Assembly: GCF_001570585.1 (NCBI RefSeq)
Contig: NZ_BBXF01000014.1
Coordinates: forward strand, 1 to 64,000
DNA length: 64,000 bases
From: Herbidospora daliensis
Lineage (GTDB): Bacteria; Actinomycetota; Actinomycetes; Streptosporangiales; Streptosporangiaceae
Reading direction: 5' to 3'
The notes under the pieces are model-generated. The model saw only the letters and a list, made by a program, of their open reading frames with translations. It searched no databases and had not been told where the DNA came from. Shown piece after piece: positions 1 through 64,000 of the stretch; position 1 is the first letter of the stretch; every line of letters begins with the position of its first letter. A program made the translations under genes and the position numbers.

Positions 1-279
1 TACCCGTCGTCGCCTTGGTAGGCCACTACCCCACCAACAAGCTGATAGGCCGCGAGTCCATCCCTGACCGAAAAAACTTTCCACGTCCATCCGATGCCGG
101 AAGACGTCACATCCGGTATTAGACCCAGTTTCCCAGGCTTATCCCAGAGTCAGGGGCAGGTTACTCACGTGTTACTCACCCGTTCGCCGCTCGAGTACCC
201 CGAAGGGCCTTTCCGCTCGACTTGCATGTGTTAAGCACGCCGCCAGCGTTCGTCCTGAGCCAGGATCAAACTCTCCAAA
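1..279 (-). rRNA. rrs: 16S ribosomal RNA, 5' part (gene continues beyond left edge)
   Basis: The reverse complement contains the near-universal bacterial 16S 5' sequence AGAGTTTGATCCTGGCTC followed by AGGACGAACGCTGGCGGCGTGC, typical of actinobacteria. Only the first ~280 nt are in the window; the 3' part and the 23S and 5S genes should lie to the left. The mature 5' end is placed at about 277-281 by similarity to the family and is not exact. The gene is transcribed away from valS, from the promoters at 423-543. Confidence 0.97.
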
Positions 280-422
280 AGATGTCTTCAGAGAATTTTC
301 CCGGCTGACATAATGTCAACCAAAGGAATCCGTCATCAAATGACGGGGTTGTGCATCATGCACTGGCTTTTAGCACACTGTTGAGTTCTCAAGAAACGGA
401 CTTGCTTTTTTCTTTGTGTCTT
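280..422 (-). other. rRNA operon leader: antitermination and processing region
   Basis: Read on the minus strand, this leader holds the actinobacterial rrn box TTGAGAACTCAACAGTGTGC (around 372-393). A hairpin follows at 330-346 (CCGTCAT, 3-nt loop, ATGACGG) and then the palindrome TGACAT-A-ATGTCA at 306-318, just before the mature 16S end. In other actinobacteria such boxes recruit Nus factors and the stems are cut by RNase III. That role is inferred here from position and sequence. Confidence 0.75.
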
Positions 423-452
423 TATCTTCGCAGCGCTTCCGGTTAGTGTCAA
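423..452 (-). promoter_or_regulatory. rRNA promoter, proximal
   Basis: On the minus strand a perfect -35 TTGACA (447-452) lies 18 bp from an AAGATA -10-like hexamer (423-428). It sits about 140 bp before the 16S gene, immediately upstream of the leader, and resembles principal-sigma rRNA promoters. The -10 is weaker than the -35. Confidence 0.6.
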
Positions 453-515
453 ATTCAGTGATTCGACATTTTCCTTTTCCCGCTGGAAGTGCTCCCTTTC
501 GAGAGCAACCCGTCT

Positions 516-543
516 AACTTACCCGAGCTCCGGGCGATGTCAA
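516..543 (-). promoter_or_regulatory. rRNA promoter, distal
   Basis: On the minus strand TTGACA (538-543) is followed after 16 bp by TAAGTT (516-521), a TAnnnT-type -10. Together with the proximal promoter this gives tandem rRNA promoters between valS and 16S. The rest of the valS-16S gap (544-716) shows no gene on either strand that looks real. Confidence 0.6.
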
Positions 544-716
544 ATCGCCCGGTTTCCCGGAGGAAGTTGTTGGGGACGCCTTGGGGATCTGATCGCCCCG
601 GCTCTTCCGAGTCCGGGCCGCGCCGTCCCGCTTGGCGTAACAAGAACATTAGCACCTTGGCGGGGATGCCGCGACCCAGTTCGGCAACCCGGTAATCATT
701 CCCTGGCCACGAAACC

Positions 717-3299
717 CTAAACCTGGGGCAACGAGGCAAGTTGAGCCTCAAGACGGGCGATGTCCTCGACCGCCTGGGCGGCCCGCGCACGGACCTTCGC
801 GACTACGTCGTCGGGGGCCTTCGCCATGAACTGCTCGTTGCCGAGCTTGCCCGTGACCTGGGCCTGTTCCTTCTTCGCGACCGCGAGGTCCTTCTCCAGG
901 CGCTTGCGCTCGGCCGCCACGTCGATGGCGCCGGCCGTGTCGATCTCGACGATGACCGTGCCCACCGCGAGGCGGGCGGTCGGGGTGAAAGTTTCTCCCG
1001 ACGGGTCGAGCCTGAGGAGGGAACGGATGGCGTCTTCGTGGGCGGCGGTGGCCGTACCGGAGAGAGACAATCGGGCCGCGACCCGCTGACCGGGCTTGAG
1101 GCCCTGGTCGGAACGGAACCGGCGGACCTCGGTGACGAGGTTCTGGACCGCCTCGATCTCCGACTCGGCTCCCGGGTCGGCGAGAGCCGGGTCGTGCGCC
1201 GGCCACGGCGCGACCACGATCGACTCCTTGCCGGTGACCGCGCGCCACAGCTCCTCGGTGACGAACGGGATCAGCGGGTGGAGCAGGCGCAGCAGCGCGT
1301 CGAAGACGTGGCCGAGGACACGCTTGGTGTTCTCGGCGACCTGGCCGCCGCCGGCGATCTGGATCTTCGCGAGCTCCAGATACCAGTCGCAGACCTCGTC
1401 CCACGCAAAGTGGTAGAGCGAGTCGCTGATCTTGGCGAACTCGAAGTCGTCGAAGGCCGTGTCGACCAGCGACACCACCGAGTGCAGGCGCGACAGGATC
1501 CAGCGGTCGGCCGCGGTCAGCTCCTCGGGCAGGCCGTCGCTGACGGCGCCGTTCATGAGGGCGAACCGGGTTGCGTTCCAGATCTTGTTGCAGAAGTTGC
1601 GGGAGCCGGCCGCCCAGTCTTCGCTGATCGCCACGTCGGAGCCGGGGTTGGCGCCGCGCAGCAGGGTGAAGCGGGTGGCGTCGGCGCCGTAGCGCTCGAT
1701 CCAGTCGAGGGGGTCGATGACGTTGCCGAACGACTTCGACATCTTCTTGCCGAACTGGTCGCGGACCATGCCGTGCAGCGCGACGGTCTTGAACGGCGGC
1801 TGCCCGTCCATGGCGTAGAGGCCGAACATCATCATTCTGGCGACCCAGAAGAAGAGGATGTCGTAGCCGGTGACCAGGACGGTCGTCGGATAGAACTTCT
1901 TGAGGTCGTCGGTCTGCTCGGGCCAGCCGAGCGTCGAGAACGGCCACAGGCCCGAGGAGAACCAGGTGTCGAGGACGTCGGGGTCCTGCGTGTAGCCCTC
2001 GGGGATCTCGTCGTCGGGGCCGACGCAGACGACCTCGCCCTCGGGGCCGTACCAGACCGGGATGCGGTGGCCCCACCACAGCTGGCGCGAGATGCACCAG
2101 TCGTGCATGTCGTCGACCCAGTCGAAGTAGCGCTTGGCCAGCTCCGGCGGGTGGATGCGGGTGCGGCCGTCGCGGACGGCGTCGCCCGCGGCCTTGGCCA
2201 GCGGCGAGACGTTGACGAACCACTGCAGCGACAGCCGGGGCTCGACCACGGTCTTGCAGCGCGAGCAGTGGCCGACGCTGTGGAGGTAGGGACGCTTCTC
2301 GGCGACGATCCGGCCCTCGGCGCGCAGCGCCGCGACGACCGCGGGGCGCGCCTCGAACCGGTCGAGCCCCTGGAAGGGCCCGTGGGCGGTGATGACGCCG
2401 CGTTCGTCCATGATCGCCAGGGACGGCAGGTCGTGGCGGCGGCCGATCTCGAAGTCGTTGGGGTCGTGGGCCGGGGTGACCTTCACGGCGCCGGTGCCGA
2501 ACGCGGGGTCGACGTGGTCGTCGGCGACGATCGGGATGCGCCGGCCGGTCAGCGGCAGCTCGACCTCGCGGCCGATCAGATGGGCGTAGCGCTCGTCGGA
2601 GGGGTGGACCGCGACGGCGGTGTCGCCGAGCATGGTCTCGGCCCGGGTGGTCGCCACCACGATCGCGTCGTCGCCGTCGCCGTAGCGGATCGAGACGAGC
2701 TCGCCCTCGTCTTCCTGGTGCTCGACCTCGATGTCGGACAGCGCGGTCAGGCAGCGGGGGCACCAGTTGATGATGCGGTTGGCCCGGTAGATGAGGCCGT
2801 CGTCGAAGAGGCGCTTGAAGATCGTCTGGACGGCCCGAGACAGGCCCTCGTCCATCGTGAAGCGCTCGCGGGACCAGTCGACTCCGTCGCCGAGCTTCTT
2901 CATCTGGCCGAGGATGCGGCCGCCCGACTCCTCTTTCCACTGCCAGACCCGGTTGACGAAGGCCTCGCGGCCGAGGTCGTGGCGCGAGAGGCCGTCTTTG
3001 GCCAGCTCGCGCTCGACGACGTTCTGCGTCGCGATTCCGGCGTGGTCCATGCCGGGCAGCCAGAGAGTGGCGTTGCCCTGCATGCGGGCCCGGCGGGTCA
3101 GCACGTCTTGGATCGAGTGGTCGAGGGCGTGGCCCACATGGAGCGAGCCGGTCACGTTCGGCGGCGGGAGGACGATGCTGTACGGCTCTCGCCCGTCTAC
3201 CGCGCTCGCTCCGAAGTGACCGGCCGCTACCCAGCGCTCGTAGCTGGGGGCCTCGACATCGGCAGGGGCATACTGGGTCGGCAGTTCAGGCGTCGTCAC
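717..3299 (-). CDS. valS: Valyl-tRNA synthetase
   Basis: Charges tRNA-Val with valine in the cytoplasm; class Ia synthetase with an editing domain. The ~860-aa product has the HIGH-type signature HVGH at residues 54-57 after PPPNVTG, the KMSKS loop near residue 518 (KMSKSFGN), and a C-terminal coiled coil from about residue 800 ([16 protein letters not shown]), all typical of bacterial ValRS. I chose the GTG at 3299 (product begins [12 protein letters not shown]). A TTG at 3314 and an ATG at 3341 are in frame, and the ATG would begin only 6 nt after clpX. No strong Shine-Dalgarno decides among them. It is the last gene before the rRNA operon; folC, which often follows valS in Streptomyces, is not here. 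Confidence 0.96.
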
Positions 3300-3347
3300 G
3301 AGAGCCAATTCTAGAAGCTCCCACCGAGCGCCCCGGCCCAATATGTG

Positions 3348-4625
3348 TTATGCGGACTTCTCTCGCGGGGTTCGCTGCTGCTTCAGCTGGTCGCGCGGGA
3401 TCAGTGTCGGGTTGACGTGTTCGAGGACCGCCTCGCGGGTGATCACGACCCGGGCGACATCCTGTCGCGAGGGCACTTCGTACATCACCGAGAGGAGGAC
3501 CTCCTCCAGGATCGCGCGCAGGCCACGGGCGCCGGTGCCGCGCAGGATCGCCTGGTCGGCGATGGCCTCGAGCGCGTCGTCGGAGAACTCCAGCTCCACG
3601 TTGTCGAGCTCGAACAGCCGCCGGTACTGCTTGACCAGCGCGTTGCGGGGCTCGGTGAGGATCTGGATCAGGGCCTCGCGGTCGAGGTTGTGGACGCTGG
3701 TGATGACCGGCAGACGGCCCACGAACTCGGGGATCATGCCGAACTTCAGCAGGTCTTCGGGCATCACGTCGCCGAAGATGTCGACCGAGTCGACCTCTTC
3801 CTTCGACCTGATGATCGCGTTGAAGCCGATGCCCTTCTTGCCCACCCGGGACTCGATGATCTTCTCGAGGCCCGCGAAGGCGCCACCGCAGATGAACAGC
3901 ACGTTGGTGGTGTCGATCTGGATGAACTCCTGGTGGGGGTGCTTGCGGCCGCCCTGCGGAGGCACCGATGCGGTGGTGCCCTCCAGTATCTTCAGCAGCG
4001 CCTGCTGCACGCCCTCGCCGGAGACGTCGCGGGTGATCGACGGGTTCTCGCTCTTGCGGGCGATCTTGTCGACCTCGTCGATGTAGATGATGCCGGTCTC
4101 GGCCTTCTTGACGTCGTAGTCGGCGGCCTGGATCAGCTTCAGCAGGATGTTCTCGACGTCTTCGCCCACGTAGCCGGCCTCGGTGAGGGCGGTGGCGTCG
4201 GCGATGGCGAACGGCACGTTGAGCATCTTGGCCAGGGTCTGGGCCAGGAGCGTCTTGCCGGAGCCGGTGGGGCCGAGAAGGAGGATGTTGGACTTGGACA
4301 ACTCGAGCCCGTCGTCACGGCCGCGCTCGCCGGACTGGACGCGCTTGTAGTGGTTGTAGACCGCGACGGAAAGGGCCTTCTTGGCCTTGTCCTGGCCGAT
4401 CACGTAGGCGTCGAGGAACTCGTAGATCTCTCGAGGCTTGGGGAGGTTGTCCCACTTCAGCTCAGAGGACTCGGAGAGCTCCTCCTCGATGATCTCGTTG
4501 CAGAGCTCGATGCACTCATCGCAGATGTAGACGCCTGGTCCAGCGATGAGCTTCTTGACCTGCTTCTGGCTCTTGCCACAGAACGAGCATTTGAGCAGGT
4601 CTCCCCCGTCGCCGATGCGTGCCAC
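3348..4625 (-). CDS. clpX: ATP-dependent Clp protease ATP-binding subunit ClpX
   Basis: AAA+ unfoldase that feeds substrates to the ClpP1P2 peptidase. The 425-aa product starts with the ClpX zinc-binding domain (CSFC at about 14-17, CDEC and C further on), followed by Walker A GPTGSGKT, the pore loop GYVGED and a Walker B ending IDEVDKI. Length is normal for the family. The GTG start at 4625 follows AAGGAG on the minus strand. It lies downstream of clpP2 but is separated from it by ~200 bp holding a strong hairpin (4768-4804), so it probably also has its own promoter. valS follows almost immediately, suggesting co-transcription. Confidence 0.97.
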
Positions 4626-4767
4626 CCCAGACTCTCCTTTGCGTGGGACCGCCCTGCTGCCGCGGTCCGGTCATTCGCGCCGGTCACTTCGGTGCGAAAA
4701 CGTCATCCCGCTCAGGTTTCGACGTTACCGTCTTCCGGGCCCTAGGTGAGCCCCCTAGCGGTGAGTC

Positions 4768-4804
4768 GCACCGGAAGGTGCCCAATTGGGCACCGTTCCG
4801 GTGC
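4768..4804 (-). terminator. Hairpin terminator after clpP2
   Basis: An inverted repeat of about 16 bp with one bulge and an AATT loop (GCACCGGAAGGTGCCC / GGGCACCGTTCCGGTGC) lies 20 nt past the clpP2 stop. There is no U tract, as is common in actinobacteria. It separates clpP1P2 from clpX-valS and could attenuate rather than stop transcription. Confidence 0.65.
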
Positions 4805-4823
4805 ACTTGCGACCTTCGATCTC

Positions 4824-5468
4824 TTACGAAGCGACGGAAGCCGTCTGGCGCTTACGCGACGGAATGATGTCGTCGACGATTCCGTAGGCCTTGGCCTCGT
4901 CGGCGCTGAGGATCTTGTCGCGCTCGATGTCGCGACGGACCTCGGCCGGCTCCTTGCGCGTGTGCTTGGCCACGATCTGCTCCAGAAGGTCCCGCATACG
5001 CAGGATCTCACGAGCCTGGATCTCGATGTCGGATCCCTGGCCGCCGCCCTCGGTGGAGGGCTGGTGGATCAGGACCCGGGCGTTCGGCAGGGCGAAGCGC
5101 TTGCCGGGCGTGCCGCCCGCGAGCAGCACCGCCGCGGCCGAGGCCGCCTGGCCCAGGCACACCGTCTGGATCTCCGGCCGGACGAACTGCATCGTGTCGT
5201 AGATCGCCGTCATGGCCGTGAAGGAGCCGCCGGGCGAGTTGATGTAGATGCTGATGTCACGGTCGGGGTCGAGCGACTCCAGCGTCAGGAGCTGGGCCAT
5301 CACGTCGTTGGCCGACGCGTCGTCGATCTGCACGCCGAGGAAGATGATGCGGTCCTCGAACAGCTTGTTGTACGGGTTCATCTCCTTCACGCCGTAGGTC
5401 GTACGCTCGACGAACGAAGGGATGATGTAACGGCCGTTGATGTCACCCGGCCGGATCAGGTCACTCAT
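4824..5468 (-). CDS. clpP2: ATP-dependent Clp protease proteolytic subunit ClpP2
   Basis: Serine peptidase subunit of the ClpP1P2 tetradecamer. The 214-aa product has the catalytic serine in GQAASAAA, the histidine in [10 protein letters not shown] and the aspartate in ERDKILSA, plus the INSPGGSF segment of the family. The ATG at 5468 is preferred because GGGAG lies 5-6 nt upstream. An ATG at 5483 (MTGAS) overlaps the clpP1 stop as ATGA and remains possible. It is translated right after clpP1, consistent with stoichiometric production of the two non-identical subunits that actinobacteria need for activity. Confidence 0.96.
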
Positions 5469-5479
5469 GGACGCTCCCG

Positions 5480-6124
5480 TCATGAAACGGCGCCCTCGGA
5501 GGGCACCTGCCGCGCGCTGCGGATCACTTGGTCGATGAAGCCGTAGTCCTTGGCCTCGTCGGCCGTGAACCAGCGGTCGCGGTCGGAGTCGCGCTCGATC
5601 TGGTCGAGCGACTGGCCCGTGTGGTGGGCGATGCGCTCGGCCAGCGTCTTCTTGACGTAGAGCATCTGCTCGGCCTGGATCGCGATGTCGGCGGCGGTGC
5701 CGCCGATGCCTCCGGAAGGCTGGTGCATCATGATCCGGGCGTGGGGCAGGGCGAAACGCTTGCCCGGCGCCCCGGCGCACAGAAGGAACTGGCCCATGGA
5801 AGCGGCCAGGCCCATGCCCACCGTGCAGACGTCGTTCGGCACATACTCCATCATGTCGTAAATCGCCATGCCGGCCGTCACGGAACCGCCGGGGGAGTTG
5901 ATGTACAGCCAGATGTCGCGGTTGGGATCGTCGGCGGCGAGCAGCAGGAGCTCGGCGCAGAGCCGGTTGGCGACCTCGTCATTGACCTGAGTGCCGAGCA
6001 CCACGATTCGCTCACGCAGCAGACGCTGGTAGAGCTGGTCTTCAAGCCGGGCGGGGCCGTTCTCTCTGCCTCGCGACTCGGGCTCGAAGCCGATGGGCTG
6101 GAAGAAGGTCGGCGGGCTGGTCAC
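5480..6124 (-). CDS. clpP1: ATP-dependent Clp protease proteolytic subunit ClpP1
   Basis: First peptidase subunit of the actinobacterial ClpP1P2 complex. The 214-aa product has catalytic Ser in GLAASMGQ, His in MMHQPSGG and Asp in ERDSDRDRW, with INSPGGSV upstream as in all ClpP. A ~30-residue N-terminal extension precedes the core and may be a propeptide, as is known for actinobacterial ClpP1. It leads a two-gene unit with clpP2 (12 nt between the clpP1 stop and the chosen clpP2 start). A ClgR-type box lies 87 bp upstream, predicting induction by the activator ClgR. Confidence 0.96.
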
Positions 6125-6210
6125 AGCGTCACCTTCCGATGCGTCGTTATCGATTGGCTTTGCTCGACCCTAACGCGCGCCGCCTACAGCTCATGCCCCC
6201 TCACCCGGGT

Positions 6211-6224
6211 GTTCGCTGACGGCG
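6211..6224. promoter_or_regulatory. Putative ClgR box upstream of clpP1P2
   Basis: The sequence GTTCGCTGACGGCG matches exactly the ClgR motif GTTCGC-N5-GCG described for Streptomyces clp promoters. It sits between the tig terminator and clpP1, 87 bp from the clpP1 start, where an activator would bind. No clgR gene is in this window. The match is direct; the regulation is inferred from Streptomyces. Confidence 0.7.
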
Positions 6225-6289
6225 CATGCTCCCCCACGCCCTGTTTGTACGGGTTTCGACCGCCCCATGACGTACCGAACCCATACAGA

Positions 6290-6317
6290 CAGGCCCCCGG
6301 TGAAAACCGGGGGCCTG
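6290..6317 (-). terminator. Terminator after tig
   Basis: A perfect 12-bp stem (CAGGCCCCCGGT / ACCGGGGGCCTG) with a 4-nt loop lies 25 nt past the tig stop on the minus strand, without a T tract. It isolates tig from the clpP1P2 unit. Confidence 0.85.
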
Positions 6318-6341
6318 AAAGAGACTGCGGTGAGCCGTCGC

Positions 6342-7721
6342 CTACTCGGCGGAGGCGCCGGCCGGGGCCTGGGCGAGCCCCTCGGCCTCCTGCTCGGGGT
6401 TGAGCTCGGCGTAGATGGCCTTGAGGTCGACCTCGTTGCCCTCGGAGTCGACGACCTTGGCGGCGTCGCCCACGACCGACTTGGCCTTCTCGCGGACGAT
6501 CTCCATCATCGCGAGGGTCAGCTGGTCGTTGTCGGCGAGGTGCTGGGCCAGCGTGTTCGGCGCGACGCCCATCTGGGCGGCGCGGCGCACCACGAACTGG
6601 GTCAGCTCCTCTTCGCTGACGCCGATGTCCTCCGCCTTGACGATCTTGTCGAGGACGAAGCCCATCTTCAGCGCCCGGGCGGAGTTGGCGTCGAACTCGG
6701 CGAAGCGCTCCTCCTCGGTCGTCTGGTAGAGGCGGAAGTATGCCTCGCGGCTCAGGCCGCTCTCGGCGATCTGGTGCTCGAGGTTGTGCTTGCGGGCGTC
6801 GACCTCGGCCTTGAGGGCGCTGTCGGGCAGCGGGATCTCGAGACCGCCGATGAGGGCGTCGACGGCCTTCTCACGGGCCTGGACGACCTGCTCGATCAGC
6901 TTGTTGCGGCGGACCTGCTCGCGGATGCTGTTCTTGAGCTCCTCGAGCGTGTCGAACTCGGAGGCCAGCTGCGCGAACTCGTCGTCGAGCTCGGGGAGGA
7001 CCTTCTCCTTGACCGACTTGACGTTGATGATCACGTCGGCCTCTTCGCCGGCGTTCTCGCCGCCGACGAGCGTGGTGCGGAAGGTCTTCTCCTCGTCGGC
7101 CGACAGGCCCTCGAGCGCGGCGTCGAGGCCCTCGAGGACCGAACCGGCGCCGACCTCGTAGGAGACGTCGGCGGCCTGCTGCTCGTCGAGGTTGCGGCCG
7201 TCGATCTCGGCGCGCAGGTCCATGACGACGTAGTCGCCCTTGGTGGCCGCGCGCTCCACGCCGGTCAGCGTGGCGAAGCGCTGGCGCAGCGCGTCGAGCT
7301 GGGTGTCGACGTCGCCGTCGGCGACGGTCGCGGCGTCGACGGTGACCTCGGTGCCCGCGTAGTCGGGCAGGTCGAAGGTGGGACGGACGTCGACCTCGGC
7401 GGTGAACTCCACCTGCTGGCCGTCGTCGATCCGGGTGACCTCGATCTCGGGCTGGCTCACCGGGAAGAGATCGACCTCGTCGACGGCGCGGCCGTAGAGG
7501 CCGGGCAGCGCGTCGTTCAGGGTCTCCTCGAGCACGACCGCGCGGCCGAAGCGCTGCTCGATGATCCGGGCCGGAACCTTACCGGGGCGGAAGCCGGGGA
7601 CGCGCACCTGCTGCGCGACCTTCTTGTAGGCGGCCTTCAGGCTCGGCTCGAGCTCCTCGAACGGCACCTCGACGGTGAGCTTCACCCGAGTGGGGCTGAG
7701 CTCCTCGACAGCGGTCTTCAC
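6342..7721 (-). CDS. tig: Trigger factor, ribosome-associated chaperone and peptidyl-prolyl isomerase
   Basis: Binds the ribosome exit tunnel and folds nascent chains. The 459-aa product begins MKTAVEELSPTRVKLTVEVP and carries the ribosome-docking signature GFRPGKVP near residues 43-50, then a central FKBP-like isomerase domain (DYVVMDLRAEIDG) and the helical C-terminal substrate cradle. It ends with an acidic, Ala/Gln-rich tail. The GTG at 7721 is chosen because AGGAG stands 8 nt upstream and the product aligns with family N termini; the upstream in-frame reading has no such support. The position ahead of clpP1P2 is the standard actinobacterial order. Confidence 0.96.
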   Translation of the reverse strand: MKTAVEELSPTRVKLTVEVPFEELEPSLKAAYKKVAQQVRVPGFRPGKVPARIIEQRFGRAVVLEETLNDALPGLYGRAVDEVDLFPVSQPEIEVTRIDDGQQVEFTAEVDVRPTFDLPDYAGTEVTVDAATVADGDVDTQLDALRQRFATLTGVERAATKGDYVVMDLRAEIDGRNLDEQQAADVSYEVGAGSVLEGLDAALEGLSADEEKTFRTTLVGGENAGEEADVIINVKSVKEKVLPELDDEFAQLASEFDTLEELKNSIREQVRRNKLIEQVVQAREKAVDALIGGLEIPLPDSALKAEVDARKHNLEHQIAESGLSREAYFRLYQTTEEERFAEFDANSARALKMGFVLDKIVKAEDIGVSEEELTQFVVRRAAQMGVAPNTLAQHLADNDQLTLAMMEIVREKAKSVVGDAAKVVDSEGNEVDLKAIYAELNPEQEAEGLAQAPAGASAE

Positions 7722-7894
7722 GGGGTGGTCTCCTAAATAACAGCATCTGGTGATCGCGGGCGCGTCATGCACAGCTACCGCGGCACGTTACGCGCACCGC
7801 GCCCACGAAGAGGGCACATGGGCATGCTCCACTGCGGCGGGGTGTCCAGCGCCAAACTTCAGTCTAGAGCAGAGCAGCCCCCGCGAGTGACGCC

Positions 7895-8764
7895 TCAGAG
7901 TTCGCGCGAGATCTTTCTGAGAATGTCGACGGTCTCGCTCGGGGTGGTGGAGACCGCGCAGAGGCGTTCCATCACCTCGCTGTACTTGTCGACCTCGTCG
8001 CGTTTGTCGAGATAGAGGGCGCTGCCGAGCTGCTCGACGTAGACGATGTCGGGGAGCTCCGCCTCGGGGAAACGCAGGATGCTGAACGCGCCGCCCTCCG
8101 CGGCGTGTCCGCCGAAGTGGAAGGGCATCACCTGGATCGTGACATTCGTCTGGTCCATCAGCTCGATCAGGTGCTGGATCTGCCCGCGCATCACGTCGAC
8201 GCCGCCGATCGGGCGGCGCAGCGCCGCCTCGTCGATGACGGCCCAGAAGGTGGGCGGGGTGGTGCGTTCGAGGACCTGGCGCTGGCGTTCGAGCCGCAGG
8301 TCGACCCGCCGGGCGATCTCTTCGGGGGCCGAGCCGACCGCGCCGGCCGTGATGACCGCGCGGGAGTACTCCTTGGTCTGCAGCAGGCCCGGCACGAACT
8401 GGACCTCGTAGGTCCGGATGCGGGCGGCCGCCTCTTCGAGGCCGACGTAGGCCTGGAACCAGCCGGGCAGGACGTCGCTGAAGCGGTGCCACCAGCCGGG
8501 CTCGTTGGCCTGCTTGACCAGTTCGAGGATGGGCTTGCGGGCGGCCTCTTCGGCCACGCCGTACATGGTGAGGAGGTCTTCGACGTCGCGTTCGCGGAAG
8601 CTGACGCGGCCGAGCTCCATGCGGCTGATCTTCGACTCGGAGCCGCGGATGAGGTGCCCCGCCTCGAAGCGCGAGATGCCGCGTTCTTCACGGAGTTTGC
8701 GCAGCTGGGTGCCGAGGAGGATGCGCAGCGCCGTGGGACCTTGTCCCGGTTGGGTACGTGTCAC
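7895..8764 (-). CDS. XRE-type regulator with Scr1/DUF5753-like C-terminal domain (WhiJ-like)
   Basis: The ~289-aa protein has an N-terminal Cro/C1-type helix-turn-helix (about residues 15-70; LRKLREERGISRFEAGHLIRG then SKISRMELGR) and a long C-terminal region (from about 100, PGWFQAYVGLEEAAARIRTY) of the kind seen in the numerous WhiJ/Scr1 proteins of filamentous actinobacteria. The GTG at 8764 follows GGGAGG at 4-nt spacing, which decides the start. It is divergent from a small HATPase gene; such pairs are common in Streptomyces and often include a third DUF397 protein, absent here. A developmental or DNA-damage role is known for some relatives; the target here is unknown. Confidence 0.85.
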   Translation of the reverse strand: MTRTQPGQGPTALRILLGTQLRKLREERGISRFEAGHLIRGSESKISRMELGRVSFRERDVEDLLTMYGVAEEAARKPILELVKQANEPGWWHRFSDVLPGWFQAYVGLEEAAARIRTYEVQFVPGLLQTKEYSRAVITAGAVGSAPEEIARRVDLRLERQRQVLERTTPPTFWAVIDEAALRRPIGGVDVMRGQIQHLIELMDQTNVTIQVMPFHFGGHAAEGGAFSILRFPEAELPDIVYVEQLGSALYLDKRDEVDKYSEVMERLCAVSTTPSETVDILRKISREL

Positions 8765-8964
8765 GGCGCCTCCCTTTCTGCTCGACTCGCCGGGGAAGGT
8801 CGAGCCGACACCCCCAGCCCACACAGTGTCACCACTTCCGGCCAGGAAGACAAGGCTTGGGTCCCCCGTCCATTTCACAATCGCTCAACGTTTTGGGCAA
8901 GTGCACAGGGCGCTTGCACGTGCATTTGGGTCTTGCAGGGGGCGGGCCCTTGTCCCATGATGGC

Positions 8965-8994
8965 CTAGTGCATATTGGGCCAAAGGTGCACTAG
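8965..8994. promoter_or_regulatory. Inverted-repeat operator candidate between XRE regulator and ATPase
   Basis: A perfect 8-bp inverted repeat, CTAGTGCA (8965-8972) and TGCACTAG (8987-8994), with a 14-bp spacer, lies 35 bp before the ATPase gene start. Further TGCA-containing elements (GTGCAC and TGCACGTGCA) occur near 8900-8930 in the same divergent region. They are the best candidates for binding by the adjacent XRE protein. Confidence 0.55.
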
Positions 8995-9028
8995 TTCTCA
9001 AATCTGGCGATCGGGAGGTGCGGGCAGG

Positions 9029-9496
9029 ATGTTGGATAATCCCATATCCGCCCGCGATGTCGGGGTGGAGCGCCTGCTGCGCACCGCCCCCAAGTCCGAC
9101 GCCGCCACCTGTCCGTTACGCCCCCTCGCGGACTCGGTGAAGACCGCACGCGATGTTACGCGATCGACGTTGCAGGGTTGGGGACTTTCGGAACTCACCG
9201 ACGACGCCACCCTGGTCGTTTCGGAGCTGGTGACCAACGCCGTTCGTTACGCTCTGTATCCGGCGCGGGCGTTCACCGACCACCCGATCACCCTCATGCT
9301 GGTGCGCATCGCCCCCCACGTGATACTCGCCGTCGCCGACCCCAGCGACGAGGTGCCCACCCGCAAGGAGCCCGACTTCGTCTCGGAGAACGGGCGCGGC
9401 CTCTACATCGTGGAGACCTACAGCCAGGCGTGGGGCTGGGACCCGCTCGACGAGGGCGGCAAGGCCGTCTGGGCGATGTTCCGCACCGGAGCCTGA
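9029..9496 (+). CDS. ATP-binding protein, anti-sigma-factor-like (HATPase_c fold)
   Basis: A 155-aa GHKL-type ATPase domain. Visible motifs are the N box ELVTNAVRYA, a G1-like segment AVADPSDE and the G2 motif GRGLYIVETY. Proteins of this size resemble RsbW/SpoIIAB anti-sigma kinases and the ATPases paired with WhiJ-type regulators. The ATG at 9029 is used because GGGAGG (9014 onwards) precedes it; an earlier TTG at 8975 would run through the operator. It is divergent from the XRE regulator and probably controlled by it. Partner sigma or anti-anti-sigma factors are not adjacent. Confidence 0.85.
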   Translation: MLDNPISARDVGVERLLRTAPKSDAATCPLRPLADSVKTARDVTRSTLQGWGLSELTDDATLVVSELVTNAVRYALYPARAFTDHPITLMLVRIAPHVILAVADPSDEVPTRKEPDFVSENGRGLYIVETYSQAWGWDPLDEGGKAVWAMFRTGA

Positions 9497-9554
9497 CACT
9501 TCTCTTTCCGTCCGGCCACCCGCTTGGGTTGTGCGCCATAACGGGATGGTCTGG

Positions 9555-9585
9555 CGCTCCGTAATGGCGTCGACACTACGGAGCG
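9555..9585. terminator. Hairpin between convergent genes
   Basis: A perfect 9-bp inverted repeat (CGCTCCGTA / TACGGAGCG) with a 13-nt loop sits between the convergent ATPase and nucleotidyltransferase-acetyltransferase genes. It could terminate transcription from both sides. Confidence 0.55.
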
Positions 9586-9606
9586 GAACGTTGGCCGGCG
9601 AAAGTT

Positions 9607-10518
9607 TCAGCTCTCCAGCACGTAGAGCACGAACCCCTCGTCGTCGACGATGGTCCGGGTGAAGCCGAGCCGCTCCAGCAGCCTGACCGAGGCCGCGTTG
9701 CCGCCGTGGGGGTCGGCGTGGAGCGGCCTCACCTGCTCCTTCTCCAGGAACAGGGTCAGCGCGCGGGTGCCGACGCCGCTCCCCCAGAACTCGCGCCCCA
9801 GCCAGTAGCCCAGGAACCGCCGGTCGCCCTCCCACCACGCGATGACGTTGCCGGCGATCTGCCCGCCGACCTCGACGGTCTGCACGTGGTTGGCCTTGTC
9901 GGGGAAGATGTTCCGCCGCCAGTGGTTCAGGAACCTCTCGCGCTCGCGGGCGGGGAACCGGGAGCGGCGGGTGGCCTCCGGGTCCTGTTCCTGGGCGTGG
10001 AAGGTCTCCAGGTCGGAGTCTCTGACGTCTCTCAGGCGAACGTGCATTCGCAGGCGCGCGAGGTCGTCCACGTCCTTCTCCCTCCGGGGCAGGCCGGGCA
10101 CCCAGACCGGCATCATCTCCTTGATCTCGATCTGCGCGGCCAGGCCGATGACGGGGCAGCTCAGGCCGTCGAGGCTGCCCGCGGGGGCGTCGAGCAGGCC
10201 CTCGGGCCAGCGTTCTCCCTTATATGGGCCGCCCGCGACGGTCAGGTCGCGGGCGAGCAGGGCGAAGCTGACCTCGACCCCGTCGCGGCCGAAATCGCGC
10301 TGCTGGTCGCGCGGCGGCCCCGGCTGCGGGACGAACCCGCGGGCGAGCAGGGCCGCTTCGAGCCGGTCGGCGTCGTCGGCCCAGGCGAACCAGTCGACGT
10401 CGACGTGGTCGCGGGTCACCTCGCCCAACGTGAAGTCCATCGCCCAGCCGCCCCGCAACCAGACGTCGAACCCCATTCCGGCGATCTCGGCGATCGCCGT
10501 CAACTGGCGCTCTCTCAC
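9607..10518 (-). CDS. Fusion of ANT(2'')/Lnu-like nucleotidyltransferase and GNAT acetyltransferase
   Basis: A single ~303-aa frame holds two enzymatic modules. Residues about 1-150 resemble aminoglycoside/lincosamide nucleotidyltransferases: GGWAMDF at 23-29 and the acidic HVDVDWF at 39-45, which would hold the metal-binding Asp residues. Residues about 158-303 are a GNAT domain (starting MHVRLRDVRDSDLE; acetyl-CoA loop GREFWGSGVGTRAL; then NAASVRLLERLGF). The GTG at 10518 overlaps the upstream SDR stop as GTGA, so translation is coupled. Both halves occur in antibiotic-modifying enzymes, but the substrate cannot be read from sequence. An in-frame internal Met at residue 158 could also give a separate acetyltransferase. 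Confidence 0.8.
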   Translation of the reverse strand: MRERQLTAIAEIAGMGFDVWLRGGWAMDFTLGEVTRDHVDVDWFAWADDADRLEAALLARGFVPQPGPPRDQQRDFGRDGVEVSFALLARDLTVAGGPYKGERWPEGLLDAPAGSLDGLSCPVIGLAAQIEIKEMMPVWVPGLPRREKDVDDLARLRMHVRLRDVRDSDLETFHAQEQDPEATRRSRFPARERERFLNHWRRNIFPDKANHVQTVEVGGQIAGNVIAWWEGDRRFLGYWLGREFWGSGVGTRALTLFLEKEQVRPLHADPHGGNAASVRLLERLGFTRTIVDDEGFVLYVLES

Positions 10519-11411
10519 CGGTAGCCCGTGGTGTCGGCCGGCTTTCCGGCGTCTTGCACCTCCACGACGTAACGCCAGGCGTCGGGGCTGCTGCCGTCGA
10601 CGTCGGTGAAGCCGTAGACCTGGGCCAGCCCGCCGCTGGACAACGACGCGCCGTTCCACCGGGCCCGGCTGGGGTCGCGCACCAGCGCGGCCACGGCCCT
10701 GCCGACGTAGGCCGGCGACTCGGAGATCGCGAAGTGGGGCTCGTTCTCCAGGGCGTCGCGCCAGTTCTCCTCGCCGACGCCGAAGTGCTCCAGCATGAGT
10801 TCCGACCGCAACCAGCCGGGCGTCAGCGCGACGGCCGTGGCCCCTCTGGGCCCGAGCTCCTTGGACAACCCGAACGCCATGCGCAGCACCGAACTCTTCA
10901 CCAGGTCGTAGAAGAAGGTGACGCGGTAGTTGACGGCGTTGTAGTCGGCCGTGCCGTCGGTCATCTCGACGACCAGGCCGCCCTCGTGCCGGAGCAGCAG
11001 CGGCAGGGCGTAGTGGCTGGTGATGATGTGGGTGTCGACGGCCAGCCGCAACATCCGCATGCCGTCGTCGAGGTCGTGCTCCCAGAGCGGCTTGTCCCAG
11101 CTGAACAGGTTCTCGGAACCCCAGATGTTGTTGACCAGGACGTCGAGCCGCCCCTGCTCCCGGTCGATGCGCTCGACGAGCGCCTTGACCTGGTCTCTGT
11201 CGAGGTGGTCGGCCTGGACGGCGATGCCGCGGCCGCCCGCCCGGGTGACGAGCTCGGCGGTCTCCTCGATGGTCTCGGGACGCTGGTATTCCGACTGCTG
11301 GTCACGGGTGGTGCGACCGGTGACGTAGACGGTCGCCCCGATCGCCCCCAGCTCGGCGGCGATTCCTCTTCCGGCCCCTCGGGTCGCGCCCGCGACGAGT
11401 GCGATGGTCAT
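10515..11411 (-). CDS. Short-chain dehydrogenase/reductase
   Basis: A 298-aa Rossmann-fold oxidoreductase with the NAD(P)-binding pattern GATRGAGRGIA near residues 8-18, VNN at about 92-94 and a YxxxK catalytic pair in FYDLVKSS. An extended C-terminal part (from about residue 200) exceeds the classical ~250 aa. It is the middle gene of a coupled operon: its ATG overlaps the flavoprotein stop (ATGA) and its stop overlaps the start of the nucleotidyltransferase-GNAT fusion. The substrate is unknown; annotation to family only. Confidence 0.88.
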   Translation of the reverse strand: MTIALVAGATRGAGRGIAAELGAIGATVYVTGRTTRDQQSEYQRPETIEETAELVTRAGGRGIAVQADHLDRDQVKALVERIDREQGRLDVLVNNIWGSENLFSWDKPLWEHDLDDGMRMLRLAVDTHIITSHYALPLLLRHEGGLVVEMTDGTADYNAVNYRVTFFYDLVKSSVLRMAFGLSKELGPRGATAVALTPGWLRSELMLEHFGVGEENWRDALENEPHFAISESPAYVGRAVAALVRDPSRARWNGASLSSGGLAQVYGFTDVDGSSPDAWRYVVEVQDAGKPADTTGYR

Positions 11412-11887
11412 CCGTTCAGTCTGTCGGGCGGCACCGACAAAAACGGCCCGGCCTCCCGCCAGCCGGCGGCGAAACGTACACCTTCTTCTTGGAGCGCGGC
11501 CACGGCGGCGCGGTAGGGAGCCCTGGCGGCCAGGGCGTCGTTGACGAAGGGCACCAGCGTGACCGGGATGCCGAGCCCCGGGGCCTCGGCCAGCAGCCCC
11601 AGGGCATAGGTGTCAGTGATGCCGAGGGCGAACTTGTTGATCGTGTTGAACGTGGCCGGATAGACGACGATCGCGTCGGCCCGGGGCGGCTTGGGCTCGC
11701 TGGGGTGCCGGTAGTTCACCCGCACCTTTCTTCCGGTACGCCGTTCGAGCTCGGCCACGTCGACGAAGTCGACCGCCTTGGGGGTGGTGACGACCTGGAC
11801 GGTCCAGTCTCTGGCCTGCGCCTCGGCGACCAGCTCGGGGAGGTCCCGGACGGGCCCGGCGGCGCAGACGATCACGTAGAGGTCCAT
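11408..11887 (-). CDS. Flavoprotein (Dfp/HFCD-like)
   Basis: A 159-aa single-domain protein resembling the flavoprotein family that includes phosphopantothenoylcysteine decarboxylase and peptidyl-Cys decarboxylases. Features are a start with hydrophobic strand YVIVCAAGP, then ADAIVVYPATFNTINKFALGI, matching the A(P/A)xTxNxxxK(I/F)A FMN-site region, and a final segment around PVTLVPFVND. It is the first gene of a three-gene coupled operon, preceded by GGGAG. Only 25 bp separate it from the divergent cutA, so the promoters must overlap. The reaction is not known. Confidence 0.85.
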   Translation of the reverse strand: MDLYVIVCAAGPVRDLPELVAEAQARDWTVQVVTTPKAVDFVDVAELERRTGRKVRVNYRHPSEPKPPRADAIVVYPATFNTINKFALGITDTYALGLLAEAPGLGIPVTLVPFVNDALAARAPYRAAVAALQEEGVRFAAGWREAGPFLSVPPDRLNG

Positions 11888-11912
11888 GGGTCTCCCGGGT
11901 TAGCGTGCAGGC

Positions 11913-12233
11913 ATGTCTGACCATATTGAGGTGCGCGTGACGGCCGGATCGGCGGAGGAGGCCGATCTCCTGGCCGAGACGGTGGTCGGGCGGCGCCACG
12001 CGGCCTGCGCCCAGATCGTGGGACCGATCACCTCCGTCTATTGGTGGGAGGGCGAGGTGAACCGGTCGCGGGAGTGGCTGGTGCTGTTCAAGACGACGGC
12101 GGAACGGTTCGGGGACCTGTCGGGGAGCGTGCGGGAGGTGCACTCGTACGACGTGCCGGAGATCGTCGCGGTGCCGGTGGCGATGGGGTCGGGCGACTAT
12201 CTGGCGTGGGTGACGGCGGAGACCGGCAGCTGA
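11913..12233 (+). CDS. cutA: Divalent-cation tolerance protein CutA
   Basis: A 106-aa CutA1-type trimeric ferredoxin-like protein. It has the typical order of a small first strand, AACAQIVGPITSVYWWEGEV in the middle and VHSYDVPEIVAVPV near the end, with the conserved W and E residues of the family. The biological role is poorly defined (metal tolerance in E. coli). No ribosome-binding site is seen; a TAGCGT element lies ~7 nt upstream of the ATG, so it may be leaderless. Confidence 0.93.
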   Translation: MSDHIEVRVTAGSAEEADLLAETVVGRRHAACAQIVGPITSVYWWEGEVNRSREWLVLFKTTAERFGDLSGSVREVHSYDVPEIVAVPVAMGSGDYLAWVTAETGS

Positions 12234-12288
12234 ATTCCAAATAAATCGGGCGAATTATGAATAGCGCTGGAAACCCTTAAATAAGGGG

Positions 12289-14571
12289 ATGTCCCGGCGG
12301 GGCGCCGGTCACTCTGAATGCGTGAGACAAGCCATTCTCGCGGTCGATTTCGGCACCTGTTCTTCTTCGGCCGCACTCGTCGGTCCCGGGCGGGTGGAAC
12401 TGGTGAAGGAGCCCGCGTCCGGGCTCTGGTCGTGGCCGTCGGTGGTGTGCCTGGCCGGTGACACCCTCCTCGTCGGCACCCTCGCCGACAACCGCAAGAC
12501 CATCGTCGCGCCCGACCGGTTCCGCGACGAGTTCAAGCGCGAGCTGCGGTCCGACGCCCGCATCGACCTGGGCGGGCGGGTCGTCACCGCGTCGGAGCTG
12601 GTCATGACGATGATCCGGGCGCTCAAGGGTGAGGCCGAGCGGATCTCCGGGGGCCCGGTCGAGCGGGCCGTGCTGACCGTGCCGGCCTCCTACGGCGAGG
12701 GCGATCCCCGGCGGGCGCTGATGGTCAGGGCCGCCGAGGGCGCCGGGTTCGGGCTCGTCGAGCTGCTCGCCGAGCCGGTGGCCGCCGCGCTCGCGCCGCT
12801 GGCCGGGGCGCCGCCGGTGCCCGGCGACCTGCTGCTCGTGTACGACTTCGGCGGCGGCACCTTCGACTGCGCGCTGGTCAGGGTCGGGGAGCAGGGCGTC
12901 CACGAGATCCTCGGGCACGCCAGCCTCGACGACTGCGGGGGCGGCGACGTCGACGCGCTGCTCTACCACGAGCTGGTGGCGCAGCTCCCGTCCGGGCCGC
13001 CGCCGGGCCACCGGCACCAGGTTCTGGTGCGGGATCTGGCCAAACGCGTCAAACACCAGCTCAGCGACGTGAGCCCGGGGGAGGCGATCTTCGAACCGGC
13101 CGGGACGCTGCTCTCCCTGACCGCCGGGCGGCTGGCGGAACTGGTGGTGCCGGTGCTCGACCGGACCACCACCTGCTGCCTGGACCTGCTGAGGCGGTGC
13201 GGGGTCGCGCCCGAGCAGGTCACCTCGGTGGTCATGGTGGGCGGCAGCACCCGGATGCCGGTGATCACCGACGTCGTGATCCGCGCCTTCGGCCGCCCGC
13301 TGCGGCACACCCGCGACCCCGACCTGGCGGTCATCCAGGGGGCCGCCGTGTGGGCGGGGCTGGCGCACACCCGCACCTCGGCCGCCTCGCCTCCGGCCGC
13401 CGGGGAGGTGCCGTTGCGCTGGGAGATCCCGGGGCGGTGGGGGGTGCTGCAGAAGTGGCGGGTCGCCGAGGGCGACCTGGTCGAGGCGGGCGGCCTGCTG
13501 GGTTCGGTCCGCCTCCCGGATGGAGCGCTCCACGACCTGGCGTCGGGTGGAGAGGGGCCGATGACGGTTCAGGCGCTCCACTACGACGCGGGCACGGCGG
13601 TGACCTCCGACGACTGGCTCGTCACGGCCCGGCCGCGACCCGCCGAGCCCGTCTCGCCCCCGGGGAGGGTGCGGCACACCATCCAGGCGACGGACGAGGT
13701 CTCCCACCTCGAACTGGTCGAGGTCGACGGGCGTCTCGTGGTCGTCACCTCGGAGAACGAGCACGTGGTGATACGCGACGCCGAGACCGGCCGGCGGCTC
13801 CGCGACCTGCCGGTGGAGTCGGGCGTCACCGCCTTGGCGGTCCTGCCCGGTGACGGCGAGCCCGTCGTCGTCACCGGGGACGACGACGACTACGTGACGA
13901 CGTGGCACGCCTCCACCGGGGAGAAGCTCGACGAGGTCGACTACGGCGCCACGATCACCGCGCTGGCCGTCTCCCTCGGCGCTGGAGGCCGCCACCTGGC
14001 CGTCGGAAACGCCGATGGCGAGCTCCGTGTCGAGGCCGTGACCGGCGGGGCGTTGTCGTGTCCGGCTCCCCTCTTCGAGGTCTCCGAGAGGATCAGGTCC
14101 CTGGCCTTCCTGGACGACCGGGTGGCCGTCGCCACCGGTGACGACGTCTCCACGATCGACCCGGACGACCCCGAGGAACCGGACCAGTACGACTACGACG
14201 AGGACGACGACCTCGACGTGGTGTCGGTCGCGGCCGCCGGCCTCGACGGCCGCCCGCTGCTCGCCGTCGCCGGGGACGACGACCGTCTGGTGCTCCGGTT
14301 CCCGCTGGAAGACCGGCACTACGCCTACCTCGACTGCGACGGCGACCAGCGGGCCGTCGCCTTCGGAACGCTCCAGGGGGCCATGGTCCTCGTCAGCGGG
14401 GGCGACGACGGGCGGCTCCGGGTGTGGGACGTGCGGCAGCGGAGGGTCCTGCACCTCTTCGAAGACCACAACGACTGGATCAACGCCGTCGCGATCGCGA
14501 CCTGGAACGGCCGCACCTTCGTGGCCAGCGGCGGCGACGGCCAGCTCATCCAGATCTACGAGCTCGACTGA
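12289..14571 (+). CDS. Hsp70-type ATPase fused to lipoyl-like and WD40-like beta-propeller domains
   Basis: A 760-aa protein with an N-terminal actin/Hsp70 nucleotide-binding domain: phosphate-1 loop ILAVDFGTCSSS (about 16-27), phosphate-2 YDFGGGTFDCAL (about 185-196) and the GGSTRMP motif near 318. The usual peptide-binding and lid domains are missing. Instead residues ~378-447 look like a biotinyl/lipoyl barrel (WRVAEGDLVEAGGLLGSV) without an attachment lysine, and ~460-760 form WD40-like blades ending GDDGRLRVWDVRQRRV and GGDGQLIQIYEL. An Asp/Glu-rich stretch lies near 620-640. The ATG at 12289 has AAGGGG directly adjacent; a GTG at 12322 (MRQAILAVDFG) is a good alternative. It probably acts as a cytoplasmic signalling ATPase. 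A Nudix gene follows 13 nt downstream. Confidence 0.85.
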   Translation: MSRRGAGHSECVRQAILAVDFGTCSSSAALVGPGRVELVKEPASGLWSWPSVVCLAGDTLLVGTLADNRKTIVAPDRFRDEFKRELRSDARIDLGGRVVTASELVMTMIRALKGEAERISGGPVERAVLTVPASYGEGDPRRALMVRAAEGAGFGLVELLAEPVAAALAPLAGAPPVPGDLLLVYDFGGGTFDCALVRVGEQGVHEILGHASLDDCGGGDVDALLYHELVAQLPSGPPPGHRHQVLVRDLAKRVKHQLSDVSPGEAIFEPAGTLLSLTAGRLAELVVPVLDRTTTCCLDLLRRCGVAPEQVTSVVMVGGSTRMPVITDVVIRAFGRPLRHTRDPDLAVIQGAAVWAGLAHTRTSAASPPAAGEVPLRWEIPGRWGVLQKWRVAEGDLVEAGGLLGSVRLPDGALHDLASGGEGPMTVQALHYDAGTAVTSDDWLVTARPRPAEPVSPPGRVRHTIQATDEVSHLELVEVDGRLVVVTSENEHVVIRDAETGRRLRDLPVESGVTALAVLPGDGEPVVVTGDDDDYVTTWHASTGEKLDEVDYGATITALAVSLGAGGRHLAVGNADGELRVEAVTGGALSCPAPLFEVSERIRSLAFLDDRVAVATGDDVSTIDPDDPEEPDQYDYDEDDDLDVVSVAAAGLDGRPLLAVAGDDDRLVLRFPLEDRHYAYLDCDGDQRAVAFGTLQGAMVLVSGGDDGRLRVWDVRQRRVLHLFEDHNDWINAVAIATWNGRTFVASGGDGQLIQIYELD

Positions 14572-14584
14572 GGAGATGACCGAC

Positions 14585-15466
14585 ATGGCCGACAGACAAC
14601 CCGATCTCCTGCGTACCGCCGGCGCGCTCATCTGGCGGGGCGACCCGAAGAACCCCCTGGTCGCCGTCATCAACCGGACCAAGAAGAACGACTGGTGCCT
14701 GCCCAAGGGCAAGCTCGACCCCGGTGAGCACCTCATCGCGGCGGGATTCCGGGAGGCCGTCGAGGAGACAGGGCTGAAGATGACCTTCGGCCGGTGGCTG
14801 ACCACCGTGAAGTACCGCAAGAAGGGCTGGAAGCGGCGGACCGACTACTGGGCCGCGCACTCTCCCGAGGGCGACTTCGTGCAGAACAGCGAGGTCAACC
14901 GGCTCCATTGGAAGACGCTCGACGAGGCCGAACGGCTGCTGACGGAGTCGCGCGACGCGCCGGTGGTGCGCGCCTTCGAGGCCAGGACCGCCGTGACCAA
15001 GGTCCTGATCATGGCCGTCCACGGGACTCTTGAAGGCGGCGACGACGGCTGGCAGGGCAAGGGCCGGATCCGGCCGCTCGACGCTCGGGGTCTCTGGCAG
15101 GCCGACCGGCTGCACGGCGTCCTCAACGCCTACCGGCCCTCCTATGTCGTGGCCGGTCAGAGCGAACGTTGCCGGCAGACCCTCGGCCCCTACGCCACCG
15201 AGCAGGGCTTGGGCATCCGCAACGAGAAGCTGCTCACCAAGAAGGACTTCGAGCCGAACTGCGCGCTCCGGATGATCCACACGACGATGGAGGCCGGGGA
15301 GTGCGCGGTGGTCTGCGGGTACCGGCAGCCGGTGGAGGACACGCTGAAGCTGCTGCTGGCGGCCAGGAACGTCGACGACGAGAAGATCGAGTTGTTCCCC
15401 GGCGCCTTCGTGGTCGTCCACTACACCGAGAAGAAGATCATCAGTCTGGAGCGTTACCTGAACTGA
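14585..15466 (+). CDS. MutT1-like Nudix hydrolase with degenerate histidine-phosphatase domain
   Basis: A ~293-aa two-domain protein like mycobacterial MutT1. The Nudix box is complete at residues 42-64 (G-x5-E-x7-REAVEETGL), so phosphohydrolase activity on nucleotides such as 8-oxo-dGTP or diadenosine polyphosphates is likely. The C-terminal half (about 140-293) keeps the phosphatase outline (RPLDARGLWQADRL, then SERCRQT), but the catalytic RHG is VHG at 145-147 and the second active-site region reads VVCGYRQPVED. The phosphatase is therefore probably inactive. The ATG at 14585 is chosen for the GAGGAG 9 nt upstream; an ATG at 14576 is too close to it. It is probably co-transcribed with the Hsp70-like gene. 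Confidence 0.88.
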   Translation: MADRQPDLLRTAGALIWRGDPKNPLVAVINRTKKNDWCLPKGKLDPGEHLIAAGFREAVEETGLKMTFGRWLTTVKYRKKGWKRRTDYWAAHSPEGDFVQNSEVNRLHWKTLDEAERLLTESRDAPVVRAFEARTAVTKVLIMAVHGTLEGGDDGWQGKGRIRPLDARGLWQADRLHGVLNAYRPSYVVAGQSERCRQTLGPYATEQGLGIRNEKLLTKKDFEPNCALRMIHTTMEAGECAVVCGYRQPVEDTLKLLLAARNVDDEKIELFPGAFVVVHYTEKKIISLERYLN

Positions 15467-15468
15467 GG

Positions 15469-16092
15469 TCAGTCGAAGGCCAGGTCGAGCCAGTCGCGCA
15501 CCGGACGGCCCGGCACGTGGACCCAGCCGTCGAGGTACTCCCCCGTCTTCGTCACGACGCTGACGTAGCGGAAGCCCGCCGGGTCGAGGCCGGGGTAGCC
15601 GCCGGCGACCAGGTCGTCGTACAGGGGACCGGAGACGACGACCACCAGGTCGGCGGTGCTGTCGCGGACGACCTCGCGCACCTCGGCGGAGTCGAGGAGG
15701 CGGACCAGCCGGACCACGGCCTGGCCGGCGAAGCCCGCCACGGCCTCGTGGACGACGCCCTCGTGGAGGGCGAGCCGGAGTCGCCAGCGGTCGGCTCCGG
15801 CCTCGTTCTCCCCGGCCAGGCGGTCGGCGAGGGCGGTGATCAGGCGGCTGACGAAGCGGGGTTCGTCGAGGTCGGCGGGCATCAGGAAGACGCCGCCGTC
15901 GCCGTTGTACTGGCGGGTGCAGGCGTCGAGCGGCAGGCCGGCCTCGGCCCAGGCGTCGGTGAGGACGGCGTGCAGGGTCTGCTGGGCGGTGATGTGCCGC
16001 CAGTTGCCGCGGACGCTGTAGCCGACCAGGTCGGCGGCGGCGCACAACCGGCGCACGCCGACCGGGGCGCCGTCGAAGGGGTCGGCGGTCAT
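15469..16092 (-). CDS. Class III nucleotide cyclase-like protein
   Basis: A ~207-aa cytoplasmic protein whose outline fits the class III adenylate/guanylate cyclase domain: ADLVGYS (metal Asp at 21), YNGDGGVFLMP (second metal Asp at 65) and RWRLRLALHEG at 103-112, with a following VVRLVRLLDSAEVRE helix. Both metal-binding aspartates are kept; base-recognition and transition-state residues cannot be assigned with confidence, so activity is uncertain. Its ATG overlaps the stop of the upstream Crp-type regulator (ATGA), so the two are co-translated. This suggests that it makes, or senses, the nucleotide read by that regulator. It converges on the MutT1-like gene (2-nt gap). Confidence 0.65.
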   Translation of the reverse strand: MTADPFDGAPVGVRRLCAAADLVGYSVRGNWRHITAQQTLHAVLTDAWAEAGLPLDACTRQYNGDGGVFLMPADLDEPRFVSRLITALADRLAGENEAGADRWRLRLALHEGVVHEAVAGFAGQAVVRLVRLLDSAEVREVVRDSTADLVVVVSGPLYDDLVAGGYPGLDPAGFRYVSVVTKTGEYLDGWVHVPGRPVRDWLDLAFD

Positions 16093-16769
16093 TGGGCGCG
16101 TTTGGCCAGGCGGGCCGGGTCGAGGATGACGATGCGGCGGTATCCGGTGGACAGGATCTCCTCCTGGCGGAGTTCGCGGAGCACGGCTTCGACGCGGGGT
16201 TTGCTGGTGCCGGTCAGGGCCGCGAGGTCGGGCTGCGACAGCGCGAGCTCCACGGTGTCGCCGGGCCCGGGGATGCCGTGGGTGTCGGCCAGTTCGCGTA
16301 ACACGCGGGCGACCCGCAGCTGGGCCGGGGCGCCGCTGAGGTCGATGCGGCTGCGGGTGGCGCTGCGCAGTTTGGCGCCGATCGCCGAGCTGATCGCGAC
16401 GGCCGCCTCGGGGTGGCCGGTCATGAAGGTGCGCAGGACGTCGTGCCTGATCACGCGGGCGATCAGGGACGACGCCGCCGTGATGGTGGCCGATCGGGGG
16501 CGGCCGTCGAGGGCGGCCAGTTCGCCGATGAGGTCGCCGGCGCCCCGGATGGCGAGCAGGGCCACGCGGCCCGCCTCGGTGGTGCCGGTGACGCGGACGT
16601 ACCCGCTGACGAGGAGGAAGGCGTGCCGGGTCTGCTCGCCCTCGTGCATCAGGACGGAGTCGGGGTCTTTGCCGATCTCGAAGCCGAGAGACAACAACCG
16701 GGTGCGGAGTGCGGGCGGCAGGGAGCCGAGCAGGCTGGCCGGCGGCCATCGATGCACGGAACCGAACAC
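16089..16769 (-). CDS. Crp/Fnr-family transcription regulator
   Basis: A ~226-aa protein with an N-terminal cyclic-nucleotide-binding domain (about 15-130) and a C-terminal winged helix (about 150-220; LSQPDLAALTGTSKPRVEAVLRELRQ). The phosphate-binding cassette keeps GEL at 82-84 and RPRSAT at 90-95, including the Glu and Arg that contact cyclic nucleotide in CRP, so a cNMP ligand is plausible. The GTG at 16769 has only a weak ribosome-binding site. It is coupled to the cyclase-like gene by a 4-bp overlap and divergent, across only 53 bp, from the protease-dynamin operon, which it is well placed to control. Confidence 0.87.
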   Translation of the reverse strand: MFGSVHRWPPASLLGSLPPALRTRLLSLGFEIGKDPDSVLMHEGEQTRHAFLLVSGYVRVTGTTEAGRVALLAIRGAGDLIGELAALDGRPRSATITAASSLIARVIRHDVLRTFMTGHPEAAVAISSAIGAKLRSATRSRIDLSGAPAQLRVARVLRELADTHGIPGPGDTVELALSQPDLAALTGTSKPRVEAVLRELRQEEILSTGYRRIVILDPARLAKRAQ

Positions 16770-16793
16770 GTTCTCATTGTGCGCCCCGCCAAC

Positions 16794-16805
16794 GCTGAAA
16801 TCAGC
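16794..16805. promoter_or_regulatory. Palindromic operator candidate between Crp-type gene and protease-dynamin operon
   Basis: GCTGA-AA-TCAGC is a perfect 5-bp dyad in the 53-bp divergent region, 17 bp before the protease-like gene. It is compact compared with a typical CRP site but is the only clear dyad there, and the region is AT-rich relative to its surroundings. Binding by the neighbouring Crp-type protein is an inference. Confidence 0.45.
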
Positions 16806-16822
16806 ATTTATCGGAGTGAATC

Positions 16823-17377
16823 GTGGACGACGACCTATTTGACTTTTGGGATGAACACCAAGAAATGCCGGATGACAATGAATGGCATCCCCAGCACCAC
16901 TCCGACACCTGTGCCATCGCCGCTCAGGAAGGGGTGCTGGAGGACGTCGGCGGCGTCCGTCCTCCGGAGGAGGAGATGATCGGCGTCGCCGAGCGCGAGG
17001 GCTGGTACACCCCCGGCGGCGGCACCCCGATGCTCGACGTCGGGCGGCTGCTGGCCTATTACGGCCTGGAGGTGGCCCAGCACGTCCACGCCGATCTCGG
17101 GTCGCTGCACGACGCCCTCGGCCGGGGCGAGGGGGTGATCGTCGGGGTGCGGGCGGAGACGCTCGCCGACGAACCCGGCGACCTCGACCTGGCGGCGTGC
17201 TCGGGGATCCCCGGGCAGACGGCCGACCACGCCGTCCGCGTGGTCGGGTTCGAGGGCCGCGACGTCGTCCTGGACGACCCGGCGCGCGGGGTGGGCACGG
17301 TGCCGGTCGAGGTGTTCCTGGAATCGTGGCGCGGGTCGGGCAACTTCATGGTGACGGCGGCCGGGGGCCGGTCATGA
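16823..17377 (+). CDS. Papain-like (C39-type) cysteine protease-like protein
   Basis: A 184-aa protein without signal peptide. After a very acidic N terminus, HPQHHSDTCAIAAQEGVL places a Gln at 24 and a candidate nucleophile Cys at 30. ADHAVRVVGFEGRDVVLDDP supplies a His at 136 and Asp at 151-152, the order and spacing of Peptidase_C39-like domains. The GTG at 16823 follows CGGAG at ~7 nt. It opens a five-gene operon in which each gene overlaps the next by 4 bp, and is followed by two unknown proteins and two dynamin-like GTPases. C39 proteases often trim leader peptides at Gly-Gly sites, but no transporter is present; the target may be a neighbour. Activity is inferred from the triad only. 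Confidence 0.7.
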   Translation: MDDDLFDFWDEHQEMPDDNEWHPQHHSDTCAIAAQEGVLEDVGGVRPPEEEMIGVAEREGWYTPGGGTPMLDVGRLLAYYGLEVAQHVHADLGSLHDALGRGEGVIVGVRAETLADEPGDLDLAACSGIPGQTADHAVRVVGFEGRDVVLDDPARGVGTVPVEVFLESWRGSGNFMVTAAGGRS

Positions 17378-17922
17378 GCGCCAGCCGCCTCGGCACGTTC
17401 ATGTCGGCCGAACTGCGGGCGATGCCGCTGTTCCGCCAGTCGGTCCCGATGGAGTCGGGCCTCGGCTGGCCGATCCCCGTCCGCCACCGGCCGGCGTGGG
17501 ACGGCTCGGCGGCCGGGGTGTTCGTCCGGATCCCGCTGTTCGGGTTCAGGGGGCGGCCCACGGGCGGCACCGACATCTATCCGTTCTTCGCCACCATCAC
17601 CGTCGACTGGCGCACCCGGCGGGCCGTCGAGTACGCCGACCTGCGCTACACCCGGCCGTGGAAACCAGGGAACCGCGACCCCGCCGGGGTGTTCCCGCAC
17701 GAGTCGCTGCGCGGCAGCAAGCGCGCCTACCTGGAGAAACGCGACGCCTTGCTGAGCCTGTACGACGAGATGCTCGACGGCATGCTGCACGACCGCCCGT
17801 TCGGGGCCGGCGACGAGTTCGGCCGGCTGCTGCGCGAGCTGCTCGAACCCCCGCTGGAGCACTACTACCGCGTGCTGGGCCCGGCGTTCTTCGGCCGCTT
17901 CCTCGGGCCGGAGGCCCCGTGA
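17374..17922 (+). CDS. Unknown protein of the protease-dynamin operon
   Basis: A 182-aa soluble protein that I do not recognise. It is rich in Arg and Pro, with a beta-rich centre (GVFVRIPLFGFRGR, FFATITVDWRTRRAVEYADLRY) and an amphipathic helical C terminus (LRELLEPPLEHYYRVLGPAF). There are no transmembrane segments or obvious catalytic motifs. Its ATG overlaps the protease stop (ATGA) and its stop overlaps the next start (GTGA), so its dosage is tied to those partners. It could be an adaptor or a substrate of the adjacent protease. Confidence 0.75.
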   Translation: MSASRLGTFMSAELRAMPLFRQSVPMESGLGWPIPVRHRPAWDGSAAGVFVRIPLFGFRGRPTGGTDIYPFFATITVDWRTRRAVEYADLRYTRPWKPGNRDPAGVFPHESLRGSKRAYLEKRDALLSLYDEMLDGMLHDRPFGAGDEFGRLLRELLEPPLEHYYRVLGPAFFGRFLGPEAP

Positions 17923-18164
17923 CCGACGACGACCTCCCCTATGACGACGACGACCCCGAGTTCGCGCCCGCCGACGACGCGTGGGACGGCTGGGACGACC
18001 AGGACCCCGGCGACCTGTCGCACGCCGCCGCCTTCGACGAGATCAGGTTCGGTACCTCGCTCCCCCACCAGGGCCTGACCGAGGGCGGCGACACCGTCTC
18101 CTACTCCACCTCGTGGAACGAATACTACAACGACCGCACCGGCGAGCAGGTGACCCCGAAATGA
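17919..18164 (+). CDS. Small acidic protein of the protease-dynamin operon
   Basis: An 81-aa, strongly acidic, probably disordered protein: about a third of the first 45 residues are Asp or Glu (DDDLPYDDDDPEF, WDGWDDQDPGD), followed by a polar tail rich in Ser, Thr and Tyr. It has no cysteine or transmembrane segment. The GTG start overlaps the preceding stop and its TGA overlaps the dynamin start. There is no recognisable domain; an immunity-like, inhibitor or charge-bridging role next to the protease and GTPases is only a guess. Confidence 0.7.
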   Translation: MTDDDLPYDDDDPEFAPADDAWDGWDDQDPGDLSHAAAFDEIRFGTSLPHQGLTEGGDTVSYSTSWNEYYNDRTGEQVTPK

Positions 18165-20005
18165 CCTACGAATCTCTCCGCGACGGCGTCCTCGCCCTCC
18201 TGGCCGACGTCGCGGCGATCTCGACCGGCACCACGACCACCCTCCTGGACGAGGCCGCCGCCCGCCTGCGCGACGGCAGGCTGCGCGTCCTGGTCTGCGG
18301 CGAGTTCAAGCGCGGCAAGTCCAGCCTGATCAACGCGCTGCTGGAGGAGCCCGATCTGCTGCCGGTCGACACCTTCTACGCGACGCGGGCGATCGTCTCC
18401 ATCGCGTACGGCGAGACCGAGGTCGTCACCGCCCACACCGGTGACCAGGTGAAGCGGATCACCCGGGCCGAGCTGGCCGACCACGCGGCCGAGGGCGGCG
18501 CCGCCCGTGACACCTCCCTGGTGGAGATCCTGACCCCGAACCGGAAGCTGGCCTCCGGGCTGGTCCTGCTCGACAGCCCCGGCGTCGGCGGGGTGCTGCC
18601 CGACCACACGGCGGCCACGCTGAGCGCGCTGAACACGGCCGACGCGGTGATCTTCGTGACCGACACCTCCCAGCCGCTGATGGCCTCGGAGCTCGGCTTC
18701 CTCCGCACCGCCATGCGCTCGGCCCGCGCCACCGACGACGTGGACGCGCTGATCTGCGTCTGCACCCGCTTCGACAAGGGCGCCGACCGGCAGGAGCTGC
18801 TCGCGAACACGCGCGCGAAACTGGCCGACGTGACCGGCCGCGAGCCGGTCCTGATCCCGGTCTCCAGCGTGGCCCGGCAGCGTTACCTCGCCAAGGGGCA
18901 CGACGACGACCGGCGGCTGGCCAACTTCGACGAACTCGAACGGGTGTTGTGGGCGACGCTGGCCCGCCGCCGCGTGAGGGCGATGCTCGGAGACGGGCTG
19001 CGGGCGGCGGCTGACGGCGTACAGGCCGCGTTGGGACCGGTGGACACCGAGATCGCCGCGCTGGACGCGGCCGACCAGGCCGAGCGGGACCGGATCAGAC
19101 GGGACCTGGAGACGGCCCGCGCCCGCAAGGACACGCTGCGCCACGGCCGCGACTGGCGTGACCGGCTGAGGCGCGACCTCGACGACGCCGCGCGGCGGCT
19201 GCGGGCCACGGCCGACGGCTGGCTCGACGAGGTGTGGGACCGGTTCGAGCAGGACTTCCTCTTCGACGCGTCGCTGACCGGCGACCCGGAAGGGCTCGTC
19301 GGCCGGCTCACCGCGGAGTGCGCGGCCGTGACGACCCGGGTCAACCGCGCCGCGGAGCAGGAGGCGGCCCGGCTCCTGGCGGAGTTCACCACCCGGCACG
19401 GCATCGGCCTCGGCCACGGGCTGACCGGGACGATCGCGATCCCGTCACTGGACCGCCTGCGCGCCGGCCGCGACCGCGCCATGGCCGACCGTCCCGGCAT
19501 CGCCCTGCCCGTCATGCGGGGCAGCTCTTTCGGCGCGGCGATCGGCGCCTCGATCGGCAGCGCGATCGTGCCCGGCCTCGGCACCCTGATCGGCGGCGTC
19601 ATCGGCGCCTGCGCGGGCGCCTTCCGCGAGGTGAAGAGCCGCGCCTTCCAGGACAACCGCCTGGTCAGGGAGAACCTGCGGGCGGAACTCAAACCGGCTC
19701 ACCGGACCGTCTCCCGCGAACTCGGCAACGGGATCACCGACGCCTTCCGCGACCTGGCGCGAGAGGCCGCCGACGACCTGACCGCCCGCCTCACCCAGGA
19801 GATCGAGTCGGCCTCCGAGAGCATCGCCTCGCTCGAACGCGCCTCCCGGACCACGGGAGAGCAGGGCAAGGCCAGAAGGGCGGAGCTCCAGGAGGCCCGT
19901 GGACGCCTGCTGTCGCTCGACGCGCGGGTCCGCCACCTGTCCAACGGCGTGTCGGCCCTGGCCGGGGCCCCCGCCGAGCCCGACGACTCCTGGGCCGACG
20001 AATGA
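18161..20005 (+). CDS. Dynamin-like GTPase 1
   Basis: A 614-aa bacterial dynamin-like protein. The G1 loop GEFKRGKSS is at 47-55, the switch I region TFYATRA near 71-77, G3 DSPGVGG at 138-144 and a G4-like TRFDK near 202-206. Long helices follow (about 310-440 and 520-600), as in the neck/trunk of dynamin-like proteins. Residues ~450-487 form a Gly/Ala-rich hydrophobic stretch (AAIGASIGSAIVPGLGTLIG) suited to membrane insertion. Such proteins remodel or protect membranes (IniA in mycobacteria, DynA/B in Streptomyces sporulation). It is translationally coupled to its neighbours and followed by a second GTPase, which suggests a hetero-oligomer. Confidence 0.88.
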   Translation: MTYESLRDGVLALLADVAAISTGTTTTLLDEAAARLRDGRLRVLVCGEFKRGKSSLINALLEEPDLLPVDTFYATRAIVSIAYGETEVVTAHTGDQVKRITRAELADHAAEGGAARDTSLVEILTPNRKLASGLVLLDSPGVGGVLPDHTAATLSALNTADAVIFVTDTSQPLMASELGFLRTAMRSARATDDVDALICVCTRFDKGADRQELLANTRAKLADVTGREPVLIPVSSVARQRYLAKGHDDDRRLANFDELERVLWATLARRRVRAMLGDGLRAAADGVQAALGPVDTEIAALDAADQAERDRIRRDLETARARKDTLRHGRDWRDRLRRDLDDAARRLRATADGWLDEVWDRFEQDFLFDASLTGDPEGLVGRLTAECAAVTTRVNRAAEQEAARLLAEFTTRHGIGLGHGLTGTIAIPSLDRLRAGRDRAMADRPGIALPVMRGSSFGAAIGASIGSAIVPGLGTLIGGVIGACAGAFREVKSRAFQDNRLVRENLRAELKPAHRTVSRELGNGITDAFRDLAREAADDLTARLTQEIESASESIASLERASRTTGEQGKARRAELQEARGRLLSLDARVRHLSNGVSALAGAPAEPDDSWADE

Positions 20006-21468
20006 GAGAACTGCGCGCCTCGGTGACCACCTCCTTCGAACGGGCCCGGCTGGCCCTGGGCGACCATCCGGCTCTCGATCCGGTACGCCGCTCGCTCGAC
20101 GACCAGGTGTCGAAGCTGCGCGCGCCGATGACGGTGGCCCTGGTCGGCCGGGTCAGCTGCGGCAAGTCGACGCTGGTCAACGCCCTGCTCGGCGGCTACC
20201 GGGTGCCGACGGGCGTCAACGAGCTGACCTTCAACATCGCGATCCTCCGCCACGGCGCCGTGCCCGGCCTGACCGTCCACTACGACGACGGCCGGCCTCC
20301 CGAAAGTCACGACCTCCACGAGCTGGAGGCCCTGGTCGGCCGGCAGGCCAAGGACCTCAAGGGCATCTCCCACCTGGAGGTCGTCGCCGACCTCGACCAG
20401 CTCAGATCCTTCGACCTCGTCGACACGGTGGGCCTGGACGCCCACTTCGGCGACGAGTCGGGCAAGACGCTCGACTTCCTGGGGCGGACGGGCGCGGACG
20501 TGCGGTCGTCGTCCCTGACCCACGCGGCCCGCGCCGACGCCGTCGTGCTGGCCTTCGCCCGCGGCCTGAACCTCGACGACACCGCCCTGCTGGCCGACTT
20601 CAGCGGCCTGGACGTCGCCGGCCTCGGCCCCCTCAACGCGGTGGGGGTGCTGAACAAGGTCGAGATGGGCTGGAGCGCCGACCGCCCCGACCCGTTCCGG
20701 GACGCCGACCGGGTGGCCGCCCGCCTGATGTCCGCGCCGGGCGTGCGGAACACGATGCTGACGATCCTCCCGGTGGCCGGCCTGATGGCCTCGGCCGCCG
20801 GAAGCTGCACCGAGACGGACTTCGCCGACCTGACCACGCTCAGCCGCCTGGACCCCGTCGAACTGGCCGAGCGGATCGACCGCGGCGAGATCTTCTTCGA
20901 GTACGCGGACCTCGACGTCCCCGGCCCCCGGCGGGCCGACCTGGTGCGGCGCTTCAGCGAGTTCGGCGTGGTGACGGCCTGCGGCCTGATCAGGGACGGC
21001 GCCGACCTGCCGGCGCTCCGCTCGGAACTCGCCAACCGGTCACGGCTGACCGCCCTGCGGACGTTGCTGCTCGACCACTTCGGCCGCCGGGCCGACGTGA
21101 TCAAGACGACCGGCGCCCTGGCATGGCTGCGCACCCTGCGCCCGGCAGGCCTCCCGGCGCGGGCCGAACTGGCCTACGGACGGGCGCTGGCCGAACTCGC
21201 CCACATGGAGGCGCGGGAGAGCGTGGCGCTGGAACAGCTCAAGGTCCTGCGGGACGGATACGAGGGACGGCTCGGGCTGTCGCCGGAGGACCTGGAGGAG
21301 TCCCGGCGCGTGCTCGGCGAGTACGGCGACGCCGACCCGCCCGCGGACGTGGGCGACCGGGTCAGACACTGGAGCGAGCTGGCATTCCATCCCGGGTTCG
21401 ACGTGGCGACCCGGAACGCGGCGCGGGTGGTGCGGGCGGCCTTCAGTCAGCGCGGCCGGCGCCAGTAG
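20002..21468 (+). CDS. Dynamin-like GTPase 2
   Basis: A 488-aa GTPase related to dynamin-like/IniC-type proteins: G1 GRVSCGKST at 49-57, a switch region VPTGVNELTFN near 68-78, G3 DTVGLD at 141-146 and a G4-like NKVE. Unlike its upstream partner it has no obvious Gly/Ala-rich membrane segment, and the helical region is shorter. Its ATG overlaps the stop of GTPase 1 (ATGA). Paired dynamins often work together, one membrane-bound and one peripheral, as in IniA/IniC. Its 3' end overlaps the convergent gene by 22 bp. Confidence 0.85.
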   Translation: MRELRASVTTSFERARLALGDHPALDPVRRSLDDQVSKLRAPMTVALVGRVSCGKSTLVNALLGGYRVPTGVNELTFNIAILRHGAVPGLTVHYDDGRPPESHDLHELEALVGRQAKDLKGISHLEVVADLDQLRSFDLVDTVGLDAHFGDESGKTLDFLGRTGADVRSSSLTHAARADAVVLAFARGLNLDDTALLADFSGLDVAGLGPLNAVGVLNKVEMGWSADRPDPFRDADRVAARLMSAPGVRNTMLTILPVAGLMASAAGSCTETDFADLTTLSRLDPVELAERIDRGEIFFEYADLDVPGPRRADLVRRFSEFGVVTACGLIRDGADLPALRSELANRSRLTALRTLLLDHFGRRADVIKTTGALAWLRTLRPAGLPARAELAYGRALAELAHMEARESVALEQLKVLRDGYEGRLGLSPEDLEESRRVLGEYGDADPPADVGDRVRHWSELAFHPGFDVATRNAARVVRAAFSQRGRRQ

Positions 21469-21965
21469 GCGAGGTGCCCGCTCGCGCTCTGGACGACGCG
21501 GGGTTCGGACTCGTCCTGGGGCCAGATCTGCAGCAGGTAGCGGTCGATGACCTCCCGCGAGGTGTCGGCCTCGGCCGCCTGGTCCATGTTCTGGGCGTGG
21601 TAGCGCAGCCGGTACCAGCCCGGCCCGGCCGGCAGCTCGGGGAGTTCGTGGACGTCGCCGCCGCCCCATTCGTGCAGCTCGAACCGTCCGGCCTCGGACT
21701 CGATGCTGATCTCGACGATGTCCTCGTAGCCGGTCTCCGGGCCCGGGTCGTCCGCCGCCACCGCGACGGAGAAGCCGACGGTGCCGGTGTGCAGGCCCGT
21801 GATCAGGAAGGCGTCGCCGTCTTCGACGCGGATGATGCCGACGGGGTGGGTGGGGTGGTCGTCGAGCATCCCGTCGGGGCCCATGGCGTCGTCGGTGGCG
21901 TCGACCAGATAGGCCTGCCAGTAGTGGACGTGGAGGCCGAAGGACACGGTCTGGGTGGTGGTCAT
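21447..21965 (-). CDS. Unknown, probably all-beta protein
   Basis: A ~172-aa soluble protein I do not recognise. It begins MTTTQTVSFGLHVHYWQAYLVD and alternates short hydrophobic strands with acidic loops (GTVGFSVAV, DIVEISIESEAGRFELHEW, GWYRLRYHAQNMD). There are no catalytic motifs or membrane segments. The ATG at 21965 is chosen by its position; an in-frame GTG at 21986 is possible, and neither has a good ribosome-binding site. It converges with the second dynamin gene (22-bp overlap) and is unlikely to belong to that operon. Confidence 0.65.
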   Translation of the reverse strand: MTTTQTVSFGLHVHYWQAYLVDATDDAMGPDGMLDDHPTHPVGIIRVEDGDAFLITGLHTGTVGFSVAVAADDPGPETGYEDIVEISIESEAGRFELHEWGGGDVHELPELPAGPGWYRLRYHAQNMDQAAEADTSREVIDRYLLQIWPQDESEPRVVQSASGHLAYWRRPR

Positions 21966-22030
21966 GGTGGCGGAGCCTACGATCACGCACCGACGAATCC
22001 CGATCGGGCGACGTGAATTCGTAAATCACG

Positions 22031-22065
22031 AAGGCCAGGCATCCCACCCGGGATGACCTGGCCTT
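22031..22065 (-). terminator. Terminator after tRNA-Gly
   Basis: A long inverted repeat (AAGGCCAGGCATCCC / GGGATgACCTGGCCTT with one bulge) and a 4-nt loop lie just past the tRNA-Gly 3' end on the minus strand. It may also stop transcription coming from the opposite direction. Confidence 0.75.
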
Positions 22066-22071
22066 TCGAAG

Positions 22072-22145
22072 TGGAGCGGACGACGGGAATCGAACCCGCG
22101 TAGCCAGTTTGGAAGACTGGGGCTCTACCATTGAGCTACGTCCGC
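22072..22145 (-). tRNA. tRNA-Gly (anticodon TCC)
   Basis: The reverse complement folds as a standard cloverleaf: acceptor GCGGACG pairing with CGTCCGC, D arm AGCTCAATGGTAGAGC, anticodon loop CTTCCAA giving TCC, and T arm CGGGTTCGATTCCCG. It ends TCCA, so the CCA tail is encoded. It is divergent from tRNA-Pro 89 bp away. Confidence 0.97.
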
Positions 22146-22234
22146 GCGCGCCGGTCGGCATCTGGTCTAGACTTCTCCCGGCCGTCAATGCGTAAGCGTA
22201 CCGGAGATCTCGGGGCGTCGGCGCCAGGCGGCAA

Positions 22235-22308
22235 CGGGGTGTGGCGCAGCTTGGTAGCGCACCTGCTTTGGGAGCAGGGGGCCGCAGGTTCAAATCCTGT
22301 CACCCCGA
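22235..22308 (+). tRNA. tRNA-Pro (anticodon TGG)
   Basis: Acceptor CGGGGTG pairs with CACCCCG. The D arm is GCGCAGCTTGGTAGCGC, the anticodon loop TTTGGGA contains TGG, and the T arm is GCAGGTTCAAATCCTGT. CCA is not encoded after the discriminator A. Confidence 0.97.
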
Positions 22309-22496
22309 CACACGACTGGCGGTTGCGGGCGAAAGGTAATAATTCCCGTCCGCAATCCTCCGCCCGGGATCGGGCATCGCGTCGTAAACGCCGACGAACA
22401 CTACCTTTCCGCGCCGATGACTCGGCTTCTTGACGATCGGTCCGGGCTTGACCCTGCGATCCACCGCGTAAAGCGCCGTACAGTCTGGGAAAAGGC

Positions 22497-24272
22497 ATGA
22501 AATGCCGTGGTTGTCCTCCCTACGATGCGGAAGAGATGAACCGGAACAGCGTGATCAAGACGCCGGCGCCGGGTGACCGGCTGGAGTGGCGGCAGGCCTC
22601 GGCGGCCTCCGCTCAGGAGCGGCTGGCCTATCTCAACGAGGCCAGCCGCCGCATCGGGACGACCCTCGATCTGGGTGAGACCAGCCGTGAGCTGATGGAC
22701 GTCGCCGTGCCTCGGTTCGCCGACACCTCGGCGATCATGGTGCAGGATCGGCTGGTCATCGACGGAGAGTTCCCGTCGCGGCCGGTCGACGGCACGGCGC
22801 TGGTGCGGCGGGTGGCCATCGGGGTGGCGGAGGTCGACCCGACCGAGTGGGTCGACGCCTTTCCGATCAACGAGGTCACGGTGTACTCGGCGCAGCTGCC
22901 GCAGGCGCAGTGCATGTCGACCGGGCATCCGATCATGTATCCGGAGCTCGACGAGCACACCGCGGAGCTCATCGGGGCCAGCCTCGACCGTGACGTGGTC
23001 GCCAAGCTGCTGGTGGGCGGGTCGTTCATCGCCGTGCCGCTGAAGGCGCGCGGGCGGGTGCTCGGGTGTGCGATCTTCAGCCGCAACCCGGGCGGGTCGC
23101 CGTTCGAGGAGGAGGACGTCGCGGTCGCCGAGGAGCTGGCCGCGCGCACCGCCGTCTGCATAGACAACGCGCGCCTGTACGCCCGGGAGCGGCGCACCGC
23201 CCTCACGCTCCAGAGCAGCCTCCTGCCGGCCGACCTGCACCAGCCGCTGGGCATGGAGATCGCCTCGCGCTACCTGCCGGCCAGCGACCTCATGGGGGTC
23301 GGCGGCGACTGGTTCGACGTCATCCCGCTGCCGGGGTGCCGGGCGGCGCTCGTGGTGGGCGACGTCATGGGGCACGGCACCAGAGCCGCGGCCACGATGG
23401 GGCAGCTCCGGACCGCCGCGCGCACGCTCGCCTCGCTCGACCTGCCGCCGGACGAGGTGCTGTTCCGGCTCAACCGGATGAGCCAGGACCTCGACCCGAC
23501 CCAGATCGCCACGGCGGTCTACGCGACCTACGACCCGGTGACCCGGACCTGCGCGCTGGCGCGGGCGGGGCACGTTCCGCCGGTACTGATCCATCCCGAC
23601 GGTCGTACCGAGATCATCGAACTGCCCTCGGGGCTGCCGCTAGGGATCGGGAACGACCCGCTGGAGACGGTGGAGATGGTGCTGCCGTCCGGGGGCATCC
23701 TCGCCTTCTACACCGACGGCCTGGTGGAGAGCCGGGACCGCGACATCGACCTGGGGATCATGGCGCTGCGCCGGCTGCTGTCGGCGCCCGACCAGGATCT
23801 GGAGGAGATGTGTGACGTGACCATCAACAGTCAGCGACCCGGGCACGAGCGCGACGACATCGCGCTGCTGCTTGCCCGGGTCCATGAACTCGCGCCCGAC
23901 GAGATCGCCTCCTGCTCGCTGCCGGCCGATCCCCGGTTCGTCAGCCACGCCCGGCGGTTCGTCCGGGCGACGCTGGCCGAATGGGGGCTCGGGGCCGTGC
24001 GGGACACCACCGAACTGGTGGTCAGCGAGCTGGTGACCAACGCGCTCAAGCACGGCTGGCCGCCGATCGAGCTGAGGTTGCTGAGGGGCCGGGGCAGAAC
24101 CCTGGTCTGCGAGGTCGCCGACGGCTCGCCCACCGTCCCGGCGTTGCGCACTCCGACTTCGGAGGACGACACCGGGCGCGGGCTGCAGCTCATCAAGCGG
24201 CTCACCTACCGGTGGGGCACACGCCCGACCCCTCTCGGGAAGATCGTCTGGGTGGAGCAGCGGCTCCCCTGA
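22497..24272 (+). CDS. GAF-SpoIIE phosphatase-HATPase signalling protein
   Basis: A ~591-aa cytoplasmic regulator in three parts: a GAF-like sensor (about 45-240; FIAVPLKARGRVLGCAIFSR), a PP2C/SpoIIE phosphatase (about 255-450; GVGGDWFDVI, VGDVMGHGTRAA, FYTDGLVESRDRDID, HERDDIALLLA) with metal-binding Asp residues intact, and a C-terminal GHKL ATPase (about 465-590; ELVVSELVTNALKHG, DDTGRGLQLI). The combination suits a partner-switching module that both phosphorylates and dephosphorylates an anti-anti-sigma factor, as in many actinobacteria. The ATG at 22536 (MNRNSV) is an alternative start. It stands alone after tRNA-Pro. Confidence 0.92.
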   Translation: MKCRGCPPYDAEEMNRNSVIKTPAPGDRLEWRQASAASAQERLAYLNEASRRIGTTLDLGETSRELMDVAVPRFADTSAIMVQDRLVIDGEFPSRPVDGTALVRRVAIGVAEVDPTEWVDAFPINEVTVYSAQLPQAQCMSTGHPIMYPELDEHTAELIGASLDRDVVAKLLVGGSFIAVPLKARGRVLGCAIFSRNPGGSPFEEEDVAVAEELAARTAVCIDNARLYARERRTALTLQSSLLPADLHQPLGMEIASRYLPASDLMGVGGDWFDVIPLPGCRAALVVGDVMGHGTRAAATMGQLRTAARTLASLDLPPDEVLFRLNRMSQDLDPTQIATAVYATYDPVTRTCALARAGHVPPVLIHPDGRTEIIELPSGLPLGIGNDPLETVEMVLPSGGILAFYTDGLVESRDRDIDLGIMALRRLLSAPDQDLEEMCDVTINSQRPGHERDDIALLLARVHELAPDEIASCSLPADPRFVSHARRFVRATLAEWGLGAVRDTTELVVSELVTNALKHGWPPIELRLLRGRGRTLVCEVADGSPTVPALRTPTSEDDTGRGLQLIKRLTYRWGTRPTPLGKIVWVEQRLP

Positions 24273-24279
24273 CCCTCCC

Positions 24280-24696
24280 CTACGCGATGCTGCCGCGCGG
24301 CGGCACCACCAGGCCGTAGATCACGACCACGGCCAGTGCGACGACGATGAGGGACCAGATCGGGAACGCCCCGGCGTAGGCGAACTGGCCCAGGATGACC
24401 AGTGCCGCCAGGACGATGCCCAACGTGCGGGCCCACATCGCGCCTTGGAGAATGCCCACGCCCGCGATGACCATGAGGACCCCGGCGACCAGCCAGATGA
24501 TGCCCCATGACGTGAGGTTGAAGATCAGCACGCCCGAAGACCCGACTACGAGGTAGTGGCTCTTCAAGATCGCGGCGAACCCGCCGACGATGTTGAGCAG
24601 CCCTACCACGATGCCGAGGATCCCGGCGAAGCGCAGCCAGTTGGAGGGGTGCGGCAGTCGTCCGCCCGAAGTGGGTGTCGTGGATGCGGTGGTCAA
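24280..24696 (-). CDS. Four-helix integral membrane protein (DUF7144-like)
   Basis: A 138-aa membrane protein with four predicted helices (about 24-45, 58-82, 86-106 and 112-131) and a short polar N terminus rich in Thr and Ser. The TTG at 24696 is supported by AAGGAG 9 nt upstream. Small proteins of this outline, often with 'WGxxxLxxGVL' in the middle, are widespread in actinobacteria with no known role. It is convergent with the SpoIIE-type gene, 7 nt away. Confidence 0.8.
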   Translation of the reverse strand: MTTASTTPTSGGRLPHPSNWLRFAGILGIVVGLLNIVGGFAAILKSHYLVVGSSGVLIFNLTSWGIIWLVAGVLMVIAGVGILQGAMWARTLGIVLAALVILGQFAYAGAFPIWSLIVVALAVVVIYGLVVPPRGSIA

Positions 24697-24849
24697 CGCG
24701 ACCAGCTCCTTCCTCGTCGACTAGCAATTGCCACCATAACCACATAAACCGCCACAAATGCCTCACATGGCGCACTATTGGCGATGCGAGGCTTTCTTTT
24801 GAGAACCCCACGGGTATTCCCGGTGCATTGAGGCCGGGGGGACACGCGA

Positions 24850-26064
24850 ATGCCGAAGGCGACGTGGATCAGGCTGCTGGCATTGGTTTTGCCCGCTTTG
24901 GCGGTCGGCGTCGGCTCGGGTCTCCTCCTGTACGCCGTCACCGCGCTTGCCGAATGGTTGGAGCGCCTGATCTGGCCCTCATTCGAGTGGTGGCGGATTC
25001 TGCTCATGCTCACCCTCGCCGGAACCGTCACCGGCCTGCTGATCCGGCGCTTTCCCGGGCACGCCGGGCCCGACCCGGCCACCGAGGACCTGGTCGCGCC
25101 GCCGATGCCGGCCTGGGTGGTGCCCGGGGTGCTGCTGGCGGCGGTCGTCACCCTCTCGTGCGGGGTGAGCCTCGGACCGGAGAACCCGATCACCGCCGCC
25201 AACGTCGCGCTCGCCTTCGCGGCCGGACGCCGGCTGCTCCCCCGGGTGGAGGGCGACGTCTGGGTGGGCCTCGGCGCGTCGGGGACGATCGGGGCGCTGT
25301 TCGGCAGCCCCATCGCCGCGGCGCTGATCCTGTCGGAGCTGCCGCTGGGCAGGCCGGGGACGCCGTTGTGGGACCGCCTCTTCGCGCCGCTGCTGGCCGC
25401 CTCGGCCGGGGCGCTGACCACGATCTCCCTCGCGGGGCAGACCCTGCATATGAAGGTGCCGGGCTATCCGGGCTTCCGGCTGGTCGACCTGGTCTCGGGG
25501 TCGGTCATCGCGGTGGTCGCGACCGGCCTGGGGCTGCTGGCGGTCTACGCGTTCCCGTACGTCCACGCCGCCTTCCACCGCATCCCGAGCCCGGTGCTCA
25601 TGGTCACGGCGGGCGGGCTGATCCTCGGCGGCCTGGGGATCGTCGGCGGCGAGGTGTCGATGTTCAAGGGGCTGACGCAGGCCGCGGAACTGCTCCGGGG
25701 CCACTACGCCGCCGCGACGGTGATCCTGGTGCTCCTGGTGAAGCTGGTCGCGCTGACCGTGGCGGCGGCCTGCGGGTTCCGGGGCGGACGCATCTTCCCG
25801 GCCGTGTTCATGGGGGTCGCGCTGGGCGTGGCGGCCAACGCGCTGGTCCCGGAGGTGTCGCTGGCGCTCGCGGTGACCACGGGGGTGCTGGGGTTCGTGC
25901 TGGCGATCACGCAGCACGGCTGGCTGAGCCTGTTCGCGTCGATCGCCATCGTCGGGGAGATGGCGCTGCTGCCCGTGGTGTGCGTGACGATTCTGCCCGC
26001 GTGGTTGCTGGTGACGGGCAAGAAGGAGATGGTCGTCCCAGGGCACATGCCAGGAATGCCCTAA
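24850..26064 (+). CDS. ClC-family ion-transport protein, YfeO-like
   Basis: A 404-aa integral membrane protein closely resembling E. coli YfeO. It shares SLGPENPITAANVALA, the segment GTIGALFGSPIAAALI, LWDRLFAPLLAASAGALTT and the GFRGGRIFPAVFMGVALG selectivity-region motif of ClC proteins. It probably moves anions (chloride, fluoride or similar), but YfeO-type proteins have no established substrate. The ATG at 24850 has no strong ribosome-binding site (GAGGCCGGGGGGAC upstream). Single gene, divergent from the four-helix membrane protein. Confidence 0.9.
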   Translation: MPKATWIRLLALVLPALAVGVGSGLLLYAVTALAEWLERLIWPSFEWWRILLMLTLAGTVTGLLIRRFPGHAGPDPATEDLVAPPMPAWVVPGVLLAAVVTLSCGVSLGPENPITAANVALAFAAGRRLLPRVEGDVWVGLGASGTIGALFGSPIAAALILSELPLGRPGTPLWDRLFAPLLAASAGALTTISLAGQTLHMKVPGYPGFRLVDLVSGSVIAVVATGLGLLAVYAFPYVHAAFHRIPSPVLMVTAGGLILGGLGIVGGEVSMFKGLTQAAELLRGHYAAATVILVLLVKLVALTVAAACGFRGGRIFPAVFMGVALGVAANALVPEVSLALAVTTGVLGFVLAITQHGWLSLFASIAIVGEMALLPVVCVTILPAWLLVTGKKEMVVPGHMPGMP

Positions 26065-26123
26065 ATTGTCACTTTGGTCCGGAGCCCCATGACGTGGGCT
26101 CGTGTTCGGGTTACCGTCGAAAT

Positions 26124-26696
26124 GTGACGATCGGAATCGAGGACGCCTACCGCCGGGCCCTGGACGCCTTCGGTATGCGCGTCCACCTCATCAAACCCGG
26201 CCAGTGGGACCTCCCGACGCCGTGCGTCGACTGGGACGTGCACGCCCTGGTGAACCACCTCGTCTACGAGTCGCTCTGGGCCCCCGAACTGCTCGCCGGG
26301 CGCAGCCCGGCCGAAGTGGGCGACGTCTTCGACGGCGACCTCATCGGCGACGACGCCGTCAAGGCGTTCGACTTCGCCGCGCACGCCGCGATCACGGCGG
26401 CCGCGGCGGAGGGCGTGCTCGACCGCACCGTGCACCTGTCGTTCGGCGACGTGCCGGGACGCGAGTACGTCACCGAGTTGTTCGCCGACGCGCTGATCCA
26501 CACGTGGGACCTGTCGAACGCCATCGGCGTGGCCGACCGGCTCGACCCGGAGCTCGTCTCGCTCTGCGCGGCCTGGTTCGCCGCCTGTGAGGAGGGCTAC
26601 CGGAGTTCGGGCATCATCGGCGGGCACGTGCCGGTGCCGGAGAACGCCGACGCGCAGACGCGCCTGCTGGCCGCCTGGGGACGCCGGGCCTCCTAA
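26124..26696 (+). CDS. TIGR03086-type metal-binding (DinB/mycothiol-like) protein
   Basis: A ~190-aa protein with the TIGR03086/MDMPI N-terminal fold: PTPCVDWDVHALVNHLVYE near residues 32-51 and ELFADALIHTWDL near 122-134, supplying His/Asp ligands for a metal. Related actinobacterial proteins are thought to use mycothiol. The GTG at 26124 lacks a Shine-Dalgarno sequence, so it may be leaderless. Its stop overlaps the convergent bL37 gene by a few bases. Confidence 0.85.
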   Translation: MTIGIEDAYRRALDAFGMRVHLIKPGQWDLPTPCVDWDVHALVNHLVYESLWAPELLAGRSPAEVGDVFDGDLIGDDAVKAFDFAAHAAITAAAAEGVLDRTVHLSFGDVPGREYVTELFADALIHTWDLSNAIGVADRLDPELVSLCAAWFAACEEGYRSSGIIGGHVPVPENADAQTRLLAAWGRRAS

Positions 26697-26770
26697 CGCC
26701 CCGTGGGGCGCTTGCCGTGGTTGGCCTTCTTCTTGCGGCGGGCCTTGGACTTGCGCTGTCGTTTACCCAT
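26693..26770 (-). CDS. 50S ribosomal protein bL37-like, 25 residues
   Basis: The frame encodes a 25-residue, extremely basic peptide beginning MGKRQRKSKARRKKK and ending ANHGKRPTGR. The ANHGKRP motif and the size match bL37, the tiny protein found in actinobacterial 50S subunits. It starts with ATG on the minus strand with AGGAGG about 14 nt upstream, overlaps the end of the TIGR03086 gene, and is divergent from the DeoR gene. It is too short for normal gene calling and easily missed. Confidence 0.8.
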   Translation of the reverse strand: MGKRQRKSKARRKKKANHGKRPTGR

Positions 26771-26810
26771 CCGCCAACTGTGCGCCTCCTGCGGACACCT
26801 GTCCACCTCC

Positions 26811-26851
26811 CATGTTCCAACATTTTCTATGCGATGATTTGTTGGAACATG
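26811..26851. promoter_or_regulatory. DeoR operator: perfect 12-bp inverted repeat
   Basis: CATGTTCCAACA (26811-26822) and TGTTGGAACATG (26840-26851) form a perfect inverted repeat with a 17-bp AT-rich spacer that contains a possible -10 (TATGCGAT). It ends 18 bp before the deoR start, so the DeoR protein probably represses its own deoR-galT operon here, released by a sugar phosphate. Confidence 0.8.
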
Positions 26852-26869
26852 TTTGGGAAGGAGAGGCCG

Positions 26870-27646
26870 ATGCTGGCGCAACAACGGCAGCAGGCGATCC
26901 TCGACCGGGTCCGCCGCACGGGCGGGGTGCGGGTCGCCGAGCTCGTCCGCGACCTCGGCGTCTCCGACATGACGATCCGGCGCGACCTCGAGGCGCTGGC
27001 CGAGCGGGGCCTGATCGAGAAGGTGCACGGCGGCGCCACCGTCGCGGGGCCGGGCTCGACCGAGGAGCCCGGGTTCGCCGCCAAGTCGGTGCGGCAGCAG
27101 GCCGAGAAGGAGGCCCTCGCCCGCGCGGCCGCCCACCTGGTGCGGCCGGGCAGCGCGGTCGCCCTGTCGGCCGGCACCACCACCTGGACCTTCGCCCACC
27201 ATCTCGTCGACGTGCCCGACCTGACCGTGATCACCAACTCGGTCAGGGTGGCCGAGGTGTTCCACCGCTCGGGGCGGCCCGGCCAGACGGTCGTGCTGGT
27301 GGGGGGTGTACGGACCCCGTCCGACGCCCTCGTCGGCCCGATCGCGGTCCAGGCGATCAGATCGCTCAACGTCGACACGCTCGTCCTCGGGGTGCACGGC
27401 ATGAACGCGCGGGCCGGGTTCACCACGCCCAACCTGCTGGAGGCCGAGACCGACCGCGAGCTGGTGGCCGCCGCGCAGCAGCTCGTGGTGCTGGCCGACC
27501 ACACCAAGTGGGGCACGGTCGGCATCTCCACCATCGCCCGGCTCGACCGGGCCAACGTACTCGTCACCGATTCCGGCCTGGACAAGGAGGCGCGCGACGA
27601 ACTGGCCGGCCACGTCGGCGAGCTGATCGTCGCCGATCCCGCATGA
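26870..27646 (+). CDS. DeoR/GlpR-family transcription regulator
   Basis: A 258-aa repressor with the DeoR N-terminal helix-turn-helix (RVAELVRDLGVSDMTIRRDLEAL, about 21-43; here in two parts) and the C-terminal sugar-phosphate sensor domain (SAGTTTWTFA, GVHGMNARAGFTTPNLLEAE, LADHTKWG). The ATG at 26870 follows AAGGAGAGG. It is translationally coupled to galT (ATGA overlap) and preceded by a perfect inverted repeat. The natural reading is a galactose-pathway repressor sensing galactose-1-phosphate or a related compound. Confidence 0.93.
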   Translation: MLAQQRQQAILDRVRRTGGVRVAELVRDLGVSDMTIRRDLEALAERGLIEKVHGGATVAGPGSTEEPGFAAKSVRQQAEKEALARAAAHLVRPGSAVALSAGTTTWTFAHHLVDVPDLTVITNSVRVAEVFHRSGRPGQTVVLVGGVRTPSDALVGPIAVQAIRSLNVDTLVLGVHGMNARAGFTTPNLLEAETDRELVAAAQQLVVLADHTKWGTVGISTIARLDRANVLVTDSGLDKEARDELAGHVGELIVADPA

Positions 27647-28659
27647 ACCGCCACACGACCCGCCTGGCCGACGGCCGGGAGCTCATCTACTTCGACCTCC
27701 ACGAGCGCGACCACTCCGCCAAGGACCTGCGGGACCTGCCGCCCCGGCCCGCGCCCTCGGAACTGCGGCACGACCCGGTGCTCGACGAGTGGGTGGCCGT
27801 GGCCGGCCACCGGCAGACCCGCACCCACCTCCCGCCGCCCGAGGAGTGCCCGCTCTGCCCCGGCCGCCCGTGGTCGGAGATCCCCTCGGCCTACGACGTG
27901 GCCGTGTTCGAGAACCGGTTCCCCTCGTTCAGCGGGCCCATCGGGCGCTGCGAGGTGGTCTGCTTCACCGACGACCACGACGCCTCCTTCTCGGGCCTGA
28001 GCGACGAGCGGGCCGCGCTGGTCATGGACGCCTGGGTCGACCGCACCCGCGAGCTGTCCCGGCTCGACGGCGTGGAGCAGGTCTTCTGCTTCGAGAACCG
28101 GGGCGCCGAAATCGGCATCACTCTGCCCCATCCGCACGGGCAGATCTATGCGTATCCCTATGTGACACCCCGCACCCAGCGGATGCTCACCGTCGCCCGG
28201 CCCGGCTCGCTCGCGGCCGTGGTGGCGGAGGAGCGCGCTGGGGAGCGGGTGGTCGCCGCGAACGACCACTGGACGGCCTTCGTGCCGAGGGCCGCCCGGT
28301 ATCCGTTCGAGGTGCACCTCTATCCCCACCGGCAGGCGCCCGACCTGCCCTCGCTCACTCCCGAGGAGCGGGCGGCGTTCGGGCCGCTCTACACCGGGGT
28401 GCTGCGGGCCCTCGACGGGTTGTTCGGGGTCCGTATGCCGTATGTGGCCGCCTGGCACCAGGCGCCGGTCCGATGGGGAAGGGAGGTGGCGTACGTGCAC
28501 ATGGAGCTCTTCAGCATCAGGAGGGCGCCGGAGAAGCTGAAGTACCTGGCAGGTAGCGAATCCGGTATGGGAGCGTTCGTCAACGACGTGCGGCCCGAGG
28601 AGGCCGCCTCTATGCTCAGGGCTGCATCAGGAAAGGTGGGGCGCCAGATTACGGATTGA
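27643..28659 (+). CDS. galT: Galactose-1-phosphate uridylyltransferase
   Basis: Exchanges UMP between UDP-glucose and galactose-1-phosphate (Leloir pathway). The 338-aa HIT-superfamily enzyme has the catalytic HPHPHGQ motif near residues 165-171, a CPLC zinc-type pair near 71-74 (ECPLCPG), ENRFPSF at about 88-94 and the C-terminal HMELFSIRRAPEKLKYLAGSE. Length is normal. Its start overlaps the deoR stop. galK and galE are not adjacent. It could also help supply UDP-sugars to the exopolysaccharide locus 3 kb downstream. Confidence 0.95.
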   Translation: MNRHTTRLADGRELIYFDLHERDHSAKDLRDLPPRPAPSELRHDPVLDEWVAVAGHRQTRTHLPPPEECPLCPGRPWSEIPSAYDVAVFENRFPSFSGPIGRCEVVCFTDDHDASFSGLSDERAALVMDAWVDRTRELSRLDGVEQVFCFENRGAEIGITLPHPHGQIYAYPYVTPRTQRMLTVARPGSLAAVVAEERAGERVVAANDHWTAFVPRAARYPFEVHLYPHRQAPDLPSLTPEERAAFGPLYTGVLRALDGLFGVRMPYVAAWHQAPVRWGREVAYVHMELFSIRRAPEKLKYLAGSESGMGAFVNDVRPEEAASMLRAASGKVGRQITD

Positions 28660-28724
28660 TCTCCGTATGGTCGCAACTTCAAGTAGCACTTGCCTCATCT
28701 TTACCACTACTATCCACACCAACC

Positions 28725-28860
28725 CGCCGAGATCTCGGCGGAATGCCTAATCCCGGGCGTGTCGCCCGGGAGCCGGGGACCCACCAGAACCTGGGGTAAA
28801 GGCGCGTCCCGCGCCCGGGCTTCTCCGCCCGAACCCGTCAGCTAACCCGGCCGGCGCAAG
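28725..28860 (+). promoter_or_regulatory. ydaO-type cyclic di-AMP riboswitch
   Basis: The ~135-nt leader has the actinobacterial ydaO pattern: AGCCGGGGACCCACCAGA, then CTGGGGTAAAGGCGCG, and the highly conserved 3' part CGAACCCGTCAGCTAACC, closed by CCGGCGC just before the ribosome-binding site AAGGAGAGGAG. A helper hairpin CCGCCGAGATCTCGGCGG lies at its 5' side. Such riboswitches control wall hydrolases in actinobacteria and turn expression off at high c-di-AMP. The gene that follows is a secreted wall hydrolase-like protein, which supports the call. Confidence 0.88.
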
Positions 28861-28874
28861 GAGAGGAGTGGGCG

Positions 28875-29846
28875 CTGCCCGCCACGACGCACCGTCGCAA
28901 TCACCGGTGGTTCCTCCTTCCGGTGGCGGCCCTGGTGGCCGCTTTCTGCGCCGCGCTGGTGCCCGGCCCCGCCGTCGCGGCCCCCAAGCCCGACGCCGAC
29001 CAACTGCGCAAGCAGCTCTCCGGCCTGGAGAAGAAGGTCAACTCGCTGATCGCCCAATATCACGCGGCGCGCGACGACCTCGCCGAAGCCAAGAACGCGT
29101 CCAAGGCCGCGCAGGCGAAGCTCGACAAGGCGCACGCCGAGTTCGCCGCCGCCCAGCGCGAGATGGCGAAACTGGCCGGCCTCAGCTACCAGTCGATCCC
29201 GGGCAACGGCGGCATCGTGCTGCCGCCCGGCATGGGCATGTCGCCGCTCGCGATGCAGCTCGGCAACGAGCAGGCCGCGATCGTGCGCAACTACAAGCAG
29301 AAGGAGCAGGCGCGGGCGCAGGCGGCGGCCGAGGCGAAGGGCCTGATCACCGAGATCGACAAGAAGTCCAAGGACATCGAGAGGCGCCGCGTCGAAGCGG
29401 AGGACCTCATCGACGACATCAAGGACCGGCTCGACGACCTGATCCCGATCGGCCCCGGCAAGCTGGCCAACGGCGGCTGGGCCCCGCAGCTGCCGACCGG
29501 CGCCGACAACATCACCGCCCGCACCCGCCTGATGCGCGAGCAGGCCAAGTCGGCCTTCAAGCTGCACAACTCCATCGGCTGCTTCCGCGTCGACACGATG
29601 GGCGAGCACCCGCTGGGCCGCGCCTGCGACTTCATGATGACCACCGGCGGCGCGATGGCCACCGGCTCGGCCAAGATCCTCGGCGACCAGCTGGCCGAGT
29701 GGGCCCTGAAGAACCGCACCAAGCTCGGCGTGAAGTACGTCATCTGGCGGCAGCGCATCAACAGCGGGACCGGCTGGCGCTTCATGAGCAACCGCGGCGG
29801 CAACACCGCCAACCACTACGACCACGTGCACATCTCGATGTTCTGA
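28875..29846 (+). CDS. Secreted coiled-coil protein with M15-like peptidase domain
   Basis: An exported protein (~323 aa from a CTG start at 28875). The signal peptide has HRRNHRW, then a hydrophobic core and VAAP cleavage region. Residues ~45-190 are coiled coil (KQLSGLEKKVNSLIAQY, EAKGLITEIDKKSKDIERR). The C-terminal ~110 residues hold EHPLGRACDF and HYDHVHIS, the metal-ligand pattern of M15-type D-Ala-D-Ala peptidases. It probably remodels peptidoglycan at division or germination, like RipA-type proteins. The first ATG/GTG in frame is GTG 28923, but it would cut off the basic n-region of the signal peptide; CTG 28875 lies at proper distance from AAGGAGAGGAG. It is controlled by the c-di-AMP riboswitch. 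Confidence 0.8.
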   Translation: MPATTHRRNHRWFLLPVAALVAAFCAALVPGPAVAAPKPDADQLRKQLSGLEKKVNSLIAQYHAARDDLAEAKNASKAAQAKLDKAHAEFAAAQREMAKLAGLSYQSIPGNGGIVLPPGMGMSPLAMQLGNEQAAIVRNYKQKEQARAQAAAEAKGLITEIDKKSKDIERRRVEAEDLIDDIKDRLDDLIPIGPGKLANGGWAPQLPTGADNITARTRLMREQAKSAFKLHNSIGCFRVDTMGEHPLGRACDFMMTTGGAMATGSAKILGDQLAEWALKNRTKLGVKYVIWRQRINSGTGWRFMSNRGGNTANHYDHVHISMF

Positions 29847-30059
29847 GCCCCATCCGCCGGCCCGGCCCGCCCTGACCCCCGCGAGCCGCCCGCGCACCCC
29901 CTGAGCCCACCCCAAGGGGCGGCCGGCACCGCGTCCGACCCCCGCGTAACAGCCGCCCCACCCAGGGAGTTCTCAGGTAGTACGGCTACCCTGACCCAAA
30001 ACCCCCACAAAGCCCATCGAACCCCCCGTAAGCTCTCAAAGACCAACTGCCCCACCCAC

Positions 30060-30111
30060 GATCACGCGGGTGTGCGCGCCCTGCCCCCGCGGTGCGCACG
30101 CCCGCGTGATC
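30060..30111. repeat. Large perfect-stem hairpin
   Basis: GATCACGCGGGTGTGCGC pairs with GTGCGCACGCCCGCGTGATC through an 18- to 21-bp stem with a single G-T wobble and a ~10-nt loop. It lies 213 nt after the wall-hydrolase gene. It may be a terminator for that gene or a palindromic protein-binding site; no T tract follows. Confidence 0.6.
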
Positions 30112-30371
30112 ATCCTTCGGAACCCGAAGTAAGTGATCACCTACAGAAGCGCCCGAAGGTTTACCCGGATTCGATAACGATCATGTTTCGGCATTTATCC
30201 GAGCGCTGGTTACACGCACGTGAATTCTGCTGCAAAGAACCATCCGCAGGACACGTGCCCGAGACCCCAACCTGGAGCTCCAACCGCCCCCCACCAGGAA
30301 AGTCACACGACGTGCCGTGTTCACCTCAGGCCCAGCCGTCCCCACAGATAAAAGTTTCAACGACAGGCCCG

Positions 30372-30401
30372 TTGACACCCGACTTATCCCGAAATTAGCT
30401 T
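30372..30401 (+). promoter_or_regulatory. Candidate promoter of exopolysaccharide operon
   Basis: A perfect -35 TTGACA (30372-30377) is followed after 17 bp by TTAGCT or after 18 bp by TAGCTT. It would start a transcript with a leader of about 330 nt before the glycosyltransferase GTG. It is the best principal-sigma-type promoter in the gap. Confidence 0.5.
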
Positions 30402-30741
30402 ATGGAACGGTACACCTCGGGACTGCTGTGGCACCTGTGCCAGCTGCGACTCTTCGCAGCCGGCCGGGCGCGGATCCCGACACTCTCCCTCCCATGCCAC
30501 GCGAGAGGACCAGCGTGAGATCCGCTGATTTTTCCCCGGCCCGCGGCCACCGGGCTCGCCGTCTCGGCGCGGCAACCGGGCTCACCCCCCAATAGGGGGC
30601 CCGGATCCATATCGACTTCGATGCGGAAGTTGACGTTAAAGCCGAACTAATTGTGTACGTCGCCGGTCATCTCATTCTCTGAGATTCCCGGCACGCGCGG
30701 CACATTCTTTCGCGTGCGGAAAAGCTCAGGAGAACAAGGTC

Positions 30742-32007
30742 GTGGGGTCTGATTCTGCGAATTGGCTCGACACCGCCTATGAATGGCTGGTGAGGTCGAG
30801 CGCCAACGGGAGCTGGCGGGACATCGTCCCGCTGGGGTTGGCGGGTCTGCTCGTCTGGGGTCTGTGGGTCTACCGGGTCGTGCTGTCCCGGCTGGCCAAG
30901 CCCGTCGTCAACGGTTACCGCGCGTCCGTCTCGGTCGTGGTGCCGTCGTTCCGTGAGGACGCCGAGATCCTGGTCCGGTGCCTGGGGAGCTGGCTCGCCC
31001 AGAACCCCGGCGAAGTGATCATCGTCGTCGACGTCGCGGACACCGAATGTCACGCGAAGCTGCGGGAGGTCAACGACCCCCGGCTGCGCGTGCTCGTCTA
31101 CGAACACTCGGGAAAGCGGTCGGCGCTGGGGGTCGGCATCCGGGCCGCCCGCGGCGACATCGTGGTGTTCGCCGACTCCGACACCTGGTGGGAGCCCGGC
31201 CTGCTCGACGCCGTGCAGATGCCGTTCGAAGACCCGCAGGTCGGCGGCGTCGGCACCCAGCAGAACGTGTTCCAGCGCACCACCAGCGTCTGGCGGCGCA
31301 TCGCCGACTGGCTGGTCAACCTGCGGTACTACGACTACGTGCCCGCGATGGGCAGCCGTGGTGGCGTGGCCTGCCTGTCCGGCCGCACCGCCGCCTACCG
31401 CCGATCGGCCATCCTGCCGGTCGTCCACCACCTGGAGAACGAGTTCTTCCTCGGCCGCCGCTGCATCGCCGGCGACGACGGGCGGCTCACCTGGCTGGTG
31501 CTGGCCTCCGGCTACAAGACGGTGCACCAGTCGTCCGCGCGGGCGATCTCGATGTTCCCGAGCTCGTTCCGGGCCTTCTTCAAGCAGCGCATCCGCTGGA
31601 GCCGCAACTCCTACCGCTGCTACCTGACCGCCCTGTGGAAGGGCTGGTTGTGGAAGACGCCGCTGGTCACCAAGGTCACCGTGCTGCAGATCCTGCTCAC
31701 CCCGGTCACCATGGGCGTCACCCTCGGCTACCTGTTCTTCAGCCGCCTGGAACTCACCCCCTGGGGCATCGGCACCTGCGTCGGCTGGCTGCTGATCGGC
31801 CGCGGCATCCGCGGCTGGTCGCACCTGCGGCGCCACCCGCAGGAGATCCTGCTGCTGCCGCTGACCACCCTGGTCATCATCGGGATCGCGCTGCCGATCA
31901 AGCTCTACGCGTTCATCACCATGAACAAGCAGGGCTGGCTGACCCGCAAGGCCGACCAGGCGGGTTCGGAGGGCCAGACGGCCGCGACGCTGCAGGGACT
32001 GGCCTGA
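30742..32007 (+). CDS. Processive family-2 glycosyltransferase (polysaccharide synthase)
   Basis: A 421-aa membrane synthase of the hyaluronan/cellulose/alginate synthase type. One N-terminal helix (about 27-45) precedes the GT-A domain (about 58-300), with SVSVVVPSFRED, the DxD in VVFADSDTWW, the acceptor/base region GDDGRLTW and the product-binding QRIRWSR motif of processive enzymes. C-terminal helices at about 310-330, 340-355 and 370-395 form the export channel. The GTG at 30742 follows AGGAG at 10 nt. It heads an operon with beta-helix proteins and UDP-glucose dehydrogenase, so UDP-glucuronate is the likely donor; linkage and co-sugar are unknown. Confidence 0.9.
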   Translation: MGSDSANWLDTAYEWLVRSSANGSWRDIVPLGLAGLLVWGLWVYRVVLSRLAKPVVNGYRASVSVVVPSFREDAEILVRCLGSWLAQNPGEVIIVVDVADTECHAKLREVNDPRLRVLVYEHSGKRSALGVGIRAARGDIVVFADSDTWWEPGLLDAVQMPFEDPQVGGVGTQQNVFQRTTSVWRRIADWLVNLRYYDYVPAMGSRGGVACLSGRTAAYRRSAILPVVHHLENEFFLGRRCIAGDDGRLTWLVLASGYKTVHQSSARAISMFPSSFRAFFKQRIRWSRNSYRCYLTALWKGWLWKTPLVTKVTVLQILLTPVTMGVTLGYLFFSRLELTPWGIGTCVGWLLIGRGIRGWSHLRRHPQEILLLPLTTLVIIGIALPIKLYAFITMNKQGWLTRKADQAGSEGQTAATLQGLA

Positions 32008-34106
32008 TGGCCGTGAACCGGACCATCGTGACGGCCGGAGCCCTGCTGCTCGGCGCGCTCACGATCGGCGTACCGCCCGTGGCCGCCGCGCCGTCGCCCT
32101 CGCCGACTCCCCCGGCGAGCGCGCGGCCGTCCGCCGACACCGGGATGACCAGCACCATCCCGAGCGCGAAACCCTCCCCGGCCACCCCGGCGGCCTCCCC
32201 GGCGGCCACCCCCGCGGCCGTCCCGAGCGACGCGCCGAGCATCCCGAGCTCCGAGCCCGAGCCGCTGATCCAGATCTCGCCCGAGGACGCCGAGTCGCAG
32301 TCGGCGCTGGTCGACATGGAGGACCAGCGCATCCTGCAGACCCGGGCGGCGCTCACGGCGCTGCTCCAGCAGGGCGGGTTCTTCGCGGCCCAGCGCAAGC
32401 AGCCGCAGATCTTCTCCTCGTCGTTCGGCCGCACGATGGTGCTGCCGGCCCGCAACGACGAGCGGCCGTACACGCTGAAGGACCTGCTCACGGTCGAGAA
32501 CGGCAAGTACGTCCGGCTGATGACCGACGGGTCCTACCTGCTCGGCATCCACATCTTCGTGGCCGACGGCGCGACCCTCCAGCTGCGGGGGCCGATGACG
32601 CTCCGGATGGGCAGCATCCCGGGGTCGTTCAGCTCGATCATCACCTTCGGCGGCAACATCGACATCAAGGGCACCGCGACCAAGCCGGTCCGGATCACCA
32701 GCTGGGACGTCAAGGCCAGCAAGCCCGACCTGGACACCACCGACGGCCGGGCCTACATCCGGGCCGTCGGCGGCCAGTTCAACATGGTGTACGGCCAGGT
32801 CTCCGACCTGGGCTTCTGGAGCGGCCGGACCGGCGGAATCGCGCTGACCGGCACCGAGCGCCCGTCGTCCAGCTACCGGCACCGCACCAAGACGCAGCGC
32901 CACCAGGACAAGGCCGAGCGGCTGGCCAGGAACACCAAGGACGAGGGCGGCGGCACCTACGGCGACGTCGAGACCTACCCGATCGGACCCGGCACCGCTT
33001 CCCACGTGCCGGCCGACGAACTGGTCACCGGCAAGATCGAGAACAGCGTGATCACCCGCGACGCCTACGGGCTGTTCGTCTCGGGCTCGAACCAGACGCA
33101 GATCATCAACAACAAGATCCGCGACAGCATCGTGCACGGCGTGTTCATGCACCGGTTCGCCAAGAACGCGACGATCTCGCACACCGAGGTGACCGGCAGC
33201 GGCGGCGACGGCTTCGTGCTCTCCCGCGCCACCGAGAAGGTCCAGGTCAACGACTGCCTGGCCGAGGACAACGGCCGCAACGGCTTCACCCTCGACGGCC
33301 GGGCGCTGGCCCACGGCCCGTCGGCCTCGGGCGAGTCGCTGGCCGTCTACGGCGACAGCTCGGTCAACAACAGCGTGGCCCGGGGCAACGGCCGCTACGG
33401 CATCGAGGTCATGGGCGGCATCCGGCAGGCCGTGCAGACCAGCGAGGTGGTCGGCGGCGACATGGGCATCGTGGTCCGCGCCGGGGCCGAGGCCGTGCAG
33501 CTGTCGGGCAACAAGCTGACCGGCCAGAAGCGCCAGGGCATCGCGCTGCGCGACGGCGTGCGCAACGCCTACGTCTCGGGCAACACGATCACCGGCGGCC
33601 CGACCGGCGTCTACATGCGCGACTCCAACGGCCAGGTGGTCGGCAACAAGATCACCACCGTTAAGGACGTGAACGCCCACGGCGTCACGGTCGTCGGCGC
33701 GGCGGCCGGCTCCGAGGTGGCCCGCAACACGATCGTCGGCTCGGGCACCAGCGCGGTCAGCACCGCCCGGTCGAGCGGCGACGTGAGCGACCACAACAAC
33801 GACGAGGACGCCTGGGTCGACACCTCGACCTTCTGGAGCAAGGCCAAGCGCTACATCAAGCCCATGAACGTCATCTGGGCCGGCGTGATCCTGCTCATCC
33901 TCGTCTCGGCGTTCCGCTCACGCGGCATCATGGACCGGCGCCGCCGGGGCATCGTCGACCCGTACGAGCTCCAGAAGGCCATGGAGGACCGGCCGTCCTG
34001 GGCGCTGCCGAACGCGGCGGCCGCCACCCCGGGCAGCGGGTTCAACGGCCGCAGCAGGCCGACGCAGCCGGCGGTCCCGACGGTCACCGTGGGAGGCGGG
34101 CGATGA
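32007..34106 (+). CDS. Membrane-anchored right-handed parallel beta-helix protein 1
   Basis: A 699-aa exported protein: signal peptide (1-28), a Pro/Ser/Ala-rich linker (29-90) and a large beta-helix domain (about 150-605) with pectate-lyase/NosD-type repeats (GLFVSGSNQTQIINNKI, GVFMHRFAKNATISH, GIALRDGVRNAYVSGN). One C-terminal membrane helix (about 619-638) and a basic cytoplasmic tail follow. Such folds in polysaccharide loci act as C5-epimerases or lyases (AlgG, AlgE-like), but the catalytic residues cannot be placed here. It begins at TGATG with the synthase stop and overlaps the next, paralogous gene by 4 bp. Confidence 0.87.
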   Translation: MAVNRTIVTAGALLLGALTIGVPPVAAAPSPSPTPPASARPSADTGMTSTIPSAKPSPATPAASPAATPAAVPSDAPSIPSSEPEPLIQISPEDAESQSALVDMEDQRILQTRAALTALLQQGGFFAAQRKQPQIFSSSFGRTMVLPARNDERPYTLKDLLTVENGKYVRLMTDGSYLLGIHIFVADGATLQLRGPMTLRMGSIPGSFSSIITFGGNIDIKGTATKPVRITSWDVKASKPDLDTTDGRAYIRAVGGQFNMVYGQVSDLGFWSGRTGGIALTGTERPSSSYRHRTKTQRHQDKAERLARNTKDEGGGTYGDVETYPIGPGTASHVPADELVTGKIENSVITRDAYGLFVSGSNQTQIINNKIRDSIVHGVFMHRFAKNATISHTEVTGSGGDGFVLSRATEKVQVNDCLAEDNGRNGFTLDGRALAHGPSASGESLAVYGDSSVNNSVARGNGRYGIEVMGGIRQAVQTSEVVGGDMGIVVRAGAEAVQLSGNKLTGQKRQGIALRDGVRNAYVSGNTITGGPTGVYMRDSNGQVVGNKITTVKDVNAHGVTVVGAAAGSEVARNTIVGSGTSAVSTARSSGDVSDHNNDEDAWVDTSTFWSKAKRYIKPMNVIWAGVILLILVSAFRSRGIMDRRRRGIVDPYELQKAMEDRPSWALPNAAAATPGSGFNGRSRPTQPAVPTVTVGGGR

Positions 34107-35968
34107 AGAAGGCCTGGATCACGTTCTTCGTGCTGCTCCTGCTGGGCGCGGGCACCTGGGCGTACCTCTCGTACGCCGACCAGCCGGAGCCGACGCCCGC
34201 GGTCGACGACGTGACCGCCGCCGACGCCAAGCAGCAGTCGAACCTGGTCGACCAGGAGGACCTGCGGATCATGCAGACGCGGGCGACGCTGATGTCGGCG
34301 ATCGCCCGCGGCGGCCCCAACGCGCAGCGGGCCCGGCAGCCGCACATCTCCAGCTCGGCCAACGGCCAGACGCTGGTGCTGCCCTCGCGCCGCGAGCCCT
34401 ACCGGGTCGCCGACCTGGAGAAGCTGGGCGGGGAGTACTTCCAGAAGCAGAACGACGGGTCGTACATCCTCGGCATCAACCTGTTCGTCGGCCCCAACGC
34501 CAAGCTGGTGCTGCAGAACGCGACCGGCCCGCTGGTGATCCGGATGCGCAGCGAGCCGGGCTCGTTCGCCACGATCGTCGGCTTCGGCGCGAGCATCCGC
34601 ATCAACGGCTCGCCGCAGAACCCGGTGCGCCTCACCAGCTGGGACCCGAACATCAACACGGCCGACAGCCGGGTCAACGACGGCCGGGCCTACCTGCGGG
34701 TGATCGGCGGCGAGCTGCGCATGAGCCACGCGCAGGTCGAGTACCTCGGGTTCTGGAGCGGCTCGACCGGCGGCCTGGCGCTGACCGGCAGCGACCGCAC
34801 CACCCTCGACGCCAACCTCACCACGCCCGCGCCGCTCACCGACGAGAAGGTGCTGCTCCCGGGCGGCGCCCTGGTGCCGCGCATGGGCGAGGACGACCAG
34901 GTGGTCATCCACGACGGCAAGGGCCTGAAGAAGGTGGCGTACAAGCTGCCGGAGGCCAACCTCGTCACCGGGGAGATCACCGAGACCTCGATCAAGGGCA
35001 ACGCCTACGGCATCTTCATCACGGCCTCCAACCAGACCCGGATGGCCAACGTGACGGTGGCCGACAGCCTGGTCGACGGGGTGCTGCTGCACCGGTTCGC
35101 CCGCAACGCCACCATCGAGAACACGACGGTGACCGGCTCGCGCGGCGACGGGTTCGTGCTCTCGCGCGGCACCCAGAACGTGACGATCACCGGTTCCGGC
35201 GCGGTCGCCAACGGCGGCAACGGCTTCACCCTCAGCGGCCTGCCGCTGGCCCGGGGCCCGTCGGCGTCGGGCGAGTCGCTGCAGAGCTTCGGCGGCAGCT
35301 CGGTGACCAGCTCGTGGTCGAAGGAGAACAAGCGCTACGGCGTCGAGATCCAGGGCGGCGTCGACCTGGCCGTCCAGACTACCGAGGTGACCGGCGGGCA
35401 GACGGGCATCGTGGTGAACAAGGACGCGACCGGGGTCCGGGTCTCCGGCAACCGGATCAGCGGCCAGTGGAGCCAGGGCATCGCGGTGCGCGACGGCGTC
35501 ACCGGCGCCAAGATCGTCGGCAACATCGTGAACAACGTGCCGACCGCGATCTACCTGCGCAACGCCGAGGCCGAGGTGACGGGCAACACCGTCAACCAGG
35601 CGACCCTGCACGGCGTCTCGATCCTGGGAGTGGCGACCGGCACCGAGGTGGTCGGCAACACGCTGGGCGGGGCCGGGCGCAGCGCGCTCGACATCGACCG
35701 CGCGACCGGCATGGCCGCGGTGACCACCAACAACGTCGACGGCTGGCAGGACACGGCGGACTTCTGGACCACGGTCAAGCGCATCGCCAAGCCTATGAAC
35801 CTGATCTGGTTCGGCGTCATCCTGCTCATCGTGATCTCCGCCATCCGGGCGCTCGGCAACAACGGGCCCCGCGTCGGACGTCGCATCGTCGACCCGTACG
35901 AGAGGCAGGCCGTCATGGAGGAGCGTCCCGTGTGGTCGCTCACCGGGGCGTCCGCCGAAAGGACCTGA
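34103..35968 (+). CDS. Membrane-anchored right-handed parallel beta-helix protein 2
   Basis: A 621-aa paralogue of the preceding gene product. It shares the pre-helix segment (QRI/LRIMQTRATL), the block EYLGFWSGSTGGLALTG, RGPSASGESL and the C-terminal helix region RIAKPMNLIWFGVILLIVIS. The N terminus is an uncleaved-type anchor (5-22) and a second helix lies at about 564-585, so the beta-helix domain would be held outside the membrane at both ends. ATGA overlap with gene 1. It is probably an epimerase, lyase or polymer-binding scaffold acting with the synthase. Confidence 0.87.
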   Translation: MKKAWITFFVLLLLGAGTWAYLSYADQPEPTPAVDDVTAADAKQQSNLVDQEDLRIMQTRATLMSAIARGGPNAQRARQPHISSSANGQTLVLPSRREPYRVADLEKLGGEYFQKQNDGSYILGINLFVGPNAKLVLQNATGPLVIRMRSEPGSFATIVGFGASIRINGSPQNPVRLTSWDPNINTADSRVNDGRAYLRVIGGELRMSHAQVEYLGFWSGSTGGLALTGSDRTTLDANLTTPAPLTDEKVLLPGGALVPRMGEDDQVVIHDGKGLKKVAYKLPEANLVTGEITETSIKGNAYGIFITASNQTRMANVTVADSLVDGVLLHRFARNATIENTTVTGSRGDGFVLSRGTQNVTITGSGAVANGGNGFTLSGLPLARGPSASGESLQSFGGSSVTSSWSKENKRYGVEIQGGVDLAVQTTEVTGGQTGIVVNKDATGVRVSGNRISGQWSQGIAVRDGVTGAKIVGNIVNNVPTAIYLRNAEAEVTGNTVNQATLHGVSILGVATGTEVVGNTLGGAGRSALDIDRATGMAAVTTNNVDGWQDTADFWTTVKRIAKPMNLIWFGVILLIVISAIRALGNNGPRVGRRIVDPYERQAVMEERPVWSLTGASAERT

Positions 35969-35970
35969 CC

Positions 35971-37179
35971 ATGCGCATCGAGTTCGAGATCGACAAGAAG
36001 ACCATGATCGCCGCGGGGGCCGGTGCGGCCTTCACGATCCTGATCGTGGTCGTCCTGTACGGGATCTTCGGCGGCGGCGGCGGTCAGGAGCAACAACCCG
36101 GCATGGTGGTGGAGAACATCCAGCCCGACACCGGCCCCCGGCCGCTCCCGACCCTGGGGGCCGACGACGCCGGCGACGAGTTCCAGGAGGAGGAGCAGGT
36201 GCGGGAGGAGGACGAGAAGAAGGAGGACTTCGAGCCCTTCACCGCCGTCCAGCAGCCCCCGGACATCGCGATCCCCGACGGCGAGGGCAAGATCGCCTGC
36301 CCCGACCCGACCGTGACCGTGACCACCGCCGACGAGCTCACCGAGGCCCTCGCCTCGGCCACGCCGGGCACCGTGATCTTCATGGAGCCGGGCGAGTACC
36401 AGGGCCACTTCGTCGCCGCCACGAAGGGGACCAAGAACGAGCCGATCTTCGTGTGCGGCTCCCGCGACGCGATCATCGACGGCGGCGGCCTCAAGGAGGG
36501 CTACGCCTTCCACCTGAACGAGGCCGAGTACTGGCGGCTCATCGGCTTCACCGTCCGGCACGCCCAGAAGGGCGTCATGGCCGACAAGTCGAACTTCAAC
36601 GTCGTCCAGGACCTCGACGTCAACCACATCGGCGACGAGGCGATCCACTTCAGGAACTTCAGCTCCGACAACATCGCCCAGTACAACCTCATCTGGGGCA
36701 CCGGGCTCCGTAAGGACAAGTACGGCGAGGGGGTCTACTTCGGCACCGCCGAGAGCAACTGGGCCACCTTCTCCGGCGGCCAGATGGACAAGAGCGACCG
36801 CAACATCGCGCGCGGGAACGTCATCCGCGCCACCGCCGAGGCCATCGACATCAAGGAGGGCACCTCCGACGGCAAGATCATCGGCAATGTCTTCGATGGA
36901 TCGATGATCACCGGCGATGGTCACAACGACAGCTGGGTGGACGTCAAGGGGAACGGCTACCTGATCGAACGCAACACCGGACGCGGCTCCCCCGCGGACG
37001 GCTTCCAGACCCACAAGATCATCAATGGCTGGGGAACCGGGAACACCTTCCGGGCCAACGTCATCGATCTGGGCGGTTCAGGGGGCTACGGCATCAACGA
37101 CACCGCAGGCGGCAACACGATCTCCTGCGACAACGAGGTGACCGGCGGCCCGCTCACCAAGAAGAGCGAATGCTCCTGA
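35971..37179 (+). CDS. Pectate-lyase-like (NosD-type) beta-helix protein with N-terminal anchor
   Basis: A 402-aa protein: N-terminal membrane anchor (about 11-32, ending GIFGGGGG), an acidic linker (EEEQVREEDEKKEDFEPF) and a C-terminal parallel beta-helix (about 115-400) with PGEYQGHF, DAIIDGGG, YWRLIGFTVRHAQKG, and repeat turns such as NIARGNVIRATAEAIDIKEG. The layout resembles polysaccharide lyase or sulfatase-like pectate lyase superfamily proteins. The ATG at 35971 has AAAGGA 7 nt upstream. It stands between the paired beta-helix genes and ugd. The sequence differs from those two genes, which suggests a different enzymatic role, such as trimming the polymer. Confidence 0.85.
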   Translation: MRIEFEIDKKTMIAAGAGAAFTILIVVVLYGIFGGGGGQEQQPGMVVENIQPDTGPRPLPTLGADDAGDEFQEEEQVREEDEKKEDFEPFTAVQQPPDIAIPDGEGKIACPDPTVTVTTADELTEALASATPGTVIFMEPGEYQGHFVAATKGTKNEPIFVCGSRDAIIDGGGLKEGYAFHLNEAEYWRLIGFTVRHAQKGVMADKSNFNVVQDLDVNHIGDEAIHFRNFSSDNIAQYNLIWGTGLRKDKYGEGVYFGTAESNWATFSGGQMDKSDRNIARGNVIRATAEAIDIKEGTSDGKIIGNVFDGSMITGDGHNDSWVDVKGNGYLIERNTGRGSPADGFQTHKIINGWGTGNTFRANVIDLGGSGGYGINDTAGGNTISCDNEVTGGPLTKKSECS

Positions 37180-37200
37180 GTTTCTGCGAGAGAACTGACA

Positions 37201-38532
37201 ATGACTGACACCGCACTCCCCCGGATCACCGTCATCGGGACCGGGTATCTCGGAGCCACTCACGCGATCTGCATGGCCTCCCTCGGCTATGAGGTGGTCG
37301 GACTCGACACCGACCCCCGCAAGATCGAGCGGCTGCAATCCGGCGAGGTGCCGTTCTTCGAGCCAGGTCTGCCCGAACTCCTCGACAAGACGATGGCGAC
37401 CGGCCGGCTCCGGTTCACCACCTCGGTCGAGGAGGCCGCCGCCCACGGCGACGTGCACTTCATCTGTGTGGGCACCCCGCAGAAACCCGGCCAGGACGCC
37501 GCCGACCTCACCTACGTCGACGCCTCCGTGACCGCTCTGGCCCCCCTGCTGGACCGCAAGGTCCTGGTGGTCGGCAAGTCGACCGTCCCCGTCGGCACCG
37601 CCGCCCGCCTGACCGACCTGATCAAGGAGCTGGCCCCGGCCGGCGACGAGATCGAGCTCGCCTGGAACCCCGAGTTCCTGCGTGAGGGCTTCGCCGTCGA
37701 GGACACCCTGCGTCCCGACCGGCTGGTCTTCGGCGTGGCCTCCGACTGGGCCCGCGAGCAGCTCGAGGCGGCGTTCCGGCCGATCATCGAGAACGAGACC
37801 CCGGTCGTGGTGACCGACCTGGCCACCGCGGAGCTCGTGAAGGTGGCCGCGAACTCGTTCCTGGCCACGAAGATCTCCTACATCAACGCGATGGCGGAGA
37901 TCTGCGAGGCCACCGGGGCCGACGTCCGGCACCTGGCCAAGGCGCTGGCCTTCGACGACCGCATCGGCGGCCGGTTCCTCCAGCCCGGCCTCGGCTTCGG
38001 CGGCGGCTGCCTGCCCAAGGACATCCGCGCCTTCGCCTCCCGGGCCGAGGAGATCGGCGTCGGCCAGGCCGTGTCGTTCCTGCGCGAGGTGGACGCGATC
38101 AACCGCCGCCGCCGCTCGCGCACGATCGACCTGGTCCGCGAGATGGTCGGCGGGCAGCTCAACGGCAAGAAGGTGGCCTGCCTCGGCGCGGCCTTCAAGC
38201 CGAACTCCGACGACATCCGCGACGCCCCCGCGCTCGACGTGGCCCGCACCATGCACGGCCTGGGCGCCAACGTCCGCGTCTACGACCCGGCCGCCCTCGA
38301 CAACGCCCGCCGCGCCTACCCCGAGCTGCGCTACGGCACCAGCGCCATGGACGTGGCCGCCGACGCCGACGTCGTGGTGCTGCTGACCGAGTGGACCGAG
38401 TTCCGCGAGATCGAGCCGTCGGCCCTGGCCTCCGTGGTCAGGCACCGCCGCATCGTCGACGGCCGCCACGCCCTGAACGCCGAGTTCTGGCGTGCGGAGG
38501 GCTGGGAGTACCGGGCGCTCGGCATGCCGTAA
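37201..38532 (+). CDS. ugd: UDP-glucose 6-dehydrogenase
   Basis: Oxidises UDP-glucose to UDP-glucuronate with NAD+. The 443-aa enzyme has the N-terminal dinucleotide motif GTGYLGATHA at 13-22, KSTVPVGT, the WNPEFLREG segment, the catalytic Cys in GFGGGCLPKD (about 260-269) and a C-terminal UDP-binding domain (GAAFKPNSDDIRDAP). It follows the third beta-helix gene by 21 nt and ends the operon, since a strong terminator follows. It provides the uronic-acid precursor for the GT2 synthase. Confidence 0.94.
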   Translation: MTDTALPRITVIGTGYLGATHAICMASLGYEVVGLDTDPRKIERLQSGEVPFFEPGLPELLDKTMATGRLRFTTSVEEAAAHGDVHFICVGTPQKPGQDAADLTYVDASVTALAPLLDRKVLVVGKSTVPVGTAARLTDLIKELAPAGDEIELAWNPEFLREGFAVEDTLRPDRLVFGVASDWAREQLEAAFRPIIENETPVVVTDLATAELVKVAANSFLATKISYINAMAEICEATGADVRHLAKALAFDDRIGGRFLQPGLGFGGGCLPKDIRAFASRAEEIGVGQAVSFLREVDAINRRRRSRTIDLVREMVGGQLNGKKVACLGAAFKPNSDDIRDAPALDVARTMHGLGANVRVYDPAALDNARRAYPELRYGTSAMDVAADADVVVLLTEWTEFREIEPSALASVVRHRRIVDGRHALNAEFWRAEGWEYRALGMP

Positions 38533-38546
38533 CCCCCCTCAACCGG

Positions 38547-38575
38547 AAGGGACGCGCGAGCTGCGCGTCCCTTTT
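38547..38575 (+). terminator. Rho-independent terminator after ugd
   Basis: An 11-bp perfect stem (AAGGGACGCGC / GCGCGTCCCTT) with a 5-nt loop followed by TT lies 14 nt past ugd. It ends the exopolysaccharide operon. Confidence 0.85.
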
Positions 38576-38601
38576 GGTGTTGTATGGGGCATTTTCGCCG
38601 T

Positions 38602-38635
38602 CCACAACTCGTTAGTTAGGTTAAGCAAGTTGTGG
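38602..38635. promoter_or_regulatory. Inverted-repeat operator candidate before MFS-marR operon
   Basis: CCACAACT (38602-38609) and AGTTGTGG (38628-38635) form a perfect inverted repeat with an 18-bp spacer, itself partly symmetrical (GTTAG..TTAAG). It lies just before the transporter ATG, a typical place for autoregulation by the MarR protein encoded two genes on. Confidence 0.65.
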
Positions 38636-38643
38636 GGGGTCTC

Positions 38644-40338
38644 ATGTCGGACCGTTATCCGTGGATCGTGCTGAGCAACACGACCCTGGGCATGCTGCTG
38701 GCCACCGTCAACTCCTCGATCGTGATCATCTCGCTGCCGGCCGTCTTCCGCGGCATCCACCTCAACCCGCTGGAACCCGGCAACGTCTCCTACCTGCTGT
38801 GGATCCTGATGGGCTACATGCTCGTCTCGGCCGTCCTGGTCGTCACGCTCGGCCGCCTGGGCGACATGTTCGGCCGGGTCCGCATGTACAACGCGGGCTT
38901 CGCCGTCTTCACCGTGGGCACGGTCGTGCTGGCCCTGGACCCCTTCCAGCAGTCGGGCGGCGCTCTCTGGCTGATCGGCTGGCGGTTGTTCCAGGGCGTC
39001 GGGGGCGCGCTGCTGATGGCCAACTCGGCGGCGATCCTGACCGACGCGTTCCCCGCCGGGCGGCGCGGCACGGCGATGGGCGTCAACCAGGTGGCCGGCA
39101 TCGCCGGGACCTTCCTGGGGCTGGTCGCGGGCGGGCTGCTCTCTCAGCTCGACTGGCGGCTGGTGTTCTGGGCCTCGGTGCCCATCGGGATCATCGGGAC
39201 GGTGTGGGCGTACCGGAGCCTGCGGGAGACGGTCACCCGGGTCGAGGGCGCGAAGATCGACTGGTGGGGCAACCTCGCCTTCGCGACCGGCCTCACGATG
39301 CTGCTGGCGGCGGTGACCTACGGCATCCAGCCCTACGGCGGCCACACGATGGGCTGGACCAACCCGCTCGTGATCGGCGGCATCACCGTGGGCGTGCTGG
39401 TCCTGGCGGCCTTCTGCGTGATCGAGACCCGGGTCGCGCAGCCGATGTTCCACCTGTCGCTGTTCCGGATCAGGGCCTTCGCGGCCGGGAACGTGGCCGG
39501 GCTGCTGGCCTCGGTCGCCCGGGGCGGCCTGCAGTTCATGCTGATCATCTGGCTCCAGGGCATCTGGTTGCCGCTGCACGGCTACCGGTTCGAGGACACC
39601 CCGCTGTGGGCCGGCGTCTACCTGCTGCCGCTGACGGCCGGCTTCCTGCTGGCGGGCCCGCTGTCGGGCCACCTCTCCGACCGGTACGGCGCCCGCGCCT
39701 TCGCCTCCGGAGGGCTCGTGCTGTCGGCGCTGGCCTTCCTCGGGCTGCTGCTGGTGCCGATCGACTTCCCCTACGGGGTGTTCGCAGCGCTGATCTTCCT
39801 GAACGGCGTCGGGTCGGGCCTGTTCACCGCGCCCAACACCACCGCGATCATGAACTCGGTCCCGGCCGGGCAGCGCGGCGTGGCCTCGGGCATGCGCGCG
39901 ACGTTCACCAACGCCGGGATGGTGTTGTCGATCGGCGTGTTCTTCTCACTGATGATCGCCGGCCTGGCCGCGACCCTGCCGCAGACCCTGACCGGCGGCC
40001 TCGCCCAGCACGGCGTGCCGCCCGCGCTCGCCGCGACGATCGGCGCGCTGCCCCCGGTCGGCACCCTCTTCGCCGCCTTCCTGGGCTACAACCCGATCGG
40101 GAACCTGCTCGGCCCGACCGGCGCGCTGAACCACCTGACCCCGGCGAACGCCGGCGCCCTGACCGGCCGCGAGTACTTCCCGAACCTGGTCTCCGGCCCC
40201 TTCCACCAGGGCCTGGTGGTGGTGTTCCTGCTGGCCATCGCGATGTCGCTGGTCGCCGCCGTCGCCTCGCTGCTCAGAGGCCGCCGGTACGTCCACGACG
40301 AACTGCCCGCCGCGGCGCTCCCGGTGAGCCGGTCATGA
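38644..40338 (+). CDS. MFS drug-efflux transporter, DHA2-like (14 helices)
   Basis: A 564-aa membrane protein of the EmrB/QacA type. It has the early motif NSSIVIISLPAV in helix 1, the loop-2 motif LGRLGDMFGRVR, WRLFQGVGGALLMANSAAI in helix 4-5 (motif C-like region), and a second-half LSDRYGAR loop, with a long ~35-residue external segment near 480-520. The ATG at 38644 has GGGGGG upstream. It is coupled by ATGA to a MarR regulator and preceded by an inverted repeat, so inducible drug export is likely. Substrate unknown. Confidence 0.93.
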   Translation: MSDRYPWIVLSNTTLGMLLATVNSSIVIISLPAVFRGIHLNPLEPGNVSYLLWILMGYMLVSAVLVVTLGRLGDMFGRVRMYNAGFAVFTVGTVVLALDPFQQSGGALWLIGWRLFQGVGGALLMANSAAILTDAFPAGRRGTAMGVNQVAGIAGTFLGLVAGGLLSQLDWRLVFWASVPIGIIGTVWAYRSLRETVTRVEGAKIDWWGNLAFATGLTMLLAAVTYGIQPYGGHTMGWTNPLVIGGITVGVLVLAAFCVIETRVAQPMFHLSLFRIRAFAAGNVAGLLASVARGGLQFMLIIWLQGIWLPLHGYRFEDTPLWAGVYLLPLTAGFLLAGPLSGHLSDRYGARAFASGGLVLSALAFLGLLLVPIDFPYGVFAALIFLNGVGSGLFTAPNTTAIMNSVPAGQRGVASGMRATFTNAGMVLSIGVFFSLMIAGLAATLPQTLTGGLAQHGVPPALAATIGALPPVGTLFAAFLGYNPIGNLLGPTGALNHLTPANAGALTGREYFPNLVSGPFHQGLVVVFLLAIAMSLVAAVASLLRGRRYVHDELPAAALPVSRS

Positions 40339-40757
40339 GCGACGTCGACGTGCTGGCCGAACGGCTCAAGGCGGCCCTGGCCCGTCTCGGCCGGCGCAGC
40401 CGCAGGCAGACGCGTGGCGACCTGACCGCCGGCCAGACCTCGACCCTCGCCGCCGCCGCGCAGCTCGGCCCGGTGCGCCTCGGCGACCTGGCCGCCCACG
40501 AGGGCGTCAGCGCCCCGACGCTGAGCCGGGTGGTCGCCGGGCTGGAGACCCTCGGCCTGGTCGCCCGCACCCCCGACCCGGCCGACGGCCGCGCCTCCCT
40601 GATCAGCCTCACCCCGGAGGGCGAGGCGGAGCTGGCCCGGCTGCGGGGCGAGCACATCGCCTTCTTCGTGTCCCGGATCGCAGCCCTGCCGCCTGACCAG
40701 CGGGCGGCGCTGGAGGCGGCCCTGCCGGCCATCGAGGCGCTGGCCGGCCCGTCATAG
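40335..40757 (+). CDS. MarR-family transcription regulator
   Basis: A 140-aa winged-helix protein with the MarR core (RLGDLAAHEGVSAPTLSRVVAGLETLGLVAR, here in two stretches, and DPADGRASLISLTPEGE as the wing). It starts inside the transporter stop codon (ATGA overlap). It probably represses the transporter operon through the upstream inverted repeat and is released by the transported compound. Its stop region overlaps the convergent gene by 6 bp. Confidence 0.93.
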   Translation: MSDVDVLAERLKAALARLGRRSRRQTRGDLTAGQTSTLAAAAQLGPVRLGDLAAHEGVSAPTLSRVVAGLETLGLVARTPDPADGRASLISLTPEGEAELARLRGEHIAFFVSRIAALPPDQRAALEAALPAIEALAGPS

Positions 40758-42305
40758 GCCGTCGGTGTCGAGGGCGAAGGAGCCCCGGGCCGCGCTGAGC
40801 CGCAGCCCGTCGGCCGGGAGGGTGTAGCCGCGCGTCTTCGGCATCTTCTCCGGCCACGCCTCGACGTACTCCATCGAGGGGGTGAGGGAGGCCGGGGCCG
40901 CCTTGACCAGCTCGGTGATGAGGGCCAGCTCCTCGGTGTCGCCCCAGCCCGCCGGGTCGCCGGTCAGCCCGGCGGCCGTTCTGGCGATGGCGAGCCCCGG
41001 ACCGGCCTGGCCGCCGGTGCAGACGTCGGCGGGCCGGTTGACGTGCCAGCGCAGCAGCAGCGCCACCCCGCGTTCGGAGGTGACGACGTCGCCGACGCGG
41101 TGGCCGTCCCACGGGATCGACAGGATGTCGCGCAGGCGGATGCGGCTCATCGTCCACATGCCCCGGCGGAAACCGTCGACCGTGCGGCAGGCCATCTGGA
41201 ACCGGTGGAACCAGTGCCAGCCCCGGAAGACGTCGTACTCGTCTCGGGTGGCCGGGAGCGGCTGCGGGCCTCCCTTCTCCTGGACGACCAGGGCACGGCC
41301 CACGTACTTGCGCTGGTTGGCGTTGAACTCGACCGACTCCCAGGGCACCACGTCGAGCCCGAAGCGGCCGACCGCCTCGTCGAAGGCGTCGCGGTCACGG
41401 CTCCTGAGCAGGCTCAGGTAGGGCCACAACTCGGCCTTATCGACGGCGGTCTCCGGGTTGCCGCGCAGCCCCGCCGTCCAGTGGCACAGGCCGAGCGACA
41501 GGTAGCCGTTGTCGTAGGCGTTCAGGCTGTCGAAGTAGCCGTAGCACTCCACGTCGGCGACCGCTCGCACCACCTTGAAGGTGCTCAGCTGCGGCACGGT
41601 CAGGTCGCCGATCGCGGGCGAACCGGGCAGCAGGTGCTCCGGCAGCACCTCGCCGAGCGGCTGCCAGGTGTGGATCGGCGGCACCGACCGCGCCCCGCCG
41701 CGGACCGCCGGCGTGTAGTCGCCCGCGACGTCGGGCTCCGCCGTCGTCCAGGCCCCGCTGAGGTCTATCACGTGGAAGCGCGGGGTGTTGTCGGGCACCT
41801 CGTCGGGCCGCCACACGTTGTCGGCGACCACGGTGCCGCCCGTCCTGGCCTCGACGACGACCGGGCAGCGGCGGCGGTTGTCCAGCCAGTGGCGCAGGGT
41901 GAACCGGGTCCAGGCGTTGAGCACGCCCGTGGCCCTTCCCCGGTACCGCTCGTGGACGGCGATCGGGAGCGCGGCAAGCCGGTCTGACCAGCGCGGCAGG
42001 TGGGGGAACCGCTCGACGGCCGAGGCCGGGAGGGTGGCGTACCGCTGGAACTCCTGCAGCGCCCAGCGGGTCTCGCGGGTGAACTCGCCCCCGGGCGGGG
42101 CGAGCAGGAAGCCGAGGGTGCGCAGGGCCTGGTTGAGGTCGTGGACGTGGGTCGTGCCGAGCAGGCCGGGGCGGTCCTGACCGGCATAGCGGGCGGTCGC
42201 GCCCGGGGAGGGGTCGCGGTCGCCGTCGCGGAGATCGAGCTCGCCGAACAGACCCGAGGTGGGACGGGTCAGGACGGCGATCAGCCAGCGGAGGAAGTCG
42301 GTCAT
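40752..42305 (-). CDS. Peptidoglycan-binding-like protein, possible wall hydrolase
   Basis: A ~517-aa protein without signal peptide. Residues ~45-90 (HDLNQALRTLGFLL..RETRWALQEFQRYA) fit a peptidoglycan-binding domain 1-like helical repeat. The middle (about 250-340; VADVECYGYFDSLNAYDNGYLSLGLCHWT, quoted in part: SLNAYDNGYLSLGLCHW) resembles lysozyme/chitosanase-fold enzymes with an upstream Glu. Lacking a secretion signal, it may be delivered by a contractile or phage-like particle, or act in lysis. The ATG at 42305 is used because the product then starts MTDFLRWLIAVL; upstream frame is non-homologous-looking. It is divergent from the 144-aa gene. Confidence 0.6.
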   Translation of the reverse strand: MTDFLRWLIAVLTRPTSGLFGELDLRDGDRDPSPGATARYAGQDRPGLLGTTHVHDLNQALRTLGFLLAPPGGEFTRETRWALQEFQRYATLPASAVERFPHLPRWSDRLAALPIAVHERYRGRATGVLNAWTRFTLRHWLDNRRRCPVVVEARTGGTVVADNVWRPDEVPDNTPRFHVIDLSGAWTTAEPDVAGDYTPAVRGGARSVPPIHTWQPLGEVLPEHLLPGSPAIGDLTVPQLSTFKVVRAVADVECYGYFDSLNAYDNGYLSLGLCHWTAGLRGNPETAVDKAELWPYLSLLRSRDRDAFDEAVGRFGLDVVPWESVEFNANQRKYVGRALVVQEKGGPQPLPATRDEYDVFRGWHWFHRFQMACRTVDGFRRGMWTMSRIRLRDILSIPWDGHRVGDVVTSERGVALLLRWHVNRPADVCTGGQAGPGLAIARTAAGLTGDPAGWGDTEELALITELVKAAPASLTPSMEYVEAWPEKMPKTRGYTLPADGLRLSAARGSFALDTDGL

Positions 42306-42445
42306 GAGGGCGACGGTAGGCGGGCCCGGGGTCGGCGCACCCAGGGACAGACCAGGGGAAATGCCCGGTTGCTCGCCTGACGCGGGCCCGGTGACCCGCT
42401 CCGTAGCGTGCTGAGCAATCGATCCAGACGAAAACGGAGAAACCA

Positions 42446-42880
42446 ATGGCAGTGAAAACGGGGAACATCAGCGTCCCGGCGGGCCTGACGGCGGCACTCC
42501 TCGCCGCCACCATCGAGGCCGAGGTCCTGGACAACGACGGCAACGCCCCAGAAGTGATCATCAAGGCGGGGACCGACCTGCGCGTGCGGGTGCGGTGGAC
42601 ACTCAGCGGGCTGCTGGCCGGCATGATCGGTGGATCCTTCCGCGCGGAGGCGCGGTTCGACGGAGCCGGCGCGATCCCCGACTTCTCGACGACCGCCCCG
42701 GACCAGCCCGCCCAGCCGCTCCCCGCCGGTGGCTACAGCGTCGACGTGCTGGTCCCCGCCGCCGCCTTCACCGGAGACGCCTACAACGTCACCGCGGTGC
42801 TGACCTACATCGACGGCCTCGGGGTCGCCGGGCCCATCAAGGGCTTCGTGACCCTCGACCAGATCGCGCTGGCCCCCTGA
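42446..42880 (+). CDS. Unknown beta-sandwich-like protein
   Basis: A 144-aa protein I do not recognise. It lacks a signal peptide and membrane segments and is rich in Ala, Gly and Val with regular strand-length segments (DLRVRVRWTLSG, GYSVDVLVPAAAF, AYNVTAVLTYIDG), like an Ig- or carbohydrate-binding-type sandwich. The ATG has GGAG 8 nt upstream. It is divergent from the peptidoglycan-binding-like gene and may share a 140-bp promoter region with it, which suggests a common role. Confidence 0.65.
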   Translation: MAVKTGNISVPAGLTAALLAATIEAEVLDNDGNAPEVIIKAGTDLRVRVRWTLSGLLAGMIGGSFRAEARFDGAGAIPDFSTTAPDQPAQPLPAGGYSVDVLVPAAAFTGDAYNVTAVLTYIDGLGVAGPIKGFVTLDQIALAP

Positions 42881-42888
42881 CCCGCGCA

Positions 42889-45513
42889 TCACTCCCTGAA
42901 CCGGCGGGCGAGTTGGGCCCGGGAGCTGATGTCGAGCTTGGTGAAGACGTGGCCGAGGTGGTACTCGACCGTCTTCACGCTGAGCACCAGTTCCCGGGCC
43001 ACCTGCCGGTTCGTCAGGCCGGCCGCGACGAGGCGGGCCACCGCGTGTTCCTGGGGCGTGAGGGCGCGGGGACCCGCCTGCCGCACCTGGTCCGCCGCGC
43101 CGCAGGCCGCCAGTTCGCGGCGGCAGCGGGCCAGCGCCGGGGCCGCACCAAGCGGGGCGAGCAGGTCGCGGGCGGCCTTCAGGTGGTCGGCGGCCTGGCG
43201 GCGGGCCGCGCCCCGGCGCAGGAACGCCCCGAACTCCAGGTGCGTCAGGGCGGTCTCATACGGCTGGGCCGCCCTCTTGGCGTGGATGAGCGCTCCTTCG
43301 AACGCCGCCTCGGCGTCCATGCGCCGTCCACGCTCGGCCGTCAGCAGGCCGCGTGCCCGGCCGGCCGCCACGAGCGCCCAGGCCCGGTCGCGCGCCTCGG
43401 CCAGCTGCTCCAGGCGTGTCAGCACCGCCTCGGCGGTGTCCAGGTCTCCCGTCCTGACCAGCGCCTCCACGTAGGCTTCCCGCCAGCCGACCAGGCCGGG
43501 TTCGTCGACGCCGTCGCGGTGTCCGGGGCGGTGGAGTGGGGCGAGCGCCCGTACCGCCCCGGCCGCGTCGGTCACCGAGGCGCGGGCGAGCGCCGCGTAG
43601 GCGGCGTTGCTCGGGTCGCCGAGCGCCGTCGCCCAGCGGGTCGCCGCCTCGGCGTGGGCGGTGGCGGCCGGGAGGTCTCCCCGGGCGGCCAGCGGCCGGG
43701 TGGCGACCGTGTGGGCCAGGCAGCACAACCAGCTCTGGCCGCTGTCGGCCGCCAGCGAGACGGCCTGTTCGGCGTGCGCGACGGCGTCGTCCCAGCGCCC
43801 GGCGCGGAACTCGGTCTCGGCCAGGTAGGCGGTCGCCATCGGCCCCAGGTGCGGCAGCCCGGCCCGCGCCGACGCGGCCCTGGCCAGGTCGCCCAGGGCT
43901 CCGTCGAGGTCGTCGGTCCACAACCGCAACACGCCCCGGGCCACCGGAGCGTCGGCCACGTCGTCGCCGGGCAGGAAGGCCAGGCCCTCGGCGTACCGGC
44001 CGGTGATGCCGAGCGCGAGCGCGAGCGTGTCGCGCATGCCAGGCGACCCGCCCGAGCGGCGGGCCCACTCGATGGCCGCCTCGCCCCGGGCCTGCGTCAG
44101 CGCCAGCCAGGCCAGCTGTTCGGCCGCGCCTTCGTGGGCACCGCCGTCCCAGGCGGCGGTGAGCAGGGTTTCCGCGTCGTCCTGGCGGCCGGAGGCCAGG
44201 GCCAGCCGGCCGAGCACGTAGTCGCGGCGCGGCGTCGGCGGCATCGCCTCGACCTGGGCGGTGAGCTCGGCGGCGCGCACCGCGTCGCCGTCGCGGAGCC
44301 GGTGGTCGGCGGCGGTCAGCACCCGGGCGTCCCGCATCGCCGGGTCGGGGGTGAGCCGGGCGGAGGTGAGCAGGTGGTCGGCGGCGGCGCTCCAGCGTCC
44401 ACGATCGGCTTCGTCGGCGGCCAGGTCGTCGAGTTCGGCGGCGACGCAGGCGTCGGCGCCGACGACGGCGGCGGCCCGGTGGGCCAGCGCGCGGGCCGGA
44501 TCGTGCTCGCGGGCGGCGGCGCGGGTGTGCAGCCGGGCCCGTTCGGCCGGACCGATGTGCTGGTAGACCGCCGCCCGCACGAGCGGGTGCCGGAACCCCA
44601 CGGCGGGCCCCGCGCCGGTCTCGATCAGCAGCCCGGCCGCTTCGAGCGCCTCCAGCGGATCGCCCACCCCCGCGACCGCCGCGACGGCGCTCAGCGCGCA
44701 CCCGTCGCCGAGCACGGCCGCCGCCCGCGTCAGCGCCCGCGCCGCGAGCGGGCCGGCCGCCAGGGTCCGGGTCACCAGCCTCGTGTACGACAAGGGCGCC
44801 GGCAACGCCCGCCCCATGTCGGCCAGCCGGGCGGCCGGCACCTGGTCGACCAGCGCCCCGATGTGCAGAGGGTTGCCCACCGTGTGGGCGCGCAGCCGTT
44901 CGGCCGCCGGAGCGGGCAGCCCGGTCAGCTCCCGGACGTCGCCCGGCGTCAGCCCGTCCAGCCGGAGCCGCAGGGTGGTGTCCTCGGCGAGCAGCCGGTG
45001 CAGCCCGCCGGGCAGGTCCCCGATGTCCGGCGCGACGATCACCGCGAGCACCCCGTCGGCCCGCAACCGCCGCAACGCGAACGTGAGGGCGGTCAGCGAG
45101 GGCGCGTCGGCCCAGTGGGCGTCGTCCACGACGATGACGACGACCCCGGCGGCCTGGCGTACCCCGATGTGGTCGAGCAGCAGCGACCCGGCCTCCAGCG
45201 GATCGGCGTCGGGCCGCTCGGCCGGCATGAGCTGGCCGAGCACCCCGTACCGCAACGAGCTCTCCTCGCTCGCGCCGCTGGCCGACAGGACGGTCAGCCC
45301 GGGATGCCCGGCCAGGAACCGCCTGACCAGAGACGACTTGCCGATCCCCGCCGTCCCTTCGACGGCCACGACCGCCGGACGGCCTTCCCCGACCCCGCGC
45401 AACACGTCGGCGAGGGCGGCCAGCTCGGCCCGGCGGCCGACGAATTTGGTGGTCTCCACATAAGTGCGGATGGTTCGGCACGCGTCCTGATACAGGGTCA
45501 GACGGTCAGCCAT
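42889..45513 (-). CDS. LuxR-family regulator with AAA ATPase domain (LAL type)
   Basis: An 874-aa large ATP-binding LuxR regulator: Walker A GTAGIGKSS at 53-61, Walker B VVIVVDDAHWAD near 115-127, a long helical/TPR-like middle and a C-terminal LuxR helix-turn-helix (LTPQEHAVARLVAAGLTNRQ then VKTVEYHLGHVFTKL). Such regulators activate target operons in response to a ligand sensed by the middle region. Its ATG (45513) overlaps the 137-aa gene by 16 bp, so it belongs to the sigma factor-subtilase operon. Confidence 0.93.
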   Translation of the reverse strand: MADRLTLYQDACRTIRTYVETTKFVGRRAELAALADVLRGVGEGRPAVVAVEGTAGIGKSSLVRRFLAGHPGLTVLSASGASEESSLRYGVLGQLMPAERPDADPLEAGSLLLDHIGVRQAAGVVVIVVDDAHWADAPSLTALTFALRRLRADGVLAVIVAPDIGDLPGGLHRLLAEDTTLRLRLDGLTPGDVRELTGLPAPAAERLRAHTVGNPLHIGALVDQVPAARLADMGRALPAPLSYTRLVTRTLAAGPLAARALTRAAAVLGDGCALSAVAAVAGVGDPLEALEAAGLLIETGAGPAVGFRHPLVRAAVYQHIGPAERARLHTRAAAREHDPARALAHRAAAVVGADACVAAELDDLAADEADRGRWSAAADHLLTSARLTPDPAMRDARVLTAADHRLRDGDAVRAAELTAQVEAMPPTPRRDYVLGRLALASGRQDDAETLLTAAWDGGAHEGAAEQLAWLALTQARGEAAIEWARRSGGSPGMRDTLALALGITGRYAEGLAFLPGDDVADAPVARGVLRLWTDDLDGALGDLARAASARAGLPHLGPMATAYLAETEFRAGRWDDAVAHAEQAVSLAADSGQSWLCCLAHTVATRPLAARGDLPAATAHAEAATRWATALGDPSNAAYAALARASVTDAAGAVRALAPLHRPGHRDGVDEPGLVGWREAYVEALVRTGDLDTAEAVLTRLEQLAEARDRAWALVAAGRARGLLTAERGRRMDAEAAFEGALIHAKRAAQPYETALTHLEFGAFLRRGAARRQAADHLKAARDLLAPLGAAPALARCRRELAACGAADQVRQAGPRALTPQEHAVARLVAAGLTNRQVARELVLSVKTVEYHLGHVFTKLDISSRAQLARRFRE

Positions 45514-45911
45514 TCGGTGACGACGGTCCGCCCCGGCACCTCGCACCGCAGACTGAGCGACCCGGCGGGCACGCCGTCGGCCTCGAACCGCCCGAACACG
45601 TCGACGACCAGCGCGAGCCGCCCGTTCACGACGACGGCCGCCTCCTGCGGCGGCAGCAACTGCCCCAGGAGACGCCCCCCGATGATCTCCACCTCGATCG
45701 ACAACCCCGGCACCGAGAACGTCAGCAGCCGGGACGTATCCCCCGACCTGACCAGCGCGGGCTCGTCGAGCGAGTCGAACGACAACGCCGCCAGCTCGGC
45801 GTCCAGCGCGTGCACCACGAAGGCGTCCACGGCGATCTGCAGCGCGTCGCCGGGCAGCGGGTCGAGCATGGCGGCGGCGAGACGCAGCTCGTCTTCGAGG
45901 TCGTCGCTCAC
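45498..45911 (-). CDS. Unknown protein between sigma factor and LuxR regulator
   Basis: A 137-aa protein with an acidic N terminus (MSDDLEDELRLAAAMLDPLPGDAL) followed by alternating strands (LTFSVPGLSIEVEIIGGRLLGQLLPP, given in part: LSIEVEIIGGRLLGQLLP). It has no Cys/His zinc site of the ZAS anti-sigma type. Its GTG overlaps the sigma-factor stop as GTGA and its end overlaps the LuxR start, so it is locked to both. A function as an anti-sigma-like or sensor subunit is an inference from place only. Confidence 0.75.
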   Translation of the reverse strand: MSDDLEDELRLAAAMLDPLPGDALQIAVDAFVVHALDAELAALSFDSLDEPALVRSGDTSRLLTFSVPGLSIEVEIIGGRLLGQLLPPQEAAVVVNGRLALVVDVFGRFEADGVPAGSLSLRCEVPGRTVVTEWLTV

Positions 45912-46483
45912 CGGACGCCCCTCTCCTCCAGCAGCGCCCGGAGCCGCGCCAGGCAGCGTTGCCGGATCGGCCCGATGCTGCCCACCGCCATCCCGGTGGC
46001 CGCGGACACCTCGGCGTAGGAGGGCGGCGGACTGGTCATGAGCACCCGCAACAACCGCTGACAGGTCTCCCCGAGATCCTGCACGGCCAGCCACAGGGCC
46101 CGCATCCGGGCCCGCCGATCGGCCTCCTTCTCGGCCTCCACGACGGCCTCCTCGGGCGTCGGCTCGGGCGACCGCAGATCGAGCACGGCCGGATGATCGT
46201 CGATCTGCACCGGCCGCGCGGTTTTCGCGATCTTCAGGCACTCGTGGCGGGTCGTGCTGGCGAGCCAGGCCCCGACCTTGTCGGGCTCCCGTATTCGCCC
46301 CAGATTCTGGACCAGCTTGAACCAGGCGGTGGCGTACACCTCCCGGCAGTCGGCGTCGGAGAGCCGATAGGAGCGCGCGATCGACCAGACGAGCGGCGCG
46401 AGCGCCGTGACAAGCTCCTTCCAGGCGGCGTTGTCACCAGCGGCCGCCGCCCGGAACAGTTCTCCGGTGTCCGCACGCTCCAT
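45908..46483 (-). CDS. RNA polymerase sigma factor, ECF-type
   Basis: A 191-aa sigma-70-family factor with region 2 (WSIARSYRLSDADCREVYATAW then LGRIREPDKVGAWLASTTRHE, each given in part) and region 4 (about 120-185; SYAEVSAATGMAVGSIGPIRQRC). The ATG at 46483 is preceded by a near-perfect GGAGGAG at the right distance. It lies 11 nt after the subtilase gene and is coupled to the 137-aa gene. No classical zinc anti-sigma gene is adjacent, so release may depend on the neighbouring protease. Confidence 0.92.
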   Translation of the reverse strand: MERADTGELFRAAAAGDNAAWKELVTALAPLVWSIARSYRLSDADCREVYATAWFKLVQNLGRIREPDKVGAWLASTTRHECLKIAKTARPVQIDDHPAVLDLRSPEPTPEEAVVEAEKEADRRARMRALWLAVQDLGETCQRLLRVLMTSPPPSYAEVSAATGMAVGSIGPIRQRCLARLRALLEERGVR

Positions 46484-46494
46484 GTCTCCTCCGG

Positions 46495-48018
46495 TCAGGT
46501 TGACGGGTAGACCATTGACGGCCGCCATCCAGGGGGTCGAACGATCTTCGCGGGCCGGCCACGCAGGGGCTTCGACTCGGCCATCGTGTTCAGCAGATGC
46601 TTGGCCGCGGCATGGGAGGTCAGCTGCTTTTCTGACATCACATTGGCGATCATGGCGGCTACCAGCGGGGTCGAGAACGACGTCCCGCTCCATTCGGCCA
46701 GCCCGTGGAAGTTGACCCGCTTGAGTCTGCGGTCGGTGGCCAGATCCCAGTGCTCGAAGTCGCGGTTCTGACTGAGTTCGCCGAGGTGCGGGGGCGATAG
46801 GCAGGTGCAAACGTAGGTCTGGTGGTAGCGGCACTCGCTGAAGGTGGAGTGCTGGTAGTCGTAGGCGGTTGCGACGCCCTTCTGGGTGAAGGTGCTGATC
46901 AGGCGCTCGCCAGGCGCGAAGACCGAGACCCAGCGGCCGTGGTTGCTGAAGCAGGCGGCATCCGTGCCGTCGGCGCGCAGGGCCCCGACCGACACCACGA
47001 AATCGCCGTACTTCGTGGAGTCAGCCCAGGCGGCAGGGTAGAAGCGCTGGTCAGAGCCGTTGTTCCCGGCCGCCGCGACGAGAAGGATCTCCTTCTTGTC
47101 CCCCTCCCTGGTCTTCAGGCCGGCAAGCCGGTTCATGAACTCTTCCAGGGCGAGCAGCGGCTGCACCTCGGGAGTGTTCGACTGCCCCTCGGAGGAATGG
47201 AGCCGGGTCAGGCCATCGCAGGCGACCGGCGTGCCGGAAGAGAGGGAGATGATGTCGGGCCACTCTGAAGACGGCAACTGCTGGAACTCGCTGAGGATGT
47301 CGTTCAAGTCCTCGCCGAGAGCGTGTTGGCTGCCCGCGCCCGCGTTCGAGAAGCAGTTGCGAACGGTGATCTCCACATTGTGGGCGACGGCCGCGATCAG
47401 ACCCGCGATGAAGGTGCCGTGACCGACGTATTGCCGGAGCACGTTTTGCGTGTCCATGGGCCTGATCTCGCTGTCGAGTTTCCCCACGGGATTGCTCGGC
47501 TTCCGGATCACCGGAGCAAGGGTCGGGTGAGTCTCGTAGCCCGGCACCAAGCCGGTGTCGATGACCAGGACACGCACCGGGGCGGCGCCGAAAACCGGGC
47601 GCGTGACCGGGATCGCCGGGTTGTGGGTGTCGTCGTAAACCGGCACCGGCTCGTCGGCCGGACAGCAGTTGACGTCGGCGATGGTGAGCAGATAGTCGCG
47701 TTCGGCAGGGATGTTCATCGCCAGCAGCAAGTCGATCACGTCACTGACGACGGGGTCGTGCCAACGTTCGTCTGGGGAGGAGTCGGCGAACGTCAAGGTG
47801 GTGAGCCGGGTGCTCTCGTCGTTGCTCCTTTCGGCCTCCAGCCCGGCTTCGGCCAGTACGGGCAAGGCGTATTCGAGGTCGGCGGTACGAATGAGAACAA
47901 CGCCCCTGCGGTACAGGTATTCGGGTGTGCCGTTGGGTCCGGCGACCAGCCGCACTCTGTGTTCGTCGTAGCTCCGCTGGATCATGTCGAATTGTTCGCG
48001 GAATCGGTCTGGCTCCAT
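46495..48018 (-). CDS. Cytoplasmic S8 (subtilisin-like) serine peptidase
   Basis: A 507-aa subtilase without signal peptide or propeptide-type leader. The triad is complete: Asp154 in LVIDTGLVPG, His200 in GHGTFIAG and Ser447 in GTSFSTP, with the oxyanion Asn in AAAGNNGSD. About 140 residues precede the catalytic core, a domain seen in actinobacterial S8 proteins found with CHAT genes. It heads an operon with the sigma factor and LuxR regulator and is divergent from the CHAT gene (135-bp gap). It could cleave an inhibitor of the sigma factor or the CHAT protein. ATG start with AAGGA upstream. Confidence 0.92.
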   Translation of the reverse strand: MEPDRFREQFDMIQRSYDEHRVRLVAGPNGTPEYLYRRGVVLIRTADLEYALPVLAEAGLEAERSNDESTRLTTLTFADSSPDERWHDPVVSDVIDLLLAMNIPAERDYLLTIADVNCCPADEPVPVYDDTHNPAIPVTRPVFGAAPVRVLVIDTGLVPGYETHPTLAPVIRKPSNPVGKLDSEIRPMDTQNVLRQYVGHGTFIAGLIAAVAHNVEITVRNCFSNAGAGSQHALGEDLNDILSEFQQLPSSEWPDIISLSSGTPVACDGLTRLHSSEGQSNTPEVQPLLALEEFMNRLAGLKTREGDKKEILLVAAAGNNGSDQRFYPAAWADSTKYGDFVVSVGALRADGTDAACFSNHGRWVSVFAPGERLISTFTQKGVATAYDYQHSTFSECRYHQTYVCTCLSPPHLGELSQNRDFEHWDLATDRRLKRVNFHGLAEWSGTSFSTPLVAAMIANVMSEKQLTSHAAAKHLLNTMAESKPLRGRPAKIVRPPGWRPSMVYPST

Positions 48019-48088
48019 CTCGCGGTCCTTGTGGGTCGAAGTGAAGACCTTTCTCCTGTGGGGAGCCGGACCCGGGTCCGGTGATACA

Positions 48089-48110
48089 CCATGATCGAAC
48101 TGCCATGATC
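48089..48110. promoter_or_regulatory. Direct repeats between subtilase and CHAT genes
   Basis: CCATGATC occurs twice, at 48089-48096 and 48103-48110, 14 bp apart in the divergent region. A regulator of this cluster, such as the LuxR-type ATPase protein, may bind here; evidence is positional only. Confidence 0.4.
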
Positions 48111-48118
48111 ACGGAGCG

Positions 48119-48147
48119 TGGACGCCTCGTCCCCTCACGTCTAACAT
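48119..48147 (+). promoter_or_regulatory. Candidate promoter of CHAT gene (leaderless)
   Basis: TGGACG (48119-48124), 17 bp, then TAACAT (48142-48147), placing transcription start at or near the GTG at 48154. No ribosome-binding site precedes that GTG, which agrees with a leaderless message. Confidence 0.5.
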
Positions 48148-48153
48148 CGATCT

Positions 48154-50715
48154 GTGCCGGGGGGAAGGTCACGTTTTGGGGGCGTACCAGGGGATTTACT
48201 CCCCCTGGTCTTCGCCCGTCCCACCGACGCCGTGACCAGCGCGCGTGCCTTGCTGGACAGTCGTCCCACGCCGCACGACGCGTCCATCGCGTACCAGGTC
48301 ATCGGCATCTGGGAGCGCGACTTCGGCGAGCTCGCCACCGCCCTCCGCCATCTCCGCCGGGCCCGTGACCTCGCCGTCCGCTCGGGGTCGCCCGACCGTG
48401 AGGCCGATGTGCTGGCGACCCTGGGAGCGGCGCTGGTCCACTCCGGGCGCACCCGGCAGGGGCTGCGCACCATGGAGCGGGCGGTCGCGCGGGGTGAGGG
48501 GGTCACGGCGGCGCGGGTGCTGTTCCGGCGGGCCTACGTGCGGTGGGTGGTCGGGGACCACGAGGGCTCGCTCTCCGACTGCCGGCGGGCGCTGCCCGTG
48601 CTGAGGAAGGAGGGGGACGTCATCTGGACGGCCCGGACCCTCACCCTGCGCGCGACCGTGCACCTGGCGGTGGGGGCGGCCGATCGGGCGGCGGCCGACT
48701 TCGCGGCGGCCGAGGAGCTCTGGGCCGCCACCGACCAGGATCACGACAAGGCGAAGGCCGTGGAGAACCGAGGGCTGGTCGCCTCGCGGGCGGGGGACGC
48801 GCCCGCCGCACTGCGGCATCTCGACGAGGCCGCCCGGCTCTACGAGTCGCTCGGCACGCCGGCCGTCATGCTGACCATCCAGCGGTGTGAGGTGCTGCTG
48901 TCGGCGGGGCTGGCCCGGGAGGCGCTCGACGAAGCCCGTGCCGCGCTGACCGTGAACGGGCAGGCCACCCGGGCGGCCGAGCTCCGGCTGGTCGCCGCTC
49001 GGGCGGCGGTGGCCGCGGGTGATCCCGCCCTGGCGGCCGAGCACGCCACGGTGGCGGCCCGGGTGTTCGCCCGGCAACATCGCGCCTGGTGGCATGCCCA
49101 CGCACGGCTGGTGCTGCTGCATGCCCGGTACGCCACCGGCGACCACACCGCGCGCGACGCGCCCGCGCTGGCCGCCCGGCTGGCCGGGCTGCGGTCGCCC
49201 GAGGCGGTGCAGGCGCGGCTGCTGGCCGGGCGGCTCGCACTGGCCAGAGGCGATCTCGCGGCCGCCCGCGTGCATCTGACCTCCGCCGCCGAGGCGCGCC
49301 GCCGGGGGCCCGCCCACGTCAGGGCCGACGGATGGACCGCGCTCGCGCTGCTCGCCGCCGCGACCGGCGATCGGCGGGTGGTGCTGAACGCCTGCCGGCG
49401 GGGGCTCGACGTCCTCGACGAGCACCGGATGACCATGGGGGCCGCCGAGTTGCGGGTGCGGGCCACCGTGCAGGGGGCCGAGCTGGCCACGCTGGCCCAG
49501 CGGGCCGCCCGCTCGGCCCGTGACCTGCTGCGCTGGAGCGACCGGTGGCGGGCGACCGCGCTGGCGGTGCCGCCCGCGCGGCCGCCGGCCGATCCGGAGC
49601 TGGCCCGTGACCTGACCGCGTTCCGCGAGGTCGGCAGCCGGGCCGAGGCGGCCCGCGCGGCCGGGGCACCGCAGCCCGCGCTCGACCGGGAGCAGCGGCG
49701 GCTCGAACGGCGGATCCGCGCCCACGCGCTGCGCCTGCGCGGCCACTTCGACGACGACCGGCTCGACGTCGACACGCTGCTGACCACCCTGGGCGACGAG
49801 CGGCTGGTCGCGATCGTGCCGGTCGACGGGCTGCTGCACGCGGTCGTCTGCGGCGGCGGGAAGGTCCGCCGGTGGCCGGCCGGGCCCGTGGCCGACGCCG
49901 CCCTGGAGGCCGAGCGGCTGCGCTCGGCGCTCCGGCGGCTGGCGCACCGGGGGTCGGCCGACTGGCTGCCCATCGTGGCCGCCGGGGCCCGGCGGCTGGA
50001 GGCGTGCCTGTTCGGGGCGGCGCTGGGCCACCTGGGCGACGGGCCGGTCACCGTCGTGCCGCCGGGGCGGCTCCACGGGGTGCCCTGGGCGGCGCTGCCC
50101 TCGTTGCGCGAGCGCGCGGTCGGCACCTCGCCGTCAGCGCGGGCGTGGTTGCGGGCCCGCCGGATCGCGCCGCCCGACGGCGGGGTGGTGCTGGTCAGGG
50201 GGCCCGGCCTGGTCTCCGGCGGGGCCGAGGTGCCCGCCCTGGCCCGCGACTACGGCTCGGCGACCGTGCTGGCCGACGGCGCCGCCACGGCCGGGGCGGT
50301 GCTGGCGGCGCTCGACGGGTCGCGGCTGGCCCACATCGCCGCCCACGGCGTGTTCCGCGACGACAGCCCCATGTTCTCGGCGCTGCGGATGGACGACGGG
50401 CCGCTGACCGTCCACGACGTCGAGGGCCTGCGGGCGGCGCCGTACCGGATGATCCTGTCGAGCTGCGAGGGCGGGCGGCTCGCGCCCGCCGGAGCCGACG
50501 AGCTGCTGGGCCTGGCCGCCGCCCTGCTGCCGCTCGGCACCGCCGGGCTGGTCGCCAGCGTGGTGCCCGTCAACGACGAGGCGGCGGTGCCGTTCATGGT
50601 CGCCCTGCACGACGGCCTGCGGGCCGGGCTGACCTGCGCCCAGGCCCTCAGAGACGCCCGGACGTCGGCCGACCCGGCCACCGGGTGGTCGTTCTCGGCG
50701 ATCGGCGCGTCATGA
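48154..50715 (+). CDS. TPR-CHAT domain protein (caspase-like protease)
   Basis: An 853-aa protein with about 450 residues of TPR-like helical repeats (DREADVLATLGAALVHSG, AVENRGLVASRAGDAPAALR) and a C-terminal CHAT domain (about 570-853). The caspase dyad is present: His731 in HIAAHGVF and Cys771 in SSCEGGR, with the LLGLAAALLPLGTAGLVAS segment of the family after it. CHAT proteins are proteases in conflict and cell-death systems. The GTG at 48154 is chosen since a promoter lies right before it; in-frame GTG 48232 is an alternative. It is divergent from the S8 peptidase and sigma factor, a repeated actinobacterial neighbourhood. Confidence 0.9.
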   Translation: MPGGRSRFGGVPGDLLPLVFARPTDAVTSARALLDSRPTPHDASIAYQVIGIWERDFGELATALRHLRRARDLAVRSGSPDREADVLATLGAALVHSGRTRQGLRTMERAVARGEGVTAARVLFRRAYVRWVVGDHEGSLSDCRRALPVLRKEGDVIWTARTLTLRATVHLAVGAADRAAADFAAAEELWAATDQDHDKAKAVENRGLVASRAGDAPAALRHLDEAARLYESLGTPAVMLTIQRCEVLLSAGLAREALDEARAALTVNGQATRAAELRLVAARAAVAAGDPALAAEHATVAARVFARQHRAWWHAHARLVLLHARYATGDHTARDAPALAARLAGLRSPEAVQARLLAGRLALARGDLAAARVHLTSAAEARRRGPAHVRADGWTALALLAAATGDRRVVLNACRRGLDVLDEHRMTMGAAELRVRATVQGAELATLAQRAARSARDLLRWSDRWRATALAVPPARPPADPELARDLTAFREVGSRAEAARAAGAPQPALDREQRRLERRIRAHALRLRGHFDDDRLDVDTLLTTLGDERLVAIVPVDGLLHAVVCGGGKVRRWPAGPVADAALEAERLRSALRRLAHRGSADWLPIVAAGARRLEACLFGAALGHLGDGPVTVVPPGRLHGVPWAALPSLRERAVGTSPSARAWLRARRIAPPDGGVVLVRGPGLVSGGAEVPALARDYGSATVLADGAATAGAVLAALDGSRLAHIAAHGVFRDDSPMFSALRMDDGPLTVHDVEGLRAAPYRMILSSCEGGRLAPAGADELLGLAAALLPLGTAGLVASVVPVNDEAAVPFMVALHDGLRAGLTCAQALRDARTSADPATGWSFSAIGAS

Positions 50716-51492
50716 CGAGGCGGCCTTCATCATCTGCGGCGGCTTGTTCCCGGCCGCGATCCCGCCGTCGACCGGCAGCGTCACCCCGGTGATGTACGAC
50801 GACTGGTCGGAGAACAACCAGATCACCGTCGCGGCGACCTCCTCGGGCAGCCCCACCCGGCGCATCGGCGCGGCGTTCCCGGCCCGGCGCTGGACGTCCT
50901 CCCCCGCCGCCTCCAGGTGGTAGGTGAGGATCGGCCCGGGGGCCAGCACGTTGGCCCTGATCCCCTGGTCGGCGTAGTCGAGCGCGGCGACCTTGGTGAG
51001 CCCGATGATCCCGGCCTTGGCGGCGACGTACCCGGCCATGCCGGCGGTGCCCTGCACCCCGGCGACCGAGGCCATGTTGACGATCGACCCGCCGCCGGAG
51101 GCCAGCATGGCGGGGATCTGGAACTTCATCCCGAGGAAGGTGCCCCGGACGTTGGTCCGGATGCCGAGGTCGAAGTCGAGCGGGTCGATCTCGGCCAGCG
51201 GCGCCGGCACGGGCCCGTCGGTGGCGTTGTTGAACGCCGCGTCGAGCCGCCCGAACTTCTCCAGCGTGATCGCGACGAGCCGTTCGGCCGAGTCGGAGTC
51301 GCCCACGTCGGTCGGCACGGCCAGGGCCCGCCCCCCGAAGGCCCGGATGTCGGCGGCGACGGTCTCGATGGCGGTGGTATCACGCGCGGCCAGCACGACG
51401 GCGGCTCCGGCGCGGGCCAGCGCCCGCCCGGTGATCGCACCGATGCCCCTGCTCGCTCCGGCGACAATCGCGACTTTCCCGTCAAGTGTCAT
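50710..51492 (-). CDS. Short-chain dehydrogenase/reductase (classical)
   Basis: A 260-aa classical SDR: coenzyme loop GASRGIG near residues 12-18, NNAT at about 89-92, catalytic Ser in NMASVAG, and YVAAK (Tyr-x3-Lys) near 154-158, followed by APGPILT. The C terminus has VTLPVDGG, typical of the FabG-like group. The ATG at 51492 gives the normal length. It converges on the CHAT gene, overlapping its last codons, and is divergent from the DinB-like gene. The substrate is not predictable. Confidence 0.92.
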   Translation of the reverse strand: MTLDGKVAIVAGASRGIGAITGRALARAGAAVVLAARDTTAIETVAADIRAFGGRALAVPTDVGDSDSAERLVAITLEKFGRLDAAFNNATDGPVPAPLAEIDPLDFDLGIRTNVRGTFLGMKFQIPAMLASGGGSIVNMASVAGVQGTAGMAGYVAAKAGIIGLTKVAALDYADQGIRANVLAPGPILTYHLEAAGEDVQRRAGNAAPMRRVGLPEEVAATVIWLFSDQSSYITGVTLPVDGGIAAGNKPPQMMKAASS

Positions 51493-51550
51493 AAATGACT
51501 TGTTCCCGCAGGATGTCGGGCTTCTGGTAATCGTTTGGCACCATAACCCC

Positions 51551-52051
51551 ATGAGAATCGACCCGCCCCTCGCCGGCGACGAGCGCGACACCCTGACCGC
51601 CTTCCTCGACTACCACCGCGACACCCTGGCGATGAAGTGCGAGGGGCTGACCGACGAGCAGCTGCGGACGCGGGCCGTCGAGCCCTCGTCGTTGTCGCTG
51701 CTGGGCCTGGTCAGGCACCTGGCCGACGTCGAGCGGGCCTGGTTCCGCATCCGCCTCGACGGCGAGGACCTGCCGCCGATCTTCTTCACCGACGCCGCCC
51801 CCGACGACGACTTCGACGCCCTCGACTCGGTGCCGGTCGAGGAGGTCTTCGCCACCTGGCGGGCCGAGATCGAGGCCGCCCGGAGGATCAGCGCGGAGAC
51901 CTCGCTCGACACGCTGATGAAGCGGCCCAACCGGGCCGGCGAGCACATGTCGCACCGGTGGATCCTGGCCCACATGCTGGAGGAGTACGCCCGCCACAAC
52001 GGGCACGCCGACTTCCTGCGCGAGCGCGTCGACGGCGTGACCGGCGAGTAG
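51551..52051 (+). CDS. DinB-like protein (DUF664)
   Basis: A 166-aa four-helix DinB-fold protein with putative metal-binding His residues in LLGLVRHLADVERAWF (His near 56) and HRWILAHMLEEYARHNGHADFL (two His near 140-153). Related proteins are thiol-dependent, using mycothiol or bacillithiol, though the substrate here is unknown. No Shine-Dalgarno sequence is seen; CATAAC just upstream of the ATG could be a -10 for a leaderless message. Its stop codon abuts the convergent rseP stop. Confidence 0.88.
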   Translation: MRIDPPLAGDERDTLTAFLDYHRDTLAMKCEGLTDEQLRTRAVEPSSLSLLGLVRHLADVERAWFRIRLDGEDLPPIFFTDAAPDDDFDALDSVPVEEVFATWRAEIEAARRISAETSLDTLMKRPNRAGEHMSHRWILAHMLEEYARHNGHADFLRERVDGVTGE

Positions 52052-53353
52052 CTAGCCGCTCAGCCTGACCGGGTTGACGATGTCGGCGAAGATCAGCAGG
52101 CCGCCCATGAAGAGCAGCACGGCCGCCATCGCGTAGGTGAGCGGCAGCGCCTTGGCGACGTCGACGTAGCCGGGCGCGGGCCGCCGGGCGACGCGGGCGA
52201 AGCCGCGCTTGACGCCCTCCCACAGGCCGCCCGCGATGTGGCCGCCGTCGAGCGGCAGCAGCGGGATCAGGTTGAAGATGCCGATCGCCAGGTTCAGCCC
52301 GGCCAGCAGGTTGATGAAGATGACGATCTTGTTCTCGATCGGGGCGGCGGAGGCGGCGATCTCGCCGCCGATGCGGCCGGCTCCGACGATGCCGATCGGG
52401 CCGTTGGGGTCGCGCTCCTCACCCGAGAAGGCGGCGTGCCAGACGCCGACCATCTTGCCGGGGATGTCGAGCATCGAGGCGGCGGTCCGGGTCGTCATGT
52501 CCCACATCTCGGTGACGACGTAGCCGGGGCCCTGGCGCTCGGTCACCTGGGTCGGCTCGACGCCGAGGAAGCCCACGTTCTTCACGATCTTGGTGGGGTC
52601 TTCGAGGTCGGGCCGCTCGGTGGCGATCAAGTTGACCGTGAGCGACTGCTGCCGACCGGCCCGCTCGATCACGATGGGGACCGGCCCGGCGCCGTGGGCG
52701 CGGATGGTCGCGGTCGCGCCGTCCCACGAGGTCACCGGCTTGCCGTCGATGGAGACGAACGTGTCGCCCTTCTGCAGCCCGGCCTCCAGGGCCGGCGTCT
52801 TGGGGTCGGTGGCCGCGCACGCGCGGTTGGCCTGGGACGCCGGGATCACGCACTTGCTGACGTCGTTGACGGTCGGCTTCAGCACGGTCACCCCGAAGCC
52901 CATCATGACCACCGCGAACAGCCCGAAGGCCAGCACGAAGTTCATGAACGGGCCGCCGAACATGATGATGACCTTCTGCCACCACGGCTTGCGGTAGAAG
53001 ACCCGGCTCTCGTCGCCGGGCCTGATCTCCTCGGACGCCACCTGCCGGGCGTTCTCGATGAGGCCCTGCCAGGGCCCGGTCGAGATCGAGCGCAGCTTGG
53101 TGGGGTCGTCGCTCGGGCGCGGCGGCAGCATGCCGATCATGCGGATGTAGCCGCCCATGGGGATCCACTTGACGCCGTATTCGGTCTCGCCCCGCCGCCG
53201 CGACCACATCGTGGACCCGAAGCCCACCATGTACTGGGTGACGCGCACGCCGAAGATCTTGGCCGGGATGAGGTGGCCGATCTCGTGGAGGGCGATCGAC
53301 ACCAGCAGGCCGACGAAGAGAATCACGAATCCGGCAATGAACTGCCAGCTCAT
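52052..53353 (-). CDS. rseP: Site-2 protease RseP/Rip-type (M50 zinc metalloprotease)
   Basis: An intramembrane protease that cuts anti-sigma factors and other membrane substrates (Rip1 in mycobacteria). The 433-aa protein has HEIGH at 23-27 in the first helix, a PDZ domain around 180-300 (PALEAGLQKGDTFVSIDGKP), and the third metal ligand in NLIPLLPLDGGH near 345-356, with a final helix near 405-428. The ATG at 53353 (MSWQFIAGF) gives the standard N terminus; upstream reading is not homologous-looking. dxr and ispG, frequent neighbours, are absent. Confidence 0.94.
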   Translation of the reverse strand: MSWQFIAGFVILFVGLLVSIALHEIGHLIPAKIFGVRVTQYMVGFGSTMWSRRRGETEYGVKWIPMGGYIRMIGMLPPRPSDDPTKLRSISTGPWQGLIENARQVASEEIRPGDESRVFYRKPWWQKVIIMFGGPFMNFVLAFGLFAVVMMGFGVTVLKPTVNDVSKCVIPASQANRACAATDPKTPALEAGLQKGDTFVSIDGKPVTSWDGATATIRAHGAGPVPIVIERAGRQQSLTVNLIATERPDLEDPTKIVKNVGFLGVEPTQVTERQGPGYVVTEMWDMTTRTAASMLDIPGKMVGVWHAAFSGEERDPNGPIGIVGAGRIGGEIAASAAPIENKIVIFINLLAGLNLAIGIFNLIPLLPLDGGHIAGGLWEGVKRGFARVARRPAPGYVDVAKALPLTYAMAAVLLFMGGLLIFADIVNPVRLSG

Positions 53354-53542
53354 CGGCGCATACCCCCGGCAGGCGGAAAATCGGTCGTCGCATCGAGAGT
53401 AGCCCACGTCTTCGCGCGTCCGGCCGTGTCCGCATTCGCGGGCATTTCCTCTGGGGAGCTTGCGGCGGGTTTGCCGAATGGAGAGACTTCGATGACACTG
53501 TGCGTCTGGCCGATCACCCTGAGGTATGAAATGGGGGGCCTC

Positions 53543-54148
53543 ATGATCAAGATCCTGGTGGCCGAGCACCTACCTTTCGTCCGGCATGGCCTGGTCGCCT
53601 CCCTCAACGGGGAGAGCGACCTCGAAGTCGTGGCCGGGGTGGCGTCGGGGGAGGACGCCATCCCGGCCGCCGTGCACCACCGTCCCGACACCGCCGTGAT
53701 CGACATCGACCTGCCCGCCATGGGCGGCCTGGCCGCCGCGGCCCGGCTACAGGAGAAGGTGCCCGCCTGCCGGGTGATGATCCTGTCGTCCCAGGCCAAC
53801 CCCGGTCAGGTGCGCCGCGCGTTCGCGGCCAACGCGCTGGGGTTCATGGGCACCGACGCCGGGCCCGAGAAGCTGGCCGAGGGCATCCGGCTGATCGCGG
53901 CCGGGCGCCGGGCGGTCGACTCCGACCTGGCGGTGGCCGCGCTGCAGACGGCCGACAACCCGCTGACCCGCCGTGAGCTCGACGTCCTGCGCATCGCCGC
54001 GCAGGGGGCGCGCTCCAAGGAGATCGCCGAGGAGCTCTATCTCTCGGTGGGCACCGTACGCAACCACCTGTCGCGCATCATGTGCAAGACCGGCGCCAGG
54101 AACCGGGTCGACGCGGTGCGCATCGCCGCCGACTCGGGCTGGTTATAG
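53543..54148 (+). CDS. NarL-type response regulator with atypical receiver
   Basis: A 201-aa regulator: receiver (1-120) and LuxR-type helix-turn-helix (about 135-195; LTRRELDVLRIAAQGARSKE then SVGTVRNHLSRIM). Asp54 in VIDIDLPAMGG can serve as phosphorylation site. However the acidic pair after strand 1 is reduced to a single Glu (LVAEHLP) and the conserved Lys near 104 is replaced (GFMGTDAG), so phosphorylation by a kinase may be weak or absent. No histidine kinase is adjacent. The ATG at 53543 follows GGGGGG. Confidence 0.9.
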   Translation: MIKILVAEHLPFVRHGLVASLNGESDLEVVAGVASGEDAIPAAVHHRPDTAVIDIDLPAMGGLAAAARLQEKVPACRVMILSSQANPGQVRRAFAANALGFMGTDAGPEKLAEGIRLIAAGRRAVDSDLAVAALQTADNPLTRRELDVLRIAAQGARSKEIAEELYLSVGTVRNHLSRIMCKTGARNRVDAVRIAADSGWL

Positions 54149-54176
54149 CTCGAAGCACCGAGTCGCAGAAACACAG

Positions 54177-54222
54177 CCGGGCCTCCGCAGGTGAGCCGCG
54201 CCGCCAACCTGAGAAGGCCCGG
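54177..54222 (+). terminator. Nested hairpin after response regulator gene
   Basis: CCGGGCCT (54177-54184) pairs with AGGCCCGG (54215-54222), enclosing CAGGT/ACCTG (54188-54192 / 54207-54211). It lies 28 nt after the stop. A further long-range pair, GACCCT (54224-54229) and AGGGTC (54280-54285), follows in the same intergenic region before the convergent phosphatase gene. Confidence 0.55.
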
Positions 54223-54319
54223 GGACCCTGAATGGGGCCGCTCTCCGGCGACACCCCCGTACCGCCGGCGACCGGATAAAGGGTCTCAACCCGGATCAGT
54301 AGCCGACCAGTGACTAACG

Positions 54320-55432
54320 TCACGGTCTCCAGATCAAGACCAGCGCGCAGTCGTCGTTGTGGCCCGACGACATCGAGTTCACCAGCTGGCGGGCGCTCTT
54401 GGAGAACCCGCCGGGCAGCAGCCGTTCGGCCTCGCCGAGCAGCCGGTCGAGGCCGGCGTCGATGTCGCGGCCGGGCTGCTCGATCAGCCCGTCGGTGTAG
54501 AGCATGAGCGCGTCGCCCTTGCGCAGGATGCCGCGGTCGGGCTCGCAGGCCAGGTCGGGCACCACGCCGAGCACGACGCCCTTGGCCGTGGAGACCCGCC
54601 AGGTGCCGGTGCCCGAGTCGAACTTCACGACCGGAGGGTGGCCCGCCGAGGTGATCTCATAGGCGCCGGTCGCCAGGTCGAGGCTCAGGTGCACGGCCGT
54701 GACGAAGCCCTCGCCCTCGCGCTGGCGGCGCAGATAGGCGTTGCAGGCGCCGAGGAAGTCGTCCACGGAACCGAGCAGCCCGCCGAACGTGCCGGAGAGC
54801 AGCAGCGCCCGGGTGCCGGCGTCGACGCCCTTGCCCGAGACGTCGACCACGGCCAGCTCGACCCTGGTCCCCTCGCGCATGGAGACGACGAAGTCGCCGC
54901 CGAACGACGACCCGCCCGCCTGTTTGAGCACGACCTTGCCGCCCCACGCCTTCGGGAAGGAGGGCAGCTCGCTCTGTCTCTTGAGCCGGTCGCGCAGCTC
55001 CAGCAGCATCGCGTCGCCGCGCAGCCCCTGCACGCCGAGGGTGCCCCGGGTGCGCGACATCAGCCCGGCCAGCACGACCGTGAACGCCATCGTCAGCAGA
55101 TAGCCGGGCCCGACCTGCCGGGCGCCGTAGGTGATCCCCAGGTAGGTGACCGACGCGGCGACCGCGACCAGCAGCAGCATCAGGCTGCGCAGCCGCAGTT
55201 GGAGGCCGGCGACGAGGGTCACCAGGATGAGCAGCGAGGGCGAGAACCAACGCGTCGAGATCTGGACGCCGAGCACTCCGATGAGCAGGCTCACGACGAC
55301 CAGGGCGATCAGCAGATGGCTATCTTTCGACGAACTCTTCCTTACGAACCGGACGATCGGCACCAGAAACGGGACCCGCACCAAAATCGCGCGGAGCCGA
55401 GGGGGAATGAGCGGCACCGGACGGGAACTCAT
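54320..55432 (-). CDS. Membrane-anchored SpoIIE/PP2C-type phosphatase
   Basis: A 370-aa protein with an N-terminal membrane part (helices at about 42-60, 65-85, 88-105 and 108-128) and a cytoplasmic PP2C/SpoIIE domain (about 160-370). The metal-binding signatures are FGGDFVVSM, VVDVSGKGVDAG, LYTDGLIEQ and GHNDDCALVLI. It would dephosphorylate an anti-anti-sigma factor in a stress or sporulation partner-switch. It lacks the GAF and HATPase domains of the homologue at 22.5 kb. Convergent with the response regulator gene. Confidence 0.93.
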   Translation of the reverse strand: MSSRPVPLIPPRLRAILVRVPFLVPIVRFVRKSSSKDSHLLIALVVVSLLIGVLGVQISTRWFSPSLLILVTLVAGLQLRLRSLMLLLVAVAASVTYLGITYGARQVGPGYLLTMAFTVVLAGLMSRTRGTLGVQGLRGDAMLLELRDRLKRQSELPSFPKAWGGKVVLKQAGGSSFGGDFVVSMREGTRVELAVVDVSGKGVDAGTRALLLSGTFGGLLGSVDDFLGACNAYLRRQREGEGFVTAVHLSLDLATGAYEITSAGHPPVVKFDSGTGTWRVSTAKGVVLGVVPDLACEPDRGILRKGDALMLYTDGLIEQPGRDIDAGLDRLLGEAERLLPGGFSKSARQLVNSMSSGHNDDCALVLIWRP

Positions 55433-55549
55433 GATGCCCCCGACTGTATCGGTCGGCTTCGTGACGGGGCGCTGTCTTGACCAACACCTTGATCATTTAG
55501 CACGTATATTGGGTGGCCGTCCCTCTTTGCCCGGCCCTACGGTGGTGCC

Positions 55550-56773
55550 GTGAATCACCCCGTTCGCCCCATCGCCGAATCCGAGTTCCCCGCCGTCTGC
55601 GACCTGCTCGACGAGGCGTTCGTCTCCTCCTGGGCGCCCGGTCAGATCGAGCGCTTCAAAGGCGTCACCGAGTTCGACCGCTCCCTCGCCGCCTTCGACG
55701 GCGACCGCATGGTCGGCTTCACCCAGGTGATGAGCTTCGACATGACCGTGCCGGGCGGCGTGCTGCCGGTGGCGGGGGTGAGCTCCGTCGGCGTGCTGGC
55801 CTCCCACCGGCGGCGCGGCGTGCTGAGTTCGCTGATGCGGCGGCAGCTGGCCGACGTCCACGCGAAGGGCGAGGTGTTCGCCGCGCTCTACGCCTCCGAG
55901 GCCGCCATCTACGGCCGCTACGGATACGGCCGCGCGGTCGACAACGTCTTCTACGCCATCCCCAAGCACTCCAGCGCCTTCCGCGCCGACGCGCCCGCCG
56001 ACCCGTCGCTGCGCCTGCGGGTCGAACGGCCCGAGCACGCTCGCGACGACTTCGTGCGGGTCTTCGACCTGGTCAGGCCCACCCGGCCCGGCCTCTATTC
56101 GCGCACCGCCGCCCGCTGGGACGCGGCCCTGGCCGACGACGAGAACGCGCGCGGTTCGTCGGGGCGGCTGCGCTGCGTGCTGGCCGAGGACGACGACGGC
56201 GTGCGCGGCTACGCCCTGTTCCGGGTGAAGCGCGGCGTCACCGACCACGACGTGCCCGACGGCGAGGTGCAGCTCCAGGAGCTGTTCGCGGTCGACCCGG
56301 CCGCCTACGCGGCGTTGTGGCGCAGCCTGCTCGACCGCGACCTGTGCGCGCGCGTGTTCGCCGCCAACCGGCCCGTGGACGACCCGGTCATGCACCTGCT
56401 GGCCGAACCCCGGCACCTGAACGCCGGCACCCTCGACGAGTTGTGGATCCGCCTGGTCGACGTGCCGGGCGCGCTCACCAGGCGCGTCTACAGCGCGGCC
56501 GTGGAGCTGGTGATCGAGGTCGACGACGAGGTGTGCCCGTGGAACGCCGGGCGCTGGCGGCTCTCGACGGCCAAGCAGACGTGCGAACGCACCGACGACG
56601 CGCCCGACCTGACCCTGCCGGTCCGGATCCTGGGCGCCGGATACCTCGGGGGGCGGTCGCTGGAGTCGTACCGGATGGCCGGGCAGATCGCCGAGCACCG
56701 CGAAGGCGCGGTCAGGGAGTTGTCGGCGGCCATGTCGTGGAGCCCGCTGCCCTGGGGCGGGCTGGTCTTCTAG
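55550..56773 (+). CDS. Eis-type GNAT N-acetyltransferase
   Basis: A 407-aa protein with the Eis layout: an N-terminal GNAT domain (VSSVGVLASHRRRGVLSSLM as acetyl-CoA site, about 82-101), a second degenerate GNAT domain and a C-terminal SCP2-like domain ending in Phe-COOH (GGLVF), which in Eis contributes the general base. Eis enzymes acetylate aminoglycosides and other amines at several positions; the true substrate here is unknown. The GTG at 55550 has no clear ribosome-binding site, so it may be leaderless. Confidence 0.93.
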   Translation: MNHPVRPIAESEFPAVCDLLDEAFVSSWAPGQIERFKGVTEFDRSLAAFDGDRMVGFTQVMSFDMTVPGGVLPVAGVSSVGVLASHRRRGVLSSLMRRQLADVHAKGEVFAALYASEAAIYGRYGYGRAVDNVFYAIPKHSSAFRADAPADPSLRLRVERPEHARDDFVRVFDLVRPTRPGLYSRTAARWDAALADDENARGSSGRLRCVLAEDDDGVRGYALFRVKRGVTDHDVPDGEVQLQELFAVDPAAYAALWRSLLDRDLCARVFAANRPVDDPVMHLLAEPRHLNAGTLDELWIRLVDVPGALTRRVYSAAVELVIEVDDEVCPWNAGRWRLSTAKQTCERTDDAPDLTLPVRILGAGYLGGRSLESYRMAGQIAEHREGAVRELSAAMSWSPLPWGGLVF

Positions 56774-56783
56774 GCTGGCGGGC

Positions 56784-56930
56784 ATGGCACTGACGAGTCT
56801 GACCATCACGGCGATCACCGCCATGCGCGCCCGCGACGTGTCGCGTCCGTCGAAGGAACAGCAGGAGGCCGCCGACCGGCGGCCCCTGCGCGACGAGATC
56901 CCCCGCAAGGAGACCCGCAAGAAGCCTTAG
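56784..56930 (+). CDS. Small unknown protein, 48 residues
   Basis: A 48-aa frame starting MALTSLTITAITAMRARDVS and ending in a charged tail KETRKKP. A TAGGCT element stands 7 nt before the ATG, compatible with a leaderless promoter. It follows the Eis-like gene by 10 nt and overlaps the convergent rpiB stop by 4 bp. The composition (a short apolar start, then a charged half) is plausible for a real small protein, but I know no family. Confidence 0.45.
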   Translation: MALTSLTITAITAMRARDVSRPSKEQQEAADRRPLRDEIPRKETRKKP

Positions 56931-57394
56931 GGCAGCGGGGGCAGGTCCCCGGTCTGCTCGTATTCGGTCAGCATGTCGATGCGCCGGGTGTGGCGCTCGG
57001 CCCCCGAATAGGGCGTGGCCAGGAACAACTCGACGAAACGGGTGGCCTCGGCCTCGGTGTGCATCCGGGCGCCGATGCTGATCACGTTGGCGTCGTTGTG
57101 CTGCCGCCCGAGCGTGGCGGTGTCGTCGCTCCACGCCAGCGCGGCCCGCACGCCCTTCACCTTGTTGGCGGCGATGGCCTCGCCGTTGCCCGAACCGCCG
57201 ATCACCACGCCGAGCGAGCCGGGCTCGCCCACCACCCCGGCGGCGGCACGGAGCACGAAGGGCGGATAGTCGTCTTCTGCGTCGAAGACGAAGGGACCGC
57301 AGTCGACCACGTCGTGGCCGTTGTCTTTGAGCCAGCCGACCAGGTGGTTCTTCAGGTCGTAGCCGGCGTGGTCGGAACCGATGTAGACGCGCAT
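56927..57394 (-). CDS. rpiB: Ribose-5-phosphate isomerase B
   Basis: Interconverts ribose-5-phosphate and ribulose-5-phosphate in the pentose phosphate pathway. The 155-aa protein has the N-terminal GSDHAGYDLK (residues 6-15), the motif GGSGNGEAIAANKVKGVRAA, where the catalytic residue is Gly-Ser-Gly-Asn type as in mycobacterial enzymes (Cys of E. coli RpiB replaced), and RQHNDANVISIGAR. ATG start. Convergent with the 48-aa frame and divergent from def. Confidence 0.95.
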   Translation of the reverse strand: MRVYIGSDHAGYDLKNHLVGWLKDNGHDVVDCGPFVFDAEDDYPPFVLRAAAGVVGEPGSLGVVIGGSGNGEAIAANKVKGVRAALAWSDDTATLGRQHNDANVISIGARMHTEAEATRFVELFLATPYSGAERHTRRIDMLTEYEQTGDLPPLP

Positions 57395-57464
57395 ACGGAG
57401 AGCTTCTCAGGTCGACTAAAGTAACGGCCAGCTACCCCCGTCAACCCTTACCGCGGAGATCAGA

Positions 57465-57953
57465 ATGCGCGAGATCCGGTATGTCGGAGATCCGGTGCTG
57501 CGCACCCCTGCCGAGCCGGTCACGGCGTTCGACAAAGACCTGCGCCGCCTGATCGACGAGATGTTCGCGACGATGTACCTGGCCGACGGCGTCGGCCTCG
57601 CGGGCCCGCAGGTCGGCGTGCCGAAACGCCTTTTCGTGTACGACATCAGCAACCGCAAGGGCGCTGTGGTCAACCCCGAGCTCACCGTCGACGACGACGC
57701 CGAGATCGTCGAGGAGGAGGGCTGCCTGTCCGTCCCGAGCAAGGAGACGAGCAAGCCCCTCTACTCGCCGACCCCGCGCGCCGCCGGGGTGACCGTCAAG
57801 GGCTTCGACCGCCTCGGCCGCCCGCTGGAGATCAAGGCGCGCGGCATGCTGGCCCGCTGCTTCCAGCACGAGTTCGACCACCTCAACGGCGGCCTCTACC
57901 TCGACCGCCTGCCGAAGGACGCCGCCCGGCGCATCATGCTCCAGGCGCCCTAG
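57465..57953 (+). CDS. def: Peptide deformylase
   Basis: Removes the formyl group from nascent proteins. The 162-aa metalloenzyme shows all three motifs: GVGLAGPQVG near 42-51, EGCLSVP with the metal Cys, and QHEFDHLNG with the metal-binding His pair. ATG start; the upstream 70 bp shared with rpiB contain TCGACTAAAGTAAC, a possible promoter. Its stop overlaps that of the convergent UDP-sugar dehydrogenase. A formyltransferase gene (fmt) is not adjacent. Confidence 0.96.
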   Translation: MREIRYVGDPVLRTPAEPVTAFDKDLRRLIDEMFATMYLADGVGLAGPQVGVPKRLFVYDISNRKGAVVNPELTVDDDAEIVEEEGCLSVPSKETSKPLYSPTPRAAGVTVKGFDRLGRPLEIKARGMLARCFQHEFDHLNGGLYLDRLPKDAARRIMLQAP

Positions 57954-59155
57954 GGCACCTCCCACCGGCTGTCGCCGGGCCGTTCGAGCCGGTAGGTCGC
58001 GTCCAAGACCGGCTGTTGCGGCCGCAGCCAGCCGAGGTCGCCGCCGAGCGTGTGCACGATGACGAGGTCCCACGGTTCGGCCCTCGGGTCGGGCGCGCGT
58101 TTGAGGAACTCCTCCCCCACGACCAGCTCCTCCACCAGCGGGTCGGTGAACTCGGCCCGCGCGCCGAGCCGCCGCAGCGCGGCGATGATCGGCATGGCCG
58201 GCGTCTCCCGGGCGTCGGCCACCCCCGGCTTGTACGACACCCCCGCGATCAGCACCTTCGCGTCGCGGACGTCCCGCCCGGCCGCCGCGAGCATCTCCAG
58301 CGCCCGCCCGACCACCGCCTGCGGGCGGGCCGCGATGGCCCCCATCGCGGCGGTCAGCACGGTCGGCGCGGCCCGCCGCAACCGCCACAGCAGGTAGTAG
58401 GGGTCCGACGGCACACACTGCCCGCCGACGCCCGGCCCGGGGTCGAACCGCATGAACCCGAACGGCTTGGTGGCCGCCGCCTCGATCACCTCGACGGGGT
58501 CGACCCCGACCTCCCTGGCGATGTCGGCGAACTCGTTGGCGAGCGCGATGTTGACCGCTCTGAACGAGTTCTCCAGCAGCTTGCACAACTCGGCCGCCTC
58601 CGGCGAGCTGACCCGGTGCACCGAGGGCGCCACCCGTTTGAGCAGCTCCTCGGCCCGGTCGCCGGCCTTGGCGGAGGCCGGTCCGAGCACCCTCGGCGAG
58701 TGCTCCAGCGGCCGCCCGCCGGGCCCCGGGTCGACGCGTTCCGGGCTGAACACGACGTCCACGCCGGCGAGGTGGTCGATCAGCAGGTCGCGGGTCGAGC
58801 CGACGTAGGTCGTCGAGGTGAGGATCACGAGCTGGCCGGGCACGGCGTGCGCGACGACCGTGCCGCAGGCGGCCCGCAGGGCGTTCAGGTCGGGCACGTG
58901 GTGCTCGTCGACCGGCGTCGGCACGCAGATCACCACGGCGTCGGCGGCGGCGACGGCCTTCGGGTCGGCGGTGGTCTCCAGTCGGTGGAACCGCAGCCGC
59001 GCGTGGTCGAGCGGCGACAGGTCGACCTGGCCCCTGGCGATGGCGGCGAGCCGGGCGGCGCTGACGTCGTAGCCGGTGACCCGGCAGCCCGCCTCCAGGA
59101 AGGCGAGCGCGGTGGGCAGCCCGACGTAGCCCAGGCCCACGATCAACACGTGCAT
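57950..59155 (-). CDS. UDP-N-acetylhexosamine/UDP-glucose dehydrogenase family protein
   Basis: A 401-aa NAD-dependent UDP-sugar dehydrogenase: GLGYVGLPTALAFLEAG at 7-23, STTYVGSTRDLL, SPERVDPG, and the active-site block GPGVGGQCVPSDPYYL around the catalytic Cys. It resembles the WecC/WbpA branch (UDP-GlcNAc or UDP-ManNAc), where the usual residue before Cys is His rather than Gln. The ATG at 59155 gives a standard N terminus. It is distinct from ugd of the exopolysaccharide locus. Its sugar product may enter cell-wall glycopolymers. Confidence 0.88.
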   Translation of the reverse strand: MHVLIVGLGYVGLPTALAFLEAGCRVTGYDVSAARLAAIARGQVDLSPLDHARLRFHRLETTADPKAVAAADAVVICVPTPVDEHHVPDLNALRAACGTVVAHAVPGQLVILTSTTYVGSTRDLLIDHLAGVDVVFSPERVDPGPGGRPLEHSPRVLGPASAKAGDRAEELLKRVAPSVHRVSSPEAAELCKLLENSFRAVNIALANEFADIAREVGVDPVEVIEAAATKPFGFMRFDPGPGVGGQCVPSDPYYLLWRLRRAAPTVLTAAMGAIAARPQAVVGRALEMLAAAGRDVRDAKVLIAGVSYKPGVADARETPAMPIIAALRRLGARAEFTDPLVEELVVGEEFLKRAPDPRAEPWDLVIVHTLGGDLGWLRPQQPVLDATYRLERPGDSRWEVP

Positions 59156-59192
59156 GACTTTGTGTATCGATGCCCGGGTCAAGCCGGAAAGC

Positions 59193-60605
59193 TCACATCT
59201 GCAAAGACTTGACCTCGAGGAACTCGTCGAACCCGGCCTCGCCCAGCTCGCGGCCGACCCCCGACTGCCCGTAGCCGCCGAAGGGCGCGAGCGGGTTGAA
59301 CCGGCCGCCGTTGATCGCGACCTGGCCGGTGCGCAGCCGGCGGGCCACGGCGACGGCCTGCTCCTCGTCGGCGGCCCAGACGGCCCCGGCGAGGCCGTAG
59401 GGGGTGCCGTTGGCGATCGAGACGGCCTCGTCGACGCTGCCGAAGGGCACGATCGACAACACCGGGCCGAAGATCTCCTCCTGCTCGATCGTCATGCCGG
59501 GCGCGACCCCGGCGAAGACGGCCGGCTCGACGTAGAAGCCGCGCTCGTGGACCGGCTCGGTGCCGCCCGCGACCAGGCGGGCGCCCTCCTCCTGGCCGAC
59601 GTTGAGGTAGCGGACCACCCGGTCGCGCTGGACCCGGGAGACGAGCGGGCCGATGCGGGTGTCGTCGGCGAAGGGGTCGCCCACGACGTACTTGCGGGAG
59701 AAGGCGACGGCCATCTGGACGGCCTCGTCGTACTGGTCCCACTGGACGAGCATGCGCGACCACGCCGAGCAGGTCTGCCCGGCGTTGCTGTAGGCGTGCC
59801 CGACGCCCGCCTTCACCGCGGTCTCCAGGTCGGCGCCCGGCAGGATCACGTTGGCCGACTTACCGCCGAGCTCCAGCGCCACCCGCTTCACGGTGTCGCC
59901 CGCCAGCACGGCGACCCGGCGGCCGGCCGCGGTGGAGCCGGTGAAGGACACCATGTCGACGTCGACGTGGGCGGCCAGCGCCTCGCCGACGGTCCGGCCG
60001 TGGCCGCTCACCAGGTTGAAGACGCCCGGCGGCAGCCCGGCCTCCTCCAGGACCTCGGCCAGAGCGTAGGCGGCCAGCGGGGCCACCTCGCTGGGCTTCA
60101 GCACGACCGTGCACCCGGCCGCCAGCGCGGCGCCAACCTTGCAGACGGCCTGGTGGAGGGGGTAGTTCCAGGGTGTGATCGCGGCGACCACGCCCACCGG
60201 CTCGCGCAGGATCAGCGAGTTGCCCACCCGGGTGGTCTCGGCCTGCCGCCCGGCCATGCCGGCGAAGGTCTTGAGCACCCCGGCGGGCAGCAGCGTCTGC
60301 GTGCGCAGGGCGAACCCGAGGGGCGCGCCCATGTCGGTCGCGATGGTCTCGGCGATCTTCCGGGCGCGCGCCTCGATCAGCTCGGCGGCGCGGGACAACA
60401 CCGCGCCGCGTTCCTCGGGCGGCGTGGCCGCCCAGCGGGGGAAGGCGCGACGGGCGGCGGCGACCGCCTCGGCCACGTCGTCGACCGCCCCCGCCGGAAC
60501 CCGGTCGACGACCTCCTCGGTCGCGGGGTTGACCACGTCGACCCCTTCGCCGGACGCGGAGGGAACCCAGGCACCGTTCACGAAGAGCTGACGCATGCGC
60601 CCCAT
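59193..60605 (-). CDS. Aldehyde dehydrogenase (NAD(P)-dependent)
   Basis: A 470-aa ALDH superfamily enzyme with the NAD-binding region ITPWNYPLHQAVCKVGAALA, FTGSTAAGRRVA, the general base in VALELGGKSANVI and the nucleophilic Cys in SNAGQTCSAWSR. FGPVLSIVPF and the C-terminal FGGYGQSGVGRELGEAG are also family hallmarks. It oxidises an unidentified aldehyde. The ATG at 60605 or 60596 may start the protein (the second, MRQLFVNGAW, matches family N termini). It follows the Rv2466c-like gene (28 nt away) and could be co-transcribed. Confidence 0.94.
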   Translation of the reverse strand: MGRMRQLFVNGAWVPSASGEGVDVVNPATEEVVDRVPAGAVDDVAEAVAAARRAFPRWAATPPEERGAVLSRAAELIEARARKIAETIATDMGAPLGFALRTQTLLPAGVLKTFAGMAGRQAETTRVGNSLILREPVGVVAAITPWNYPLHQAVCKVGAALAAGCTVVLKPSEVAPLAAYALAEVLEEAGLPPGVFNLVSGHGRTVGEALAAHVDVDMVSFTGSTAAGRRVAVLAGDTVKRVALELGGKSANVILPGADLETAVKAGVGHAYSNAGQTCSAWSRMLVQWDQYDEAVQMAVAFSRKYVVGDPFADDTRIGPLVSRVQRDRVVRYLNVGQEEGARLVAGGTEPVHERGFYVEPAVFAGVAPGMTIEQEEIFGPVLSIVPFGSVDEAVSIANGTPYGLAGAVWAADEEQAVAVARRLRTGQVAINGGRFNPLAPFGGYGQSGVGRELGEAGFDEFLEVKSLQM

Positions 60606-60633
60606 CCTGGCGTGATCGGTGTCATAGTTCCAC

Positions 60634-61254
60634 CTAATCGAAAATGGGGTCCCTGGTCCTGGTTCGCTTCAGTTCGAAGAACCCGTCGAACGACGACACC
60701 AGCAGCACGCCGTCCCAGAGCCGGCCCGCCTCCTCGCCCTTCGGCGCGGGGCTGATGACGGGGCCGAAGAAGGCGTTGCCCTCGATCGAGATCACGGGCG
60801 TGCCGACGTCCATGCCGACCTGGTCCATGCCCGCGTGGTGGGAGCGGCGGATGTCGTCGTCGTACTCGGTGGAGTCCATCTCACTCACCAGCGCCGGGTC
60901 GAGCCCGGCGGCCTTGAGCGCCTCGGCGACGATCTCCGGGAACTCGTCGGGGCGCTTGGACCCGCCGCCGGGGTGGAACCGGGTGCCGATCTGGGTGTAG
61001 AGCTCGCCGACGACGTCGTCGCCGTATTTGCGGCGGGCGGCGGCCACGACGCGGACCGGTCCGATGGCCTTGCTCAAACGTGCCCGATAATCCGCGTCGA
61101 TGTCGCGCCCCTCGTTGAGGAACGTGAGGCTCATCAAATGCCACCGGACGTCGACCGGCCGCACTTTCTCCACTTCGAGCATCCAGCGTGAGGTCATCCA
61201 GGCCCAAGGACAGTAGGGGTCGAACCAGAAATCGGCGATCTTGCGTTCGGACAT
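60634..61254 (-). CDS. DsbA/FrnE-like protein, Rv2466c type, with CPWA active site
   Basis: A ~206-aa thioredoxin-fold protein closely resembling mycobacterial Rv2466c (mycothiol-dependent oxidoreductase that activates nitro-drugs): FWFDPYCPWAWMTSRWMLEV at residues 9-28, then a helical insert and GTPVISIEG (cis-Pro loop). Rv2466c has CPWC; here the second Cys is Ala, leaving a single-cysteine active site. This could still work with mycothiol as second thiol. The ATG at 61254 follows GGGAG. Confidence 0.88.
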   Translation of the reverse strand: MSERKIADFWFDPYCPWAWMTSRWMLEVEKVRPVDVRWHLMSLTFLNEGRDIDADYRARLSKAIGPVRVVAAARRKYGDDVVGELYTQIGTRFHPGGGSKRPDEFPEIVAEALKAAGLDPALVSEMDSTEYDDDIRRSHHAGMDQVGMDVGTPVISIEGNAFFGPVISPAPKGEEAGRLWDGVLLVSSFDGFFELKRTRTRDPIFD

Positions 61255-61311
61255 TTGTTCACTCTCCCGACAGGAATGTGGTTCCATCGATCGACAACTG
61301 GAGTCAGGGAT

Positions 61312-61328
61312 CTACCTATTCCAGGTAG
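61312..61328. promoter_or_regulatory. Inverted repeat in divergent region before pepN
   Basis: CTACCT (61312-61317) and AGGTAG (61323-61328) form a perfect 6-bp repeat with a 5-nt spacer in the 167-bp region between the Rv2466c-like gene and pepN. It may be an operator for one or both. Nothing else clear is seen there. Confidence 0.4.
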
Positions 61329-61421
61329 GGAAACATTTGATTGCGGCTTTGTCCGGTCGTCGTGGAAGGATGCGGTCATCCCGGTCGCGACGGCGCGGCG
61401 GGCCGTGTGTGAGGAGCGGAT

Positions 61422-63989
<2,568 letters not shown>

Positions 63990-64000
63990 AAGGTCACGTA

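Follow-up and report, generated by a model that had tools for sequence, protein, structure and literature searches.

A nine-gene block of Herbidospora daliensis joins a Crp-type regulator and a class III cyclase-like protein with a dynamin operon

The window analyzed here comprises 64,000 nucleotides of Herbidospora daliensis (assembly GCF_001570585.1, contig NZ_BBXF01000014.1, positions 1 to 64,000), with the gene layout read from open reading frames and sequence. It holds a block of nine genes (Table 1), which encode, in this order, an Hsp70-WD40 fusion, a Nudix-phosphatase protein, the cyclase-like protein CYC, a Crp-type regulator (CRP), a C39-like protease, the proteins U1 and U2, and two dynamins, DYN1 and DYN2. 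The layout in a preliminary description was recovered throughout: CRP and CYC are coupled by a 4-bp overlap (ATGA), the divergent CRP and C39 starts are separated by 53 bp, and C39, U1, U2, DYN1, and DYN2 form a five-gene operon in which each gene overlaps the next by 4 bp.

Table 1. Features of the block and its surroundings (window coordinates)
Feature	Position	Strand	Basis or remarks
Nine-gene block	~12234..21452 (ends approximate)		Beside tRNA-Gly; one presence/absence unit
Hsp70-type ATPase domain fused to WD40 beta-propeller	12289..14571 (start uncertain, 12289 or 12394)	+	Pfam
MutT1-like protein, Nudix and histidine-phosphatase domains	14576..15466 (second ATG at 14585)	+	Pfam, NCBIfam
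CYC, class III nucleotidyl-cyclase-like, 207 aa	15469..16092	-	Profile and fold matches; D21, D65, R131, Q61, K182
CRP-type regulator, GTG start	16089..16769	-	cNMP-binding domain and Crp HTH; T138 at base-reading position
Divergent intergenic region, 53 bp, CRP start to C39 start	16770..16822		GCTGA-AA-TCAGC inverted repeat
C39-like cysteine peptidase	16823..17377	+	Pfam C39_2; Q24, C30, H136, D152
U1, protein without assigned family	17374..17922	+	46% identical relative in L221
U2, small Asp-rich protein, 81 aa	17919..18164	+	Relative only in G048 among called proteins
DYN1, IniA-like dynamin with glycine-zipper stretch	18161..20005	+	Pfam Dynamin_N, PDB IniA
DYN2, second dynamin	20002..21468	+	Dynamin_N 34.1 bits; PDB 5owv_C, E 1.3e-10
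tRNA-Gly (TCC)	22072..22145	-	3' end faces variable site

All nine genes are present in two of the seven genomes of the genus (G000 and G048), and the site is empty of them in the other five; outside the window, the complete set was met in just one congener (G048). This distribution supports the conclusion that the nine genes behave as a single unit across the genus. Because the Hsp70-WD40 and Nudix genes come and go with the rest, we extended the unit to include them: the island first delimited holds as a gene set, but its start had been placed too late, as these two genes belong upstream. Integration into the tRNA-Gly gene may be the mechanism: a search of the window for a second copy of 28 bases of its tRNA 3' end, allowing 3 mismatches, found none, but G029 and G048 have partial tRNA-Gly-like matches close to the site.

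The Hsp70-WD40 protein scores 141 bits against Pfam HSP70 and 38.3 bits against WD40, and the adjacent protein 52.5 bits against NUDIX and 26.4 bits against His_Phos_1, with an NCBIfam MutT1 score of 170 bits that lies below the cut-off of 475. The C39_2 score of the protease (21.9 bits) is below the Pfam gathering cut-off of 24, and a papain-like fold is suggested by this match together with residues Q24, C30, H136, and D152, which are the same in three sequences, including a 43% identical relative; we take C30-H136-D152 to be a Cys-His-Asp triad and Q24 the oxyanion glutamine. At an E value of ≤1e-8, matches to C39 were found in nine genomes of a draw of 394 from the class, seven of them in one genus (g48, 1e-9 to 1e-13), and at the one g48 locus examined (L229) no dynamin was called nearby. 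Neither U1 nor U2 has a Pfam match at E ≤ 1; among 200 genomes of the order, U1 occurs in 2, one of them the genome of the window, and no U2 relative was found in six other loci searched.

DYN1 scores 79.7 bits against Dynamin_N and matches IniA (PDB 6j72) at an E value of 1.5e-24 over residues 26 to 571. As judged from sequence, DYN1 and DYN2 resemble IniA/IniC, with an IniA-like dynamin and, overlapping it by 4 bp, a second one downstream, the comparison being with the IniA sequence and not with IniC. The motifs of DYN2 are unusual in this genus (G3, DTVG; G4, NKVE), its relatives having mostly DTPG and Asp. Dynamin pairs are also found as DLP1/DLP2 of C. jejuni, where 5owv_C is matched by DYN2, and among the Leo dynamins, where the PADLOC profile scores, taken by themselves outside the system rules, relate DYN1 to LeoA (7.4e-26) and LeoBC (1.1e-19) and DYN2 to LeoA at just 5.7e-4; we know of no signaling pair or protease that accompanies either. 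Like the block, mycobacterial iniBAC has paired dynamins, with DYN1 matching IniA over most of its length, and one dedicated regulator, named IniR in the consulted part of PMC5760070. However, the iniBAC regulator is a signal-transduction ATPase, whereas the candidate here is CRP-CYC, and the block additionally has C39, U1, U2, Hsp70-WD40, and Nudix. In M. smegmatis, according to the excerpt of the source available, loss of IniA raised drug sensitivity only marginally.

CRP has the make-up of a Crp/Fnr regulator, combining a cNMP-binding domain (Pfam cNMP_binding, 60.9 bits) with a Crp HTH (HTH_Crp_2, 56.5 bits). Its cyclic-nucleotide cassette, GELAALDGRPRSAT, is intact, as the preliminary description had held, with G82, E83, R92, and S93 in place. 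Between the divergent genes, 49 of 53 bases are the same in G048 by our count; a scan of this region found no sigma-70 consensus, and pattern scans for sigma-70 promoters and terminators found nothing.

The reading of CYC as cyclase-like, first made by eye, is now backed by a profile search and by alignments of the predicted model. When a profile of 30 CYC domains was compared with PDB sequences, the nine best of 16 matches (E ≤ 10) were class III cyclases (6.2e-5 to 0.029), and for the predicted CYC model all 50 solved-structure matches listed are class III cyclases; CYC is thus predicted to have the class III catalytic fold. Assignment to the DUF2652 cyclases, as these appear in the consulted portion of PMC4886424, was dropped, since the Pfam search gave no match at E ≤ 1. 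Identity with PycC gained no support from PADLOC, in which CYC has no match at E ≤ 0.1 although a PycC model is included; the general fold is common to both. The arrangement shares with Pycsar (PycC and a cNMP-binding effector) a class III-type cyclase beside a cNMP-binding protein, and the match of CRP to the PADLOC PycTIR model spans residues 21 to 136, its cNMP-binding part. In CRP, however, this domain is fused to an HTH, whereas those of Pycsar receptors are fused to TIR or TM.

The explanation that we favor, at a confidence somewhat short of even, is that the block is one functional unit, moved or lost whole, in which a cyclic nucleotide made by CYC switches CRP and thereby controls a membrane-remodeling operon. 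On a cue that would most likely be envelope damage or infection, CYC would make the nucleotide, and the co-translated CRP would bind it and act on the divergent promoter region of 53 bp, switching on production of the C39-U1-U2-DYN1-DYN2 operon, including whatever U1 and U2 may contribute. The IniA/IniC-like dynamins might then remodel or seal the cytoplasmic membrane. The Hsp70-propeller protein would be a putative chaperone for their assembly or disassembly, the C39 peptidase could provide processing or activation, and the Nudix protein might turn the nucleotide signal off. If this is true, a transcription-coupled, cyclic-nucleotide-controlled branch joins the bacterial conflict and envelope-stress systems, and IniA/IniC-type dynamins outside mycobacteria gain a signal input. 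This explanation and its rivals are partly compatible, and their probabilities need not sum to one.

Alternatively, CRP-CYC could be the threshold switch of an abortive-infection system in which the role of C39 and the dynamins is to kill the infected cell or wall it off, and not to repair it. Relatives of CYC lie beside CHAT (L083, L116, L149, and L158), caspase (L158), nSTAND3 (L103), and vWA (L102), a repertoire shared with the NTP-dependent conflict systems in the accessible part of PMC7159879, which also combine a constant switch with variable effectors and have cNMP cyclases, vWA, caspase, and Hsp70 in common with the CYC loci. The variable site adjoins a tRNA gene, DYN1 matches LeoA, and DynA confers population-level phage resistance on B. 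subtilis (PMC8844932, as excerpted). Nevertheless, the nine genes carry no toxin domain known to Pfam, NCBIfam, or PADLOC, and the relation to IniA points to membrane maintenance; we regard a suicidal role as somewhat unlikely. The conflict systems differ further in that the portion of PMC7159879 consulted describes no stand-alone CRP-cyclase pair and its main text lacks the word "dynamin"; conversely, none of the nine proteins has a Pfam match to a MoxR-vWA or DO-GTPase-GAP1 core (for Hsp70-WD40, among the best 25 of 30 families).

A self-contained CRP-CYC pair and a dynamin-Hsp70 unit might also have been brought into one block as unlinked neighbors. CRP and CYC are transcribed away from the dynamin operon, and both modules occur alone: at E ≤ 1e-8, no dynamin lies within 2 genes in 82 of the 86 regions picked by CYC alone, and CYC is absent from 19 of 21 DYN2 regions (as L225 was known beforehand, the fresh count with CYC is 1 of 20). 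The former count omits the window, its congener, the dynamin-fetched loci L072 to L082, the duplicates L150, L152, and L160, and L165, where no CYC gene was called; weaker dynamin matches near CYC in L116 are uncounted because of the cut-off, several of the 86 regions share a genome, and the dynamin density behind the chance estimate was taken from a single genome. Against a lack of linkage, the divergent starts are just 53 bp apart, dynamins adjoin CYC in L085, L087, and L224, and the combination recurs in two other families, as CRP, CYC, the dynamin pair, and Hsp70-WD40 in L225 and as CYC, the dynamin pair, and Hsp70 in L242, both without C39 and U1. We consider unlinked neighbors unlikely. 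L074, fetched for its dynamins, has CRP, CYC, dynamins, and Hsp70, and L221, from a fourth family, has C39, the U1 relative, the dynamin pair, and Hsp70 without CRP and CYC. These gene calls were made by a custom script inspected on the window; small genes may be missed, and the Hsp70 label may include ordinary DnaK (probably in L250) because the family profiles were seeded with the window's genes. In L078, a 129-aa CRP-like gene lies near a dynamin pair without CYC.

The expectation that the same genes would be found together elsewhere is thus borne out in part: they are conserved as a unit within the genus and large parts recur in other families, but the exact nine are rare and most CYC regions have no close dynamin. 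Conservation of the exact five-gene operon proved too strict a test, because U1 is so rare in the order and its L221 relative was met only via the C39 profile. Our literature searches, which did not pair C39 with dynamin, found no described system with this gene set.

The active site of CYC bears on whether it makes a nucleotide at all. The second metal aspartate (D65) is kept in 80 of 86 CYC relatives and lost in 6, and the window's protein has both D21 and D65. Among the 80, D21 is found in 78 (the remaining two are gaps) and the transition-state arginine, R131, in all. The transition-state asparagine, by contrast, is present in 5 and missing in 75 (V127 in the window), and the position of the adenine-choosing lysine is glutamine in 67 (Q61 in the window). 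The base-choosing residues are atypical, whereas the metal aspartates and arginine are kept. The missing asparagine and the glutamine set CYC apart from the class III cyclases Ma1120, CyaC, and Rv1900c, as do the lack of a Pfam match and the CRP gene that often adjoins it, and because of these two changes CYC may be inactive or only binding. CYC would then sense or bind a nucleotide while CRP answers the general cAMP of the cell, in line with the threonine at the base position of the window's CRP, as in adenine binders (residue role from the part of PMC11224242 consulted). Given the retained metal site and arginine, the covariation described below, and the mycobacterial cyclase Rv1900c, described as active without this asparagine in the available text of PMC4886424, we judge a dead cyclase unlikely.

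The most general finding is the CRP-CYC pair and not the island: in 55 of the 86 regions, CRP is found no more than 3 genes away from CYC, and the partner genes vary among CHAT, caspase, nSTAND, vWA, HEAT, Hsp70, and dynamins. The base-reading position of CRP (138) also varies. Asparagine, which reads uracil where threonine marks adenine binders (PMC11224242, in the section seen), occupies it in 25 of the 55 linked CRPs, a further point of contact with Pycsar. Position 138 covaries with CYC position 61, which is other than glutamine in 6 of 8 pairs with an acidic CRP versus 4 of 43 nonacidic pairs when CYCs without a metal site are included; the covariation count itself omitted four nonacidic pairs with such a CYC, the only nonacidic ones lacking glutamine. 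This covariation hints at several messengers; the statistic ignores ancestry and reflects about two events, and column 61 is outranked by two columns to which no role is assigned.

As a tentative and rather doubtful generalization, the CRP-CYC cassettes of filamentous actinobacteria may form a widespread family, hitherto undescribed, that signals by cyclic mononucleotides and combines interchangeable effectors (dynamin-Hsp70, CHAT, caspase, and nSTAND/HEAT) with more than one messenger. In such a family, Thr-type, Asn-type, and acidic-type CRPs would read an adenine-like, uracil-like, and guanine-like base, respectively, with matching changes in the cyclase, and some members would have a short amyloid-like motif joining the cyclase tail to the partner. 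The recurrence of a maker-switch pair beside many partner genes hints at a little-known signaling toolkit in soil bacteria and, if the generalization is true, would offer a natural cyclase-receptor series for testing messenger identity at CYC position 61 and CRP position 138. Within the order, 128 of 200 genomes carry a CYC relative at E ≤ 0.001.

Re-reading of the sequence confirmed every reading frame, coordinate and 4-bp overlap of the preliminary description, as well as its 53-bp divergent gap, and Pfam bore out the identity of the Crp-type regulator (CRP; cNMP-binding and Crp helix-turn-helix domains) and of both dynamins (DYN1 and DYN2, an IniA/IniC-like pair). The C39-like peptidase (C39) scores under the curated Pfam cutoff, and the class III cyclase-like protein (CYC) and two proteins of unknown kind, U1 and U2, had no Pfam match at E ≤ 1. 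Among the seven genomes of the genus (the window's included), the DNA flanking the block on both sides was found in all, and DYN1 in two. The second DYN1-bearing genome, G048, holds all nine genes in the window's order, with a contig end coinciding with the right side of the block. Against a flank-to-flank distance of ~9.8 kb in the window, G029 has ~3.8 kb, G099 1.3 kb, G111 1.2 kb, G101 1.4 kb and G097 0.1 kb, and none of the nine genes was matched among the genes called between the flanks of these five. Since the nine genes stand together in G048 and are absent between the flanks elsewhere, the Hsp70-WD40 and Nudix genes belong to the block; the preliminary description gave the other genes correctly and omitted these two. 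The flanking gene listed in the table lies outside, being present in all seven genomes. A tRNA-Gly adjoins the variable site. In G099 and G111, a CutA gene is directly followed by the gene located right of DYN2 in the window; one other gene, of 183 aa, separates these two in G029, and G048 carries a 183-aa gene at a like place (matched by length and place).

Locations of the block, of selected features and of a second dynamin pair in the same genome
Feature	Position	Strand	Content
Flanking gene	9607-10518		aminoglycoside-adenylyltransferase-type domain, GNAT domain
Nine-gene block	~12234-21452		Hsp70-WD40, Nudix-phosphatase, CYC, CRP, C39, U1, U2, DYN1, DYN2
CYC	15469-16092	-	class III cyclase-like protein
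CRP	16089-16769	-	Crp-type regulator
53-bp region	16770-16822		between divergent CRP and C39 starts
DYN2	20002-21468		dynamin
L080	G000:C4:389-3843		Dynamin_N gene pair, window's genome

DYN1 aligns with IniA over residues 26-571 (E = 1.5e-24), and DYN2 matches a C. jejuni dynamin-like protein (E = 1.3e-10). Of 236 genomes searched across the class with a seven-sequence DYN2 profile, 36 contain relatives at E ≤ 1e-25; these include G289, whose own protein is part of the profile. In the 21 regions examined (20 drawn from the 37 further places listed, with G246 alone from the f6 genomes, plus locus L225), DYN1 was present throughout and an Hsp70-family gene in 14; among 14 regions from the order, each occurred in 13. 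DYN1, DYN2 and often Hsp70 thus form a constant core. C39 gave six matches at E ≤ 0.001 in the 200 genomes of the order: three weak, and three strong ones (window, G048 and L077 of G060), each beside a dynamin pair. L077, from another genus of the window's family, combines C39, the dynamin pair and Hsp70, and L221 (f20) has DYN2, C39, a 193-aa protein, U1 (46% identical), DYN1 and Hsp70, without CRP or CYC. The window's DYN2 reads DTVG versus DTPG in 18 of 20 relatives, and NKVE versus Asp at G4 in 18 of 20; these motifs point to a possibly modified GTPase in this genus. As for the second dynamin pair, L080, no gene called in C4:1-16000 matches a window protein at E ≤ 1e-3.

We propose that a cue would act through CYC and a cyclic nucleotide on CRP, which would switch the 53-bp region and with it C39-U1-U2-DYN1-DYN2, whose products would remodel membranes with the assistance of Hsp70. 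According to PMC6715688, IniA severs membranes in vitro; the authors connect it to membrane integrity, and its loss in M. smegmatis only marginally raises drug sensitivity. Passages of PMC5760070 place iniBAC under one dedicated envelope-stress regulator, and PMC8844932 describes B. subtilis DynA as shielding populations against phage. Because of these precedents, envelope or phage stress would be the likeliest setting of the island; a suicidal reading of it seems to us less likely.

The putative regulatory module recurs on its own account. CRP lies within three genes of 57 of 88 CYC genes (counting regions cut by contig ends), upstream and on the same strand in 52 of the 57; in regions picked by CYC alone, the figure is 55 of 86. 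Among 200 genomes from the order, 128 have CYC matches at E ≤ 0.001, with up to 13 per genome, and phylum-wide the CYC profile at E ≤ 1e-8 reached 8 of 296 (that of the window plus seven others from its class), two shares not directly comparable given their different queries and E limits. Pfam identified OmpA, vWA, CHAT, caspase, nSTAND3, DUF4407, dynamin and Hsp70-propeller among the partner proteins tested, and HEAT repeats scored below its cutoff. A dynamin stands within two genes of CYC in 4 of the 86 CYC-picked regions (L085, L087, L224 and L225), against a crude expectation of 0.24. L225 (f39) contains CRP, CYC, DYN2, DYN1 and an Hsp70-WD40 fusion resembling the window's, without C39 or U1; L242 (f19) has CYC, DYN2, DYN1 and three Hsp70-family genes, without CRP, C39 or U1. 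We consider it improbable that the CRP-CYC and dynamin modules have no functional link. In a plasmid collection, CYC relatives occurred in nine records, eight from Streptomyces and one, of 11.85 Mb and evidently a chromosome, from Nonomuraea. The window CYC's nearest relative in the tree (support 0.95) is that of L155 from Kitasatospora indigofera, where a 386-aa protein three genes upstream of CYC weakly matches DO-GTPase2 (18 bits; cutoff 27).

The phosphate cassette is mostly retained among the 55 linked CRPs (G in 54, E in 48, R in 46, S in 29). Their base-reading position, placed by hand, corresponds to S128 in E. coli CRP, N143 in PycTIR (uracil) and Glu in a cGMP binder, as given in portions of PMC11224242, and holds N in 25, T in 19 (including the window), D in 7, E in 2 and I in 2. 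Across 51 CRP-CYC pairs, CYC lacks Gln at position 61 in 6 of 8 pairs with an acidic CRP versus 4 of 43 others; all of these four have a metal-site-less CYC, and leaving them out yields 0 of 39 (Fisher, 6/8 versus 0/39, 2.6e-6). One CYC-tree clade holds six of the eight acidic cases, so that the covariation amounts to about two events and is only suggestive of a tie between CYC 61 and the CRP base-reading residue. By normalized mutual information, two columns without known role outrank column 61, which comes third of 183. That CYC is a dead cyclase appears unlikely.

The component parts are already known. PMC7159879 treats cNMP cyclases as components of conflict systems and mentions once a CRP-like factor tied to peptide-processing systems, the word dynamin being absent from its main text, and excerpts of PMC4886424 cover other cyclase-like proteins, some with cNMP-binding neighbors. 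No description of the CRP-cyclase-dynamin set was found among the open-license papers listed. What appears to be new is that CRP and CYC recur as a pair whose partners are interchangeable, and that this pair stands beside an IniA/IniC-type operon.

A short motif at the CYC C terminus (like NxFxGxVDASxAxFG), which resembles bacterial amyloid signaling motifs, reappears near the N terminus of the directly downstream protein in L094, L097, L103, L107, L112, L114, L124, L127, L130, L144 and L223; a profile of eight CYC tails, searched against 1681 proteins, matched this neighbor in 11 loci, with E from 7e-6 to 0.5 and five of the hits weak at 0.016 or worse. In L099, the motif also ends a 310-aa protein (5.9e-8) and lies near the N terminus of the next protein, of 747 aa (1.4e-3), these two being located three to four genes before CYC. 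Asp- or His-rich C-terminal tails, some including a hydrophobic stretch, occur on CYCs near dynamins or Hsp70 (L074, L085, L087, L122, L224, L225 and L242); the window CYC has none, the block's U2 and the C39 N terminus being Asp-rich instead. In L116, L126, L134, L142 and L149, a complete CYC and one devoid of the GDG metal site sit on either side of a long gene (a CHAT gene in L116 and L149) and may form an active/inactive cyclase pair.
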